DNA of 64,000 nucleotides from Photobacterium atrarenae (GTDB lineage: Bacteria > Pseudomonadota > Gammaproteobacteria > Enterobacterales > Vibrionaceae), in contig NZ_CP101508.1 in assembly GCF_024380015.1 (NCBI RefSeq), positions 2,542,902-2,606,901 of the forward strand, in the 5' to 3' direction. The translations under genes were made by a program, and so were the position numbers. A model generated the notes under the pieces. The model worked only from the letters and a program-made list of their open reading frames with translations, searched no databases and had not been told where the DNA came from. Each line of letters begins with the position of its first letter. Within the stretch, counting starts at the first letter, position 1. Positions 1-64,000 of this stretch are shown here, in pieces.

Positions 1-303
1 GGCCAGCATATTGTCCAACCGTCCCAGTTGCCCTTCCCGCTCCATGGCATAACTCAGGTTGGTGGTGGTCAGATTCAGCTCGTTGGTGGCAAACTGATCA
101 AACCCACGGCGAACTTCTGCCGCATGCACCCCGGTGCCATACTGGTTTCCCCCCCACCAGATCGGATCATTGGCTTGCTGGACCACAGACTGACGGCTGT
201 AGCCTTCGGTATTAACATTGTTAATGTTATGGCTGGTGGTGTTGAGCTGCCGCTGAGCAGTCATCAACCCCTGTGAGCCAAGGTTGAGCAAGTCAAACCC
301 CAT
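1..303 (-). CDS. flgK: Flagellar hook-filament junction protein FlgK (HAP1), N-terminal part
   Basis: Partial gene: the start codon and the first 101 codons are present and the rest lies beyond the left window edge. The protein opens MGFDLLNLGSQGLMTAQ and continues with the TTSHNINNVNTEGYSRQ stretch shared by axial flagellar proteins, whose N-terminal heptads form the D0 coiled coil. A GGAGG ribosome binding site precedes the ATG. FlgK forms the junction between hook and filament and is secreted by the flagellar type III system. A 220-base gap and its own sigma-54-type promoter separate it from flgJ, so it probably heads a separate flgKL unit. Confidence 0.95.
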   Translation of the reverse strand, partial: MGFDLLNLGSQGLMTAQRQLNTTSHNINNVNTEGYSRQSVVQQANDPIWWGGNQYGTGVHAAEVRRGFDQFATNELNLTTTNLSYAMEREGQLGRLDNMLA

Positions 304-349
304 GGATCCTCCAACGATTGAGGGGGTTAATGTAATCTAAAGTTAACCA

Positions 350-365
350 TGCAAAATTCATTCCA
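350..365 (-). promoter_or_regulatory. Sigma-54 promoter for flgK
   Basis: Read on the minus strand the site is TGGAATGAATTTTGCA. The invariant GG (363-364) and GC (351-352) are separated by exactly 10 bases, and the -12 element TTGCA matches the consensus. Transcription would start about 35 bases before the flgK ATG. In vibrios the mid-tier flagellar operons depend on sigma-54 with FlrC. Confidence 0.75.
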
Positions 366-524
366 TAATAAGAATAAATTTATCTTATTGAATTTAAATA
401 ACTTTTTGTTGGGCGAAAGGAAAATATGGGTGTGGCGGGCAAGAGTTTGCCGTGACGAAGAAGCGCAGAGGCTGGAGGAGCAGCGGCAGGAATCACCCGC
501 CCTGCATCAGCAGGGCAGTTACGT

Positions 525-1529
525 TTATTTCATCAAGCGCTTTACGGTATCCATCACACTGATCACTTTATCAGAATATTTGGGGTCGGTCGCATAGCCG
601 GCCTGATGCAAATTGCGGATAAAGCGAACCGGATCAGCCGGTTGCTCTAAGGCTTGGGAATAGCGTGGGTTCTCATTGAGGAAGCGAACATAATCATTAA
701 AGCTCTGCTGATAATTATCATAAGAGCGAAATGCCGCCTTTTCCTGAACCGGGATCCCGTTGTGAAACTCCAGGGTACTGGTCGCGACTTTGTTGCCCGA
801 CCATCGCGGGTCGGCCTTGATATTAAACAGGTTATTGCTGTTTCCGGCCGCATTGCGGATCACTTTCTTGCCCCAGCCAGTCTCCAGCGCCGCTTGTGCG
901 ATCAATACCGAAGGCTCTGTGCCCAGGGCATGGGCAGCCTTCTCTGCATACGGACGCATCCGGGTCACAAAATCTTCCGGCGAGCGAAACTCAGGCTCGG
1001 AGGCTGCCAACTTTCTCGGCGGCACCGGCGCAGTGAAAGATGCCGGCTGCGTTTTTTGCATCAGCGCCAGCGCATCATCCGCCGCTTTTTCGATCATGGC
1101 TTTATCCGAAATCATAGCTTTATCCGGCTGGCGATCCGGCAAAGGCTTCAGTTCAGACGGCAAGTTCAGCGGCACGGCCTTGGCCGCCTCACGAAACGCC
1201 GTATCATCGGCGCTCACCGTATTCTCTTCACCGCCACCCAGCTGCTCGACAATCAGATCTGCCAATCCAAGCGAGCCGGTTGAGCTCAGCTCACTGGCCA
1301 TCTGCTCATCACGCATCTGCTCGAAAAATTTGGTGCTATTGCTACTCATCAAATCTGACTCAAACGCCTCGTTCGCCTGGCGCATGGATTTAAACAGCAT
1401 CTGGGTAAACAGCGCCTCGAACTGCTGCGCCGCACCGCGTAATGAGGCACTCTCGTCGCTGTTAATTCCCGCCCGCAACCGTTCAAGGTTGGAGATGTCG
1501 TGAATAAAGCCCGGATCAGTGGTCTTCAT
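525..1529 (-). CDS. flgJ: Flagellar rod assembly protein / peptidoglycan hydrolase FlgJ
   Basis: 334 residues, two domains. Residues 1-100 are the rod-capping domain (QQFEALFTQMLFKSMR). After a low-complexity linker, residues about 180-330 form a GH73 glucosaminidase domain with the candidate catalytic Glu near 216 in AALETGWG and the NLFNIKAD motif. FlgJ acts in the periplasm, guiding rod assembly while opening the murein layer. It follows flgI by 33 bases and is the last gene of the flgB-J run. The length and fusion are typical of gammaproteobacterial FlgJ. Confidence 0.96.
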   Translation of the reverse strand: MKTTDPGFIHDISNLERLRAGINSDESASLRGAAQQFEALFTQMLFKSMRQANEAFESDLMSSNSTKFFEQMRDEQMASELSSTGSLGLADLIVEQLGGGEENTVSADDTAFREAAKAVPLNLPSELKPLPDRQPDKAMISDKAMIEKAADDALALMQKTQPASFTAPVPPRKLAASEPEFRSPEDFVTRMRPYAEKAAHALGTEPSVLIAQAALETGWGKKVIRNAAGNSNNLFNIKADPRWSGNKVATSTLEFHNGIPVQEKAAFRSYDNYQQSFNDYVRFLNENPRYSQALEQPADPVRFIRNLHQAGYATDPKYSDKVISVMDTVKRLMK

Positions 1530-1562
1530 AGCTAGAAACCTAAGATTCGTCGCAGTTGCGAT

Positions 1563-2654
1563 TTAAATAATAATGAGCTGGCCTTCAATGGCCCCGGCCT
1601 GTTTCAGAGACTGCAAAATCGCCATCAAATCTGACGGCGCAGCCCCGACCTGGTTGACCGCCCGAACCAGCTCGTCCAAAGTCACGCCCGGCTCGAACTT
1701 AAACATCCGCGAGTCTTCTTCCTCAACATTAATATCTGAGTTCGGCACCAGCACGGTATTACCGCCAGAAAACGCATTCGGCTGGCTGGCGGTGAAATTT
1801 TCTTTAATCGTTACCGTCATCCCGCCATGGGTAATTGCCGCAGGTTTCAGCCGCACATGCTGGCCGACCACAATAGTGCCGGTCCGTGAGTTGACGATGA
1901 TCTTGGCCGCGCCGTCAGCCGGCTCAAACTCCAGGTTTTCGATCGTCGATAAAAATGCCACCCGCTGGCTGACATCCCGTGGTGCCCGTACCCGGATCGA
2001 GGTGGCGTCTATCGCTGCGGCCATTTGCGGCCCGAGGAACTGGTTGACCGCATCTGCCATGCGCTGGGCGGTGGTAAAGTCGGACTCAAACAGGTTAAAA
2101 GTCAGAAAGTCCCCGCGACCAAACGGGTTAGGCACTTCCCGCTCGACCATGGCACCATTGGAAATCCGTCCAACCGTCGGCGTATTACCGACGACCTTAG
2201 AGCCATCGGCCCCCTCAGCACTAAAGCCGCCGACGACCAGGCTGCCCTGAGCAATCGCATAGACTTTACCGTCCAGGCCTTTGAGAAAGGTTTGTAGCAA
2301 AGTACCGCCGCGCAGGCTTTTTGCGGAGCCAATCGAAGAGACGGTAATATCAATAGTCTGCCCCTGCTTGGTAAACGGCGGCAAGGTTGCATTTACCGCC
2401 ACCGCTGCGACATTTTTGGTTTTCGGCTTGGTGCCCGGCGGTAGCTGGATGCCGAAATTCTGCAGCATGGCATTGAAGCTCTGGTCGGTAAACGGCGTGG
2501 TTTCCCCGGTGCCCGGTAAGCCAACCACCAAGCCATAGCCCACCAGCTGGTTACTCCGTACGCCGGCGACCTGTGCCACATCTTTGATCCGCGCAGCTTG
2601 GGATGGCATCGCCAACAGCAGGATCAGGCCCATAAACAATGTCGAGAGTCTCAC
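1563..2654 (-). CDS. flgI: Flagellar P-ring protein FlgI
   Basis: P-ring subunit that assembles around the rod in the peptidoglycan layer. The mature part begins [13 protein letters not shown] and [16 protein letters not shown], a signature of the family. An ATG lies upstream at 2702, but it has no clear ribosome binding site and would put 16 hydrophilic residues before the signal peptide. The GTG at 2654 is preceded by CGGAG at 7 bases and gives a normal signal peptide ([19 protein letters not shown]) and a 363-residue protein, the usual family length, so I chose it. It lies between flgH and flgJ in a compact operon. Confidence 0.93.
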
Positions 2655-2713
2655 TTTGGTGCTCCGAAAATCCTTGAAATCAAGCTTGGCTGAATCAAAC
2701 ATGACCCATTAAA

Positions 2714-3487
2714 TTAAATACTGACGTTGAAGAACCGGGCTAGCCAGCCCTGCTCCTGAACATCCTGGCGATCGCCGGTGCCGGAATACTGAATCCGGGC
2801 ATTGGCAATCCGGGTGGAAGCAATGGTATTTTCCTGGCTGATATCATCCGGGCGAATCGTGCCGCTGACCCGGATATATTCATCCCCGGTATTTAACGTC
2901 AGCCATTTCTCGCCACGGACCAGTAAGTTACCGTTGGCCAGCACTTCAACCACTTCAACCGAAATCGAGCCCTGGATACTGTTGCTCTGATCCGCCGAGG
3001 TACTCCCGGCATAGGTATTGGCATTGCTCAGCTCATAGGATAAATCCCGATCGCCGATAGTGATCGGCTGCCCGCCCAGCACAATCGGATCCATCGCCAG
3101 ATCAGCCGATTTGTCGACATCCGAGCTGGCGCTTTTCTTGGCCTGGGTCTTCTCTTCCAGCAGCACGGTGACAATATCCCCCAACCCGCGCGGCTTGGTA
3201 TCGTCATACAGGTCCTGGGCACCGTTGGCATCAAACAGCGAGCCGGTCGCGGTTGAGTAATGCTCCGGCTTTTCCTGCGGTCGGATACCGGTCCAAGCCG
3301 GATCGCCGGCTTGCGGATCATCACGGCGACGCATGCGATCAATCAGCCCCGTCTCCTGCTCCGACGTCCCTTCCACCGCATCCACCGACGAGGTTGCCTG
3401 TGCCACATCCGATTCCTGCGCCTGTTGCTGCTGAAATTGGGAACAACCCGAGAGGGCAATCACCAACCCCAAGATAAGCTTTTTCAT
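2714..3487 (-). CDS. flgH: Flagellar L-ring lipoprotein FlgH
   Basis: 257 residues. A lipoprotein signal ends at the lipobox LSGC with Cys15, so the protein is lipidated and sits in the outer membrane, where it forms the L ring around the rod. The GSLF element and the C-terminal [11 protein letters not shown] and [12 protein letters not shown] stretches are diagnostic of FlgH. A variable Gln/Ser-rich region follows the lipid anchor. The start ATG is 18 bases after the flgG stop. Confidence 0.96.
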
Positions 3488-3505
3488 CGCTACGTTAACT
3501 CCCGA

Positions 3506-4294
3506 TTAGAGCTGCTGATTGACGTAACTGAGCATCTGATCCACGGTCGAGATCACTTTCGAGTTCATCTCATATACCCGCTGGGCTTCGATCATATTCA
3601 CCAGCTCTTCCGTCACATTCACGTTCGACGTCTCCAGCATGGACTGGCGAATTGAACCCAACCCGTCCAGTCCGGGAACCCCTTCCTGGGCATCACCGCT
3701 GGCACCCGTTGGCAAAAACAGGTTCTGGCCTATCGGCTCCAGACCGCCCGGGTTAATAAAATCAACCGTGGTGATCTGACCCAGGACCTGGTTTTCCTGC
3801 TGGCCGCGGATCCGTGCCGACACTTCCCCGTCGGTCCCGACGGTGATCCCAACGGCATCTTCCGGCACCACAATCTCCGGCTGAACCACATAACCTGAGC
3901 CCGTCGTGACCAGCTGGCCTTCACCATTGATCGTAAACTGACCGTTGCGGGTGTAACCCATGTTGCCGTCCGGCAGCAGGATCTGGAAGAAACCATCGCC
4001 TTCTATCATCATGTCCATGGCATTGTTGGTAGTCTGGGTATTGCCCTGGGTGTGGACTTTCTGGGTCGCGACCACTTTGGAGCCGGCACCCAGCATCAGG
4101 CCTGAGGGCAACTCGGTATCCTGCGTCGACTGACCGCCCGGTTGGTTAATATTCTGATAGAACAGATCCTCAAACACCGCACGGCTTTTCTTAAAGCCCA
4201 CCGTCGAGGCGTTGGCCAGGTTGTTCGAAATGGTCGAAATATTGGTTTGCTGAGCGTCAAGACCTGTTTTACTGACCCATAGTGCCGGATGCAT
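3506..4294 (-). CDS. flgG: Flagellar distal rod protein FlgG
   Basis: 262 residues, full length for FlgG. The N-terminal axial motif (NISTISNNLANASTVGFKK) and the C-terminal repeat (SNVNVTEELVNMIEAQRVYEMNSK) pair into the D0 coiled coil of rod and hook proteins. FlgG forms the distal rod that passes through the P and L rings. It follows flgF by 20 bases within the same operon. Nothing is unusual. Confidence 0.96.
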   Translation of the reverse strand: MHPALWVSKTGLDAQQTNISTISNNLANASTVGFKKSRAVFEDLFYQNINQPGGQSTQDTELPSGLMLGAGSKVVATQKVHTQGNTQTTNNAMDMMIEGDGFFQILLPDGNMGYTRNGQFTINGEGQLVTTGSGYVVQPEIVVPEDAVGITVGTDGEVSARIRGQQENQVLGQITTVDFINPGGLEPIGQNLFLPTGASGDAQEGVPGLDGLGSIRQSMLETSNVNVTEELVNMIEAQRVYEMNSKVISTVDQMLSYVNQQL

Positions 4295-4314
4295 ATTGAA
4301 TTCCTCTTATCGGT

Positions 4315-5064
4315 TTAGTCTAAACGCAGCAGTGACGAAGATGCCGCATCCATTTCTTCTGCTGTTTTCATGAGTTTTACCTGCATTTCAAAATGTCGCT
4401 GCAGGTCGATCATGCTGGTCATTTCACCCACAGCGTTGACATTGCTGCCTTCCAGCGCCCCATTAAGCAGCTTGACGCCGGCATCTGCGTCAAACACTTC
4501 ATTCGGGGTTTTGGATTTAAACAGGCCATTGGCGTCTTTGCGCAGGTTAGCATGATCCGGGCGAACCAGTTTCAGGCGATCAACTACTTCCATCGCTTCT
4601 GGTGGCGCGCCCTGTGGCAGAACGGAGACTGTACCGTCCTTACCAATTTCAATTTTGCTGATTGGCAGAGGAATAAAGATTGGGCCGCCGTTTTCGCCCA
4701 TCATCAGATGGCCGCTGCCATTTTGCAGCATCCCGGTCTGATCAATTTTCAGGTGGCCGGCCCGGGTATAGGCTTCCTGACCCGACGGGTCCAGCACCGT
4801 CAACCAGCCATCCCCTTCGACTGCAACGTCAAGATCCCGCCCAGTGGTCATCACCGAGCCTTGCGACATATCCTGACCCGGGCTCTCCGTCATCGAGAAC
4901 ACCCGGCTCGGCAGTCCTTCACCGTAGGCCTGCATACTGCGCGCCTGCGCCAGATCAGCACGAAAACCCGCAGTTCTCACGTTGGCAAGGTTATTGGCAT
5001 GCAGTTGCAGCCCATACATATCTTGCTTCGCGCCACTCATGGCCAAATACAGTGAACGATCCAT
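4315..5064 (-). CDS. flgF: Flagellar proximal rod protein FlgF
   Basis: 249 residues beginning MDRSLYLAMSGAKQDM with GGAGAGG upstream; a reading extended to 5103 would start at a codon without such support. The axial motif NNLANVRTAGFRADLAQ and the C-terminal SNVNAVGEMTSMIDLQRHFE identify FlgF, a proximal-rod subunit. It is separated from flgE by about 250 bases, much more than its other neighbours, and a hairpin lies in that gap, so flgF may receive less read-through than flgE. Confidence 0.94.
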   Translation of the reverse strand: MDRSLYLAMSGAKQDMYGLQLHANNLANVRTAGFRADLAQARSMQAYGEGLPSRVFSMTESPGQDMSQGSVMTTGRDLDVAVEGDGWLTVLDPSGQEAYTRAGHLKIDQTGMLQNGSGHLMMGENGGPIFIPLPISKIEIGKDGTVSVLPQGAPPEAMEVVDRLKLVRPDHANLRKDANGLFKSKTPNEVFDADAGVKLLNGALEGSNVNAVGEMTSMIDLQRHFEMQVKLMKTAEEMDAASSSLLRLD

Positions 5065-5311
5065 TATTGCCTCTCCAATCACAATCTGGACAAAATAAAG
5101 CAATAACTATGCCACCACTAGATAGCAACTATAAATCAGAAGGTTAGGAAATTCAGCAGGCCGAAGCGGCCGGGAAAAGACAAATTTATGGCAGGTGCGG
5201 ACAATCATTGCCGCTTTTTTAACACTGTGCTGTCCTCACACCACGGCAATCGAAAAAACGGCAAGCATCCGATGAGACGGCACCAGAGTGCCGTCAGCGA
5301 GGCAGTCTTGA
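5065..5311 (-). other. flgE-flgF intergenic gap with hairpin
   Basis: The largest gap inside flgB-J. It holds a perfect 8-bp hairpin (5276-5295, GACGGCAC/GTGCCGTC) 16 bases after the flgE stop. On the minus strand a T6 run follows about 20 bases later, which makes a weak or partial terminator possible. No convincing sigma-54 or sigma-28 promoter for flgF was seen. The structure could dampen transcription after the abundant hook protein gene. Confidence 0.5.
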
Positions 5312-6619
5312 TTAGCGGATCTGCAAGATGGTCTGTTGCAACTGGTTATCAACTTCCAGCGCACGCGAGTTGGCCTGGAAGTTGCGCTGTGCGGTGATCA
5401 AGTCCACCAGCTCCTGGGTCATATCGATGTTGGATTGCTCCAGGGTGCCACTCTTCACCGCGCCGAATGCGCCCTGGCTGGCTTCCCCCCAAATCGCAGC
5501 GCCAGAATCTTGACTCACCACCCACTGGGTTCCGCCTTTAGACACCAGCCCCTGCTCATTCGGTACACGAACCATCCCAACCCGACCCAAGGTGACGTTT
5601 TCACCGTTACTGTAAGTCGCCACAATCGAGCCTTTGGCATCGATGTCCACTTTCGCCAGGTACCCTGTCGTTGCCCCGTCTTCATTGAAGCGACGAATTT
5701 CGAACGGCGCCGCATATTGAGTCGGTTCGTCAAAATTAATGTTCAGCGTCTGGCTCTCATCCGCGCCATTCAAATCCAGCCCGGCGCCGGTTGCGCCAAG
5801 CGGCTCCGTTTGGATGGGGTTGCCGCCATTCACCGAGGCCACCGAGCCATCAGTGTTAAAATCAATAAAGCTGCCCTGTTGGCCGGTCGCCGTTGCCGAG
5901 CCACCATTGGTTACATTAACCGGCTTTTCACCGGTCGCATCCGTCGCCGTGTAGTAAACTGCCCAGCGATTCGGAGCCGTATTGTCTTTGACGTAATAGG
6001 TCGTCATCTTGTAGGGCTGGCCCAGCGAGTCATAAATCGTCACCGAGGTCGATTTATTGTAAGAGTCCGGGTCATTAAAGTTGAACTGCTTGGGATCTTT
6101 CACATCTGCATTGGCCGGCAGGTTGACCCCAACCTCAACATTGCCTGATGCCCGTGGCTGACCAAACTGATCCGGCACTTTCAGAGACTGAGACTCATAA
6201 GAGGTCACCTGATCTGTCTCTTGATCCACCTGGTAACCCAGCAGGTACTGGCCCTCGGAGTTGACGATATTGTTGTCTTTATCCAGATGGAACGCGCCGT
6301 TTCGGGTCAGGCTGTTGTTCTGCGGCTGCAGCTTATCGTCCGCGACCGCAAAGAAGCCGCTGCCGGAGATCCGAAGATCCATCGGGTTATTGGTGTAAAT
6401 GCTCGAGCCTTCATGGAACTGCTGCGCAACCACAGAGGTTTGTACCCCGCCTCCGGTGGTGGTTTTGGCATTCGAGAAAATCGAACTTGAATATACATCA
6501 CCAAACTCGGCACGGGACTCTTTGAAACCGTAGGTATTGGAGTTGGCAATGTTGTTACTGGTGGTATTGAGGTCTTTCTGCGAAGCTCCAATACCGCTGA
6601 GCGAAATATTAAATCCCAT
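5312..6619 (-). CDS. flgE: Flagellar hook protein FlgE
   Basis: 435 residues. It has the N-terminal hook motif (LSGIGASQKDLNTTSNNIAN), a central variable region containing the FlgE D2 signature around SVTIYDSLGQPYKMTTYYV, and a C-terminal axial domain (TLEQSNIDMTQELVDLITAQ). It polymerises into the hook under FlgD guidance. It lies 22 bases after flgD. Its length is typical for vibrios. Confidence 0.97.
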   Translation of the reverse strand: MGFNISLSGIGASQKDLNTTSNNIANSNTYGFKESRAEFGDVYSSSIFSNAKTTTGGGVQTSVVAQQFHEGSSIYTNNPMDLRISGSGFFAVADDKLQPQNNSLTRNGAFHLDKDNNIVNSEGQYLLGYQVDQETDQVTSYESQSLKVPDQFGQPRASGNVEVGVNLPANADVKDPKQFNFNDPDSYNKSTSVTIYDSLGQPYKMTTYYVKDNTAPNRWAVYYTATDATGEKPVNVTNGGSATATGQQGSFIDFNTDGSVASVNGGNPIQTEPLGATGAGLDLNGADESQTLNINFDEPTQYAAPFEIRRFNEDGATTGYLAKVDIDAKGSIVATYSNGENVTLGRVGMVRVPNEQGLVSKGGTQWVVSQDSGAAIWGEASQGAFGAVKSGTLEQSNIDMTQELVDLITAQRNFQANSRALEVDNQLQQTILQIR

Positions 6620-6641
6620 GTTTTAAATCTCCTAAAACCGG

Positions 6642-7355
6642 TTAAACCTTGCCGACTTCCAGTACTTCAGATAGCTTGAATGGCGATTCAAAGCCCGCCA
6701 GGTTGAGCATGACATTACCGTCTCCGTTGCCCAGCAACACACTGTTCACATTGGCATAGGTAGACACATCAAACTCACGGCTTTCGCCGTCCACTAGCCC
6801 GGCAACTTTGAGCTGGTAACGACCTTCTGGCAAAACATTGCCTTGTTCGTCTGTTCCATCCCATTCCACCCGGTGCTCCCCCGGTGGCTTGGCGCCCATA
6901 TCCAGGCTCTTAATCAATTGACCCTGCTCGTTTTCAATCCGCAGCATCATGTTATTCAGGGCCTTCGGCAGCTTCACCATGCCGGCAACGGAGCCTTCGG
7001 CTGTTTTCACCCCGGTAGCACTCGGGATCAACACATCCCGCCCGACCAGGGAGGAAGCTTGCAATGCCTGATTCGAAGTCATGGCTGAGTTCAGGCTGCC
7101 AAACTGCTCGTTCATCTGGTTGATCCCGTCCACAGTGGCAAAGGAAGCCATCTGGGCAATCATCTGATCGTTGCCGACAGGCTTGAACGGATCCTGCTGG
7201 GCCAGCTGCTTAGTGAGCAGGGATAGAAAGTCTTCCTGTTTCAGCTCATTCTGGCCAGTGACTTTCTGCTCTTCCTGCAGCTTTTTCTCTTGCATCCCCT
7301 TGAGTTGATCAAGGTAGGACAAATTGCTTTGACCTGCGCCGTTAATACCGGTCAT
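6642..7355 (-). CDS. flgD: Flagellar hook-capping scaffold FlgD
   Basis: 237 residues from the ATG at 7355, which has AAGGAG 8 bases upstream; a GTG three codons earlier falls directly against that site and is less likely. The N-terminal part carries the FlgD signature QEDFLSLLTKQLAQQDPFKP. The C-terminal half has the FlgD Ig-like and tudor-like folds (HRVEWDGTDEQGNVLPEGRY). FlgD caps the growing hook and is removed at completion. It lies between flgC and flgE. Confidence 0.95.
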   Translation of the reverse strand: MTGINGAGQSNLSYLDQLKGMQEKKLQEEQKVTGQNELKQEDFLSLLTKQLAQQDPFKPVGNDQMIAQMASFATVDGINQMNEQFGSLNSAMTSNQALQASSLVGRDVLIPSATGVKTAEGSVAGMVKLPKALNNMMLRIENEQGQLIKSLDMGAKPPGEHRVEWDGTDEQGNVLPEGRYQLKVAGLVDGESREFDVSTYANVNSVLLGNGDGNVMLNLAGFESPFKLSEVLEVGKV

Positions 7356-7373
7356 AACAGTCACTCCTTACCC

Positions 7374-7790
7374 TTATTTACCCATCTGCAATGTTTGCAT
7401 CAGCATCTGCTTGCTCGCATCTGCCACCTGCACGTTGCTTTGATAGGAACGAGAAGCTGAAATCATGTTGGCCATTTCTTCCATCACATTCACATTCGGC
7501 TTGTAGATATACCCTTCTGCGTTGGCCAGCGGGTGCTCCGGGTTGTATTCGGCTCGCAGTGGCTTTTCACTTTCGACAATCCCATTCACCTGCACCGGCA
7601 CACTGTCTTCACGGTTATAGCTGGCACTTTCCAGTGCAGCGGCAAAAACCGGATGGCGCGCGCGGTAAGTTTCTTCCGCCGAGCTGCTGACACTGTTGGC
7701 ATTGGCCAGGTTACTCGAGGTGGTGTTCAGGCGAACAGACTCGGCACTCATGGCAGAACCAGTGACATTAAAAACATTAAACAAGCTCAT
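7374..7790 (-). CDS. flgC: Flagellar proximal rod protein FlgC
   Basis: 138 residues. It carries the N-terminal axial motif MSAESVRLNTTSSNLANANS and the C-terminal NVNVMEEMANMISASRSYQSN characteristic of FlgC. It is a component of the proximal rod. The start is 2 bases after the flgB stop, indicating translational coupling. Nothing is unusual. Confidence 0.96.
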   Translation of the reverse strand: MSLFNVFNVTGSAMSAESVRLNTTSSNLANANSVSSSAEETYRARHPVFAAALESASYNREDSVPVQVNGIVESEKPLRAEYNPEHPLANAEGYIYKPNVNVMEEMANMISASRSYQSNVQVADASKQMLMQTLQMGK

Positions 7791-7792
7791 GA

Positions 7793-8188
7793 TTATTCTC
7801 CTTTTAATGCCTTGCTCAGGTTCTTGAATTTAGAGCCCAGAAAGTCAAGCGATGCCTGGTATTCCAGTGCGTTTTGCATAAACAGGTTTTGCTCCACCTG
7901 CGCATCTACCGTATTACCGTCGCCAGTATCCGGCTGGGTCGGCACCCGGTATTTCTGCTCGCCCATCACCTTGGTGGAGGCAGAGATATGCCGCTCATTG
8001 GTCCGGCTCAGGCCAATACTTGCCTCTGAGGTTGCCGCATTCAGCGCGCGCTGAAAGTCGATATCTTTTGCTTTGTATCCCGGCGTGTTGGCGTTGGCGA
8101 TGTTACTTGCCAGAGTTTCCGCGCGCTTACCGCGCACGCCAACCGTATGCTGGTGAATACCTAATGCTTTATCGAATGAGATGGACAT
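7793..8188 (-). CDS. flgB: Flagellar proximal rod protein FlgB
   Basis: 131 residues beginning MSISFDKALGIHQHTVGVR, with GGAGG 5 bases upstream; a slightly longer reading to 8200 would place that ribosome binding site inside the gene. It contains the axial motif LASNIANANTPGYKAKDIDF. FlgB is the first rod subunit on the MS ring. It is the first gene of flgBCDEFGHIJ, directly downstream of a strong sigma-54 promoter. Confidence 0.96.
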   Translation of the reverse strand: MSISFDKALGIHQHTVGVRGKRAETLASNIANANTPGYKAKDIDFQRALNAATSEASIGLSRTNERHISASTKVMGEQKYRVPTQPDTGDGNTVDAQVEQNLFMQNALEYQASLDFLGSKFKNLSKALKGE

Positions 8189-8219
8189 CGCAGCCTCCAA
8201 AAATCGTTAACAAGTTAAA

Positions 8220-8236
8220 AGCAAAGGCTGTGCCAA
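8220..8236 (-). promoter_or_regulatory. Sigma-54 promoter for flgBCDEFGHIJ
   Basis: On the minus strand the site reads TTGGCACAGCCTTTGCT. GG (8233-8234) and GC (8221-8222) are 10 bases apart, with TGGCAC and TTGCT at or near consensus. The predicted start is about 20 bases upstream of the flgB ATG. It fits an FlrC/sigma-54-controlled operon. Confidence 0.9.
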
Positions 8237-8280
8237 TTTTATCAATTAACGGAATCAGTAGAGAAAAGGCTGTCGGTGAT

Positions 8281-8338
8281 GGCACCGGAGGAAATGGTGC
8301 CGGAGGAAGAAAGCCGAGCCTGGAATTGATTCAGGCTC
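8281..8338 (-). terminator. Stem-loops between cheR and flgB, possible cheR terminator
   Basis: A 7-bp stem GAGCCTG/CAGGCTC (8316-8338) starts 13 bases after the cheR stop and is followed on the minus strand by GGCTTTCTTCC, a weak U tract. A second 6-bp stem (8281-8301) overlaps two imperfect 15-base direct repeats (CCGGAGGAA core). It probably limits read-through from cheVR into flgB. Confidence 0.5.
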
Positions 8339-8351
8339 AGCTCAGTGGCGG

Positions 8352-9182
8352 TTATTTCAGCTTGTAGATAATACCCGGGTTACAACGGATCATCTCGAAT
8401 TTATCGGTCAGACCGGTCAGCGACTCCGAGGCTCCCAGCAGCAGGTAACCACCGGGGTTGAGGCTGGCTGCCATTTGGTTCAACACTTTCGCCTTCATCT
8501 CCGGCGAAAAGTAAATCAGCACGTTACGGCAGAAAATGACGTCAAATTTGCCCAGCAGCGCATAGCTGTCTTTCAGGTTCTGCGGACGGAAGCTGACCAT
8601 GCGTTTGACTTTGTCATTGATCTTCATCCGGCCGTCACCGTTGTTTTCAAAAAACGTCCGCCGGCGCTCCGGCGATAAGCCACGGCTTAAGGCCAAGTTG
8701 TCGTAAACCCCAGCACGGCAGGTATCCAGCATCGTCTGGGAAATATCCGTCGCGGTAATTTGAACCCCACTACTGAGCATGCCCGGCCGCCGGTTTTGTG
8801 TTTCCAGCACCGTCATCGCAATGGAGTATGGTTCCTGGCCGGATGAACTAGCCGAAGACCAAATCTTTATCGGACGCTTGTTTGCCGCCAGCTCCGGCAA
8901 AATCTTGTCGGCCAATACCGTAAACGGATAGGTATCGCGAAACCACAGCGTTTCATTAGTCGTCATCGCATCGACAGCTGCCACCCGCAGCTCGCGGTTC
9001 CGGCCACTGATGACCAGTTGCAGCAACTCAGATAGCGATGATAACGAAAATCGGCTGACCAACGGACTGAGTCGACTCCGGACCAAATACTGTTTGCTAT
9101 CGCCAAGAACTATGCCGCACTGCGACTCTAAAAAACGACAAAAGTCACGGTATTCCTGATCTTTTATGGTTATGGCTGTCAT
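8352..9182 (-). CDS. cheR: Chemotaxis protein methyltransferase CheR
   Basis: 276 residues, full length. It methylates glutamates on chemoreceptors using S-adenosylmethionine. The N-terminal helical domain (YRDFCRFLESQCGIVL) is followed by the SAM-binding fold with WSSASSSGQEPYSIAM and the conserved FDVIFCRNVLIYF. It lies 19 bases after cheV. This cheV-cheR pair beside the flagellar genes is the arrangement seen in Vibrio, where it is separate from the main che cluster. Confidence 0.96.
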   Translation of the reverse strand: MTAITIKDQEYRDFCRFLESQCGIVLGDSKQYLVRSRLSPLVSRFSLSSLSELLQLVISGRNRELRVAAVDAMTTNETLWFRDTYPFTVLADKILPELAANKRPIKIWSSASSSGQEPYSIAMTVLETQNRRPGMLSSGVQITATDISQTMLDTCRAGVYDNLALSRGLSPERRRTFFENNGDGRMKINDKVKRMVSFRPQNLKDSYALLGKFDVIFCRNVLIYFSPEMKAKVLNQMAASLNPGGYLLLGASESLTGLTDKFEMIRCNPGIIYKLK

Positions 9183-9201
9183 CTACTACTCTTAATTCCG
9201 A

Positions 9202-10119
9202 TTATTCCGGCATCGCGGCTTTTACCGCAGCACCCAGCTCATCCGGGTTAAATTTAGGAATGAACGCATTGGCACCCACTCGCTCAACCATCGCCTGGTT
9301 AAAGACCCCACTGAGGGAGGTGTGAAGGATAACATGTAAATCCTTCAACTGGGCATTGTTACGAATCTCAGCGGTTAAGGTATAGCCATCCATCTCCGGC
9401 ATTTCGATATCGGAAATCACCAGCGCCAGCTGCTCATAAATGCTCTGCTCTTTAGCCATTTCGCACAGCTTATCAATCGCTTCTTTGCCGTCTTTCACCA
9501 ACACGCATTCACAGCCTATTGCTTCGATTGCGCGCTGCACCTGCTTACGCGCAACACTGGAGTCATCGGCAACCAGCACCCGACGCACGGTCGGCGTCTC
9601 TTCCACCAGCTCTTCCAGCACGGTACCGGTAATATCGGTACTGACCGGAGAAATTTCGTCAAGGATCTTTTCCACATCGAGAATTTCAACCAGCTCGTTG
9701 TCAATCTCGGTCACGGCGGTCAGGTAATTTTCCTTACCGGCCCCTTTGGGCGGCGGCAGGATCGATTCCCAGTTCATATTGATGATGCGCTCAACCGATG
9801 AGACCAGGAACCCCTGGATCGAGCGGTTAAACTCGGAAATGATCACAAAACAGTTGTCCAGATCATCAATCGGGCGGCCACCGGTGGCCAGGCTCATATC
9901 AATCACCGAGATCGTCTGACCACGAATATGGGCGATCCCTTTGACCAACGGGTGCAGGTTCGGCATAGTGGTCAGTTTCGGGCACTGTAGCACCTCTTTG
10001 ACTTTAAATACGTTTATCCCGTAGCGCTGGCGTCTTTTGAGCCGAAAGGTGAGTAGCTCCAAACGGTTTTGACCAACAAGCTGGGTGCGCTGATTCACTG
10101 AATCCAGTATCCCCGACAT
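9202..10119 (-). CDS. cheV: Chemotaxis coupling protein CheV (CheW-REC)
   Basis: 305 residues. Residues 1-160 form a CheW-like coupling domain (FRLKRRQRYGINVFKVKEV, HIRGQTISVIDM). Residues 180-305 form a response-regulator receiver with the acidic pair Asp185-Asp186 and the phosphoacceptor Asp237 in VISDIEMPEMDG. It couples receptors to CheA and may act as a phosphate sink for adaptation. The start ATG has GGAG upstream. It is divergent from flgA, with 127 bases between. Confidence 0.96.
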   Translation of the reverse strand: MSGILDSVNQRTQLVGQNRLELLTFRLKRRQRYGINVFKVKEVLQCPKLTTMPNLHPLVKGIAHIRGQTISVIDMSLATGGRPIDDLDNCFVIISEFNRSIQGFLVSSVERIINMNWESILPPPKGAGKENYLTAVTEIDNELVEILDVEKILDEISPVSTDITGTVLEELVEETPTVRRVLVADDSSVARKQVQRAIEAIGCECVLVKDGKEAIDKLCEMAKEQSIYEQLALVISDIEMPEMDGYTLTAEIRNNAQLKDLHVILHTSLSGVFNQAMVERVGANAFIPKFNPDELGAAVKAAMPE

Positions 10120-10246
10120 AAGGTGACTCCATGTTATTCGTTTTTTCTGATGATGCGTGTTTGATGAGCATTATCACCGCAAATTTCATAAGATGAGCTC
10201 GAGGCTAATTGTAGCCCCTTCGACCCTGCATTAAAGAGTAAAAACC

Positions 10247-10954
10247 GTGAACCGAAGAACACATTTCACACTCCTGTCTTTGCTTTTCGGCCTGCTGACC
10301 ATTTTCTTTAACGGTTTTGTGTCAGCTGAGACTCAAAATCCGCTCGATCAGGTCCAGCATACCGCCGAAGAATACGTAAAGACAATCATTGATCAGCCTG
10401 CAAGGGGCCAGTTGACGGTTCAAGCGGCCAGCCTGGACTCCCGGTTAAAACTGACTCACTGCGCAGCCCCGCTGGAACCATCGATTCCAGGTAAGCAGTC
10501 ACTTACCGGAAATATTACCGTATTGGTCCGATGTCCTACAGACGGCTGGCAAGTCTATGTTCCCGTCCAGACTCAGCTGTTGCTGCCACGGGTCGTCGCC
10601 GTCAAGCCACTTGCCCGTGGGGCGGTTCTAAGTGCCGCTGACCTCGATATCCGGCTGGTCGAAGCCCGATTCCTGCGCGGTGTCCTGTTTGACAGGCCGG
10701 AACAAATCATTGGCTCTAAGGTCAAGCGCGGTGTTAAGATTGGCGAAGCCATTGAGGGCAATGATATCTGCCTAGTCTGCCGCAATGATGCGGTGCTGAT
10801 TAAAGCCGGCCGAAGCGGGCTGAATGTCATCACCAAGGGCACCGCCCTGTCTGACGGCTCACTCGGAGAGCAAATCCGGGTGCAAAACAGTAAGTCCAAA
10901 CGTATCGTCGACGGGGTGATCACCGGCGTCGGCGAAGTCACGGTTAACTTTTAA
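10247..10954 (+). CDS. flgA: Flagellar P-ring assembly chaperone FlgA
   Basis: 235 residues from a GTG start at 10247; no better ATG is available and the ribosome binding site (AAAGAG) is weak. It has a signal peptide of about 27 residues, then a C-terminal SAF domain (VVAVKPLARGAVLSAADLDI). It is a periplasmic chaperone for FlgI. It is divergent from cheV and followed by flgM and flgN, although flgM has its own promoter inside the gap after flgA. Confidence 0.93.
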   Translation: MNRRTHFTLLSLLFGLLTIFFNGFVSAETQNPLDQVQHTAEEYVKTIIDQPARGQLTVQAASLDSRLKLTHCAAPLEPSIPGKQSLTGNITVLVRCPTDGWQVYVPVQTQLLLPRVVAVKPLARGAVLSAADLDIRLVEARFLRGVLFDRPEQIIGSKVKRGVKIGEAIEGNDICLVCRNDAVLIKAGRSGLNVITKGTALSDGSLGEQIRVQNSKSKRIVDGVITGVGEVTVNF

Positions 10955-10961
10955 AAAATGC

Positions 10962-10988
10962 TAAAGTTATCATATGGGCTGCCGATGT
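10962..10988 (+). promoter_or_regulatory. Sigma-28 (FliA) promoter for flgM
   Basis: TAAAGTTA at 10962-10969 and GCCGATGT at 10981-10988 are separated by 11 bases. The enteric sigma-28 consensus is TAAAGTTT-N11-GCCGATAA, so 13 of 16 positions match. It lies between the flgA stop and the flgM start and would give a leader of about 35 bases. Confidence 0.88.
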
Positions 10989-11027
10989 AGTGGCTGTATC
11001 TAGTTTTTTGTGCAAAGGCATTTTACT

Positions 11028-11351
11028 ATGGCAAGTATTGATCAGCTTCGCGCTGGCCATTTGATGACGACCTCCCGCAATGTAAACGGTAATACACCGA
11101 ATGCGGCGTCATCGACTGCGAAAAATCAGCAATCTCAGGGAATCGGCAACAGCCAACAAGATGCGGTATCACTCAGCTCGCAAGGAAAAGCAGTGGGTCA
11201 AATCCATCAACAACTCGCCGCAGAGCCCAGCTTTGACAGCGCCAAAGTCGCGGCGATTAAAAATGCCATTGCTAATGGTGCTTACAAGGTGGATGCTGAA
11301 AAGCTGGCATCGAACATGCTTAAATTTGAAGACGAGTTACGCGGCCTGTAA
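11028..11351 (+). CDS. flgM: Anti-sigma-28 factor FlgM
   Basis: 107 residues beginning MASIDQLRAGHL. An in-frame start six codons earlier lacks a ribosome binding site and overlaps the promoter spacing. The N-terminal half is Gln/Ser/Asn-rich and disordered-looking. The C-terminal half (SFDSAKVAAIKNAIANGAYK, then VDAEKLASNMLKFEDEL) is the sigma-28-binding region. FlgM holds FliA inactive until the hook is complete and FlgM is exported. Its sigma-28 promoter implies feedback control. Confidence 0.95.
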   Translation: MASIDQLRAGHLMTTSRNVNGNTPNAASSTAKNQQSQGIGNSQQDAVSLSSQGKAVGQIHQQLAAEPSFDSAKVAAIKNAIANGAYKVDAEKLASNMLKFEDELRGL

Positions 11352-11389
11352 CTCAGGACGCGGCTCTATATCGCGACAGTCTTTTCTGA

Positions 11390-11836
11390 ATGGCGAAGCA
11401 ATTTCTTATGGCGCAAAGCATCGAACAACTTCTGGCACTGCAACTGGCTACGCTGGAGTCACTCCGTCGCCTGCTTGAGCAGGAGAAAACGGCGATTGTC
11501 GATAGAAAGTCCGCGGATATTGCCCGCCTTGCCGGTGACAAGCAGGCCTTGCTCAACCAAGTCCAGCAGCAGGACCACCTGATTGCCAGCCATACCCACC
11601 GCCAGCAACTGACGGACAACCCGGCACTGGCAGAGCAAGTCAGCACAATCAAAGCTGCCGTCACCCGCTGCAAAGAAATCAATGAAGTGAATGGCGAAGC
11701 ATTACAGCGTGCACAACTGAGCTTTCACAAGCTCAATAACCTGTTCCAGCAAAGCCGGGGCAAGCAGCAAATGACTTACAACAGCAGCGGCGTCGCGCAG
11801 AATGTTCGCTCCCTGGGTACCAATATCAAAGCCTGA
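11390..11836 (+). CDS. flgN: Flagellar export chaperone FlgN
   Basis: 148 residues, mostly helical and Gln-rich, as expected for the chaperone of FlgK and FlgL. The stretch LATLESLRRLLEQEKTAIVDR followed by LAGDKQALLNQVQQQD is typical of the FlgN family. It follows flgM by 38 bases, the standard flgMN pairing. The start is uncertain: the ATG at 11390 and the one at 11408 both have weak ribosome binding sites. Confidence 0.88.
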   Translation: MAKQFLMAQSIEQLLALQLATLESLRRLLEQEKTAIVDRKSADIARLAGDKQALLNQVQQQDHLIASHTHRQQLTDNPALAEQVSTIKAAVTRCKEINEVNGEALQRAQLSFHKLNNLFQQSRGKQQMTYNSSGVAQNVRSLGTNIKA

Positions 11837-12068
11837 TCTTTCTTTCCAGATCTGTTAAGTCAGCCCAGCGGAAGCCATCTCTCCGCCATACAAGCTGGCG
11901 AGCAGCCAAAAATACCAACCCCACTGGGTCATATCCCTCAATCGCAAGAGAGGCCGCAGAGCAAGCAGCGGCTCCGCGCGTAACACCGATCTGGTATTGT
12001 TCTGATAAAAAAAACCAACGACGACGCTGGAAAGGAAATCTTGGCCTTGGAGCCAATCATGAAAGGCG

Positions 12069-12114
12069 CGCCTTGGCCAGGCTATTTGCTCCAGTGAGAA
12101 AATAGCCTAAGGCG
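12069..12114. repeat. Long imperfect hairpin between flgN and flgP
   Basis: The region 11837-12129 between convergent flgN and flgP contains no gene that I can support. It ends with a structured element: outer arms CGCCTT/AAGGCG and inner arms GGCTATTT/AAATAGCC around a short loop. There is no U tract on either side, so it is not a classical terminator. It may block read-through or protect 3' ends of both transcripts. Confidence 0.6.
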
Positions 12115-12129
12115 GGGGTGACTAAAGCT

Positions 12130-12555
12130 CTAGAACAGCGTTTCCTGGTTCGCCGGCACGTGGAAAACTTCCCCATGCTGTTTCATCCGATCCATCTTGC
12201 TCAGATCCAGTTGCATCTCAGTCACAAAACTATCGCCGACCGGGTAGCTCCGGAGTATTTCAGCGCCCCGGATGATCCCATCAACGGCACCGTCGGTTCG
12301 CTCCGTGCCAAGCTGTTGGTCTTCCATGGCCGCTCTGGCGCTGATCCGCATGCCATAAACCTGCTCGGTTAACTCACGGTAGGCATCTATTTTGGACGCC
12401 CGCATCGCCCGGACCCGCTTTTCTTCCAGCGTACTGCCACGCTGCTCACTAATCGAGGCGTAACCGACTGCAGTGATCAGGTTTTCGTTACGGATTTCAG
12501 TTAAAGGCTGACATCCGACCAACAGTGCAACCAGCAGCATAAACCAGTAGCGCAT
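12130..12555 (-). CDS. flgP: Flagellar outer-membrane lipoprotein FlgP
   Basis: 141 residues. The signal peptide ends in LVGC with Cys15 as the lipidated residue. The body matches the LPP20/FlgP family (ITAVGYASISEQRG, RAMRASKIDAYRELTEQVYG). In Vibrio, FlgP is needed for motility and for stability of the outer-membrane ring around the sheathed polar flagellum. The gene is 8 bases after flgO, with AGGAG before the ATG, so the two form one operon. Confidence 0.93.
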   Translation of the reverse strand: MRYWFMLLVALLVGCQPLTEIRNENLITAVGYASISEQRGSTLEEKRVRAMRASKIDAYRELTEQVYGMRISARAAMEDQQLGTERTDGAVDGIIRGAEILRSYPVGDSFVTEMQLDLSKMDRMKQHGEVFHVPANQETLF

Positions 12556-12563
12556 ATCAACTC

Positions 12564-13199
12564 CTAGGGTTTCAACACAACAGTATTTCGATCAAAGGTT
12601 GTCGCATCATTACGAATAATGACACCATTCCGGAGTCGCATTTTATTCAAAGTATCGAGGTCACGTCCAATCCGATCTGCCGGCAGGAAGCCCTGGGCCG
12701 ACGCAATCACCACCCGTGAGCGCATGCCGATAATCCGGGCATTGACCAGGACCCCGGCGCCCTGACGCAGCATGGTTCCCGTTAAGACATAATCAACCGG
12801 CTGCTCACCAGCCAGATCGCGCCAGTTACGGCTAATCGCAAAATCACCATCTGACGTCACTTTAATCGCCCCGGTCGCCTTGTAGTCCACCACCGTAAAG
12901 CCGCGTTGCTGCATTTGGTACATAAACCCTTCGGTCACCGTATTACCAAGCCAATTGGTCTCGTTCATCTGCTGTAAGTCCACAAAGGAAGTTACTGCCA
13001 GCGGGGTTTTGGCACTGAGATATTGATTCGACGTCAGCAGTTGCTCAGTCAGCCCCTCAATGAAGAAGTCCATGGTATGGCGCGGCGTCTCCTTCAGCAG
13101 GAAAGCGCTCCCCATATACGGCTCTTTACCGTTATAGATCGGAGAGTAGGTGCAAGATACAGTCATCGCTGCCAGTATCAGGACTATCCATTTTTTCAT
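12564..13199 (-). CDS. flgO: Flagellar outer-membrane lipoprotein FlgO
   Basis: 211 residues from the ATG at 13199 (GGAG upstream). An extension to 13247 would add 16 residues before the signal peptide. The lipobox is TVSC with Cys16. The body contains the FlgO domain (AVTSFVDLQQMNETNWLG, PVDYVLTGTMLRQGAGVLV). It is a component of the Vibrio H/T-ring region at the outer membrane. It is divergent from flgT. Confidence 0.93.
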   Translation of the reverse strand: MKKWIVLILAAMTVSCTYSPIYNGKEPYMGSAFLLKETPRHTMDFFIEGLTEQLLTSNQYLSAKTPLAVTSFVDLQQMNETNWLGNTVTEGFMYQMQQRGFTVVDYKATGAIKVTSDGDFAISRNWRDLAGEQPVDYVLTGTMLRQGAGVLVNARIIGMRSRVVIASAQGFLPADRIGRDLDTLNKMRLRNGVIIRNDATTFDRNTVVLKP

Positions 13200-13288
13200 T
13201 CTTGCCAACTCCGGGTGAAAATAGCCTTGTAGCCTGTTATCGTTCAAAGAAAGAAAAACTTTACCGATGAATCCATTATTCTATTGTC

Positions 13289-13305
13289 GGGAACGCTCTT
13301 TGCAT
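13289..13305 (+). promoter_or_regulatory. Sigma-54 promoter for flgT
   Basis: The site reads GGGAACGCTCTTTGCAT. GG (13290-13291) and GC (13302-13303) are 10 bases apart, with a consensus TTGCA at -12. Transcription would start near 13315, about 78 bases upstream of the flgT start. Confidence 0.75.
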
Positions 13306-13362
13306 ATGCTGATTGCGTGTCAATCAGCCGACACGGCAAATTTTCTAACACTAAATAGTGGA

Positions 13363-13380
13363 AAGCAATTTTCATACCGA
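13363..13380 (-). promoter_or_regulatory. Probable sigma-54 promoter for flgOP
   Basis: On the minus strand it reads CGGTATGAAAATTGCTT. GG (13377-13378) and GC (13365-13366) are 10 bases apart with a good TTGCT -12 element, but the -24 element is only partly conserved. It faces flgOP across the flgT leader and would give a leader of about 154 bases. Confidence 0.55.
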
Positions 13381-13392
13381 AATCGAGAGATA

Positions 13393-14526
13393 ATGAAAAG
13401 ATTAATCAATTTCCTTATGGCATTTGGCCTGCTGGCTTCGGCGCCGCTACATGCTGCCTGGATGGAAGTCACCGGCTCCGCCGTGATGTTGGAAAGTGAA
13501 AGTAACGCCCGGGCCAATGCGCTGGAAGATGCGGTTTATCAGGCCATGGCCCACGCCGGTGCCGATATCGCCAGCTTTTCCCACCTCAAGCCTTATCTGG
13601 CGACAGCGCGAAAAGAATATCAGTTCAGTGGCAACGAGGTTCGCCATATCATCGTCCTCAACTCGGGACAGCAAAGCGGCAAATATTACCTGACCGCCCG
13701 GATCGATATTTATCCATCGGCAAATACTTGCCACAAAGTGCAGTATAAAAAAGGTGTACTGCTGAGCAACTTTTCCATCATTTCTCCGCAGCACGCTGCC
13801 ATGGGCGGCATCTACCAGCTCGGCAATGATTTTACTGCCCTGGTGCAACGTCAGATTGCCCGCCATTCACAAAGCTTCGTGGTCTCAGGCACAACCCGGG
13901 TTGCCGTCAATCCCGGCCAACCTGCTGCGATGATGATGCTGGCCGAAGACAACGATGCCCAGTACATCGTTAGCGGCCGGATCACCGATTTGACCTCAAC
14001 TCTGGAACAAAAGCGTTTTAGCGACGATCAGGTCAACCGCCAGTTTGCCGCCACCCTGGAGATCATGGACGGCAAAACCGGCGAAATCCTGCTGCAGAAA
14101 AATTACCGTGAAGTCGCACAATGGCCATTTGCCCGTACGAGCCATGTCGACACCCAAAGTGCCCGCTTCTGGCAATCCCCTTATGGCCAGGCCGTCCAGC
14201 GCGTCAGCCGCAACATGATGCTGGACCTGGAGAGCTCGCTCTCTTGCCGCACCAGTTTACCGGAAATCGTGAATGTCTATGGCAACAGTGTTCAGGTGAA
14301 CGTCGGCCGGATCCACGGTGTAAAACGGGGCGATCAGCTGGCACTCTGGCACAGCGCCGGGTTTATTGATCAACAAGGGATCCCGCGTAACCGCATGGTT
14401 CAGACTGAAATCACGCTGCAAGTGGAGCGCGTCTATGAGAAATCTGCCGAGCTCATCGTGATGCAGCCGGATCTGGCAAGCAGTATCCAGCCTGGCGATT
14501 TACTGACCAAGCAACGTCTGCGCTAA
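13393..14526 (+). CDS. flgT: Flagellar H/T-ring protein FlgT
   Basis: 377 residues from the ATG at 13393 (GAGAG upstream); an in-frame ATG at 13267 would lie upstream of the predicted promoter. A signal peptide (LMAFGLLASAPLHA) is followed by a mature protein starting AWMEVTGSAVMLESESNARA. In Vibrio, FlgT is a periplasmic protein of the H ring that surrounds the L and P rings and helps build the T ring for the sodium-driven stator. It is divergent from flgOP. Confidence 0.94.
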   Translation: MKRLINFLMAFGLLASAPLHAAWMEVTGSAVMLESESNARANALEDAVYQAMAHAGADIASFSHLKPYLATARKEYQFSGNEVRHIIVLNSGQQSGKYYLTARIDIYPSANTCHKVQYKKGVLLSNFSIISPQHAAMGGIYQLGNDFTALVQRQIARHSQSFVVSGTTRVAVNPGQPAAMMMLAEDNDAQYIVSGRITDLTSTLEQKRFSDDQVNRQFAATLEIMDGKTGEILLQKNYREVAQWPFARTSHVDTQSARFWQSPYGQAVQRVSRNMMLDLESSLSCRTSLPEIVNVYGNSVQVNVGRIHGVKRGDQLALWHSAGFIDQQGIPRNRMVQTEITLQVERVYEKSAELIVMQPDLASSIQPGDLLTKQRLR

Positions 14527-14558
14527 TAATAAGCGCTTAAAAAATGGCGGATTCTAGG

Positions 14559-14564
14559 TATAAT
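14559..14564 (+). promoter_or_regulatory. -10 element of tRNA-Arg promoter
   Basis: An exact TATAAT lies 23 bases before the tRNA. The -35 is weak: TTAAAA at 14537-14542 with 16-base spacing. It is probably the promoter of the tRNA-Arg gene. Confidence 0.55.
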
Positions 14565-14586
14565 GGCGACGTTATTGACAGACAAG

Positions 14587-14663
14587 GCTCCCTTAGCTCA
14601 GCCGGATAGAGCGTCCCCCTCCTAAGGGGAAGGCCGCAGGTTCGACTCCTGCAGGGAGCGCCA
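14587..14663 (+). tRNA. tRNA-Arg (anticodon CCT)
   Basis: 77 bases including an encoded CCA end. The acceptor stem GCTCCCT pairs with AGGGAGC. The D arm has TAGCTCAGCCGGATAGAGC. The anticodon stem TCCCC/GGGGA encloses CTCCTAA, giving anticodon CCT, which reads AGG. The T arm has GCAGGTTCGACTCCTGC. Confidence 0.97.
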
Positions 14664-14835
14664 TTCCCAATCCGCCTTTCTTCGTCACACCCATAGAGCC
14701 CCCAAGATTTTTCGGGTTTGTGCGGTCATGTGACTCAACTACTTATCACCTGGCCTTTGACTGCCTTTCCTCTCAGTGGACTGAACCGCTTTGGTTTGAT
14801 TTGGTGGAAGTATCGATAGAGTGCATACGCCAGAA

Positions 14836-14866
14836 AACAAAAAACCCCGCCAAAATGCAGGGTTTC
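14836..14866 (-). terminator. Terminator after tRNA-Ala
   Basis: Minus-strand hairpin with 9-bp arms AAACCCTGC/GCGGGGTTT (one G-U pair) followed by T5. It lies 45 bases downstream of the tRNA-Ala 3' end. Confidence 0.85.
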
Positions 14867-14909
14867 TGTGTTGCCTGGTTCCAGTTTGTAAACCAAGCCT
14901 GGGATAATT

Positions 14910-14985
<76 letters not shown>

Positions 14986-14999
14986 AGAAAACGTGAGCT

Positions 15000-15028
15000 A
15001 TCATAAAAACAGAGTAAATTCATGTCAA
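15000..15028 (-). promoter_or_regulatory. Sigma-70 promoter for tRNA-Ala
   Basis: On the minus strand an exact TTGACA (15023-15028) and TATGAT (15000-15005) are 17 bases apart. The -10 ends 14 bases before the mature 5' end of tRNA-Ala. Confidence 0.8.
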
Positions 15029-15118
15029 TAGACAACTTCCCAGCTAAACATCCAGCGTTGTCTTTTTGCAACCCAGCTCACACTCCTGCCAGAGCAATCA
15101 GGTATTCGCACCAGGTGC

Positions 15119-15150
15119 TAAAAAAACGGAAGCGTCAGACGCTTCCGTTT
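15119..15150 (-). terminator. gltX terminator
   Basis: A perfect 10-bp stem ACGGAAGCGT/ACGCTTCCGT with a 3-base loop, followed on the minus strand by T7. It lies 26 bases after the gltX stop. Confidence 0.92.
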
Positions 15151-15175
15151 GTACCGGCTCTGTATTGCTGGCATC

Positions 15176-16600
15176 TTATGCGTTGGCTTCGCGGCCTGCG
15201 ATAAATTCCAGCGCCATCTTAATCCGGGCAGCCACGCGCGTTTTGCCGATCAACTGCATCACAGCATCAACCGATGGTGACTGGCCCTGGCCTGTCACGG
15301 CAACACGCAGCGGCATCCCCACTTTACCCATTCCCAGATCCAGCTCTGCACAGGTGTCTTTGATCACCGCATGCAGGTTCTCAGTGGTCCACTCTTCCAG
15401 CGCTTCAACTTTCGCCAAAGCCAGCTCCAGCGCTTCTTTCGCCACCGGACGCAGGTGCTTCTTGGCCGCACCGGCTTCAAACTCGCTGAAGTCCTGGTAG
15501 AAATAACGCGACTGCTCTGCCAGCTCGATCAAGGTATTGCAGCGCTCACCAACCAATTGGATCACCTCAGTGATCGCCGGGCCGTTCGCGGTATCAATCT
15601 CTTTCTGATCCAGGTGCCATTGCAGATATTTCGCCACGTATTCAGGATCCGAGGATTTGATATAATGGTTGTTCAGCCACAGCAGCTTGTCGGTGTTAAA
15701 GGCAGATGCAGACTTACTAATCGAGTCCAGGCTGAACAGCTTGATCATCTCTTCCAGCGAGAAAATCTCCTGATCACCATGGGACCAGCCCAGACGCACC
15801 AGGTAGTTCAGCAGCGCCTGCGGCAGGTAACCTTCATCACGGTACTGCATCACACTAACCGCACCGTGGCGCTTGGACAGTTTCGCCCCGTCATCGCCTA
15901 AGATCATGGCACAGTGGGCAAACTCAGGCACCGGCGCACCCAGTGCTTCATAGATGTTGATCTGGCGTGGGGTGTTGTTGATGTGGTCTTCCCCACGCAC
16001 AACCTGAGTGATCCCCATATCCCAGTCATCCACTACCACACAGAAGTTGTAAGTCGGACTACCGTCAGTCCGGCGAATGATCAGATCATCCAGCTCACTA
16101 TTGGCAATTTCGATCCGGCCACGGACGTGATCGTCAAAAACAACCGTGCCCGTTTTCGGGTTACGAAAACGGATCACGAACGGGCTGTCTTCTGTAGCTG
16201 CTTCATTCGCCGCAACCACTTTCGGATGATCAGCATCGTAGCGCGGCTTTACACCAGCAGCCATTTGCTCTTCACGAATTTCATCCAGCAGCGCTTTCGG
16301 ACAGTAGCACTTGTACGCCTTGTCTTCCGCCAGCAGCTGATCAATGAGCTGGTTATAACGGTCAAAGCGCTTGGTTTGGTAGTACGGGCCTTCATCCCAG
16401 GTCAGGCCAAGCCACTCCATACCTTCCAAAATGGCGTCAATCGCTTCCTGGGTCGAACGCTCAAGATCCGTGTCTTCAATCCGCAGGACAAATTCACCGC
16501 CCATGTGTTTCGCAAATAACCAAGAGTACAGAGCAGTACGAGCACCACCAACATGCAAAAAGCCAGTCGGGCTCGGTGCGAAGCGAGTTTTCACCGTCAT
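15176..16600 (-). CDS. gltX: Glutamyl-tRNA synthetase
   Basis: 474 residues, the normal length. It charges tRNA-Glu with glutamate in the cytoplasm. The class I signature HIGH appears as [16 protein letters not shown] (residues 7-21), and the KMSKS loop as KLSKRHG at 240-246. A Cys-rich insert (KCYCPK near 98) is the zinc-binding region. The start [13 protein letters not shown] has no competing upstream start. It is a single-gene unit with its own terminator. Confidence 0.98.
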
Positions 16601-16774
16601 TTGAAATACCTAAATGAAATAAGATACGTCAGGCAGCACAATCACTGCCCGAGGAATAAGATGGCAGCTATTCTAGCACTGTGAGTCAAGAGTACCAACA
16701 TTCACGCAGTAGGCCGCAAGAGGGGGGGATACCCAGATACAATGATAACTTGACCGCGGATTGCAATCGCTAAA

Positions 16775-16806
16775 GGGTTGAAAGCCGTTCAACATGCTTT
16801 CAACCC
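16775..16806. repeat. Perfect 10-bp inverted repeat downstream of the small secreted protein
   Basis: GGGTTGAAAG (16775-16784) and CTTTCAACCC (16797-16806) are perfect complements around a 12-base loop. A nested GTTGAA/TTCAAC pairing is an alternative fold. No U tract follows, so its role is unknown. The rest of 16601-16839 shows only the terminator listed next. Confidence 0.6.
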
Positions 16807-16811
16807 CAGCG

Positions 16812-16839
16812 AAAATATAAAATTCCCCATCAGGGGAAA
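16812..16839 (-). terminator. Terminator of the 65-residue secreted protein gene
   Basis: Stem TTCCCC/GGGGAA immediately after the stop codon, followed on the minus strand by TTTTATATTTT. Confidence 0.75.
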
Positions 16840-17037
16840 TTAGAACACGGTTTTACCACCTCTTTGCTGGCAAATATGATGGGGAACCCACTGCTGGGTG
16901 GTTTTACCATCCAACTCAATGACACAGCGATAAATTGGCATACTCGGCTGTCCACCCGAGCCTTGATTACTGGCCAGAGCCCAGGCAGAAGAAAGTGACA
17001 TCAACACTACCACCATACTTGTAACAAATGCTTTCAT
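16840..17037 (-). CDS. Small secreted protein, function unknown
   Basis: 65 residues. GAGG precedes the ATG at 7 bases. A clear signal peptide (residues 1-21, cleavage near AWALA) leaves a mature peptide of about 44 residues with two cysteines (CVIELDGKTTQQWVPHHIC) that could form a disulfide in the periplasm. A terminator follows the stop directly, so it is a monocistronic gene between gltX and the porin. I do not recognise the family. The signal peptide, ribosome binding site and terminator together argue that it is real. Confidence 0.75.
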   Translation of the reverse strand: MKAFVTSMVVVLMSLSSAWALASNQGSGGQPSMPIYRCVIELDGKTTQQWVPHHICQQRGGKTVF

Positions 17038-17227
17038 ACAACCTCACTAATTCAGGTGATCACATCAGTTTGGAGTATAGGTCATGCTTTGAAACACATT
17101 GATGCCAAACAATTATTTTTTAAAACAAAGAAATGGTTTATCTCAAGCTTGATACGGGCATCGCCAGCGGCACTTTATGCTACCCCTGTTGTACAAGCTG
17201 TATCGACGCAGGGCCGCTCGCTCACAG

Positions 17228-17253
17228 CAAAAAGCCGGGCACATGGCCCGGCT
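17228..17253 (-). terminator. Terminator of the chitoporin-like gene
   Basis: An 8-bp stem AGCCGGGC/GCCCGGCT with T5 on the minus strand, 20 bases after the porin stop codon. Confidence 0.92.
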
Positions 17254-17273
17254 CCGAGATAGCTGTTCACACA

Positions 17274-18680
17274 TTACTTGATGGTGTAAGGGATTGTCAG
17301 TGTCACTTTAATATCTGTCTCATCCTGGAACAGGTTCGTCCAGCCGCTCCAGTTATCTGTCTCTGTATCGTTGACGTACTCAGTATAGTGGAAACCAACG
17401 TTTGCTCCTTCCAGAGCGCCGTTTGAAATCGCATAGTTGGCGAAGATACTCCCGGCGTACTCAGACAAATCATCCAGGCCGTCGACATCCGATGAAGCAA
17501 CCCCCATCGCAGCCGAAACCCCTGCGGTAAAGCCAGCGGCGCCAATATCACTGAAGTCACGAGACAATGAGCCAAAAACAGCCAGTTCACCATCGTGGTT
17601 GAAGTCTGAACGGTTGTTCCACCACACATCATAGGTACCGTTCGAGCCGCCGTATTGCGCTGTCAGGCGGTAAGCAAAGTTACCCATGGCACCATCAGCT
17701 TTCGCATCGGCTACCGTATAGGTTGCTTCTGCACGGACCGAGTATTGACCGAATGACTTACCGGACATGAATGCAAACTGATAAGCCGTGCTGTCATACA
17801 ATTGGTCATCATCAACAGCGTACAACTGGCCGGCCAGGTACAGACCGCTGTCTGAGGTCGAATTCAGTTTCAGGTGCGCTGTTTTACGATCGCCATCCGT
17901 CAAGCCTGCGTATGCACCATCAATATTCAGGCCGCTCGGCAAGGAGTAGCGTGCACCGATTGAGTAGGCATCACCGGCATCTGTACCGTCTGTCTGCTGG
18001 AACTTGTAGGTATCTTTGAACCAAGGCGCTTTATATCGATCAGCATAGACCAGACCCAGTTGCAAATCGCCCAGGTTCATCCCCAGCTCACCACCGAGGT
18101 AGGTACCGGCAGCAAAGCTCCAGTTTACACCAATCGCCGTTGGTACAGATGGCTGGAAATAACCTAATTTTGCTGTAGCGCTGTCACCAAACTTAAACTT
18201 GGCCGCAACCGTCTGGTAGCTAATGCCATTCTCATTACAGTCAACATTCCATTTGCTTTCAGTACCCGCATCCCCTTTCTTATCCAGACACTCACCGCTC
18301 GCCGGACCATCACTGCCGTATGGACCACTGACATTCCAGAAGTTCATTTCATGATCTGGTGAAGCATTCTGCCACATATCAAAGGTGGTATAGACATTCA
18401 GGTCCAGGCCCGCAACATCACCCGCGTAACCAGAATTAAAGCCGAGGTTCATGAAGATTGAACCATGATCCAGATTCGGCTTCTTAGGGGTATCTTTTTT
18501 GGTAGCCGCATCAAATCCGCCACGCTCACGATCGCGCAGGAAGAAGTTGACTGAGCCATTCATTGATGAGTCATCGAGAAAGCCACTAGCCTGAGCGGTC
18601 GAGGTGACAGTCAGTGCCGAGCCAGCCATCACGCCGACCACAACAGCACTTAATACTGAACGCTTAAACATTTTATCCAT
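17274..18680 (-). CDS. chiP: OprD-family outer-membrane porin, chitoporin-like
   Basis: 468 residues from the ATG at 18680, which has AGGAG 7 bases upstream; an in-frame extension to 18743 has no such signal. A signal peptide ends near TAQA-SG. The mature protein shows alternating beta-strand patterns, starts with SMNGSVNFFLRDRERGG and ends with a C-terminal strand (KVTLTIPYTIK). These features and its place beside ligA match the chitoporin of Vibrio, which takes up chito-oligosaccharides. Substrate is inferred from family and location, not proven by sequence. Confidence 0.82.
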   Translation of the reverse strand: MDKMFKRSVLSAVVVGVMAGSALTVTSTAQASGFLDDSSMNGSVNFFLRDRERGGFDAATKKDTPKKPNLDHGSIFMNLGFNSGYAGDVAGLDLNVYTTFDMWQNASPDHEMNFWNVSGPYGSDGPASGECLDKKGDAGTESKWNVDCNENGISYQTVAAKFKFGDSATAKLGYFQPSVPTAIGVNWSFAAGTYLGGELGMNLGDLQLGLVYADRYKAPWFKDTYKFQQTDGTDAGDAYSIGARYSLPSGLNIDGAYAGLTDGDRKTAHLKLNSTSDSGLYLAGQLYAVDDDQLYDSTAYQFAFMSGKSFGQYSVRAEATYTVADAKADGAMGNFAYRLTAQYGGSNGTYDVWWNNRSDFNHDGELAVFGSLSRDFSDIGAAGFTAGVSAAMGVASSDVDGLDDLSEYAGSIFANYAISNGALEGANVGFHYTEYVNDTETDNWSGWTNLFQDETDIKVTLTIPYTIK

Positions 18681-19092
18681 GGAAAAACTCCTAAAAATAC
18701 TAGCTGATTTACCTGTGCCTGAAAGGTTGGCCGCCGAAGGCACTAAGCAACTCCCAATATGTCAGCCCCGTTGATCAACAGTGCTAAATCATATTCTTAA
18801 GTTCACTTGGAACGTTTGATTTACTTCATTCACAAGACTACTTTCGCAGCGCAAAACATCAACGATAACTTACTTAATCGTTCAAAAAATATGAGGCAGT
18901 GCAAACTTTTTCGCCATTAGTGATCCAGGTCAAGCCATATCACGACTGACGACAAAAAAGATAAAAAACAGCACTTTATGATAAATCCATTACCATACCG
19001 TGATCTGACTCGAGGAATGTGTGATCTATCACTTAGCATCTTTCATAAAAACAAGCGCTATTAACGAAGTATTTTCAAAGGGTATTTTTAAG
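18681..19092. promoter_or_regulatory. Upstream region of the porin gene
   Basis: About 400 AT-rich bases without a supported gene, expected to hold the porin promoter. It contains TGTGATCTATCACTT at 19019-19033, whose palindromic core GTGAT-N2-ATCAC recurs in the putative vcdRP promoter at 52237-52248. The half-sites resemble CRP, but their spacing is 4 rather than 6 bases. Alternatively, TGTGT-N6-TCACT gives 8 of 10 CRP core positions. Confidence 0.35.
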
Positions 19093-19185
19093 ATGAAAAA
19101 TATGTATGAGGTATATTATGAAGACAATAAAAAAGTGGCCTGGGTTACCCCAATGCCACTTTACTTAGTGAGAGAGCCTAATTAA
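19093..19185 (+). CDS. Possible 30-residue small ORF
   Basis: ATG at 19093 opens 30 codons (MKNMYEVYYEDNKKVAWV, then TPMPLYLVREPN) ending one base before the ligA stop codon on the other strand. AAGGG lies about 10 bases upstream. Against it: the frame runs through the ligA terminator hairpin and no promoter is clear. I give it as a candidate only. Confidence 0.25.
   Translation: MKNMYEVYYEDNKKVAWVTPMPLYLVREPN
19126..19162 (-). terminator. ligA terminator
   Basis: Arms AAAGTGGC/GCCACTTT with an inner TGGG/CCCA stem, followed on the minus strand by T6. It lies about 25 bases after the ligA stop. Confidence 0.88.
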
Positions 19186-21270
<2,085 letters not shown>

Positions 21271-22458
21271 TTACGCCTGAGTATATCGCTTGGCTTTATC
21301 TCGGCACGCTTCAATGCGGTGAGGAGTGATCAAAGCCCGCTCGTGATCCAGAATGTCTGCGCCCAGCTGATCGGCAACACGCTGAGCCGTCTGCAACATC
21401 TGATTGAAGTTGTTATCCGCACGTCCCGGACACGGCAACATCAGGTAAAACGCAATTCCCGGGGTCTCAAACGCCGGATCATCGCTCTCCGGGAAATGGC
21501 CCGGGCTGACCATATTGGTCACCGAATAGATGATCGGCCCGGTTCCTGCGGCATCAGCATGGCGGTGATAAACAGAGTTTTCACCGAAATAGAGACCATT
21601 GCTCTCGAGACAGCGAAACAATTCACTACCACGGATGATCTCGCCATGTCGGGCATGGACGTTCAGGACCAGATAATCCGGCGGCAGGGTTTCCTGCACC
21701 TCAGTGGCTGGTTCCGGCGCAACCTCCGGATTCTGGGCTTGGGCCTCAGTATCAACGCTATCAGCACCACCAGCAGGCACCTCAACCACAGGCTCGGCTG
21801 CTACACCTGAGTCCCGGTCACCCGCAACCGATACCGGATCGGTCTGTTCGACTACAGGCGTCGGCGACAAGGCTTCTTCAGACTCACGCACTTCCACAAA
21901 TGCCGCCTGAGATTCAACATGCTCAGGTTGCACGGGCGGTGCCGATTCAAGGGCCGCTGTCGCCTCATCCACCGCGCCCTGAACAGGCGCTTGAACGGCC
22001 TCTGGTACTGGTTGCGGCGCAACATCCTGGAGCGGTGCCGTCTCAGCCGTCACTGACACCTGGGCAGAGTCATCGGATACTTTGGGTGCTGGCGTCGATT
22101 CCGGCGCCTGGACTGACGCTTCAGCCGACATTGCCGGTAACTCAGGCTCGGCTTGCGATACCGGGCGTGCCGGCGCCATCAGCGGATCCGCTTCCAGTTT
22201 ATCGCCAAAATGAAGCTCTGGCTCTTTCCGGGGCGCCTTGTCCCGGTTCGGGCTGTCAGAGTTGACGACTCTCACGCTGCCGACACCATCCTGATCAAAT
22301 CCATCAGCATCGACACTGCTTTCTTCACCCAGCTTGCCCAGCGGCTTTTCACCAAACTTAGCGGGTTTTTCCTTTCGGCTGCTCCACAGGCCATGCAGCA
22401 ATAAAGCTGCGATCGCCAGGGCGCCGACAATAATAAGGACCAGACGCAATTCCTGCAT
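21271..22458 (-). CDS. zipA: Cell division protein ZipA
   Basis: 395 residues. An N-terminal membrane anchor (LVLIIVGALAIAALLLHGLW, residues 6-25) precedes a basic stretch. A long Pro/Glu/Ala/Val-rich linker (roughly 60-255) leads to the C-terminal FtsZ-binding ZipA domain (DYLVLNVHARHGEIIRGSEL). ZipA tethers FtsZ to the inner membrane in the divisome. It is divergent from cysZ and upstream of ligA, as in E. coli and Vibrio. Confidence 0.95.
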   Translation of the reverse strand: MQELRLVLIIVGALAIAALLLHGLWSSRKEKPAKFGEKPLGKLGEESSVDADGFDQDGVGSVRVVNSDSPNRDKAPRKEPELHFGDKLEADPLMAPARPVSQAEPELPAMSAEASVQAPESTPAPKVSDDSAQVSVTAETAPLQDVAPQPVPEAVQAPVQGAVDEATAALESAPPVQPEHVESQAAFVEVRESEEALSPTPVVEQTDPVSVAGDRDSGVAAEPVVEVPAGGADSVDTEAQAQNPEVAPEPATEVQETLPPDYLVLNVHARHGEIIRGSELFRCLESNGLYFGENSVYHRHADAAGTGPIIYSVTNMVSPGHFPESDDPAFETPGIAFYLMLPCPGRADNNFNQMLQTAQRVADQLGADILDHERALITPHRIEACRDKAKRYTQA

Positions 22459-22857
22459 ATGAATACTCTGACTTTACTCGTTACCCGTTACGGGGGTTAT
22501 GACAATCACTATAACTTGGGCAATCCGGCTAGAGCCTTTAACTTGAAGGTCGCCCCAACCGCTCTGCTCAATTCCTTTAATCACCTTGCCAGAGTGGCGC
22601 AGATAATTAAAGGAATGGGCTCTAATGTACCAAAACTCAAATCAGAATGAGAAGACGATTATCGCGATTCAGGCAAGATAGTGCTCCTGAGCACAAAATC
22701 GCACAAATTTCAGCCTATAAATTGGATTTTTCTACTTTTATCAGCCACAGCCCTCACTTGACATTTGCTTCTCTGCCCGGCTCCCCGTTAACATGCTTTC
22801 ACTCGTTGCGACCTCTTTGCTTCGCATCATCCGTCGGTATATTCAGAGGAGAACCCG
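22459..22857. other. zipA-cysZ divergent intergenic region with 56-base inverted repeat
   Basis: It contains a perfect 11-bp inverted repeat, ATTCCTTTAAT (22571-22581) and ATTAAAGGAAT (22616-22626), enclosing an inner GCCA/TGGC stem. The remainder should hold the zipA and cysZ promoters, but I see no convincing elements. No gene is supported. Confidence 0.5.
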
Positions 22858-23619
22858 ATGTCACAGTCCACGGCCCATCGACAACCGAGCAGCGGCGCCG
22901 GCTATTTCTTCCACGGCATGTCATTGGCCATGCAACCCGGCACCCGCCGTTTCGTGATCCTGCCGTTACTGATCAATATCCTGCTCTTTGGCAGCGCCTT
23001 TACCTACGTGCTGGTACAGCTCGATGACTGGATCAATCACTGGATGTCGGCCCTGCCAGCCTGGCTCGACTGGCTGTCGTACCTGCTCTGGCCACTGCTG
23101 GCAATTGCGGCACTGGTCACGTTTTCCTACTTTTTCAGCACCCTTGCCAACTGGATTGCCGCGCCGTTTAACGGCCTGCTGGCCGAGCACCTGGAAGCCA
23201 AGTTAACGGGCAGCAAGGCGCCGGATGCCGGCCTCAGTGCCATTTTGAAAGACTTGCCCCGAATCATGCACCGGGAGTGGGTGAAGCTCAAATACTACCT
23301 CCCCAAAGCTATCGGGCTGCTGATCCTGCTGTGGATCCCGGCCATCGGCCAGACCTTGGGCCCGGTGCTCTGGTTCCTGTTCAGTGCCTGGATGATGAGT
23401 ATCCAGTATGCCGACTACCCGTTTGACAACCACAAGGTGCCGTTCCCGGCCATGCGCGATGCACTCAAGCAAAAGCGCGGCAAGTCCCTGAGTTTCGGCA
23501 GCCTAGTGATGCTGTTTACCATGACCCCGCTCCTGAACCTGGTGGTGATGCCGATTGCGGTATGCGGCGCAACCGCCATGTGGGTGGACCATTACCGCGG
23601 CCAGTTCCGCAATTACTAA
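22858..23619 (+). CDS. cysZ: Sulfate transporter CysZ
   Basis: 253 residues. GAGGAG precedes the ATG by 7 bases. It is an inner-membrane protein with four long hydrophobic segments ([68 protein letters not shown]) and the EI24/CysZ motif [15 protein letters not shown]. It supplies sulfate for cysteine synthesis. It lies 190 bases before cysK, matching its role. Confidence 0.96.
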
Positions 23620-23636
23620 TCCCGAATCTGTCCCTG

Positions 23637-23672
23637 CGCTGGCAAGTGCTCTTCTGCCTTGCCAGCGGCTCT
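23637..23672 (+). terminator. Terminator-like hairpin after cysZ
   Basis: A perfect 10-bp stem CGCTGGCAAG/CTTGCCAGCG with an 11-base loop, followed by the pyrimidine-rich GCTCTTCTCTTC. It is 17 bases after the cysZ stop. The U tract is imperfect. Confidence 0.6.
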
Positions 23673-23707
23673 TCTCTTCAGCTTATTTCTGCTTACAACT
23701 CCCTCCT

Positions 23708-23730
23708 ATATAACAATAAGATATAACAAT
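23708..23730 (+). promoter_or_regulatory. Tandem 10-base direct repeat upstream of cysK
   Basis: ATATAACAAT occurs twice with a 13-base period, 80-100 bases before the cysK start. AT-rich direct repeats in this position could be contacts for the LysR-type regulator CysB, but the match to a CysB site is not established. Confidence 0.3.
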
Positions 23731-23809
23731 TAATTACTTTTCAAATGCAGGACACGGTTTATGCTTAAGTCTGTTAACTGTTTAAACATGTCACGAAGGA
23801 ACGACCAGC

Positions 23810-24778
23810 ATGAGCAAGATTTACGAAGATAATTCATTAACGATTGGTAATACCCCGCTCGTTCGCCTCAACCGTGTCAGCCAGGGGAATGTTCTGGCAA
23901 AAGTTGAAGCCCGTAACCCAAGCTTCAGTGTCAAATGCCGTATCGGCGCGAACATGATTTGGGACGCAGAGAAGAAAGGCTTGCTGAAACAAGGTGTTGA
24001 GCTGGTTGAACCAACCAGCGGCAATACCGGGATTGCACTTGCCTTTGTCGCTGCTGCCCGCGGCTACAAGCTCACCCTGACCATGCCTGAAAGTATGAGT
24101 CTGGAGCGCCGCAAACTGCTCAAAGCCCTGGGCGCCAACCTGGTGCTAACCGAAGCACCAAAAGGGATGAAAGGTGCGATTGAAAAAGCCGAAGAAATTG
24201 TGGCCTCTGATCCGGAAAAATACCTGTTGCTACAACAGTTCAGCAACCCGGCGAACCCGGAAATCCACGAGAAAACCACAGGCCCTGAACTTTGGGAAGC
24301 CACCGATGGTGAAATTGATGTCTTCGTCTCCGGTGTCGGTACCGGCGGTACCCTGACCGGTGTCAGCCGCTTTATCAAGCAACAGAAGGGCAAAGCAATC
24401 ACCACCGTTGCAGTCGAGCCGTCCGAGTCGCCAGTGATCACCCAGGCGCGCAATGGCGAGGAAATCCAGCCCGCACCACACAAGATTCAAGGGATCGGTG
24501 CCGGCTTTATTCCGGGCAACCTCGACCTGGCCCTGATTGATGAAGTCGAGCGTGTCAGTTCCGAAGATGCCATTGAAATGGCCCACCGCCTGATGGAAGA
24601 AGAAGGGATCCTGGCCGGGATTTCATCTGGCGCGGCCGTGGTAGCTGCCAACCGCATCGCAGAACGTTCTGAATATGCTGGTAAGAACATCGTTGTTGTG
24701 CTACCAAGCTCAGGTGAGCGTTACCTTTCAACAGCCCTCTTTGCCGGTATTTTCACTGAAAAAGAAACCCAACAGTGA
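23810..24778 (+). CDS. cysK: Cysteine synthase A (O-acetylserine sulfhydrylase)
   Basis: 322 residues. It makes cysteine from O-acetylserine and sulfide. The PLP-binding Lys42 is in [14 protein letters not shown]. The Asn loop [10 protein letters not shown] and the phosphate-binding [10 protein letters not shown] are intact. AAGGA precedes the ATG. Length and motifs are those of E. coli CysK. A terminator follows, so it is a single transcription unit. Confidence 0.98.
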
Positions 24779-24814
24779 TCACACTTTAAAAGGTTCGAGG
24801 TCCGATAACTGCCT

Positions 24815-24841
24815 GAAAGCTCCCCCAGCGGGGGCTTTTTT
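24815..24841 (+). terminator. cysK terminator
   Basis: A CCCCC/GGGGG stem with flanking AAG/CTT pairs, followed by T6, 37 bases after the cysK stop. Confidence 0.88.
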
Positions 24842-24880
24842 GTTGCATTTCATACCGAGCTTTAATATAAAACCGTTGCG

Positions 24881-24905
24881 TTTTATTTCTAGCGTCGAAA
24901 TAAAA
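24881..24905 (+). promoter_or_regulatory. Mlc/NagC-like operator upstream of ptsH
   Basis: A perfect 9-bp inverted repeat TTTTATTTC-N7-GAAATAAAA, containing TTATTT-N9-AAATAA. As I remember it, this is the form of Mlc and NagC operators, and Mlc represses ptsHI in E. coli. It lies about 190 bases before ptsH. The downstream TATACT near 25000 is a possible -10 but lacks a good -35. Confidence 0.55.
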
Positions 24906-25092
24906 GGTCACTTATTGACCAATTTGACACCTGGAATGCCATAAATGTCACAAAACATTGACTTGGATTAAGCTAAAACGCCGAACTGTTGGGTAGTTTA
25001 TACTCCAGGTGAGCAAAGTCAGGTTATCCGGATTACGCTTACTTTCAGTTACGTTAATATTAAATAAATACTAAATTTAATCGGGGTGAAAA

Positions 25093-25350
25093 ATGTATCA
25101 GAAGCAAGTTGAGATCACTGCAGAAAACGGTCTACACACACGTCCGGCAGCACAGTTCGTCAAAGAAGCCAAAGGGTTTGACGCAGACATCACTGTAACG
25201 TCCAATGGCAAAAGCGCAAGCGCTAAGAGCCTGTTCAAGCTACAAACTCTGGGCCTGGTGAAAGGCACTATGGTGACAATCTCAGCTGAAGGAGCTCAGG
25301 CACAGCAAGCTGTTGATCACCTGGTTGCCCTTATGGACGAGCTGCATTAA
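25093..25350 (+). CDS. ptsH: Phosphocarrier protein HPr
   Basis: 85 residues. It passes phosphate from enzyme I to sugar-specific EIIA domains. The active-site His15 is in [10 protein letters not shown] and Ser46 in [11 protein letters not shown]. The ribosome binding site is GGGGTGA at 25083-25089. It is the first gene of ptsHI-crr. The GGGGTGAA there is perfectly complementary to a C-rich stretch of the putative VcdR RNA at 51860-51867. Confidence 0.98.
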
Positions 25351-25402
25351 TTCGCAGCCCGTTTACATATCTCCAAGTTTCTAGTTAATTTAAGGTAAGG
25401 CT

Positions 25403-27130
25403 ATGATTTCAGGTATCCTGGCATCTCCTGGTATTGCTTTTGGGAAAGCACTACTGCTGCAGGAGGAAGAGATTGTTCTGAACAAGACTCCTATCACTGC
25501 AGATCAATTCGAGAACGAAATTCAGCGTTTCTTCGACGCTCGAAAAAAATCTTCCGAGCAGCTGGAAGTGATCAAAGAGAAAGCACGCAAGACCTTCGGT
25601 GAAGAGAAGGAGGCAATCTTTGAAGGTCACATCATGCTGCTGGAAGATGAAGAGCTGGAAGAAGAAATCATAGCCTTCATTAAAGACAACAAGGCGTCTG
25701 CGGATTTAGCGATTCACTCAGTGATCGAAGAGCAAGCAACCACGCTGGAGTCTCTGGATGACGAGTACCTCAAAGAACGTGCGACGGATATCCGTGATAT
25801 CGGTAACCGTGTGGTGAAAAACGCCTTGGGGATTAATATTGTCAATCTGAGCGCGATTAACGAGGAAGTGATCCTGGTTGCCAACGATTTGACCCCTTCC
25901 GAGACCGCCCAGATCAACCTCAACTACGTGCTGGGTTTTATCACAGACATCGGTGGCCGTACTTCCCACACCTCGATCATGGCCCGCTCCCTGGAGCTAC
26001 CAGCAATTGTCGGCACCAACGACATCACCAAACAAGTGAAAAACGGCGACATGCTGGTGCTTGATGCCATCAACAACGAAGTGGTGATCAACCCAAGCGA
26101 CGCTGAACTGACCAAATTCAAAGCTATCCGTGATGCCCACATCGCGGAGAAAGAAGAGCTGGCCAAACTGAAAGACCTGCCTGCCATCACACTGGACGGC
26201 AAGCAAGTTGAAGTATGCGGCAACATCGGTACCGTCAAAGACTGCGACGGTGTCAACCGCAATGGCGGTGAAGGCGTCGGCTTGTACCGGACTGAATTCC
26301 TGTTCATGGACCGCGACGCCCTGCCGACGGAAGAAGAGCAATACCAGGCATACAAAGACGTGGCCGAAGCCATGCATGGTGAACCGGTGATCATCCGCAC
26401 CATGGACATCGGTGGCGACAAAGATCTGCCGTACATGGATCTGCCGCAAGAGATGAACCCGTTCCTGGGCTGGCGTGCGGTTCGGATCAGCCTGGATCGC
26501 CGTGAGATCCTGCGCGATCAGCTGCGTGGCATTCTACGCGCATCTGCCCATGGTAAAATCCGCATCATGTTCCCGATGATCATCTCGGTAGAAGAGATCC
26601 GTGAACTCAAATCAGCACTGGACGCCTATAAAGCCGAACTGCGTGCTGAAGGCCTGGCCTTTGACGAGAGCATCGAAATCGGTGTGATGGTGGAAACACC
26701 TGCAGCAGCGGCCATTGCCAACCACCTTGCCAAAGAAGTTGATTTCTTTAGTATTGGTACAAACGACCTAACCCAGTATACTCTGGCTGTTGACCGTGGT
26801 AATGAGCTGATTTCTCATCTGTATAACCCGCTGTCGCCTGCCGTCCTGACCGTGATCAAGCAAGTCATCGATGCTTCTCACCAAGAAGGGAAGTGGACTG
26901 GCATGTGCGGCGAGCTTGCCGGTGACGAGCGTGCAACCCTGCTGCTGTTGGGGATGGGTCTTGACGAATTCAGCATGAGCGGGATTTCAATCCCGCGCAT
27001 TAAGAAAATTATCCGTAACGCAAACTTTGCTGACGTTCAGGCGATGGCCGAGCAAGCACTGGCGCTACCGACAGCAGCTGAAATCGAAGCACACGTAGAA
27101 AAATTCATCGCAGAAAAGACCATCTGCTAA
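25403..27130 (+). CDS. ptsI: PTS enzyme I
   Basis: 575 residues. It takes phosphate from phosphoenolpyruvate onto His189 ([13 protein letters not shown]) and gives it to HPr. The C-terminal PEP-binding barrel contains [14 protein letters not shown] and the conserved MCGELAGDE. It is cytoplasmic. It follows ptsH by 52 bases and precedes crr by 40. Confidence 0.98.
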
Positions 27131-27170
27131 TATAGCTGCAGATAGAATAACAACGCTTAGGAGCAACGAT

Positions 27171-27680
27171 ATGGGTCTGTTTGACAAATTGAAGAAGCTG
27201 GTATCAGACGACAACAACGAAGCGGGTGCCATTGACATCATCGCACCGCTGTCTGGCGAAATCGTGAATATCGAAGATGTGCCAGATGTTGTGTTTGCAG
27301 AAAAAATCGTTGGTGACGGTATCGCGATCAAGCCAGCAGGCAACAAGATGGTTGCCCCTGTAAACGGGACCATTGGTAAAATCTTCGAAACCAACCACGC
27401 CTTCTCTATCGAGTCTGACGATGGTATCGAGCTGTTTGTTCACTTCGGTATCGACACCGTAGAGCTGAAAGGTGAAGGTTTCACCCGCGTGGCGGAAGAA
27501 GGCCAAACCGTGAAAGCCGGCGACACAGTCATCGAGTTCGATCTGGCCCTGCTGGAAGAAAAAGCCAAATCAACGCTGACGCCTGTTGTTATCTCAAACA
27601 TGGATGAAATCAAAGAACTGAGCAAGCTGTCTGGCCCGACAACTGTGGGTGAGACTCCGGTTCTGCGCGTGAAAAAATAA
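27171..27680 (+). CDS. crr: Glucose-specific EIIA component
   Basis: 169 residues. It accepts phosphate from HPr on His91 ([10 protein letters not shown]), with His76 as the second active-site histidine. It also mediates inducer exclusion and adenylate cyclase control in relatives. AGGAG precedes the ATG. The end of the gene forms a hairpin (27667-27688) that contains the stop codon. Confidence 0.98.
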
Positions 27681-27688
27681 TTTCACGC
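27667..27688 (+). repeat. Hairpin over the crr stop codon
   Basis: A perfect 8-bp inverted repeat GCGTGAAA/TTTCACGC encloses the TAA stop. It lies 20 bases before the main terminator. It may stabilise the 3' end of the pts mRNA. Confidence 0.6.
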
Positions 27689-27707
27689 CATCTCTGAGGT
27701 GAGATCT

Positions 27708-27736
27708 AAAGCGCGACCATTGGGTCGCGCTTTTTT
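27708..27736 (+). terminator. ptsHI-crr terminator
   Basis: A perfect 10-bp stem AAGCGCGACC/GGTCGCGCTT with a 4-base loop, running into T6. Confidence 0.95.
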
Positions 27737-27762
27737 ATCACTCCTATGTGTGCTGAGACCGC

Positions 27763-28659
27763 TTACAGTGAATTGAGCATCTCCAGGGACGGCGCGAAGA
27801 AATAGGCCCCGGTCACCGCGCGGGTAAAGCGCAGCATGGTATCGGTTTGGCCATCCGTTTCACCATACATGCTCTCCAGCATAGCTTTAAAATTGTGCTG
27901 GGTGTTACAGTAAGCAATGAACAGCAGACCATGATCACCTGTGACCGTGCCGTAAGGCAGGCTATGGCGAACAATCTTCAGCCCTTTGCCCTCTTCCTTA
28001 ATATCCACCCGGCCCACATGCGAGTTCGCCGGCACATCCTCCAGCTCAATAGAATCCGGTTTCGTGCGGCCAATCACTTTCTCCTGTGCCTTGACGTTAA
28101 GGCGATGCCAGGCCGGCAGGTTGTGAACAAATCGCTGGACCATGACAAAGCTGCCCCCGGCAAACTCACCGTCCGGGATCAAGGCGACTTCACCGCGAGA
28201 TTCCAGGGTTTTCGGATTTTCGGTCCCGTCAATAAACCCGGTCATATCCCGCGCATCCAGATAACGGTAACCATAGGTCTCATCCAGGATCTCAACCGCT
28301 TCTGCAATCGGCTGCAGAAACTGGCGCAGGGCAAAAAAGTTCAGATCATGGCGGCTGGAGTTCAGGTGCAGCAGCACATCGCCGCCCGTTGCCGGCGCGG
28401 TGATCTCCCCGCTCCCCAGCGGTCGGAAATCATCCAACTGTGACGGCGGTGTCTGGCCCAGGCTCTGCCAAAATGACCGGCCAAATGCCACGCAGGCCCG
28501 CAGGTTGGCATCCGGTTGCTGATGATTCAGTTCAGCCAGGGCGTCATGCCACTGCTGGCACTGACGAACCACAGCCGCCTGATCCCCAATCACCTTCAGC
28601 ACAACGTAAAGTGCAAAAGGGCCCGCTTCCGGCAAAATTGCTGGTTGAGGGTGAGTCAT
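27763..28659 (-). CDS. yfeX: Dyp-type heme peroxidase, YfeX-like
   Basis: 298 residues, the length of E. coli YfeX. The family motif GFIDGTENP includes the distal catalytic Asp144. The probable proximal heme ligand is His214 in ANSHVGR. There is no signal peptide, so it is cytoplasmic. GAGAGGA precedes the ATG. It converges on crr. E. coli also keeps yfeX near a DUF2919 gene (yfeZ), and a DUF2919 gene lies 2.2 kb away here. The physiological substrate is not settled for this family. Confidence 0.93.
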   Translation of the reverse strand: MTHPQPAILPEAGPFALYVVLKVIGDQAAVVRQCQQWHDALAELNHQQPDANLRACVAFGRSFWQSLGQTPPSQLDDFRPLGSGEITAPATGGDVLLHLNSSRHDLNFFALRQFLQPIAEAVEILDETYGYRYLDARDMTGFIDGTENPKTLESRGEVALIPDGEFAGGSFVMVQRFVHNLPAWHRLNVKAQEKVIGRTKPDSIELEDVPANSHVGRVDIKEEGKGLKIVRHSLPYGTVTGDHGLLFIAYCNTQHNFKAMLESMYGETDGQTDTMLRFTRAVTGAYFFAPSLEMLNSL

Positions 28660-28820
28660 AATCCTCTCCTACTTCTCGATTAGCTATAAATCAATATATT
28701 ATAACGGGATTTTATAACCTGAATTTGATTCCTGCCAGCGTTCTCAATAAATCACCTCCCCCCTTTACTTCCCTGTATTTGTTCCACAAAATTGGGGCCG
28801 GCCTTTGTGAAGAGTTCTGA

Positions 28821-30434
28821 TTGATTGTGAAAAAAAAACGTGCGGTGCTGCTCTCTCTGCTCTTGATGGTTCTGGCTCAACCTACCTTTGCGCTGGAGCC
28901 GGTCAGCCTGCAGTTGCGTTGGCTCCACCAGGCACAATTTGCCGGTTTTTACATGGCCAAAGAAAAAGGGTTCTACCAAGATGCCGGACTGAATGTGACC
29001 ATCAAGCCCGGCGGAAACCACAAAGTCCCCATTACAGAAGTACTCAGCGGCCGGGCTGAATTCGGTGTCGGCAATACCGAAGTGCTGGTGGCCTTCGGTC
29101 ATGGATTTCCGGTTACGGCCATGGCTGCCATTTTCCAGCACTCCCCCTCCGTGCTAATCGCCAAGGCCAACAGCAATATCCAGACCATTCACGATCTGGT
29201 TGGCAAACGGGTAATGATGTTTGCCGGCGCCGAGGACGCCGAGTTATTGGTCCTGCTGGCCCGTAACAATATTTATCTTTCGGATCTGGAGCAGATCACC
29301 ACTTCTGCCGATGTTGACGATTTACTCTCCGGAAAGATCGACGCTTTCAATGGCTACCTCACCAATGAGCCCTATTACCTCCAAAAACAGGGAGAGCAGC
29401 CCTTAATTTTTAACCCGGCGGATTACGGCGTCAGTTTTTACAGCGATATTATCTTCACTCACCAGGACTTCGCACAGGCCCACCCCGATACCGTTGAGCG
29501 CTTTCGCAATGCCAGCCTCAAGGGCTGGTACTATGCCCTGACCCATATCGATGAAACCCTGGATGTGATCGAACAGCAGTACCGGCCAATGAAAAGCCGC
29601 GACCATCTGGCCTTTGAGCTCGAATCCAGCGCCAAAATGATCATGTCTGATTTAATAGAAATTGGGCACATGAACCCGAACCGGTGGCAAACCATCGCCG
29701 ATGAGCTCAGCCAGCTCAATATCATTCCCAAAACCCACATTGATGAAAACTTTCTCTACCCGCAACGGGCAGAGCTGACCTGGAAGGATGTCCAGCTCTG
29801 GCTCCAGTCCGGGATGTTGCTGCTGGGCGGGACATTTCTGGCCATCACCTATCTCACGTTGGTCAACCGACAGCTCAAACGAGAAATCGCCCGCCGCATC
29901 GAGGCCGAGCGAAAAGCTTCCGAAATGGCCCGCAAAGATACATTAACCGGGATCGCCAATCGCTACGCCCTGGTGGAAGAGTTGCACCGGGTGGTCAGCC
30001 AGATCTCCCCGTATCAAGCCAAGCCTGCACTGCTCTTTATCGATCTGGATGACTTCAAACAAGTAAATGATACCTATGGACACCATGCCGGAGATCGCGT
30101 ATTGCAGCAATTTTGCGCCCGGATTACACATTTACTGGCTGGGCAACGCAGTTTTTTCGCCCGTCTGGCCGGGGATGAGTTTGTCATATTACTTGAAGCC
30201 ACCGCCAAAGATGACGCCAGGGCGTTAGTTACGCAGATCTCAACGGCAGCGCAGCGACCATTCCCCCACGGACAAACGCAAATCCAAATTGGCGCCAGTG
30301 TCGGTATTACCTTCTACCGGCCGGGAGATACACCCGATTATTTCCTGTCCCGGGCGGATAATATGATGTACAGAAACAAAAGACGCTCCCAAAAGGAGCG
30401 CCTTGAATCCGGTCAAAACACGGCCGAGTATTAA
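28821..30434 (+). CDS. NMT1/THI5-like periplasmic-binding domain fused to a GGDEF domain
   Basis: 537 residues. The order is: signal peptide (VLLSLLLMVLAQPTFA); periplasmic THI5/NMT1-like substrate-binding domain (LRWLHQAQFAGFYMAKEKGF) to about 320; one membrane segment (MLLLGGTFLAITYLTLV); and a cytoplasmic GGDEF domain with DTLTGIANR and the variant active-site loop RLAGDEF. The I-site RxxD is missing. It should sense a small ligand outside and make cyclic di-GMP inside. Both candidate starts are non-ATG: TTG 28821, better spaced from GAAGAG, or GTG 28827. The 3' end overlaps the next, convergent gene by 4 bases. Confidence 0.88.
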   Translation: MIVKKKRAVLLSLLLMVLAQPTFALEPVSLQLRWLHQAQFAGFYMAKEKGFYQDAGLNVTIKPGGNHKVPITEVLSGRAEFGVGNTEVLVAFGHGFPVTAMAAIFQHSPSVLIAKANSNIQTIHDLVGKRVMMFAGAEDAELLVLLARNNIYLSDLEQITTSADVDDLLSGKIDAFNGYLTNEPYYLQKQGEQPLIFNPADYGVSFYSDIIFTHQDFAQAHPDTVERFRNASLKGWYYALTHIDETLDVIEQQYRPMKSRDHLAFELESSAKMIMSDLIEIGHMNPNRWQTIADELSQLNIIPKTHIDENFLYPQRAELTWKDVQLWLQSGMLLLGGTFLAITYLTLVNRQLKREIARRIEAERKASEMARKDTLTGIANRYALVEELHRVVSQISPYQAKPALLFIDLDDFKQVNDTYGHHAGDRVLQQFCARITHLLAGQRSFFARLAGDEFVILLEATAKDDARALVTQISTAAQRPFPHGQTQIQIGASVGITFYRPGDTPDYFLSRADNMMYRNKRRSQKERLESGQNTAEY

Positions 30435-30853
30435 ACGGAAGTCACCTCGACCAGCAGTTTGACTTGCTGCTCTGCATCCTTACCGCTTTCAAATGACGCC
30501 GGTGTGTTGAGCCCGGTTGAAATGGTCGGCGCAATCAGGATCCGCCAAGCACCATCATCAAGCTGCTCTTTGACCTTAAAGGCAATTTTCACTTCTTCGG
30601 CCGAAACCTCCAGCAGCTCGGCACTGCCTACCAGCCGCCTTGCGTTCATACTCTGGACCGGGATGTCAGTATCTTGAACCGCGGTTCCAAAAAAGACGGT
30701 TTCTTCACCCGGCAGCAACGACAGCGATGTATTGACGGTCTGCGTCCGACCGGCACTGGAGAGCTCAAAGTTCACATCAAGCAGCCAGTCAGCCATCGCC
30801 AGCGGGCTCAGTAGTGCACTAAACAGAATGAGTCCTTTACTCAATTCATTCAT
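30431..30853 (-). CDS. Periplasmic protein, function unknown
   Basis: 140 residues with a signal peptide (LILFSALLSPLAMA-DW). The mature part looks beta-rich (FELSSAGRTQTVNTSLSLLP, EEVKIAFKVKEQLDDGAWRI), like a small sandwich or barrel fold, with no motif I recognise. AAGGGG precedes the ATG. It follows the DUF2919 gene by 13 bases, so the two form an operon. Its end overlaps the convergent GGDEF gene. Confidence 0.75.
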   Translation of the reverse strand: MNELSKGLILFSALLSPLAMADWLLDVNFELSSAGRTQTVNTSLSLLPGEETVFFGTAVQDTDIPVQSMNARRLVGSAELLEVSAEEVKIAFKVKEQLDDGAWRILIAPTISTGLNTPASFESGKDAEQQVKLLVEVTSV

Positions 30854-30866
30854 GTTGTGTTACCCC

Positions 30867-31322
30867 TTACTCAGGTTGATCCGCAAAAGTATTTCTGACT
30901 CGGGTGCTTCTGATCAAGTAAGCCAATAACCACAAGGTCAGCAGCAAATTGACGGCCTGAGGCCAGCGAAAAACACCCTGGCTCAGCGCCAGTTGATACC
31001 CTTGCGATAGACCATCCGCCAGGTAGGCCAACAGTAAAATCACTTTTCCCTGCTGCCAGATGGCGGTGATCCATTGATTCTTCTTATATCGTTGCCCGGA
31101 CAGCCACATCAGCAGTAGCGCCGGCAACCCCACGCCCATGGCGACGTACAAATGGTCGCGCAGTGGGTAGAACACTTCCAGGAGCTGGGCTCCCTGAGTC
31201 CGGCTGGCACCGGCCATCAGAAAAATCAGCCAGCCTTTGGCACTGAACGCCAGGGTCAGCCACAGCATCCCGGAAGGTTTTAATAAACCATGCTTGTCAT
31301 AAGCCTCTATCGGATAAAGCAA
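30867..31322 (-). CDS. DUF2919 family inner-membrane protein (YfeZ-like)
   Basis: 151 residues from a TTG start at 31322, chosen because TGGAG lies 7 bases upstream and the protein then opens LYPIEAYDKHGLLKPS, as family members do. The in-frame GTG at 31385 has no ribosome binding site. About four hydrophobic segments follow (LWLTLAFSAKGWLIFLMAGA, MGVGLPALLLMWLS, VILLLAYLADG, LLLTLWLLAYLI). The function of DUF2919 is unknown. It is in an operon with the 140-residue periplasmic protein. Confidence 0.83.
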   Translation of the reverse strand: MLYPIEAYDKHGLLKPSGMLWLTLAFSAKGWLIFLMAGASRTQGAQLLEVFYPLRDHLYVAMGVGLPALLLMWLSGQRYKKNQWITAIWQQGKVILLLAYLADGLSQGYQLALSQGVFRWPQAVNLLLTLWLLAYLIRSTRVRNTFADQPE

Positions 31323-31782
31323 ACCGATTCTCCATGTTCTTACTCTGATCTTGCAATGGAGACGAACGTTGCTTTTTTCAACCACGATGACGGCTGGTGC
31401 ATCATGTCATCACCATAATTCATTCGGTCAATTTCCCCACCCCAAGGAGATAAATTCTGTGGCCCATCGCACGGTTCAGTTGTTCATCTTGTAGCCAAGA
31501 TCACGAATCTGGTAATAAAAATCGTAGTTTTATTAAATCCATAGATTTTTCGGGGTCAATGAAGTCGTCTTCGATAAGATATGAACAGCATTCAAATGTA
31601 GCTATATCAGCGCTTTATTCACAATTGATAATAGTGCCACCTTAAACGAGACTGAATAATATGATGAAATTTTCCTACATATTATTCAGCCTCCGGGGAG
31701 GTTTCAACCGGGCACTGGCACGGTATAATTCCAGGGAAACAATGAATCAAACACATGTTTTACTGATCTTTACGGGGACAAT
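31323..31782. other. Intergenic region with 12-bp perfect inverted repeat
   Basis: A 460-base AT-rich divergent gap. CTGAATAATATG (31652-31663) and CATATTATTCAG (31678-31689) are perfect complements with a 14-base loop. A short CCTCC/GGAGG hairpin follows. TATAAT at 31724-31729 is a possible -10 for the DUF2956 gene. An 11-codon GTG ORF behind an AAGGAG near 31450 is too short to support. Confidence 0.5.
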
Positions 31783-32136
31783 ATGGCAACCAGTAGGAAA
31801 CAAACCGCACCTTCACCGGAAACTCAGGCGGAAGCGATGCAAATTGCCCGTGCCACCCAAAAGCCGGGTCAGACCAAAGAGCAAACCAAGCTGATTGCAC
31901 AGGGGATCCAAAAAGGGATTGAGCAATACAAGAAGCAACAAAAGGCCAAAGCGCGCGAGCGGGACAAGTTGCGCAAGAAACAAACAAAAGAAAAACAAGC
32001 CGCCCAAACCACAGGCTCGACTCAGGATGGCGCCCTTGATTCCAACAGCCCCTCAGTCGTGTACAAGCAACACTGGCTCCCCTGGCTGCTGCTGATCGCT
32101 TCCTGGGGTGGGTTTGCTGCTTATCTGCTGCAATAG
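31783..32136 (+). CDS. DUF2956 family protein
   Basis: 117 residues. GGGGA precedes the ATG. The protein is Lys/Gln-rich and hydrophilic (ARATQKPGQTKEQTKLIAQG, then QKGIEQYKKQQKAKARERDK) with a single C-terminal membrane segment (WLPWLLLIASWGGFAAYLL). It should be an inner-membrane protein with a basic cytoplasmic coiled region. The family is common in Vibrio and Shewanella and has no known function. Confidence 0.85.
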   Translation: MATSRKQTAPSPETQAEAMQIARATQKPGQTKEQTKLIAQGIQKGIEQYKKQQKAKARERDKLRKKQTKEKQAAQTTGSTQDGALDSNSPSVVYKQHWLPWLLLIASWGGFAAYLLQ

Positions 32137-32179
32137 CTATATTGGTCCCAGGCAGCCATCACCGAGAAGGAAATGTGAA

Positions 32180-32620
32180 ATGACAAACCTCAGCCGGGCA
32201 GCCATGATCTGCCTGCTTATCACCGGGTGCTCCAATGGCGAGATCTCGACAAACCGGCCGGATCGCACCAGTGAGCTTTGTGGCGAAAAGCCCAACTGTG
32301 TCTCCACGCAAGATCCACGGACAGACTTCCACCTGACACCATTTAAACTCAGCCAACAAGGATTAGCGAATTGGGCACAAATTCAGGAACTAGCACTCTC
32401 GCTGCCCGGTGCCAGCCTGGGCCAGCAACACCCGCACTACCTACGGGTGGCATGTCGCAGTAAGATCTTCCGCTTTGTGGATGATTTTGAACTCAGGCTC
32501 GCGGGGGATGCTTTAATTGTGCGCTCCGAGTCCCGGGTGGGCTATTCAGACTTTGGGGTCAATCGGGACCGAGCCGAGCTATTCCGTGCCAAACTGCAAG
32601 CAGCCGGCTATCTGAAATAA
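32180..32620 (+). CDS. DUF1499 family lipoprotein
   Basis: 146 residues from the ATG at 32180 (AAGGA upstream); the frame extends further 5' without a start signal. The lipobox LITGC anchors it at the membrane. The body has the DUF1499 signature: CGEKPNCVSTQ at the start and FRFVDDFELRLAGDALIVRS followed by SRVGYSDFGVNRDR. It lies 43 bases after the DUF2956 gene. Function is unknown. Confidence 0.87.
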   Translation: MTNLSRAAMICLLITGCSNGEISTNRPDRTSELCGEKPNCVSTQDPRTDFHLTPFKLSQQGLANWAQIQELALSLPGASLGQQHPHYLRVACRSKIFRFVDDFELRLAGDALIVRSESRVGYSDFGVNRDRAELFRAKLQAAGYLK

Positions 32621-32702
32621 CCATCCAACTGCGGCACATGGGTGTTGATAATGATTGCTATTTAGATTTAAGATATCCCCAACAGGTATCGGGGGATGGG
32701 AC

Positions 32703-32924
32703 ATGGACAATCGATCATTTCTGGTGTTCAGTTTTTGCGGGTTACTGACAATCACCGCCTTACATCTGGCGGATCTCTGGTTGCAACAAGAGAGCGAAAC
32801 ATTTCGCCAGTTCATAATGGAGTGGCTCCCCCTGTATCTGGTGTGGAGCGGCATGGTGCTGATCGGATTGTGGAAGCGGGCGACCTCTTCGTCGAAAAAG
32901 CCACCCGACAATGGTTATGCTTGA
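32703..32924 (+). CDS. Small two-helix membrane protein, function unknown
   Basis: 73 residues from the ATG at 32703, with GGGG upstream. Two hydrophobic segments (FLVFSFCGLLTITALHLADL and WLPLYLVWSGMVLIGLW) flank a short polar loop, and a basic tail follows. I do not recognise the family. It converges on the small nap-adjacent gene. Confidence 0.7.
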   Translation: MDNRSFLVFSFCGLLTITALHLADLWLQQESETFRQFIMEWLPLYLVWSGMVLIGLWKRATSSSKKPPDNGYA

Positions 32925-32940
32925 TAACGCAGCGCTTCCC

Positions 32941-33078
32941 TCAATCAATACGCCGATCTTTCCCCAGCGACAGCAACCCAATCGAAATGGCTGCCACAAT
33001 CGCAAATCCGGTCAGGATAATCACCGGCATCGCCGCATACCCCAGCACATGCCAGATAACCGATTCTAATGTACTCAT
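32941..33078 (-). CDS. TIGR02808-type small membrane protein next to napC
   Basis: 45 residues, with GAAGGAG before the ATG. The sequence starts MSTLESVIWHVLGYAAMPV and has one membrane helix (IILTGFAIVAAISIGLLSL), ending GKDRRID. It resembles the short conserved TIGR02808 proteins of vibrios and shewanellae. It is 56 bases downstream of napC on the same strand, so it may be the last gene of the nap operon. Confidence 0.8.
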   Translation of the reverse strand: MSTLESVIWHVLGYAAMPVIILTGFAIVAAISIGLLSLGKDRRID

Positions 33079-33134
33079 GGTCTGCTCCTTCTTACTCAGT
33101 CTGGTAATGCCTGATGTGGCCTGCCTTCAGCGGC

Positions 33135-33707
33135 TCACCAGCCCTCGACGTCTTTCATGTCAGGCAGTTTATGCGCAATCCCCTTATGGCAATCCACGCA
33201 GGTTTTTTCACCGGATGCCAGCGCGGTCGAGTGCTGTTTCACACTCCGCGGTCCCTGCTCTGAAAAGTCCATGTATTCAAAGTTATGGCAGTTCCGGCAC
33301 TCCTTGGAGTCGTTGTTCTTCATCCGGTGCCACTCCCGGTTTGCCAGGTAACCCCGACGTTCTTTGAATTTCTCTTCGGTACTGATAGTGCCCATGGCAA
33401 AAGCCACCAGCTCTTTCGAGGCCTGAACCTTACGCACAATTTTATCTGTCCAGTTATGCGGCACGTGACAATCGGAACAGATGGCCCGGACGCCGGAGCG
33501 GTTCGAGTAATGGATCGTTTCTCGGATTTCCTTCACAATCGGCGCATGACAACCAGAGCAGAATTCCTCAGTATTGGTGGCCTCCATCCCGGTGTTAAAC
33601 GCCCCCCAGAACAACAAGCCGCCCATGAAGCCCATAAAGAGCACCAGTCCGACCGCCACCTTACTCGGTGACGTCAACCTGCGCCAAAATGTTTTTAATA
33701 TTTTCAT
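33135..33707 (-). CDS. napC: Tetraheme c-type cytochrome NapC
   Basis: 190 residues. An N-terminal membrane anchor (VAVGLVLFMGFMGGLLFWGA) is followed by four CxxCH heme sites (CSGCH, CSDCH, CRNCH, CVDCH). It takes electrons from quinol in the inner membrane and passes them to NapB/NapA in the periplasm. It lies 24 bases after napB. Confidence 0.97.
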   Translation of the reverse strand: MKILKTFWRRLTSPSKVAVGLVLFMGFMGGLLFWGAFNTGMEATNTEEFCSGCHAPIVKEIRETIHYSNRSGVRAICSDCHVPHNWTDKIVRKVQASKELVAFAMGTISTEEKFKERRGYLANREWHRMKNNDSKECRNCHNFEYMDFSEQGPRSVKQHSTALASGEKTCVDCHKGIAHKLPDMKDVEGW

Positions 33708-33731
33708 CTATAGCCTCTCTTCTCACTGTGG

Positions 33732-34202
33732 CTATTCATTGCGCAGCGCATCAACACGCTGGAAGGTATTTTCAACCAACGGCTTGGCATCTGCCTGAGG
33801 CACATGGCACTGCAGACAGAAATAGCGGCGTGGCGACACATCTGACAGCACCTGACCTTCGCGAGACTGGTAGTGGGTCACACTGATTTTGGTCGCCCCC
33901 ATTTCATTGGCATTTTTCCAGCTGTGGCAGGCCAGGCACTTATTGGCATTGAGCGAGACTTCGTAATTGCGGATAGTATGCGGCACCAGCGGCGGCTGAT
34001 ACACATAATCACTGTCAATCGTGTCCCGATCACGCGGGAAACGTTTCATGGCATCGGCCGGGCGCGTTGACTCCAGCTCAGTCATCCCACGAAGCGATTC
34101 CACGCCCCCAATCCCACCTGGATTATGAAGCTCTTCTGCACTCTGTACGGCACCGGCGACCAGCATCCCTACCGCCATGACCGCTAACACTAATCGTTTC
34201 AT
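33732..34202 (-). CDS. napB: Diheme cytochrome NapB
   Basis: 156 residues. It has a signal peptide (AVMAVGMLVAGAVQSA) and two heme-binding sites (CLACH, CLQCH). It is the small subunit of the periplasmic nitrate reductase. GGAG precedes the ATG. It lies 89 bases after napA. Confidence 0.97.
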   Translation of the reverse strand: MKRLVLAVMAVGMLVAGAVQSAEELHNPGGIGGVESLRGMTELESTRPADAMKRFPRDRDTIDSDYVYQPPLVPHTIRNYEVSLNANKCLACHSWKNANEMGATKISVTHYQSREGQVLSDVSPRRYFCLQCHVPQADAKPLVENTFQRVDALRNE

Positions 34203-34291
34203 TTTCTTCTCCGCCTACTGGCTAAAACTCGGTCCCTGCGAATGACAGCCCGGTCGCTTCCGGACTGTCATCGCAACCTTGATTCGTTAAC

Positions 34292-36778
34292 TTATGCTTT
34301 GGTGATTTTGATTGGACATTTCTTGTAGTCGGTCTGCTTGGACAACGGATCCGTCGCATCGAGGATCAGCTTGTTGATCAGGATCCGAGCGTCAAAGAAA
34401 GGTACGAATACCAAGCCGACCGGCGGACGATTTCGGCCCCGGGTTTCTACCCGACAGCGCACTTCACCACGACGTGACGCCAGCAGCACTTCATCTCCCC
34501 GGCGCAGGCCCCTTGAGCGGGCATCATCCGGATGGATATAACACACCGCGTCCGGCATCGCTTTATACAGCTCAGGCACCCGGCGGGTCATGGAGCCTGT
34601 ATGCCAGTGCTCCAGCACCCGGCCGGTACAGAGCCACAGATCATACTCTTCATCCGGGACTTCCGGCGCTGGTTCAAACGGTGCGAAGATAATATTGGCC
34701 TTGCCATCAGGCTTGCCGTAAAAACGGTAGCCGGCCCCTTTAGGGACATACGGGTCGGAGCCCTCGATAAACCGCCAGCGGGTCTCTTTGCCATTGACGA
34801 CCGGCCAACGTAACCCGCGCTCCTGGTGATACACATCATATGGGGCAAGATCATGGCCATGGTCACGGCCAAAGGCGGCATATTCCTCAAACAGGCCTTT
34901 CTGGAGATAGAAGCCTTGCGACTGGGCGTCGTCGTTCAGTGCCTGTGCTTCAGAAAGCGGGAACTTGTCGACCTGACCGTTGCGGAACAACACATCGTAC
35001 ATGGTCTTGCCGCGATACTGCGGTGCCTTGGCCAATAAGGCCTCATCCCACACTTCTTCCACTTTAAAGCGCTTGCTGAACTCCACAATCTGCCAGAGGT
35101 CTGATTTCGCCTCACCTTGCGGCGCTACCTGCTGGTACCATACCTGGGTCCGGCGCTCAGCATTGCCGTATGCCCCCTCTTTTTCCACCCACATTGCTGT
35201 CGGCAAAATCAGGTCGGCTGCCTGGGCTGTTGCCGTCGGATATGGATCGGAGCAGACAATAAAGTTCTCCGGGTTACGGTAGCCCGGCAAACGCTCATCA
35301 TTAATGTTTGGCCCGGCCTGCATATTGTTGTTACACATCACCCAGTAGGCATTCAGTTTGCCGTCTTTCAGCATCCGATCCTGCACCACGGCGTGATAGC
35401 CAGGCTTCGGTGGAATCGTGCCTTCCGGCAGTTGCCAGATCTTCTCTGCAATCGCTCGGTGTTTCGGATTTTTTACTACCATGTCGGCCGGCAGGCGGTG
35501 GGAGAAGGTACCCACCTCACGTGCCGTACCACATGCTGACGGCTGGCCGGTCAGCGAGAACGGACCGCTACCCGGCAGGGAAATTTTACCGGTCAGCAAA
35601 TGAATGTTGTACACCAAGCTGTTCATCCACACCCCACGGGTATGCTGGTTCATCCCCATGGTCCACAGCGACATCACCTTGACATCCGGATCGGCATAGA
35701 GCTTGGCCATTTCCAACAGCTTGGACTCTGGAACACCCGACATTTGCGCCGCTTTCTCCACGGTATACTCTGCAACCGATGCTTTATATTCTTCAAAGGT
35801 CATCGGGTGCATTTTGCCCGAATTGGCATTGGCCGCTTGTTGCTGCAATGGGTGCTCATCACGCAGCCCGTAACCGATATCGGTCGTGGCTCGCTTAAAG
35901 TGGGTATGTTTATTGACAAAATCCCAGTTCACGGCATCGTTCTGGATAATGTAATTGGCAATAAAGTTGGCAATGGCCAAATCGGTCTGCGGCTCAAACA
36001 CCATGCCGTTATCTGCCAGCTCAAACGTGCGGTGGTAGTAAGTCGACAGCACGTTCACTTTCACATGCGGATTGCTCAGGCGACGGTCGGTGATCCGGGT
36101 CCAGAGCACCGGATGCATCTCAGCCATGTTGGAGCCCCACAGCACAAACGCGTCGGCATGCTCAAAATCGTCATAACAGCCCATCGGCTCGTCAATCCCG
36201 AAAGTCCGCATAAAGCCACCCACCGCAGAAGCCATACAGTGACGCGCGTTCGGATCAATATTGTTGGAACGGAAGCCGGCTTTCATCATTTTGGATGCCG
36301 CATAGCCTTCCATCACCGTCCACTGCCCGGAGCCGAACATCCCGATCCCGGAAGGCCCGTGCTTTTTCAGCGCCGCTTTCCATTTCTCGGCCATGATGTC
36401 GAACGCCTGATCCCAGCTGATTGGCTGGAAATCGCCATCTTTATCGAACTTGCCGTTTTTCATCCGCAGCATTGGTGTCTGCACGCGATCTTTACCGTAC
36501 ATGATCTTCGACAGGAAATAACCTTTGATACAGTTCAGGCCCTTGTTCACCGGCGCTTCCGGATCCCCCTGGGTCGCAACAACCCGGCCATTCTGCGTGC
36601 CCACCAAAACCGAACATCCCGTTCCGCAAAAACGACATGGCGCCTTGTCCCATTTAATTTTGGTTTGATCAGAACTTACGATTAAGTTCGTCGCCGACGC
36701 AGGCAACGAGATGCCTGCCACAGCTGCTGCCGATGCAGCGGCGTTTGCTTTCACAAACGCGCGTCTTGTCATTTTCAT
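34292..36778 (-). CDS. napA: Periplasmic nitrate reductase catalytic subunit NapA
   Basis: 828 residues. It reduces nitrate to nitrite in the periplasm. A Tat signal ([19 protein letters not shown]) precedes the 4Fe-4S site starting CRFCGTGC. The molybdopterin-binding region holds [11 protein letters not shown] with the predicted Mo-ligand Cys. The C-terminal domain ([19 protein letters not shown]) is typical. The ATG overlaps the napD stop by 4 bases, which fits NapD binding the NapA Tat signal. Confidence 0.98.
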
Positions 36779-37047
36779 GCGTCATCCTCAGATTGCGAAT
36801 CAAAGTGTTCGATTTGGTGATACACTAAGAAAGTGGTTAATACGTGTTCTAAGTTATTGATTTTATCTATGGTATCTGTCACATAGCCTTGGTTTTCCGT
36901 CTCCAGCACCACGATGATTTTTCCTTCTTCGCTCTCGCCGTGAATTTCAGTATTCGGAAACTGCAATATGGCGTCTTTCACAGCCGCCAGGTAGGCCGGC
37001 TTAACGTGAACAACCAGGCTTGAAATATGTACTTCTTGTAATGCCAT
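36775..37047 (-). CDS. napD: NapA maturation chaperone NapD
   Basis: 90 residues from the ATG at 37047 (AGAGG upstream); a longer reading would overlap napF. It begins [17 protein letters not shown], the NapD signature, with a ferredoxin-like fold. It is a cytoplasmic chaperone that binds the Tat signal of NapA. It is translationally coupled to napA. Confidence 0.95.
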
Positions 37048-37061
37048 GACATGGCCTCTTA

Positions 37062-37544
37062 TTACTGGTTTGGTTGAGTCATCGTGATGGCTGAAGCCGG
37101 GCAGACCGACACGCATCCGCCGCACCCGGTACACAGCTCAGTATCCAGCTCAGGGGTGGCCACACCGCCCGCCTGCAACCGGAATCGGATTGCCTGCGGC
37201 TCACAGGCATCGCCACAACTGCGACACTCAATCCGCTGGTGTGTCAGGCAGCTCTCTCCGATTTGCGCAACCATCGGCCAGGGCGCTGCCGTTTGTGCCC
37301 GAAACAAGGGCTCCGGGCAGACCTCGGCACAGCGGTAGCAGAAAGTGCACTCCCCGCGCTGAAAATCCACTTCGGGAAATCCGCCGTCGCCTTTAACGAT
37401 GATCTGAGTGTCGCACGCCGCCTGGCATTGCCCGCACCGAGTACATGCATCAGTAAACGCCATCTCTTCGATTGCCCAGGGCAACCGCGGCAAAGCCGCT
37501 GCCCGGCGTCGGGTCAGGAGTCGTCGGCGGGATGGATCAAACAT
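37062..37544 (-). CDS. napF: Ferredoxin-type protein NapF
   Basis: 160 residues from the ATG at 37544, with CGGAG upstream; a GTG three codons earlier abuts that site. Four Cys clusters (CTRCGQCQAAC, CTFCYRCAEVC, CRSCGDAC, CTGCGGCVSVC) bind iron-sulfur clusters. It is cytoplasmic and implicated in NapA cofactor maturation. It is the first gene of napFDABC, divergent from narQ. Confidence 0.96.
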   Translation of the reverse strand: MFDPSRRRLLTRRRAAALPRLPWAIEEMAFTDACTRCGQCQAACDTQIIVKGDGGFPEVDFQRGECTFCYRCAEVCPEPLFRAQTAAPWPMVAQIGESCLTHQRIECRSCGDACEPQAIRFRLQAGGVATPELDTELCTGCGGCVSVCPASAITMTQPNQ

Positions 37545-37711
37545 GGTGCTCACTCCGATAAAGGTTCATGACGTTGAATAAAGCACATTCTTGGGCTGTA
37601 TGGCGCGAAAATGCCTGACTTTTAAACATTATTGCCTGCCAACGAACAGCCCTATTCATAACCCGTCATTTTTTTACATCGCCAGTGTAAATCCCGTAAT
37701 ATTTGCTTAAA

Positions 37712-37727
37712 TACCCAGGAAGGGTTA
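37712..37727. promoter_or_regulatory. NarP/NarL 7-2-7 site in the nap-narQ region
   Basis: TACCCAG-GA-AGGGTTA is an inverted heptamer pair with 2-base spacing. Each half matches the TACYYMT heptamer at 6 of 7 positions. NarP prefers this 7-2-7 form. It lies between napF and narQ. Confidence 0.75.
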
Positions 37728-37741
37728 AATGGGGGGGAACC

Positions 37742-37755
37742 TTGTTTTGGATCAA
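37742..37755. promoter_or_regulatory. FNR box in the nap-narQ region
   Basis: TTGTT-TTGG-ATCAA matches TTGAT-N4-ATCAA at 9 of 10 positions. Its centre is 29 bases from that of the NarP site. The pairing of FNR and NarP sites parallels the E. coli napF control region. Confidence 0.75.
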
Positions 37756-37836
37756 AAAAGCAAAATGATAATGCTCACACTATTGCAGGCCTGACGCCCA
37801 TCCGCCTGGGCAATCCGGTATTGTTGGGATAAATCA

Positions 37837-39609
37837 ATGAATCAAGCCCCCCTGGCCGGGACTGAACCTATGCACGACAACGACAACCGTTATCCAGAAG
37901 AAGAGCGCGTGAAAAAGCGGCCGCTCAAGCCTGTGACTGCCACAATCGCCCGGGCCATGCTGGTGATTTTACTGCTCTCAGTCACCACCACCAGCCTGGC
38001 GCTGCTCACTCTGGCCTCAAGCCTCAATGATGCCGAAGCAATCAATGTCTCCGGCTCGATGCGGATGCAGAGCTATCGGCTGGCGTATGATATTCAAACC
38101 CAATCGCCGCTCCTGCCGGCCCACCAGGCGCAATTCGAACAGTCACTCTTTTCAACCTCCATGGCGGCACTGGACCACTGGACCGTTCCTGACGAGATCA
38201 AGCACCACTACGCCAGCCTGATCACGCGCTGGGAGTCGCTGCATCCCCTGCTTCACAGCGGCGAGTCGCAAGGGTTTCTCGATGAAATGGTCAGCTTCGT
38301 CGATGATATCGACCGCTTTGTCTTCGAATTGCAGGAGTTTTCAGAGATCAAGCTGCAAATCCTGTCCATCACCGGCGGACTCGGGCTCAGCCTGATCCTG
38401 CTGGTGGCGCTGTTCACCATTCACTTTACCCAACGCAAGATCGTCTCCCCGCTCAACCAGCTGGTCACGGCCAGTGAGCAGATCCAAAGCGGCCAGTTCG
38501 ATGTTAAGCTGGCAGTGAAAAGTGACAATGAACTGGGGGTTCTGGCCGGGACGTTCAGCCAGATGGCCACAGAGCTGGGCAAACTTTATCGCGGCCTGGA
38601 AAAAACAGTCGATGAGAAGACCCGCCGCCTGCGCCATGCCAATGACTCACTGCAAGTGCTCTACCAATGCTCACAGGAGCTGTCGGTCAGCCGCTTATCA
38701 TCGCAGCATTTCTCAGCCATGCTCGATACCCTCATCAACATCGAAGGGCTGACCGCTGCCAAGCTGGTGATCGATGAGAGCAACGGACGCAATACAGAAA
38801 TCACCGCCGGCACCCCGGGCGACAGTACCTGGCATTACCAGGATCTGGATCTGGACGGCCACATTCTCGGTCAATTGTGGTGGCAGTACACCTTGCCCTG
38901 TCCGGACAAGAGCCTGATAGATAACCTGGCCCGCACCCTGGCGCGCGGGATTTACTACAACCGGGCACAGAAGCAGGCGGAGCAACTATTACTGATGGAA
39001 GAGCGGGCGACCATTGCCCGGGAATTACATGACTCACTGGCGCAATCCCTGTCTTATCTCAAAATCCAGATGACCTTACTCAAACGCCAGCTCGACAGCC
39101 GCCAGCATGACAGCGCGATGGCAATCATCGGCGAAATCGATCAGAGCCTGTCCGGGGCATACACCCAACTGCGGGAGCTGCTCAGTACCTTCCGCCTGAC
39201 GATCAAGGAAGCAAACTTCGGCGAAGCACTGGTTGAAATGCTCAAACCACTCGATGAGCAAACAGATGCTATGCTCATCATAGAGAACCACTTGTCATCG
39301 CTGAACCTGGATGCCCACCACCAGGTCCACCTGCTCCAGTTGATCCGTGAAGCGGTGCTCAATGCCATCAAACATGCCGGGGCTGATGAGATCACGGTGC
39401 ATTGCGAGCAGCGCGGCGAGCTGGTCAAAATTGAAGTTACCGATGACGGCCGGGGTTTTGACCCGGCCGATGAAAAACGCAATCACTACGGACTTGCCAT
39501 CATGACCGAGCGCGCATCCCGCCTCAATGGCGAGCTTTCGATTCACACCACCCAAGGCACAGGCTGTAAAGTCGCCTTAAGCTTTACACTGGAGCCTCAA
39601 GGATTATAA
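37837..39609 (+). CDS. narQ: Nitrate/nitrite sensor histidine kinase NarQ
   Basis: 590 residues. The order is: membrane segment (AMLVILLLSVTTTSLALLTLA); periplasmic P-box (DAEAINVSGSMRMQSYRLAYD) that binds nitrate; second membrane segment (ILSITGGLGLSLILLVALFTI); HAMP; a signalling helix; HisKA_3 with the phosphorylated His in ATIARELHDSLAQSLSY; and HATPase (DDGRGFD, GLAIMTERA). The ATG at 37870 is an alternative start; neither has a strong ribosome binding site. narP follows by 2 bases. Confidence 0.95.
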   Translation: MNQAPLAGTEPMHDNDNRYPEEERVKKRPLKPVTATIARAMLVILLLSVTTTSLALLTLASSLNDAEAINVSGSMRMQSYRLAYDIQTQSPLLPAHQAQFEQSLFSTSMAALDHWTVPDEIKHHYASLITRWESLHPLLHSGESQGFLDEMVSFVDDIDRFVFELQEFSEIKLQILSITGGLGLSLILLVALFTIHFTQRKIVSPLNQLVTASEQIQSGQFDVKLAVKSDNELGVLAGTFSQMATELGKLYRGLEKTVDEKTRRLRHANDSLQVLYQCSQELSVSRLSSQHFSAMLDTLINIEGLTAAKLVIDESNGRNTEITAGTPGDSTWHYQDLDLDGHILGQLWWQYTLPCPDKSLIDNLARTLARGIYYNRAQKQAEQLLLMEERATIARELHDSLAQSLSYLKIQMTLLKRQLDSRQHDSAMAIIGEIDQSLSGAYTQLRELLSTFRLTIKEANFGEALVEMLKPLDEQTDAMLIIENHLSSLNLDAHHQVHLLQLIREAVLNAIKHAGADEITVHCEQRGELVKIEVTDDGRGFDPADEKRNHYGLAIMTERASRLNGELSIHTTQGTGCKVALSFTLEPQGL

Positions 39610-39611
39610 CG

Positions 39612-40238
39612 ATGACACACTGGAAATTAATGATCGTGGATGATCACCCTCTGATCCGCCGGGGGATCAGCCAACTGCTGAGCTTTGAACCGGAATTTGA
39701 CATTATCGCCGAAGCCAGTAACGGCTCCGATGCCGTGCGGCTCGCCGGGGACCACGAGCCCGATCTGATCCTGTTGGATCTGAATATGAAAGGGATGTCA
39801 GGACTCGACACCCTGCGCGCCATGCGCGCGGAAGGCATTGCAGCCCGTATCGTCGTCCTGACCGTATCCGACAGCCGCGCCGATATCCGGGCACTAGTGA
39901 ACGCCGGGGCCGACGGCTATCTGCTCAAAGATACCGAACCGGACCAGCTGGTTGAATTATTGAAACAAGCCTTGCACGGCGGCAAAGCCTACAGCGATTT
40001 GGTGAAAGAATACCTCGAAGACAGCACTGAAGACGAGTCACTGCTCGATGCTTTGACTGACCGGGAGATGCAGATCCTACGCGAAGTGGCGAAAGGACAC
40101 CGCAATCGCCAGATTGCCGAGTCGCTATATATCTCAGAAGCCACCGTTAAGGTGCATATGAAAAGCCTGCTAAAGAAATTACAGGTGAAGTCGCGCACGG
40201 CGGCGACAGTGCTCTATCTGGAAACCCAGGGGCAATAG
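39612..40238 (+). CDS. narP: Response regulator NarP
   Basis: 208 residues. The receiver domain has the acidic pair Asp10-Asp11 and phosphoacceptor Asp56 (ILLDLNMKG). The C-terminal LuxR-type helix-turn-helix contains LTDREMQILREVAKGHRNRQ. It partners NarQ and acts on 7-2-7 heptamer sites such as that at 37712. AAGGA lies before the ATG. A stem-loop follows the stop. Confidence 0.95.
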   Translation: MTHWKLMIVDDHPLIRRGISQLLSFEPEFDIIAEASNGSDAVRLAGDHEPDLILLDLNMKGMSGLDTLRAMRAEGIAARIVVLTVSDSRADIRALVNAGADGYLLKDTEPDQLVELLKQALHGGKAYSDLVKEYLEDSTEDESLLDALTDREMQILREVAKGHRNRQIAESLYISEATVKVHMKSLLKKLQVKSRTAATVLYLETQGQ

Positions 40239-40256
40239 CAACCGGCAACCTGAAAC

Positions 40257-40292
40257 GCCGACGGGCAGTGAGCATACTGCCCTTCGGTCGGC
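40257..40292 (+). terminator. Stem-loop after narP
   Basis: Outer GCCGAC/GTCGGC and inner GGGCAGT/ACTGCCC arms with a 4-base bulge, 18 bases after the narP stop. There is no U tract, so terminator function is uncertain. It also lies downstream of the convergent HTH gene. Confidence 0.5.
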
Positions 40293-40313
40293 ACGTCGCC
40301 ATCACGGGAAGTG

Positions 40314-40595
40314 CTAGCTGGAAACAGACGTAATAATATCCTGCTCTTTCGACACCACCCACTGCAAATCAAACGGCCCCCAGTCACTCAGCTGGTAGTA
40401 GCCGTCATTATGGCGTTTGCCATCCTGAACAAAAGCAAGTTCAATCCCGAAACCGGGCAGTGCCTTGAGCACATCCTGAATCGTACGACGCGGCCAGCCG
40501 GTAATTTCAATCAGCTTCGGCACATTCGGTCGCTCGACTTGCTCGACCAATAAGGCTAAATATAAACGACGGGCAAAAACCGGATTCAATTCCAT
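40314..40595 (-). CDS. Small winged helix-turn-helix protein
   Basis: 93 residues from the ATG at 40595, with GGAGG 5 bases upstream. The segment FARRLYLALLVEQVERPNVP, LIEITGWPRRTIQDVLKALP reads as an HTH, and the C-terminal part (GKRHNDGYYQLSDWGPFD) as a wing. It is likely a DNA-binding regulator. Its target is unknown; it lies between narP and ompW but is transcribed alone. Confidence 0.75.
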   Translation of the reverse strand: MELNPVFARRLYLALLVEQVERPNVPKLIEITGWPRRTIQDVLKALPGFGIELAFVQDGKRHNDGYYQLSDWGPFDLQWVVSKEQDIITSVSS

Positions 40596-40759
40596 TGAGA
40601 CCTCCATTCTGTGATGGTTAGTTATTATTCCGACTTCTGCTTTGGGGATGTTGCGTTTGATCAAAATGAAGTGATATTTCGCAGCTGTGGCACTCATTTC
40701 ACGATGAAGGGCGAATTTCAGGACTTTTCGCCCTCAGACAGGGCCGCTGGTTGCACACG

Positions 40760-40795
40760 CAAAAAATATCGCCGGGCGCAAAGGCCCGGCGATAT
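40760..40795 (-). terminator. ompW terminator
   Basis: A perfect 12-bp stem ATATCGCCGGGC/GCCCGGCGATAT with a 6-base loop, followed by a T run on the minus strand, 17 bases after the ompW stop. Confidence 0.95.
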
Positions 40796-40812
40796 CATAC
40801 GAAGTCACAGGC

Positions 40813-41451
40813 TCAGAAACTGTAGCCGGCAGACAGCATGAAGACCCAAGGATCAATTTCGGTATTGATGGAGACTTTATCGGCGCCCGCGTTGAAGGTC
40901 ACATCAGTTTCAATATCGGCATACCAAACTGACGCGCCCAAATACCAGTTATCTTTCACCCGATAATCCAGGCCGACATTGGCCGCCAGGCCCCAGGAGT
41001 CATCCAGCGACAGATTGTCTAGCCCCAACCCTTTGGCTTGACTATTAAAGTCTTCATTAAAGAAGGTGGTGTAGTTCAGGCCGGCCCCGACATACGGGCG
41101 GAACTTGCTGTTGCTGTCCATGAAGTAGTACTGCAACATCAGGGTTGGTGGCAGGTGTTCGACTTCCGCGATATCGCCCAGTGGGCCTAAAGAAACAGTG
41201 TGCTTAAACGGGGTCGCAGCCAGGAGTTCAACACTGATGTTATCGGTCAGCATATAGCCGACGGTCAGCCCCAGTTGGGTGTCGGAATCAATCCCGAACT
41301 CACCAAAACCCAGAACATCATCGCTGCTTTCATTCGGCGAAACCGTCGCCGCGCCGGCACGAACCAGAATGTCACCTTGCTGGTGAGCAAGCGCTTGCGG
41401 AGCAATAGTCATTGCAGCCAGCACAGCTGCAGCACAAATCGTTGTTTTCAT
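40813..41451 (-). CDS. ompW: Outer-membrane protein OmpW
   Basis: 212 residues from the ATG at 41451 (GGAG upstream). A signal peptide (AAAVLAAMTIAPQALA) precedes an eight-strand barrel with QQGDILVRAGAATVSPNES near the start, HLPPTLMLQYYF in the middle and a C-terminal ...MLSAGYSF ending in Phe. OmpW is a small hydrophobic channel linked to redox and anaerobic adaptation. Two exact FNR boxes lie upstream. Confidence 0.95.
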   Translation of the reverse strand: MKTTICAAAVLAAMTIAPQALAHQQGDILVRAGAATVSPNESSDDVLGFGEFGIDSDTQLGLTVGYMLTDNISVELLAATPFKHTVSLGPLGDIAEVEHLPPTLMLQYYFMDSNSKFRPYVGAGLNYTTFFNEDFNSQAKGLGLDNLSLDDSWGLAANVGLDYRVKDNWYLGASVWYADIETDVTFNAGADKVSINTEIDPWVFMLSAGYSF

Positions 41452-41548
41452 TATAATTGACTCCATCCTTTTGAAGATCCCATCAAGGGAATAAATTGAG
41501 CTTCTTACTGAACGGAGCCAAATGTAACGGGATTGAAACCTGGCTGTA

Positions 41549-41562
41549 TTGATTGAAATCAA
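41549..41562 (-). promoter_or_regulatory. FNR box 1 of ompW
   Basis: TTGAT-TGAA-ATCAA, an exact consensus palindrome. If centred at -41.5, the -10 hexamer would be TACATT (41521-41526, minus strand), matching 4 of 6 positions: the layout of a class II FNR-activated promoter with a leader of about 63 bases. Confidence 0.85.
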
Positions 41563-41592
41563 ATTAAAAAAATTAACACCAACAAATAACTT

Positions 41593-41606
41593 TTGATACA
41601 GATCAA
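41593..41606 (-). promoter_or_regulatory. FNR box 2 of ompW
   Basis: TTGAT-ACAG-ATCAA, a second exact FNR palindrome whose centre is 44 bases upstream of box 1, roughly four helical turns. It could add class I activation of ompW. The rest of 41607-41890, up to yffB, holds no other feature I can support. Confidence 0.8.
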
Positions 41607-41890
41607 CAACTTATAAGCAAGAATTTCCCACATCTCCCAAGACTGCGCAACTGTTACTTGTTCCACGCATTTTATGCTACATGACTCGCAGTTATTTATT
41701 GATCTGGCACAAAATCACATTCCGGAAAAATCACAATAACCACTTGTTTTGTATTGTTAAATATCCCGGCACACCAGGCCGTATCAAGGCTGACGGTGAA
41801 TTCACCGCCCGTCATCAAGACCATTGCGAAGCCCTGACATTCTCGTTATAAAGGAAGGCCTAGCGATAACAACCAAAAGTCAGCCTGATT

Positions 41891-42247
41891 ATGAGTACAA
41901 TTGCCTACGGCATTAAGAATTGCGATACCATCAAAAAAATGAAGAAGTGGCTGGAAGCAGAGAACATTGACTACCGCTTCCATGACTACCGTGTGGACGG
42001 CCTGGATCCGGCCCTGCTGGAAACGTTTGAGGCCCAACTGGGTTGGGAGGCCATGGTGAACAAACGCGGCACCACCTACCGTCAGCTGAGCGACGAGCAA
42101 AAATCCGGCCTGAACCGCGACACCGCCCTGGCCCTGATGCTGGAACACCCGGCGATGATCAAGCGCCCGCTGCTGGTTCACGACGACAGCTATCACCTCG
42201 GCTTTAAGCCGGAGCAATACCAAGCTATTTTCCACGCCAACCAATAA
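41891..42247 (+). CDS. yffB: ArsC/Spx-family reductase YffB
   Basis: 118 residues. It has the thioredoxin-like ArsC fold with a single N-terminal Cys in [16 protein letters not shown] and the C-terminal KRPLLVHDD. This is the YffB/Spx-like subgroup rather than true arsenate reductase. It is directly upstream of dapE (14 bases), as in E. coli. Function is unproven; a glutathione- or thiol-linked role has been suggested for the family. Confidence 0.93.
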
Positions 42248-42261
42248 ATAAGGATACAAGG

Positions 42262-43392
42262 ATGTCAGACAGCCCGGTTATCGCTCTGGCGAAAGACCTG
42301 ATCAGCCGCATTTCCGTGACCCCGGAAGATGCCGGCTGCCAGGACGTGATGATTGAACGTCTTGAAAAGCTCGGCTTCAACATCGAGACCATGATTTTTG
42401 AAGATACCACCAACCTGTGGGCACGCCGCGGCACTGAGGCACCACTGCTGGTGTTTGCCGGGCACACCGATGTCGTCCCGGCCGGGCCGTCAGAGCTTTG
42501 GCATACCCCGCCGTTTGAACCCACCATTATCGATGGTTACCTCCATGGCCGTGGCGCCGCCGATATGAAAGGCTCCCTGGCCTGCTTCGTCGTCGCCATT
42601 GAGCGCTTTCTGGCAGAAAACCCGGATCATCCGGGCTCCATCGGCCTGCTGATCACCTCGGACGAAGAAGGGCCGTTTATCAACGGAACCACCCGGGTGA
42701 TCGATACCCTCGAAGCGCGCAATGAAAAAATCGACATGTGTATTGTCGGTGAGCCCTCCAGTACCCATTTCGTGGGTGATGTGGTGAAAAACGGCCGGCG
42801 CGGCTCAATCACCGGGGATATCACCATCAAAGGGACCCAGGGCCATGTTGCGTACCCGCACCTGGCAGATAACCCGGTCCACCGGGCGATGCCGGCGCTG
42901 GCAGAACTGGCCGCGACCACCTGGGACAACGGCAACGATTATTTCCCGCCGACCAGCTTCCAGATTGCCAATTTACAAGCCGGTACCGGCGCGTCGAACG
43001 TGATCCCGGGCGAGTTCCATGTCCAGTTCAATTTCCGCTTCAGCACTGAGCTGACTGCCGACGATATCAAGCGCAAAGTGCATTCCGTGCTTGATGCCCA
43101 TGGCCTGGACTATGATCTGAAGTGGACCTTCAGCGGCCACCCGTTCCTCACCGATGAAGGGACGCTGCTGGAAGCCGCGGTCGAAGCAATTGAAGAGGTT
43201 AACCACCAGAAGCCGGAGCTGCTCACCACCGGCGGCACCTCAGACGGACGCTTTATCGCCCGGACCGGAGCCCAGGTTGTGGAGCTGGGACCAGTGAACG
43301 CTACCATTCATAAAGTGAACGAATGCGTTAAAGTGGCGGATCTGGAAAAGCTGACCGATATGTATCAGAAAATCCTGGAAAAATCCCTGTAA
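42262..43392 (+). CDS. dapE: Succinyl-diaminopimelate desuccinylase
   Basis: 376 residues. It makes LL-diaminopimelate for lysine and peptidoglycan synthesis. The metal-site motifs [21 protein letters not shown] and TSDEEGP are intact. AAGGA precedes the ATG. The stop codon overlaps the start of the next gene by one base. Confidence 0.97.
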
Positions 43393-44087
43393 TGACAGCA
43401 CCCACTGACGCCCGGCCGCTCACGGCCGGGCAACTTACCGGCCAATCGGAAACCCATCTTGTCAGCCACCAGCAGTACCAGCTACACCGTGAGACCCGCC
43501 CGGCATTGCAAGCCTTGCAACAGGCTGCCAAAGAAGCCGGATTCGATCTCAAAATCGCCAGCGCGTTTCGCAGTTTCGAACGCCAGCTGATGATTTGGAA
43601 TCACAAGTTTGATGGCAACCGACCCCTATTGGACAGCAACAGCCAGCCGGTAGACGCAGCAGCGCTGAGCGAGATAGAGCGCATTCATACCATCATGCGC
43701 TGGTCGGCCCTGCCCGGCGCCAGCCGCCATCACTGGGGCACGGACCTTGATGTTTATGCGGCCAACTGTCTGCCGGACGGAGCCAGCCTGCAATTAGAGC
43801 CCTGGGAATATGCCCCGGGCGGCCATCAGGCCGAGTTCAGCCAATGGCTGCAAGCCTCCCTCGCCACGTTCGACTTTTATTTACCCTACGCCGAAGACCG
43901 CAACGGCGTTGCGGTGGAGCCCTGGCATATCAGCCATGCCCCCGTCAGTTCGCCTCTGCTGGCCCAACTGACGCCCGAGTTGCTCCATCGCACACTTCAT
44001 GCCAGCCAAATCGCTGGAAAGTCGCAGATTTTGGCAAACCTTGATACGCTTTATACAAGGTACATTGCAAATGTCTGCGAGGTTTAA
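43392..44087 (+). CDS. M15-family D-alanyl-D-alanine carboxypeptidase (VanY-like)
   Basis: 231 residues. Zinc-site motifs are visible: SRHHWGTDLDVYA with the His and Asp ligands, and VEPWHISHAP with the third ligand. IASAFRSFERQL is the conserved substrate loop. There is no signal peptide, so it would be cytoplasmic or exported another way. It overlaps dapE by one base and fits a peptidoglycan-linked operon. Confidence 0.9.
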   Translation: MTAPTDARPLTAGQLTGQSETHLVSHQQYQLHRETRPALQALQQAAKEAGFDLKIASAFRSFERQLMIWNHKFDGNRPLLDSNSQPVDAAALSEIERIHTIMRWSALPGASRHHWGTDLDVYAANCLPDGASLQLEPWEYAPGGHQAEFSQWLQASLATFDFYLPYAEDRNGVAVEPWHISHAPVSSPLLAQLTPELLHRTLHASQIAGKSQILANLDTLYTRYIANVCEV

Positions 44088-44318
44088 ATGGCGGAATGGC
44101 TCCTCAACCCCTGGGTGATCACGATCATTATCGTCAGTGTGATCGTCAGTAACATTGCAGCAATCAAATACACGGCCAATATGAAATTTGGCTACCGGGA
44201 CAAAGTCAAATACATGCAGGAGAAGCACAAGCGCGAACAAGCGCAGCAGGACGACCCGGAGAGCAGCGGCACCCACAGCGCCGAGCAAAGCAACGAAAGC
44301 GATCGCCGCGATCCCTGA
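44088..44318 (+). CDS. DUF2897 family small membrane protein
   Basis: 76 residues, starting immediately after the preceding stop. One membrane helix (WVITIIIVSVIVSNIAAIKY) is followed by a basic helix (KYMQEKHKREQAQ) and an acidic Ser-rich tail. It is the last gene of yffB-dapE-M15-DUF2897. The family is found in vibrios and relatives, and its function is unknown. Confidence 0.85.
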   Translation: MAEWLLNPWVITIIIVSVIVSNIAAIKYTANMKFGYRDKVKYMQEKHKREQAQQDDPESSGTHSAEQSNESDRRDP

Positions 44319-44346
44319 GCACACTGAATCAAAAAACGTACTCAAT

Positions 44347-44382
44347 AAAAAAAGCGAGCGTCAAATCGACACTCGCTTTTTT
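44347..44382. terminator. Bidirectional terminator between DUF2897 and proA
   Basis: GCGAG/CTCGC with an inner GTC/GAC stem, flanked by A7 on one side and T6 on the other, so it can stop both the dapE operon and proBA. Confidence 0.88.
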
Positions 44383-44560
44383 GTCTTCGCCATTCAGCTT
44401 ACCGCCAGTTTTCCCAAGCACAAAGATAAGCGTAATCCACTTCACCCCGGAGCAATCAGCCCACAGTCAGTCTTGTGAGAACAAAGAACAAGCGCGGAGT
44501 TTACGGATGTAAATGAGCACTTGTGATGCCGTTATCGCAAGACTGACGACTGGCTGTTTG

Positions 44561-45817
44561 TTACGGGCGAGGCAGGTAATCTGCGACACCAACCCACTTG
44601 TAACTGGTCAGCTCTTCCAGCCCCATCGGGCCGCGGGCATGCAGTTTCTGGGTCGAGACCGCGACTTCCGCACCCAGGCCAAACTGCGCCCCGTCGGTAA
44701 AGCGGGTGGACGCATTGACGTACACCGCCGCAGAGCCGGCTGCATTGACAAACCGCTCGGCGGCCTGGAGGGTATTGGTCAGGATCGCATCAGAATGGCT
44801 GGCGTTATGCTTGCGCATGTGAACAATGGCCTCATCAACACCCTGAACCACTTTCACCCCGAGGGTGAAGCTGAGCCATTCGGTATCGAAATCCCCATCC
44901 GCCACGGGGCGTAGCGAAGCCGCCTTCCCTTCCAGCAGGGCAAGGCTGGTTTCATCAGCGACAAAGGTTACGTTCGACTGATTCAGGCGCTCGGCCAGAC
45001 GCGGGAGAAACGCTTCCGCCACCGCTTCATGCACCAGCAGGGTATCCAAGGCATTACACGCCGATGGGCGCTGCACCTTGGCATTCTCGACCACATCGAG
45101 CGAGCGGGCCAAATCGGCGCTGTCATCCACATAGACGTGGCTGATGCCAAAACCACCGATGATCACCGGAATGGTGCTGTTTTCCTTGCACATTTTATGC
45201 AAGCCGGCACCACCGCGCGGAATGATCATATCGACGTACTGATCCATTTTCAGCAGTTGGGAAACCAGCTCGCGATCCGGCTTTTCGATATACTGTACCG
45301 ATGCTGCCGGCAGCCCGGCTTTCTCAAGGGCTGTCTGGATCACCTTGACCAGCGCCATGTTGGAGTGGAAGGTTTCCCGACCACCACGCAGAATGCTGGC
45401 GTTGCCGGTTTTCAGACACAGCGCCGCAATATCGATGGTCACATTCGGACGGGCTTCATAGATCACCCCGACCACCCCCAACGGTACCCGGCGACGGCTC
45501 AGGCGCATCCCGTTTTCCAGCACTTTGCTGTCGAGCTCGGCGCCGACCGGATCATGGAGTCCAATCACATTGCGGACGTCATTGGCGATACCGCTCAGGC
45601 GTTCCTCGTTCAGCAACAGGCGATCCACCAGCGCCTCACTCATACCCGATGCCTTGGCCGCTTCAATATCCTGGGCATTGGCAGCCAGAATCGCATCACG
45701 ATTGGCTTCCAGCTCATCAGCGATAATCGCCAGTGCCTGGTTCTTCTGTTTGGTGTCTGCCGTTGCCAGTTCAAACGCCGCCTGCTGCGCCGCTTTCCCC
45801 ATCAGTTCAAGATCCAC
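44561..45817 (-). CDS. proA: Gamma-glutamyl phosphate reductase
   Basis: 418 residues. It reduces gamma-glutamyl phosphate with NADPH in proline synthesis. The catalytic Cys is in [32 protein letters not shown] and [10 protein letters not shown] belong to the cofactor-binding region. It follows proB by 62 bases. Confidence 0.97.
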
Positions 45818-45879
45818 TGTGTATCCCCTATCCTTTAATTATTTGTTCACGCCGTACCTGTTTTCGGGCTGGGCCTGGT

Positions 45880-47061
45880 TTAAATCAGCACCAGATCGTC
45901 ACGGTGAATGGCCACCGGACCGTATTCATATCCCAAGACCTGATGAATTTCCTGGCTGTGCTTGCCAGCAATTTTCGCCATATCCCGGCTCGAATACCGG
46001 CAGATCCCACGCGCTAGCAGGGTGCCCCGGGCATTGAAAATCCGGGTCACTTCCCCACGTTCAAACTGCCCTTTCACTTCCAGGATCCCTTTCGACAGCA
46101 AACTGCTGCCGCGCTGCTGCACCGCCATCGCTGCACCGTCATCAATCACAATATCGCCGGCTGGCGGCGGCCCGGCCAGGATCCAGCGCTTACGGCTTTC
46201 CAGCGGCGACTCCAATGGTAGGAAGCGGGTGCCCACCGACTCACCAAGGACCAGGTCGGCAATCACCTCCGGGCGACTGCCCGCGGCAATCACCACCTCA
46301 ATCCCGGCGCGACGGGCAACATCAGCCGCCTGCAACTTGGTCGCCATACCGCCGGTCCCCAAGCCACCGACACTGCCGCCGGCCAGTTTGTGCAGGGTCT
46401 CATCAATGGTGTGCACTTCACGGATCAGCTCCGCATCCGGATTGCTGCGCGGATCGGCAGTAAACAAGCCTGGCTGATCAGTCAGCAGCAGCAGTTTATC
46501 TGCACTGGTTAAAATGCCGACCAGCGCGGATAAATTATCATTATCCCCCACTTTGATTTCTGTAGTCGCCACGGCATCGTTCTCATTGACCACCGGGATA
46601 ATACCGTTATCGAGCAGGGCTACAATCATATCGCGAGCATTAAGGTAGCGTTCCCGATCGTCAAGATCAGCCCGGGTCAGCAGCATCTGCCCGACATGCA
46701 GCCCGTAAATCCCGAACAGGTGTTCCCACTCCTGGATCAGCCGGCTCTGGCCGACGGCTGCCAGCAATTGTTTACTGGCCATGGTCTTGGGCAACTCGGG
46801 ATATCCCAGATGCTCGCGACCTGCTGCAATTGCACCGGATGTCACCAGGATCACCTTATGCCCCTGCTTACGCAGGGAAGCGCACTGGCGGACCAGCTCG
46901 ACCATATGGGCCCGATCCAGCTGCAGGGTCCCACCGGTCAATACACTGGTGCCCAGTTTAATGACAATGGTTTGCTGAGGGGAATGAACCGACTGAGTGT
47001 CAGAAGCGTGCGCGCTTGAGAGGGTCTGCGCGGTCACCTGAATATGATTCGTCTCTGCCAT
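45880..47061 (-). CDS. proB: Glutamate 5-kinase
   Basis: 393 residues from the ATG at 47061; a TTG four codons upstream and an internal GTG are possible, and no start has a clear ribosome binding site. The kinase domain begins [16 protein letters not shown] after an unusual tail of about 30 residues. [15 protein letters not shown] and the C-terminal PUA domain ([20 protein letters not shown]) are intact. It phosphorylates glutamate as the first step to proline. Confidence 0.94.
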
Positions 47062-47126
47062 TGGGATAAACAACTGTGATGAAAAAAGAATACCCGTTGT
47101 TTTATCAATCCCCTTGGTAGATCACA

Positions 47127-47153
47127 AGAAAAATGCGCCGGTAAAGCGCATTT
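47127..47153 (-). terminator. crl terminator
   Basis: An 8-bp stem AAATGCGC/GCGCATTT followed by TTTTTC on the minus strand. It separates crl from proBA. Confidence 0.85.
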
Positions 47154-47189
47154 ATCAAGTCACTGGCTTGATCAGCGATGCTGCGTTCA

Positions 47190-47591
47190 TCAGGCCGGGG
47201 TTCCCAGCTCGGCTTCTTCCAACTCTCTGGCCGGAGTCACCGTCAGATTCAGCTCATCCTGAAGCAAGCCCGTCAGCTTGGGGTAAAAGTCATTGAGGGT
47301 TTGCAGCACGGCCTGCTCATGCTTGGCCGGTACGGCTTCTTTCAACCATTCACCTTCGCTGTCAAAGCGACCAAAGAAATAGCGATACTCAAAACCGGTT
47401 TCCGTTGCCGACAGGATCAACCACCAGCCCCAGAATTCGCGCACGTCCGGTTCTTTTTTGGCACTGATACAACTGGCCAGACAATCAAAGAAAAAATAGC
47501 CTTCAGATGAGTGCTGTTGGCGCAGATACGGCCCCAGCGCCGTCAGTTTGGTCATCAGTCGGCCATGTGGCGGGAAGGTTGTTGTAGTCAT
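47190..47591 (-). CDS. crl: Sigma factor-binding protein Crl
   Basis: 133 residues. It helps RpoS compete for RNA polymerase core. The family features YFFFDCLASCISAKKEPDVR and REFWGWWLIL are present. GGAG precedes the ATG. It lies between proB and frsA, as in E. coli and V. cholerae, and has its own terminator. Confidence 0.95.
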   Translation of the reverse strand: MTTTTFPPHGRLMTKLTALGPYLRQQHSSEGYFFFDCLASCISAKKEPDVREFWGWWLILSATETGFEYRYFFGRFDSEGEWLKEAVPAKHEQAVLQTLNDFYPKLTGLLQDELNLTVTPARELEEAELGTPA

Positions 47592-47759
47592 AGCGTTTCT
47601 CCATCCTTAGACAATCGCACAGGAACAGCAATCGCCGAACTTCAGGGTGTCATGCCCAGCGCCCACCCTGTTGTATTCCATTTAAGCCATAACCGCCGAA
47701 AATGGCAACAGTTTATTTACAAGTGATGCCTTTTCGACCACCCGCAAATAACCATCGCA

Positions 47760-49019
47760 CTAAGCCAGCTTGTCCTTTAACCAGTCCACCACGGTGAGCA
47801 TAGCCCTGTGGTAGCCGTCATGCAGCGGCTTTTCAGGCAAGGTGATCGCTTTGCCGCCGCGGCTGGACATGGCAATCAGCTGATTATCGATTTCCGGGCA
47901 AATGGGATCGTGCTTGAGGCTGATCCCCAGCATCGGCATATCGATCTTGCGTCGGCCCAGCAGGCCCTGATTCTTCAACGACCAGGCTGGCAGGTGCGAA
48001 GTCAGGCTGGCTTTCGACACGCCCCGTTTGCCCATACGAGATGCAATCATGTCCAGATACATCCGGGGCATCTTGTCGAGCGCTTGCGGATTGGCCAGTG
48101 CCTGATGGATCACCCCGCCCAGGCTGATACAGGTCTTGAGGCGAGTCGGCTCGAGAAAGCCCAGGCGGATCGCCGCATTGCCGCCAAAGCGCAGGCCCAG
48201 CATGGCCACCCGGGTATGATCTACCCAGGGGACATCCCGGATCTGCTGAAGCAAGGCCTGGTGCAAGCGGCTGGTGTCTTCCGTAAGCGCCCAGTGCGAA
48301 CTATGGCCCACCGACGGCATATCAAGCGTTACCATTGCAAATCCGGCCGGGCCGAGGTAGTCCTGGTACAAGCGCCACAAGTCGGTCTGCAGGGTATCCA
48401 GACCGCCAGTGACCACTACGGTCGGTAACAGCTTATCCATCCGGGGCATATGAATGAAGGCCTGGAACGTTTTCCCTTCATATTTCACATCGATGGTTTT
48501 CATCTTGGTCGGCAAATATTTCATCGCCTCGCGGTAAGTCTGGTTGGCCTGAAGCTCTGCCTGGGCAGCCAGTTCGTCTCCCTTGATGTGCGGGTACGCT
48601 GCCACACTGTAATACATACTGGCACTGAGCAGCGCGTCCGCGGCCGGCTCCAGCTGCCCCTGCTCCACCAGGTAACGTGCCTTGTGCTGATGTTTAGCCC
48701 CTGACTGGCACCACTCGTAAATCCAGTTACCAGGCTTATAACCAATCACGGTATCAAGTAAGTCATCCCGGGTCCGGGGTGCATCCGAGCAAGCCATGCG
48801 CGAAAAGATCGCTTCCATCTCAATCGGATCGATCCCCTGCCAGACCCATTGTGGTCGCCGCAGCACCCGGTACCAGCCCGTTTCGCTGTCGCCGTCAATC
48901 GGATTATGGATCGGGGTGTCGGCAACGTGGGCCAATCGGACCAAACTGGAGGTTTCTCTTGACGTTTGCCGGGGGGCAAAGAGTTTTTCTGAGAGGTTCG
49001 TTTTTGATGGTTCAGACAC
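47760..49019 (-). CDS. frsA: FrsA family alpha/beta-hydrolase-fold protein
   Basis: 419 residues from the GTG at 49019, which has TGGAG 6 bases upstream; another GTG at 49031 is less well placed. It has TNLSEKLFAPR near the start, DTVIGYKPGNWIYEWC, and LPTVVVTGGLDTLQTDLWRL. The nucleophile elbow reads GLRFGG, with Arg where hydrolases have Ser. FrsA binds unphosphorylated EIIA-Glc and influences fermentation/respiration balance in enterics and Vibrio vulnificus. Enzymatic claims are disputed. Confidence 0.92.
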   Translation of the reverse strand: MSEPSKTNLSEKLFAPRQTSRETSSLVRLAHVADTPIHNPIDGDSETGWYRVLRRPQWVWQGIDPIEMEAIFSRMACSDAPRTRDDLLDTVIGYKPGNWIYEWCQSGAKHQHKARYLVEQGQLEPAADALLSASMYYSVAAYPHIKGDELAAQAELQANQTYREAMKYLPTKMKTIDVKYEGKTFQAFIHMPRMDKLLPTVVVTGGLDTLQTDLWRLYQDYLGPAGFAMVTLDMPSVGHSSHWALTEDTSRLHQALLQQIRDVPWVDHTRVAMLGLRFGGNAAIRLGFLEPTRLKTCISLGGVIHQALANPQALDKMPRMYLDMIASRMGKRGVSKASLTSHLPAWSLKNQGLLGRRKIDMPMLGISLKHDPICPEIDNQLIAMSSRGGKAITLPEKPLHDGYHRAMLTVVDWLKDKLA

Positions 49020-49231
49020 AATGGGCTCCACTCATCCGGTGCTTTGGGTACATCAGGCATGTGAGGCGTGCCGAAAGCGGCTCGCACTACCTGCATACAA
49101 TCATTTTAATCTCAACAGTATATCACTGACCGGAAGGGGTCTGCGTAGAACCGAAGGCAAAAACAAGACCCGCCAGCCAAGTTTTCTGAACTATGCTGAT
49201 AGGACTGAGAAATATTTTCAGTGAGGATGGT

Positions 49232-49531
49232 ATGAAAAATGTAGTCGCAGCAGCGAGTTTGCTGGTGTTTTCAAATGCCGTACTGGCCTTCGGCAGTGGG
49301 GGGGTTCTAGGGGGCAACCCGGGAGAGGCCTCCGGTGCCGTCAACGCCAAAATTGCGGTTTGTCTTGATGCCTCAGGCAACCAAATCCCCGGCTCTTACC
49401 AGGCTAAGCTGGACAGGCAATGCCAGCTGACCGGCGATGATATGATCGATCTCATCAACTACAACAACTTTTACCGCAATAAACCCAATGGGGAGTCCCT
49501 GTCCGATATTCGCGCCAAACGCTCAACATAA
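49232..49531 (+). CDS. Secreted protein, function unknown
   Basis: 99 residues with GAGG before the ATG. The signal peptide (VVAAASLLVFSNAVLA) is followed by a Gly-rich start (FGSGGVLGGNPGEASGAV) and two cysteines (AVCLDASGNQ, RQCQLTGDD). The family is not recognised. It is divergent from frsA and has a shared terminator with gpt. Confidence 0.75.
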   Translation: MKNVVAAASLLVFSNAVLAFGSGGVLGGNPGEASGAVNAKIAVCLDASGNQIPGSYQAKLDRQCQLTGDDMIDLINYNNFYRNKPNGESLSDIRAKRST

Positions 49532-49555
49532 ACACTTCCAAGCCCGATAACCAAG

Positions 49556-49582
49556 AAAAGGAGCCATCGGGCTCCTTTATCT
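49556..49582. terminator. Bidirectional terminator between the 99-residue gene and gpt
   Basis: An 8-bp stem AAGGAGCC/GGCTCCTT. The gpt side has TTTTCTT, a good tract; the plus-strand side has TTTATCTTC. Confidence 0.85.
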
Positions 49583-49605
49583 TCACAACATCTGTTGCCG
49601 GAAAC

Positions 49606-50064
49606 TTATTGCTTTGAAATCGGCTCAACGAAAGAGACGGCCATATCCCAAGGTTGCTCAATCCAAGTCTCCTGGGGGATATCCACAACATAGTCGTCCA
49701 CCAGGTGTTTCCCGGCAGGCTTGGCACAAACCGTCACAAACTTGGCTTTCGGATACATCGCACGGATCATCTCAGCCGTGCCGCCAGTATCAACCAGATC
49801 ATCAACCACCAGGAAACCTTCACCGTCGCCGTCGGCTTTTTTCAGCACTTTCATTTCACGCTGGTGATCATGGTCGTAGCTGGAAATACAAACGGTATCG
49901 ACGTGGCGGATCCCCAACTCTCGTGCCAGGATCGCAGAAGGAACCAAACCACCGCGGCTCACTGCAATAATACCTTTCCACTGATCAGCCGGAAGCAGCT
50001 TTTCAGCCAGCTGACGTGTATACATTTGCATATTATCCCAGGTGATGACGAACTTGTTACTCAT
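49606..50064 (-). CDS. gpt: Xanthine-guanine phosphoribosyltransferase
   Basis: 152 residues, full length. It salvages guanine and xanthine using PRPP. The PRPP motif is [16 protein letters not shown] and the flexible-loop region is [15 protein letters not shown]. It follows the purine permease by 52 bases on the same strand, a salvage pair of uptake and phosphoribosylation. Confidence 0.97.
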
Positions 50065-50116
50065 ATCCGATGAACCTCTAAATCAGCAGCAGCGCCGCTG
50101 GATATTTATAAAACTG

Positions 50117-51406
50117 TTATAAGAAGATAATTTTAGCAAGAAACAGGGCCGAGATAGCCCAGACGCTAAGATTGACATCCCTTCCCTTGCCGCTCAGGAC
50201 TTTAACCGCAGCATACGTAATAAAACCTAGGCCAATACCTTCAGCAATTGAGTATGTTAACGGCATTAACAGGCAAACGACAACTACAGGTGCCGCTTCT
50301 GTTAAGTCGCGCCAGTCTACGCTCACTAAACCGGACATCATCAGGATCGCGACATAGAACAAAGCGCCCGCAGTTGCATAGGCCGGCACCATGCCAGCCA
50401 ACGGTGCAAAAAACAGCGCCAGCAGGAACATCCCCCCAACGGTGACCGCAGTCAGGCCGGTACGCCCACCCACGGCGACACCGGAGACACTCTCGACAAA
50501 CGAGGTGGTATTAGAGGTGCCCAGCACAGCACCGACTGAAGTCGCCGTACTGTCTGCCAATAGCGCACGGTTCAGACGCGGCAGTTTTCCCTCTTTATCA
50601 ATCAACTCAGCCTTAGTCGCAACACCGACCAGCGTACCTGCGGTATCGAACAGATCCACAAACAGGAAGGCAAAAACCACAGACACCAGACCGACTTCCA
50701 GCGCGCCATTGAAGTCCATCTGCATAAATGTCGGCGCAATGCTCGGTGGCATCGACACAATCCCGGCATATTGAATATCACCAAACGCAATGCCCATCAC
50801 GGTGACGGCCAGAATGGCAATCAGGACCGCAGCCTTATAACCACGGTGCACCAAACCAATCGTCAGGAAGAAACCCAGAGATGCCATCACCGCAGGAAAG
50901 CTGGTCAAATCGCCCACGTGTACCAGGGTTGCCGGATTGTCGACCACAATTCCGGAACTTTGCAGCGCAATAAAGGCCAGGAACAGCCCGATACCGGCCG
51001 AGATCCCGGTTCGCAAAGCGGTTGGGATCGCATTAATGATCCACTCCCGAACCCGGAACACACTCAGCGCAATGAAACACAAGCCTGAGAAGAAAACCGC
51101 CGCCAGAGCGACCTGCCAGGTATGGCCCATGCCCAACACAACACTGTACGTGAAGAATGCGTTGAGTCCCATGCCCGGTGCCTGCGCAACCGGATAATTG
51201 GCGACAAAGCCCATGATAAAGCAACCCACCATCGCGGCCAGGCAGGTGGCGACAAAGACCGCCCCCTGATCCATTCCCGTGGTGGCCAACATCGTCGGGT
51301 TCACAAAGATGATATAAGCCATCGTCAGGAAGGTTGTCACACCGGCAAGCACTTCGGTTCGGACATCAGTCCCGTGCTCTTTCAGTTTGAAAATTTTCTC
51401 AAGCAT
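50117..51406 (-). CDS. NCS2/AzgA-type purine (guanine/hypoxanthine or adenine) permease
   Basis: 429 residues with 12-14 hydrophobic segments. It has AGVTTFLTMAYIIFVNPTML and APGMGLNAFFTYSVV near the start, and DLFDTAGTLVGVA and GTSNTTSFVESVSGVAVGGR later, all typical of the AzgA branch (GhxP, AdeP). It imports purine bases by proton symport. The exact base cannot be told from sequence. A consensus PurR box in the leader and gpt downstream support purine salvage. Confidence 0.93.
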   Translation of the reverse strand: MLEKIFKLKEHGTDVRTEVLAGVTTFLTMAYIIFVNPTMLATTGMDQGAVFVATCLAAMVGCFIMGFVANYPVAQAPGMGLNAFFTYSVVLGMGHTWQVALAAVFFSGLCFIALSVFRVREWIINAIPTALRTGISAGIGLFLAFIALQSSGIVVDNPATLVHVGDLTSFPAVMASLGFFLTIGLVHRGYKAAVLIAILAVTVMGIAFGDIQYAGIVSMPPSIAPTFMQMDFNGALEVGLVSVVFAFLFVDLFDTAGTLVGVATKAELIDKEGKLPRLNRALLADSTATSVGAVLGTSNTTSFVESVSGVAVGGRTGLTAVTVGGMFLLALFFAPLAGMVPAYATAGALFYVAILMMSGLVSVDWRDLTEAAPVVVVCLLMPLTYSIAEGIGLGFITYAAVKVLSGKGRDVNLSVWAISALFLAKIIFL

Positions 51407-51452
51407 TGCTCTCGGTTCCTTGGAGATAATCTGCGCTGGTTAGCATGGGCAA

Positions 51453-51468
51453 TAGAAAACGTTTGCGT
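51453..51468 (-). promoter_or_regulatory. PurR operator of the purine permease
   Basis: On the minus strand ACGCAAACGTTTTCTA matches the E. coli PUR box ACGCAAACGTTTTCNT at every defined position but the last. It lies about 15-30 bases downstream of the predicted start of transcription, where PurR would block elongation or initiation. Confidence 0.92.
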
Positions 51469-51487
51469 CCTCTATTTTTGGGGGGCG

Positions 51488-51516
51488 ATTATAGTCGCCT
51501 TCATCGATAATTTCCA
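51488..51516 (-). promoter_or_regulatory. Sigma-70 promoter of the purine permease
   Basis: On the minus strand an exact TATAAT (51488-51493) has TGGAAA (51511-51516) 17 bases upstream, matching 4 of 6 for the -35. The PurR box is just downstream. Confidence 0.7.
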
Positions 51517-51773
51517 GCCAATCACGTAATTATCAGTAGCACGTCGAGCCAACTGGGCAAAACCACATCACTCAAAGCACGGAACTCAAAAAAGTAATTT
51601 TAAATCAGTAAATTAATCACAATAGAGTCGGTTCAACAATTGAACACATCGCTTTTTTAAGTCCGCCGCAAACGATTAATATGCACTAGGTTAATGGATA
51701 AAATAACGCTTAACACGCAATGTAATCGAATACAGCCTGAAAGCGGGCAATCTAACGATGTATCAGCAGCGGA

Positions 51774-51807
51774 TAAAAAAAACGCCACGCCAAATCTGGC
51801 GTGGCGT
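51774..51807 (-). terminator. Terminator of the VcdRP-like RNA
   Basis: A perfect 10-bp stem ACGCCACGCC/GGCGTGGCGT followed on the minus strand by seven or more T. No annotated-size gene precedes it on this strand, which points to a small RNA or small gene. Confidence 0.93.
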
Positions 51808-51926
51808 AAGAATGTACTGAGTCACCCTAGCGGGTGGCCCTGAATTCTCAACAGAGTGGGGGGTGAACAATGCATCACTGTTCAGGGGTTGTGCCGGCCT
51901 ACAGAAATAAGCCGACGCAATTTAAA

Positions 51927-52016
51927 TTAGTAGCCGAAAGAGCTTGGGTACTGGAAGTTACCTGTGTACACAGAGCGGTTATTCCAATAGTTTGCAATTG
52001 AGTCAAATACTTTCAT
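51927..52016 (-). CDS. vcdP: 29-residue small protein, VcdP-like
   Basis: ATG at 52016 with GGTGA 6 bases upstream. The peptide begins MKVFDSIANYWNN, continues RSVYTGNFQYP and ends SSFGY. It is aromatic-rich, with no signal peptide or membrane helix, so it should be cytoplasmic. V. cholerae VcdP is also 29 residues and raises citrate synthase (GltA) activity. The match is by size and context; I cannot confirm the residues from memory. Confidence 0.72.
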   Translation of the reverse strand: MKVFDSIANYWNNRSVYTGNFQYPSSFGY

Positions 52017-52168
52017 CTTTTATCACCATTTATATTAAGTAATTACAACACATTATTTCAGTGTTTCGCCATCATGGCATGACTTAATCTCGGTTCCTTG
52101 GAGGCGATATCTCGGGCTCATCCCAGAGCAGTTTACTGTGTCATTCGTCTTCAGCAGAAGATGGGAGA

Positions 52169-52197
52169 ACTATACCCATCAAGTAATAAACTTTCAA
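52169..52197 (-). promoter_or_regulatory. Sigma-70 promoter of the VcdRP-like RNA
   Basis: On the minus strand TTGAAA (52192-52197) and TATAGT (52169-52174) are 17 bases apart, each matching 5 of 6. The predicted start is near 52162. Confidence 0.75.
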
Positions 52198-52236
52198 GCA
52201 TTTTCTTTAACCTCGTCACAGTTTTTATTTTTTAGT

Positions 52237-52248
52237 GTGATAGATCAC
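52237..52248. promoter_or_regulatory. GTGAT-N2-ATCAC palindrome upstream of the VcdRP-like RNA
   Basis: GTGATAGATCAC is centred about 80 bases upstream of the predicted RNA start. CRP control would be expected for VcdRP, but the half-site spacing is 2 bases shorter than a standard CRP site. A single TGTGA half-site also occurs at 52216-52220. The same core appears at 19020-19031. Confidence 0.4.
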
Positions 52249-52405
52249 TTTATTTTGTAACTTTATTACAATTTAATGACGATCACGTTTTTCACCAATC
52301 ACGACTAAAGTGTAATCCTATCTTATTGATCTGCACCGCGGCCTCAACCTAATCTAAGCAATGATGGACCTAGAATAATAAACACAACAAGACAAAGGAC
52401 TGGCT

Positions 52406-54049
52406 ATGGGCATCATACAAAACCTCAGAGTGATCTCGATCAGCCGCCGGCTGTATTTGCTGGGCATCACCATCACCGTACTATCGCTCATCCCGCTCGT
52501 CATTTTTGCCTCCAATTATCAATCCAACATGCTGGAGCAAAAACGGATCAAAACCCGTCATTTGGTTGAGTCTGCCCACAGCCTGTTTCGCTTTTATTAC
52601 GAACAGGAACAACAAGGGCTGCTCAGCCGGGAGCAGGCACAGGCGCAGGCAACCCAGGCTATTGCCGCACTGCGTTATGAAGATAAGGACTATTTCTGGA
52701 TCAACGATTTAGAGCCGCGCATGGTGATGCATCCATTTAAGCCAGCCCTCAATGGCAAGCCGCTGGGCAGCTTCGCGGATCCGCACGGCAACCGACTATT
52801 TAGCGATATGGTCAAAGTAGTCAAAACGCAAGGTGCCGGCTTTGTTGACTATTATTGGGAGAAACCGGGCGCAGATATCCCGGTGGCCAAGATTTCTTAC
52901 GTCAAAGGGTTTGAACCCTGGGGCTGGCTGGTCGGCTCAGGCGTCTATATCGATGATATCCAAGCCCAGTTCATCTCAGAGGTGAAAGCGCTCGGGCTGA
53001 TACTGCTCGGCTTTCTGTCAGTGATGTTCGTGATGGCCTCGCTGATCGGCCGCTCGATCACCGCACCGTGCGAGGAAACCCTGGCAGCGATGACAGACAT
53101 TGCCGAAGGGGATGGCGACCTCACCCTACGCCTGCCGGACCATGGCAATGATGAGCTGGGACGCCTGGCCCGTGCCTACAATACCTTTGCCGATCGGATC
53201 TGTGACATGCTCAGAGATGTCGCGCCAGTTAGTGAACACATCAGCTCGACCGCCACCCAACTCAACGCAGTGTCGCGCCAAACCGTTCACAGCGCCACCG
53301 AATCCCACACCGGAGTCGACAGCGTGACGGCGGCGATGCAACAACTCCATACCAATAACCAGCAAGTGTCCGGCTCGGCCCAACAGGCAGCTGAAGCCGC
53401 ATCAATAGCCCATCAGCAAAGCGAAAACAGCATCGCGGTGGTGTCGAACTCGTCAACAGAAATGCATGCCCTGCTCCAGCTCCTCGACAATACCGACGCC
53501 AGTGCCCAAGCCCTGGCCAAAGACTCGCAAACCATCGGCTCTGTGCTCGTGGTGATCCGGGAAATTGCCGAGCAGACCAATCTTCTGGCCCTCAATGCGG
53601 CCATTGAAGCGGCCCGGGCCGGGGAGCAAGGACGCGGCTTTGCCGTGGTAGCCGATGAAGTGCGAACCCTGGCGACCCGGACCCAAAGCAGCACCAATGA
53701 AATCGAAAGCATCATTGACAGCCTACAAGCCCGGGCAACGGAAGTGAGCGAGGCACTACAGCAAACCCGGGAGCAGTCAACCAACACCGCCAGGCACTCC
53801 GAAGAGGTCGCCGACGCACTGACCGCAATTGGCCAGCAGATCCGTACCATTCGTGAGCTGAACCAGCATATAGCAGGCGCGAGCACTCAGCAGACCGAAG
53901 CCGCTGAAAATATCAATCATAACCTGCTGCAACTGGCTGAGCACAGCCAGACGACAGTTCATCAGGGCGAGCAGATTTCATCGGCCAGCGAGCAGTTACT
54001 TGCGAGCGGTCACAAACTCAATCGCCATCTGTCACATTTTAAGATTTAG
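52406..54049 (+). CDS. Methyl-accepting chemotaxis protein with a Cache-type sensor
   Basis: 547 residues. The order is: membrane segment ([20 protein letters not shown]); periplasmic single-Cache domain ([33 protein letters not shown]); second membrane segment ([19 protein letters not shown]); HAMP; and a signalling domain with the hairpin tip [20 protein letters not shown]. It senses a small molecule and signals to CheA. AAGGA precedes the ATG. The ligand is unknown; single-Cache receptors often bind organic acids. Confidence 0.94.
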
Positions 54050-54180
54050 CTGTCACCGTTTCAGGCACAGTGGTATCCTTGGGGCAATCGCGATAGTTTA
54101 ATCTGCTAACTTATTTAGCTCATTGGCCGATAATCAGCTAGTGAATCGCTTCAGTCCAAAAGTTTATAAGGGAGACTGCT

Positions 54181-55641
54181 GTGTCTGAGATCAGTCAACT
54201 GTCACCGCAACCAGTGTGGCAATTCTTCGATCAAATCTGCTCAATTCCTCACCCTTCCAAACACGAAGAGCAACTTGCTCAGCACATTATCCGCTTCGCT
54301 GAAAGCGAAGGCCTGGACGTGCGTCGTGACGCGGTCGGGAACGTCTTCATCAAGAAACCTGCGACCCCGGGCATGGAAAACCGCAAAGGTGTCGTCCTGC
54401 AAGCCCATATCGATATGGTGCCGCAGAAAAATGAAGATACTGAGCATGAGTTCACCCGTGATCCGATCCAGCCGTATATTGACGGTGAATGGGTGACTGC
54501 CAAAGGCACCACCCTGGGTGCAGACAACGGTATGGGCATGGCCGCCTGTCTGGCAGTTCTGGCTGCGAAAGACATTGAACACGGCCCGCTGGAAGTGCTG
54601 CTGACCATTGATGAAGAAGCTGGCATGACAGGTGCCTTTGGCCTGGAAGCCGGTTGGCTGGAAGGCGATATCCTGCTCAACACCGACTCTGAGCAGGAAG
54701 GCGAAGTGTACATGGGCTGTGCCGGCGGCGTCGACGGTGCAATCACCCTGGACATCGCACGTGAAGGCGTGCCTAGCGATCACGCCGGCGCCAAGCTGGT
54801 GATCAAGGGGCTCAAAGGCGGCCACTCCGGCTGTGATATTCACACCGGTCGCGGCAACGCCAACAAGCTGCTGGGTCGCTTCCTGTACGCTCACGCCGAT
54901 GAGTTAGGCCTGCGCCTGAATCACGTAAGCGGCGGCACCCTGCGCAATGCGATCCCGCGCGAAGCATTCGCCCAGGTTTCCCTGCCGGCAGCCAATGTCG
55001 ACAAACTCAACACGTTATTTGCCCACTACCAGACGATCCTGACTGCCGAGCTGGGCAAAATCGAAACTGATTTGAACCTGTTTGTCGAGCCGGCAGATCG
55101 ACCTGCCGATGTTATGACCACAGCTGCCCAGCAGCGCCTACTAGCGGTGCTGAACGCCTGTCCGAACGGCGTGATCCGCATGAGCGATGAGATTGAAGGC
55201 GTCGTTGAAACCTCACTAAACGTCGGGGTGATCACAACTGAAGCAAACCAAGTGACAATCCTGTGTCTAGTTCGCTCACTGATTGACAGTGGTCGCAGCA
55301 ACGTCGAGGGCATGCTCAAGGCCGTCGCTGAACTGGCTGGTGCAACATGCGAGTTCTCCGGCGCTTACCCGGGCTGGAAGCCGGATGCCGACTCTGAAGT
55401 CATGCACCTGTTCCGTGAAACCTATGAGTCAATCTATGGGAAGAAACCGAACATCATGGTGATCCATGCCGGTCTGGAATGTGGCCTGTTTAAAGAGCCG
55501 TACCCGAACATGGATATGATCTCTTTCGGGCCGACCATCAAGTTCCCGCACTCTCCGGATGAGAAGGTCAATATTGAAACCGTTGGTCTGTTCTGGGAGC
55601 AAATGGTTGCGATCCTGAAAAATATCCCGGTCAAAGCGTAA
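54181..55641 (+). CDS. pepD: Aminoacyl-histidine dipeptidase PepD
   Basis: 486 residues from a GTG start (54181) with GGGAG upstream. It is a metallopeptidase of family M20 that hydrolyses Xaa-His and other dipeptides. Metal-site motifs are LQAHIDMVPQ, TTLGADNGMGMA and LLTIDEEAGMTG. The dimerisation lid follows. As in E. coli, it lies in the pepD-gpt-frsA-crl-proBA neighbourhood. Confidence 0.96.
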   Translation: MSEISQLSPQPVWQFFDQICSIPHPSKHEEQLAQHIIRFAESEGLDVRRDAVGNVFIKKPATPGMENRKGVVLQAHIDMVPQKNEDTEHEFTRDPIQPYIDGEWVTAKGTTLGADNGMGMAACLAVLAAKDIEHGPLEVLLTIDEEAGMTGAFGLEAGWLEGDILLNTDSEQEGEVYMGCAGGVDGAITLDIAREGVPSDHAGAKLVIKGLKGGHSGCDIHTGRGNANKLLGRFLYAHADELGLRLNHVSGGTLRNAIPREAFAQVSLPAANVDKLNTLFAHYQTILTAELGKIETDLNLFVEPADRPADVMTTAAQQRLLAVLNACPNGVIRMSDEIEGVVETSLNVGVITTEANQVTILCLVRSLIDSGRSNVEGMLKAVAELAGATCEFSGAYPGWKPDADSEVMHLFRETYESIYGKKPNIMVIHAGLECGLFKEPYPNMDMISFGPTIKFPHSPDEKVNIETVGLFWEQMVAILKNIPVKA

Positions 55642-55662
55642 ACCGCGCTTTCCCGCAAGACG

Positions 55663-55689
55663 AAGGCGAGTGTAATACTCGCCTTTTTA
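55663..55689 (+). terminator. pepD terminator
   Basis: A 9-bp stem AAGGCGAGT/ACTCGCCTT with a 5-base loop and T5, 21 bases after the pepD stop. Confidence 0.93.
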
Positions 55690-55716
55690 TCGCCTGTGCC
55701 CCCTGCCCTGCCGAGG

Positions 55717-56802
55717 CTAAAATCCTTCGAAAGACAGCTGCTGTGCTTTGATCCCCTGCTCTAGCCCGACGCTGATCCCAATCAAGCGAATTTCCCGATC
55801 CTGCTGCCGGGTCAACGCTTCTGTTAACAGCCCGACAAACTGTGCTTTATCCAGCTGGTGCTGGGTATGCTCGACCGTGGTCTGCTGAAAATCGGCAAAT
55901 TTAACTTTCACGCCCTGCTTGGCAATATTCAGCGCTGGCCTGACCCGGCGCAGGCGTTTTTCAAGCTCCGGGTATAGCCGCTCAACCACTTCCCAGCACT
56001 GTTCATAACTGCTGATATTCTGGGCAAAGGTGCGCTCAACCCCGACCGACTTGCGCTCGCGCTCAACCACCACCTCGCGCTCATCAATCCCATGCGCGCG
56101 CGACCAGAGCGACTGACCGAACTTGCCAAACTGCTTGAGCAGTAAATGCCGGTCATACTGTTGAACATCCCGCCCGACGTACAGACCTTTCTCATGCAAT
56201 TTCTGGATGGTTACCTTGCCGACACCCGGGATCTTTTCAAGCTTAAGAGTGGCGACAAAATCCGGCACCTCTTCAGGGATCACCACAAACTGACCATCCG
56301 GCTTATTCAGATCGGAAGCGATCTTGGCAATAAATTTAACTGGCGCAATGCCGGCTGACGCCGTCAGATCCAGCTCCTCGCGGATCGCCCGGCGAATATC
56401 CTGCGCAATCAGCGTCGCGGAGCCATGCAGCTGCTCACACTCTGTCACGTCCAGGTAAGCTTCATCCAGAGAGAGCGGTTCGATTTTATCAGTATAACGC
56501 TGGAATACGGCCCGGATCTGGCGCGAGACTGATTTGTAGACTTCCATCCGGCCCGGAACCAATGTCAGATGGGGACACAGTTGCATTGCTTTGGCTGTCG
56601 GCATCGCCGAGCGTACACCGTATTCACGGGCCAGGTAGTTACAGGTACTGAGCACACCACGCTGCTCTGAGCGGCCACCAATGGCAATGGGTACCTCCTT
56701 CAGTGCCGGATTATCCCGCATTTCAACCGCCGCAAAAAAGCAATCCATATCAACATGGATGATTTTGCGCGGGTACTGTTGAGGAGAAGAAGGGTTAGCC
56801 AT
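55717..56802 (-). CDS. dinB: DNA polymerase IV (DinB)
   Basis: 361 residues. A Y-family translesion polymerase. It has the catalytic motifs [15 protein letters not shown] and [10 protein letters not shown], the steric Phe/Tyr region, the HhH pair ([14 protein letters not shown]) and a little-finger domain. A LexA box lies 51 bases upstream, so it is SOS-induced. It converges on pepD. Confidence 0.97.
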
Positions 56803-56852
56803 GTCCGCTCAATACTCATCATCGATCGCAGCGCGCCGCGAACGTCAGGTAA

Positions 56853-56868
56853 CTGTTTTTATATACAG
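56853..56868 (-). promoter_or_regulatory. LexA box (SOS box) of dinB
   Basis: CTGTTTTTATATACAG has the invariant CTG-N10-CAG and an AT-rich centre, matching the gammaproteobacterial LexA consensus CTGTATATATATACAG at 14 of 16 positions. Confidence 0.93.
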
Positions 56869-56913
56869 TAACCATTATAGTGAGTGAAGCGTATCATGGG
56901 AAGCCGCAGAGCT

Positions 56914-56945
56914 GAAAAACAACAACCCCGGCGAACGCCGGGGTT
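56914..56945 (-). terminator. nqrM terminator
   Basis: A 9-bp stem AACCCCGGC/GCCGGGGTT with a 4-base loop, followed on the minus strand by GTTGTTTTTC, 27 bases after the nqrM stop. Confidence 0.85.
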
Positions 56946-56971
56946 GGTTTCGTTTCACTCAGCGCGAAGAA

Positions 56972-57193
56972 TCAAATAATCTGATTCTTCTTCCACTCTG
57001 CAGCACGAGCCGCACGGGCTTCACGGCGCTTACGGGCATCGCATGGTTCCGGACAATCACATTCCTTCTCAATCCCGATACTGCCCAAACCACCACAGCT
57101 ACCGCTGACAGTTTTGCGTTGGAAAATGTACCCGACCGCCATCGCCGCGATCACCAGAATAAAAACCGCAAAGGTCGTTAAATAGACAACCAT
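56972..57193 (-). CDS. nqrM: Na+-NQR maturation factor NqrM
   Basis: 73 residues. One membrane helix (FAVFILVIAAMAVGYIF) is followed by a Cys-rich motif (SGSCGGL, KECDCPEPC) of the DUF539 family. NqrM is thought to deliver iron for the NqrD/NqrE cluster in Na+-NQR assembly. It lies 9 bases after apbE on the same strand. Confidence 0.95.
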   Translation of the reverse strand: MVVYLTTFAVFILVIAAMAVGYIFQRKTVSGSCGGLGSIGIEKECDCPEPCDARKRREARAARAAEWKKNQII

Positions 57194-57202
57194 GATAATT
57201 CT

Positions 57203-58225
57203 CTACTTCTTCTGCAAATAAGGAACGAAAGCACTCGAGGTAAACTCGCTGAAACCTTCGTCAGTTTTTACCACCAGCAACACAGGCAAGTTTTCCTGCT
57301 CCGCCAGGGCCAGAGATTTTTCTTTTCCCATCACCGAGAACGCAGTCGCCAGGGCATCCGCCGTCATACTGGACGGGTGCAGCACGCTGACAGAAACCAC
57401 GCGATTGGTGATCGGTTGACACGTTTTCGGATCGATCAAGTGCGAGTAGCGTACACCATCTTGCTCAAAATAGTTCCGATAATCGCCGGAAGTCGCAACC
57501 GCCATATCCCCGGGCTCAATAATTTCCTGTACAGCCCGACTACCATCTTCGGTCGGCTTCTCAATCGCGATCCGCCACGGTGCCCCTTCCTTGTTATGCC
57601 CCTTCAGACGCAGCTCACCACCGATTTCGACCAGGTAGTCCGACACCTGCAGCTCATCAAAATAGTCCGCGACCACATCCACGCCATAACCTTTCGCAAT
57701 CGAGGACAAATCCACGTACAGATCCGGAATGCCTTTTTGCAGCGACTCACCATGAACCGATAAATGACGGATCCCAACCCGCTGTTGACGCTCGGCGATT
57801 TCCTCCGCGGTCGGGCTTCTTTCCGGACGCGCTTCCGGGCCAAAGCTCCACAAATTGACCACCGGGCCAATAGTAACATCTAACGCACCGTCGGTCAGCT
57901 TTGCCAAGCGAATCGCTTCGCTGACCACTTTCGCTGTCGCAGCTGAAACCGGCACCGGCGCTGTCGAGCGCGACTGATTAAATTGGCTGAGCTCGGAATG
58001 CTTACGGTAGGTCGACATCTGATCATTGACCAGCTCCAGACGGCGATCAATTTCGGCCTGAATCTCTGACGATGGCGGTAAACCTTCCTGCTTAATCAAC
58101 TTAATTGAGTAATAAGTCCCCATCGTCGAGCCGTTCAAGTGGATCATCTCCCGCTGATCGCTACAAGCCGACATCGTCAACACAAGGGCAAACAAGAGCA
58201 CACATTTGCTCAAGAACGTCTTCAT
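57203..58225 (-). CDS. apbE: FAD:protein FMN transferase ApbE
   Basis: 340 residues. A lipoprotein signal with lipobox TMSAC places it at the periplasmic membrane face. It attaches FMN to Thr residues of NqrB and NqrC. Motifs: NGSTMGTYYSIKL, LSSIAKGYGVD, and HLIDPKTCQPI near the metal site. It is separated from nqrF by a terminator, so it may be transcribed partly on its own. Confidence 0.96.
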   Translation of the reverse strand: MKTFLSKCVLLFALVLTMSACSDQREMIHLNGSTMGTYYSIKLIKQEGLPPSSEIQAEIDRRLELVNDQMSTYRKHSELSQFNQSRSTAPVPVSAATAKVVSEAIRLAKLTDGALDVTIGPVVNLWSFGPEARPERSPTAEEIAERQQRVGIRHLSVHGESLQKGIPDLYVDLSSIAKGYGVDVVADYFDELQVSDYLVEIGGELRLKGHNKEGAPWRIAIEKPTEDGSRAVQEIIEPGDMAVATSGDYRNYFEQDGVRYSHLIDPKTCQPITNRVVSVSVLHPSSMTADALATAFSVMGKEKSLALAEQENLPVLLVVKTDEGFSEFTSSAFVPYLQKK

Positions 58226-58306
58226 TCAACAACTCCAACGATACAATACAGAGTACACCTCTGCATCAAACCGATAAAAGCAGCAAGCTGCTGCAAGCTT
58301 CAGGAC

Positions 58307-58335
58307 GAAAAAAGGCTGACCCAAACGGGTCAGCC
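58307..58335 (-). terminator. Terminator after nqrF
   Basis: A perfect 9-bp stem GGCTGACCC/GGGTCAGCC with a 4-base loop and T6 on the minus strand, 23 bases after the nqrF stop. Confidence 0.93.
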
Positions 58336-58358
58336 ATAGTTTACATCGAGTGGGCTAG

Positions 58359-59582
58359 TTAGCCACCGAAGTCATCCAGCAGGATGTTTTCGTCTTCAAC
58401 ACCAAGGTCTTTCAGCATGCCAATCACGGCTGCGTTCATCATTGGTGGACCACACATGTAGTATTCACAGTCTTCCGGTGCTTCGTGATCTTTCAGGTAG
58501 TTTTCATAAAGCACGTTGTGAATGAAGCCTGTGTAGCCGTTCCAGTTGTCTTCCGGTAGCGGATCAGACAGGGCACAGTGCCAAACGAAGTTATCGTTTT
58601 CAGCCTGCAGCATGTCAAAGTCTTCTACGTAGAACATTTCACGCTTAGAACGGGCACCGTACCAGAACGACATCTTACGATCAGAGTTCAGGCGCTTGAG
58701 CTGGTCAAAGATGTGAGAACGCATTGGTGCCATACCTGCACCACCACCGACGAAGACCATCTCTGCATCCGTGTCTTTCGCGAAGAACTCACCAAACGGA
58801 CCTGAAATCGTACACTTGTCACCTTCTTTCAACGACCAGATGTACGAGGACATGATGCCCGGTGGTACGTCTGGGTTGTTCGGCGGCGGCGTCGCGATCC
58901 GCACGTTCAGCATGATAATGCCTTCTTCTTCCGGGTAGTTCGCCATGGAATACGCACGAATCGTCTCTTCATTGACTTTTGACTCGTAGCGGAACAGGTT
59001 GAACTTCTCCCAGTCCTCACGGTATTCCTCAGGAATATCGTAGTCGGCATACTTCACGTGGTGAGCCGGCGCTTCAATCTGGATGTAACCACCAGCACGG
59101 AACGGTACAGACTCGCCATCCGGGATTTGCAGCTTCAGCTCTTTGATGAATGTCGCTTTGTTATCGTTAGAGATAACCGTACATTCCCACTTCTTCACAC
59201 CGAAGATTTCTTCCGGCAGCTCGATATCCATGTCGGTCTTCACGTTGACCTGACAGGCCAGACGCTCCCCTTCACGGGCTTCACCTTTGGTGATGTGGTC
59301 AAGCTCAGTCGGCAGGATGTCACCGCCACCTGATTTCACTTTCACCCGGCACTGGCCACATGAACCACCACCACCACACGCAGATGATACGAAAATACCG
59401 TTTCCTGCCAGTGCACCTAGCAGTTTGCTACCCGCAGCGGTTGTAATCGCTTTTTCCGGGTCGCCATTGACTGAGATAGTAATGTCACCTGATGGTACCA
59501 GCTTGGATTTAGCGAACAGAATCACTAATACCAGAGCCAGGATAATCAGGGTGAACATGACTACGCCAAGAATAATATCCAT
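58359..59582 (-). CDS. nqrF: Na+-NQR subunit F (NADH dehydrogenase)
   Basis: 407 residues. An N-terminal membrane helix ([14 protein letters not shown]) precedes a 2Fe-2S ferredoxin domain (Cys69, Cys75, Cys78 in [12 protein letters not shown], plus a fourth in RLACQVNV). FAD-binding (RAYSMANY) and NADH-binding ([13 protein letters not shown]) domains follow. It accepts electrons from NADH. It is the last structural gene of nqrABCDEF. Confidence 0.98.
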
Positions 59583-59603
59583 TGATTATTCCTTTTATCC
59601 TGT

Positions 59604-60200
59604 TTACAGCTGAACACCGGAGAAGGACATAAAGCCCAACGCCATAAGGCCGACAGAGATGAAAGTGATGCCCAGGCCACGCAGACCGGCAGGAACATCA
59701 GAGTACTTCATCTTCTCGCGAATCCCCGCAAGAGCTACGATTGCCAGCATCCAACCGATACCAGAACCGAAACCGTATACCACAGATTCAGCAAAGTTAT
59801 AGTCACGCTGTACCATGAAAGCTACACCGCCGAAAATCGCACAGTTCACGGTGATCAACGGCAGGAAGATCCCGAGCGCGTTATAGAGCGGCGGGAAGAA
59901 ACGGTCCAGAATCATTTCAAGAATCTGTACCAGGGCCGCAATCACCCCGATGAAGGTGATGAAGTTCAGGAAGCTGAGGTCAACACCTTGAACCAGCGCG
60001 CCATCTTTCAGCAACAGGTTGTAAACCAGGTTGTTGACCGGAATCGCGATCGTCAGTACAACGGTAACCGCAATCCCCAGACCGAAAGAGGTCTTCACTT
60101 TCTTGGAAACCGCCAGGAAAGTACACATCCCGAGGAAGAATGACAGCGCCATGTTCTCGATAAAGATCGAGCGAACTAGCAGGCTTAGATAATGTTCCAT
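59604..60200 (-). CDS. nqrE: Na+-NQR subunit E
   Basis: 198 residues, six hydrophobic segments. Cys26 ([10 protein letters not shown]) and the Cys in TVNCAIFGG are the conserved cysteines which, with those of NqrD, hold an intramembrane iron centre. It lies 7 bases after nqrD. Confidence 0.98.
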
Positions 60201-60207
60201 GTTCCCC

Positions 60208-60832
<625 letters not shown>

Positions 60833-60840
<8 letters not shown>

Positions 60841-61624
60841 TGTTCAGGCCTCCCTCACGAACCTTAGCCAGGAACGGACCAAAGCCGTTTTCACCCAGCC
60901 AGAATTTGAAGGTATTCTCGACACCATTACTTGTCAGCGTTGCACCTGACAGACCATCGATACCATGCTCACTACCTTCCGGTGCGCCGCCTTTCACGAC
61001 ACGGATAGCCGGCTGACCGTTTTCATCAAACAGTTTTTTGCCTTCCCACTGTGCACGCCACTTCGGGTTCTCAACTTCGCCACCCAGACCGGCGGTTTCA
61101 CCCTGCTGGTAGTAAGTGATGCCCGATACCGTGTTGCCGTCGGTTTCAACTGCAACAAAGGCGTACATCATCGACCACAGACCATTGCCGTGAACTGGCA
61201 GGATCAATTTATCCACACCATTGTTGGTGTCGCGTACCAGGTACACCTTGGCAACATCGGCACGGCGAATGATTTTGCCGAAATCGACAGCCGGATCCAG
61301 CTTCTCTGACTGTGCCGGCGTTTTCGCGGCATTACGCTGGTCATACTCAGCAGGCGTCAGACCGTCCACAGACTCAACGAAGTTGCCTGTATCCAGGTCT
61401 ACCAGGCGAGGCTCAATGAACTGCTCGTAAGTCTCTGTGACGTTGATGCCATCTTGCAGAAGGCCGGCAACGGACAGAATATTACGCTGCACATCCAGCT
61501 TGGCGTTGTATTGCTGCATTGGACGCAGCATCACTGCTGCAGTTGAAACCACGATCGAGCACACCAGGCTCAGCGTGATAACAACAATCAGCGTCTTTTT
61601 AATGCTATCGTTATTACTTGACAT
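60833..61624 (-). CDS. nqrC: Na+-NQR subunit C (covalent FMN)
   Basis: 263 residues. One N-terminal membrane helix and a periplasmic flavin domain. The FMN-attachment motif is [11 protein letters not shown], with the second Thr as the acceptor modified by ApbE. It overlaps nqrB by 11 bases and nqrD by 8, indicating translational coupling. Confidence 0.98.
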
Positions 61625-62858
61625 GACGAGCCAGTCTCCGTTTGATGTTGCCCTGAACTACTAGGTTGTCAAATAGAGGTGCAAACAGGTTTGCAAACAG
61701 GATTGCCAGCATCATACCTTCCGGGAATGCCGGGTTCACCACACGAATCAAAACAGCCATCACACCGATCAGTGCACCGTACCACCATTTACCTTTGTTG
61801 GTGAAAGCAGCAGAGACTGGGTCGGTCGCCATGAACATCATCCCGAATGCAAAGCCACCCAGAACCAGGTGCCAGTGCCATGGCATGCTGAACATCGCGT
61901 TGGTGTCAGAACCAATGATGTTGAACAGAGTCGCCGTTGCTATCATCCCGATCATGGTACCGGCAATGATGCGCCAGGAAGCAATCCCCATGAACACGAT
62001 CATCGAAGCACCCAGCACGATAAACAGCGTCGAAACTTCACCAATTGAACCCGGGATACGGCCGATGAAAGCATCCATCCAGCTGATCGCTTCGCCGGTC
62101 ACGGTGTTGATCAGCGCAGATTGACCGCCGTTCGCCCACTGGCTCAGTGCTGTTGCGCCTGAGAACCCGTCGGCTGCAGTCCAAACCAGATCACCAGAGA
62201 TCTGAGCCGGGTATGCAAAGAACAGGAATGCACGGCCTGCCAGCGCAGGGTTGAGGAAGTTACGGCCTGTACCACCAAAGATTTCTTTCGCAACCACAAC
62301 ACCGAAGGTGATCCCCAGCGCGGCTTGCCATAGTGGAAGTGTTGGTGGCACGATCAGCGCAAACAGGATCGAGGTCACGAAGAAACCTTCGTTGACTTCG
62401 TGCTTACGGACCATACAGAACAGGACTTCCCAGACCCCACCGACAGCAAACACTGTCGCGTAGATAGGCAGGAAGAAGGTCGCACCCAGCAGCATCTTGC
62501 TGCCCCAACCGGCGTCGGCAGCCAGGGTTCCACCCAGCATTTGTGTCAACCAGTAGTGCCAGTCCCCTGCGATCACCGCAGCCAGTTGCTCACCAGCATA
62601 CATGTGGTTCAGGGCAACAATTGCCTGGTGACCTGTATTGTACATACCCCAGAACATAGCTGGGAATACGGCAAACCACACCATAATCATGATGCGCTTC
62701 AGATCGATGTTATCACGAACGTGAGCACCGGTACGCGTCACCTGGCCTGGGGTATACAGCAGCGTGGCAACCGCTTCATACAGCGCAAACCACTTCTCAT
62801 GCTTACCGCCCGGCTCAAAATGGGGCTCGATTTGCTCTAGGAAATTCTTGAGGCTCAT
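61614..62858 (-). CDS. nqrB: Na+-NQR subunit B (covalent FMN, Na+ channel)
   Basis: 414 residues with about ten membrane segments. The FMN-attachment Thr is in [13 protein letters not shown]. NqrB carries FMN and riboflavin and contains the Na+ pathway and ubiquinone site. It begins 3 bases after the nqrA stop. Confidence 0.98.
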
Positions 62859-62861
62859 GAA

Positions 62862-64000
62862 TTACCCTTCCTTCTCAATCTTGTCCAGGCACTCGCGCAG
62901 CAGTGGGCCGTACTCGTACTTACCTGGGCATACAAACGTACACAGAGCCAGATCTTCTTCATCCAACTCCAGCGCACCCAACTGCTGGGCACTTTCAGTG
63001 TCACCGGCACACAGGTCACGCAGTAGCAGGGTCGGCTCGATGTCCAATGGCATCACTCGCTCATAGTTGCCGATTGGCACCATGGAACGCTCGGAACCAT
63101 TGGTCGACGTCGTCATGTTAAACAGCTGGTTCGGGAAGAACTGGCTCAGGAACGCGCGGGTAACCGAGAACTTGTTCTTACCTGGCGCAATCCAACCCAT
63201 GAATTCTTTCTCACGGCCTTCACGCAATGCAGTCACCTGCAGGTGGTAGCGACCCAGGAAAGCATGTGGACCCGCAGCGTGTTTGCCGTTCAGCACAGAG
63301 CCAGACAGCACGCGCAGTTCACCCGGCATCAGCTCGGAATCTACCAGTTGCTCGATAGACGCACCCAGCGTGGTTCGAACCAGGCGAGGATTGTTCACAG
63401 CAGGACCAGCCAGAGAAACCACACGGTCAGTGTACAGCGCACCGGTCAGGAACAGTTGACCGAAGGCGATCACGTCCTGGTAGTTGATGTGCCATGCCAC
63501 ATTGGCCAAGTCAGCACCGAACAGCGAATGGATATGCGTCCCGACCAGACCCGCAGGATGCGGACCGTTGAACACATGCTCTTCCACATTCGACTGCTGG
63601 GAACGCGGCAGGCTGGCACCGGATTTACAAACCATCACCTTGCCGCTTGTCAGGCGTGACAGCAGCGTCAGACCGGCAACAAAGGCATCGCTCTGTTCGT
63701 TGATGATGATTTCCGGATTCGCCGCCAGTGGATTGGTATCCATGGCAGTGACGAAAATCGCCTGAGTTTCAGCGTCGATGGCAGGTACCTTGCTGAAAGG
63801 ACGCGTCCGTAACGCTGTCCACATGCCAGATTCAACCAACTGCTCTACAATCGCATTACGCTCCAGCTGTGCCAGCTGGTCTGCTTCGTAGCGGTTAAAT
63901 GTGACTTGCTCATCGCCTTCTGCTTCAATCACAACGGATTGCAGCACACGCTTCGCACCACGGTTGATTTCTACGACCTTGCCGCTGGCTGGAGCAGTGA
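62862..64000 (-). CDS. nqrA: Na+-NQR subunit A, 5' end missing
   Basis: Partial: the gene runs off the right window edge, and about 378 residues of a usual 446 are present. The reading frame is open through the edge with [20 protein letters not shown], which is internal to NqrA, so the first internal Met is not the start. The C-terminal part ([20 protein letters not shown]) is the conserved quinone-reductase end. The operon promoter lies outside the window. Confidence 0.97.

Follow-up and report, generated by a model that had tools for sequence, protein, structure and literature searches.

SgrS/SgrT of enteric bacteria is a sugar-stress RNA in which a small ORF lies upstream of a seed against PTS mRNAs; it works like VcdRP, and its peptide and locus differ from those of vcdRP. 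It is named in the discovery paper of VcdRP (PMC8672173, Venkat et al. 2021). According to the main text of that paper, the dual-function RNA gene vcdRP of Vibrio cholerae sits between vc2278 and vc2279 and is repressed by CRP. The RNA is 306 nt long, with the ORF at 104-193 and a conserved stretch of 10 nt at 223-232 that ends in four cytosines and is needed for target repression (PMC8672173). The terms CsrA, Shine-Dalgarno, secondary structure, Photobacterium and Aeromonas are absent from the main text of PMC8672173. VcdRP together with Photobacterium was not found in the literature searched.

The window analyzed here is the whole stretch of 64,000 nucleotides from Photobacterium atrarenae. 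Its NCS2-type permease gene is taken to be equivalent to VC2278, and vc2278 and vc2279 are presumably the permease and pepD genes. Positions 52162-51775 on the minus strand, within a gap of 1 kb, are very probably the Photobacterium ortholog of vcdRP, with the mechanism included in this reading, because locus, peptide, promoter geometry, seed, terminator and complementarity to ptsH, one validated target, agree with the published gene. The vcdRP described here belongs to a known, still young family, of which it is an ordinary representative from a new genus. The dual-function RNA known from Vibrio is extended to Photobacterium and the wider family. The features are listed in Table 1.

Table 1. 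Features of the vcdRP locus, its neighbours and its predicted target in the window
Feature	Position	Strand	Remark
ptsH Shine-Dalgarno GGGGTGAA	25083..25090	+	perfect 8-base complement of VcdR seed
ptsH, phosphocarrier HPr, predicted VcdR target	25093..25350	+	same 64-kb window as vcdRP
NCS2-type xanthine/uracil permease, neighbour	50117..51406	-	
Second leader-element copy, UCUC-CAAGGAACC-GAGA, over permease RBS	51410..51426	-	
Intrinsic terminator, stem 51807-51782 with 11 pairs, then T8	51775..51807	-	
Predicted vcdRP transcript, 388 nt	51775..52162	-	TSS predicted 7 nt past the -10
Orthologous base-pairing seed UGUUCACCCCCC of VcdR	51858..51869	-	UGUUCACCCC at 51869-51860
vcdP ORF, 29 aa plus stop, MKVFDSIANYWNNRSVYTGNFQYPSSFGY	51927..52016	-	
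vcdP Shine-Dalgarno GGTGATA, 11 to 5 nt before ATG	52021..52027	-	
Leader element CTCCAAGGAACCGAG, possible weak hairpin P3 (CUC/GAG)	52089..52103	-	
Anti-SD UAUCGCC, complementary to vcdP SD GGUGAUA	52103..52109	-	
Leader hairpin P1, GCUC-UGGGAU-GAGC, GGA in loop, stem covaries	52116..52129	-	
Sigma-70-type promoter TTGAAA-17-TATAGT, 5/6 + 5/6	52169..52197	-	sequence scan
CRP-like site TGTGACGAGGTTAAAG	52205..52220	-	23 nt upstream of -35, as in Vibrio
Cache-domain chemoreceptor gene between vcdRP and pepD	52406-54049	+	

Predicted transcription unit and comparison with V. cholerae

A preliminary description of this DNA had proposed a VcdRP-like RNA of about 390 bases in the gap, composed of a promoter, a 29-codon ORF with a ribosome binding site, C-rich stretches and a strong terminator. 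Each of these elements was recovered, the C-rich stretches being two C-runs between the stop codon and the terminator (51888-51885 and 51863-51858). It had also stated that no larger gene is present, and the minus-strand ORFs overlapping the transcript besides vcdP are indeed TTG-started and at most 35 aa long, with the exception of a 43-aa GTG ORF beginning at the terminator. The proposed identity as VcdRP is upheld by the pepD-permease-gpt locus, the peptide, the seed, the terminator and the ptsH complementarity, all of which fit.

Of the 6 promoter-like sites in the surrounding 3 kb (mean of 3.2 in shuffles), the vcdRP promoter ranks among the best two. From the predicted TSS at 52162 the RNA would be 388 nt long, near the 390 of the preliminary description, with a 5' UTR of 146 nt; it folds with z = -4.3, a value equalled by 0 of 100 shuffles. 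A TSS at a second promoter-like site (52080-52052) was set aside, because among the loci compared the window alone has a site at this place, and a start here would truncate the conserved leader. At the gathering level of Rfam, the window gives two tRNAs only and nothing at vcdRP, and five vcdRP loci give no match. Relaxation up to E = 5 returned 8 matches in 51400-52300, 7 of which are on the terminator side.

The CRP-like site has a good first half-site TGTGA and a degenerate second one, with a match at 7 of 10 positions. The preliminary description had called VcdRP CRP-controlled; in V. cholerae this control is repression, as stated in the main text of PMC8672173. TGTGA is found at most 2 nt from the offset of the CRP-like site in 52 of 54 loci, a count in which TGTGA also served the promoter-picking script as a tie-break. 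The sigma-70 promoter would produce the 388-nt RNA, probably under repression by CRP as in V. cholerae. Translation of the RNA would yield VcdP, a peptide of 29 residues expected to bind citrate synthase and stimulate it. Two genes of the citrate synthase family are present in the genome.

The preliminary description had suggested a comparison with vcdRP of V. cholerae. The letters of the V. cholerae peptide are missing from the text of the paper, and the peptide was compared via the locus L116, which, like L206, is taken for V. cholerae or a sister species. Counted from the stop codon, L116 has TGTTCACCCC at 223-232 and the end of the T-run at 306, and it matches the published geometry (ORF 104-193, seed 223-232, 306 nt) with a TSS estimate off by 1 nt. 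Features common to the window and L116 are the flanking genes (pepD at one end, permease-gpt at the other), TGTGA placed 23 nt upstream of the -35, the peptide and the seed; in both of them TGTTCACCCC is preceded by a GAACA...TGTTC repeat. The geometry of L123 and L124, taken for Aliivibrio, predicts a shorter RNA of about 310 nt.

Judged by the main-text description of VcdRP in PMC8672173, the likeness comprises the gene position, the 29-aa peptide ending in SFGY, the promoter with TGTGA of a CRP-type site upstream, the seed UGUUCACCCC, the terminator and the ptsH complementarity. The locus differs from the V. cholerae gene in its longer 5' UTR (146 nt versus 103), its longer RNA (388 nt versus 306) and its longer 3' part, as well as in an extra C-run, a CRP half-site only and the chemoreceptor gene before pepD.

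Distribution in the family and predicted VcdR targets

DNA similarity to 51774-52200 was found in 34 of 60 relatives. A search of the family with the peptide, another suggestion of the preliminary description, gave a profile match in 246 of 329 genomes and none in 83. When 20 of these 83 were searched with a wider profile, 1 turned positive; part of the family therefore seems to be without a recognizable copy. Across 394 genomes drawn from the order, the wider profile gave 35 matching genomes; five of these lie outside the family, and one of the five has an internal stop. Among the 22 distinct VcdP peptides of the genus, 12 of 29 positions are invariant. The reading of family f1 as Vibrionaceae and the labels Vibrio, Aliivibrio and Enterovibrio on loci are inferred assignments.

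Second vcdP copies occur in two genomes of the genus, at L132 (G029:C12, taken for P. lipolyticum) and G109:C472; the L132 copy lies outside the pepD-gpt locus and is without the C4 seed. L131, L133, L305 and L306 form a divergent clade of the genus, with the VcdP type NVYESTAKFWNNKGVFSGAFSYPRSFGY, other leader letters and no P1 of the usual form. Matches of a VcdP pattern in Shewanella marina (L083) and other records outside the family do not pass a stricter scan and were treated as chance.

Among 69 family loci, pepD lies beside the gene in 65, the permease gene in 66 and gpt in 58, and several of the absences are loci whose DNA ends too early. A match to the chemoreceptor gene is present in 15 of the 69, some being too short to judge. 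In E. coli, pepD and gpt are also adjacent; their gap and its three forward frames, inspected by eye, contain neither the leader element nor the peptide.

The preliminary description had assigned PTS pairing to the C-rich 3' part. The orthologous seed here is the second C-run; the first was rejected as the seed, because the Vibrio stretch aligns with the second one. In the 33 loci of the main clade, UGUUYACCCC is conserved in 28 and CCCC in 32, though much of the 3' DNA varies. CCCC precedes the terminator in 67 of 69 Vibrionaceae loci (main clade 32/33, clade II 4/4, other Vibrionaceae 31/32), with four repeats of the same place dropped and one second copy (0/1) set aside. The peptide and the C-rich segment, on whose conservation among Vibrionaceae the preliminary description had staked its proposal, are both conserved.

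The ptsH Shine-Dalgarno GGGGUGAA can pair perfectly over 8 bases with the seed segment UUCACCCC, compared with a match of 5 contiguous bases in L116 and L206. Eight contiguous complementary bases were reached by 4 of 424 background initiation regions, a set limited to ORFs of at least 100 aa with starts chosen by rule of thumb, and none of the 424 contains GGGGTGAA. GGGGT precedes ptsH in 30 of 30 other genomes, as GGGGTGAA in 23 and as GGGGTA in 7, and GGGG is found at 0 of 9 ptsO-like paralogs. By duplex energy, with PTS gene names assigned by NCBIfam, the ranks among the 424 regions were 16 for nagE, 18 for a ptsG paralog, 33 for ptsH, 176 for a second ptsG-like gene, 255 for treB, 304 for the best ptsG match and 371 for a malX-like gene. 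In this ranking no complementarity to the seed was seen at the best ptsG match, the second ptsG-like gene or treB. The seed is CAUUCCC in P. phosphoreum (L090) and CAUCCCC in P. iliopiscarium (L081), P. piscicola (L089) and a MAG (L096), with ptsH still GGGGUGAA in all of them. Set against the energy ranks and these seed changes without a change at ptsH, the ptsH complement and its conservation make the predicted ptsHI branch of VcdR targeting well supported here, and other PTS targets partly supported. The C-run of the 3' part would pair with the RBSs of sugar-PTS genes, most clearly ptsHI, and repress them, with VcdR acting as the full RNA or as an RNase E fragment together with Hfq.

The conserved leader and its copy at the permease gene

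In the leader alignments, two blocks stand out above most of the remainder: P1 and AUCGCCUCCANGGAACYGAG. The P1 block consists of GCUC, a loop holding GGA, GAGC and then YCCG. For both leader alignment sets, RNAalifold predicted P1 together with a helix joining AUCGCC to the vcdP Shine-Dalgarno GGUGAU.

In 28 aligned leaders, that is 28 of the 33 main-clade leaders with near-duplicates left out, one pair of P1 is C-G in 16 and U-A in 12. A search with free 3' letters (GYUY and a GGA loop before CCG; four repeat loci dropped) matched 96 of 101 loci with 382 of 384 cells paired, two of the four pairs occurring as C-G, U-A and U-G; no match was obtained in L131, L133, L294, L305 and L306. An earlier pairing search found no hairpin in 6 of 105 loci. 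In a hand-picked alignment 108 of 108 cells were paired (slid controls 0 to 58%), a value that is partly circular since its rows were preselected by the pairing search and at least two distinct hairpins were omitted.

The helix with the Shine-Dalgarno is paired in 97.6% of cells of the 28 leaders, with one double change from C-G to U-A in L073, which is also seen in its near relative L099. The divergent loci L131 and L306 retain a short helix made of different letters, and among 44 leaders the pairing is absent in L133, L305, L294 and L307. Folded one sequence at a time, the 44 leaders form the helix with a mean probability of 0.28. In the window the value is 0.04, and the minimum-energy fold pairs UCGCC with GGCGA instead. 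UCGCC:GGCGA was rejected as a conserved switch partner, as by eye it is not retained in relatives. Weighing the covariation and conservation against the low folding probability, the AUCGCC-SD helix is likely to be real, perhaps as one of the conformations of a switch. In 5 of the 33 main-clade loci (L073, L087, L095, L099 and L108), the leader contains the leader element a second time.

Another copy covers the permease RBS. The 5.4-Mb genome contains CTCCNNGGAACCGAG at exactly two sites, the vcdRP leader and the permease RBS, which lie on the same strand and 678 nt apart. With at most 2 mismatches allowed, 33 of 33 main-clade loci carry the permease copy, which can form UCUC...GAGA, and in L092 (Enterovibrio norvegicus), L127 and L128 its stem is CUUUC...GAAAG, a compensatory change; it is absent in the Vibrio-type loci L114-L122. 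The whole genome holds the 15-mer CTCCAAGGAACCGAG at these two sites only.

The conserved leader is an unexpected feature of vcdRP and deserves a study of its own. It points to a further layer of VcdP control, of which the main text of PMC8672173, as searched, makes no mention. The structured leader would control vcdP translation through AUCGCC, which can pair with the vcdP Shine-Dalgarno and adjoins the GGA-loop hairpins. The balance would depend on a trans-acting factor, perhaps CsrA, which would also target the mRNA of the adjacent permease gene.

Relatives outside the family and alternative explanations

Of the 394 genomes from the order, 62 have the leader core GCCTCCNNGGAACYGAG, always as a single copy (f1 29, f2 11, f11 2, f25 20), and the backwards control of the pattern gave 2 matches in all. 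Its first N is A in 62 of 62, and its second N is A in 40, T in 13, C in 8 and G in 1. Each of the 31 loci of f2, f11 and f25 that were read downstream holds an ORF of 27-32 aa, of the type MSGSNSTYWFAQSLYTQGFSYPNPYASRR in f25, MQGIYCDLFWNRRG...YPREFGY in f11 and MKNSVPATPVFGDLYNTKFTYPRHFGY in f2. The gene is flanked by pepD and gpt, without the permease gene, in 2 of 2 f11 and 20 of 20 f25 loci, and none of the five neighbours was found at 9 f2 loci. The C4 run is missing in 30 of these 31 loci: CCCC occurs in 0 of 2 f11 loci, which have GUUCAUCCC instead, in 1 of 20 f25 loci, inside a GC hairpin, and in 0 of 9 f2 loci, 3 of which are without a terminator and had 150 nt scanned instead. From these counts and the spread of leader and ORF, leader and peptide appear to be what is widely shared, and the C4 seed is a mark of Vibrionaceae. 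A leader-controlled peptide gene may have preceded the sRNA part. The f2 loci are the least certain relatives, placed here by the leader and by a resemblance of the peptide ends judged by eye.

Loci with the leader and a related peptide without the seed, as in f2 and f25 and in the second copy of P. lipolyticum (L132), are what would be expected if vcdRP were a leader-peptide mRNA only, with the C-rich 3' part as an untranslated tail and no VcdR activity in this species. This explanation is very improbable, given that the seed is maintained in the main clade amid variable 3' DNA and is complementary to ptsH of the same genome. Still further from likely, to the point of being negligible, is a functionless small ORF lying by chance between a promoter-like site and a terminator: short ORFs are common, with 98 of at least 25 aa in 8 kb, but the peptide, leader, seed and gene order are conserved across the family. 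Under the preferred identification as a dual-function RNA, the natural series of loci with the seed, loci without it and second copies lets the functions of peptide and RNA be separated.

As for the factor acting on the leader, the finer consensus of CsrA sites is ANGGA or CAGGAUG, and the free N of ANGGA in the leader block fits it. GGA in the loops of stem-loops is a known mark of CsrA sites according to PMC7858070. As in CsrA-bound leaders and Csr sRNAs, GGA stands in covarying hairpin loops here, one of them over the permease Shine-Dalgarno. A hairpin with UCAGGAYGA is present in the leaders of 18 of 20 f25 loci, and a strict count of ANGGA on a 4-pair stem is enriched in f25 (22 versus 2.5 expected), f2 (9 versus 1.8), f11 (2 versus 0.2) and other Vibrionaceae (31 versus 6.0). 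Unlike CsrA-bound leaders, the main clade gives a strict count of 5 versus 5.9 expected, and the leader of the window gives 0. VC2278 does not appear in the main text of a CsrA target paper. Regulation of the leader by a CsrA-type protein is the best guess, an unproven one, and a ligand or another protein may act in its place. A riboswitch-like binder of a ligand, perhaps a purine, controlling vcdP and the permease gene would compete with the regulatory step of the leader only. The near-invariant loop letters GGAACYGAG, the single core copy per genome, the competing helices around AUCGCC and the sharing of the element with a purine-type permease all speak for it; its hairpins are, however, tiny and tandem or reordered in relatives, a pattern more in keeping with a protein site than with a folded pocket, and no Rfam family is matched. 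On balance such a riboswitch is rather unlikely.

Tentatively, with a chance somewhat below even, the core of vcdRP can be regarded as a leader-controlled micropeptide older than the family and shared by up to four families, in which GGA-loop hairpins and an anti-SD would control a citrate synthase peptide, with the same hairpin over the permease RBS and the PTS seed added later. If this is true, CsrA would join carbon storage control to CRP control at vcdRP.

The f2 loci L330-L338 combine the leader block with an ORF of the MKNSVPATPVFGDLYNTKFTYPRHFGY type, a short 3' part, no seed and other neighbours. The f25 loci L308-L327 encode peptide relatives, and their leaders contain several candidate hairpins with GGA, arranged in a different order.
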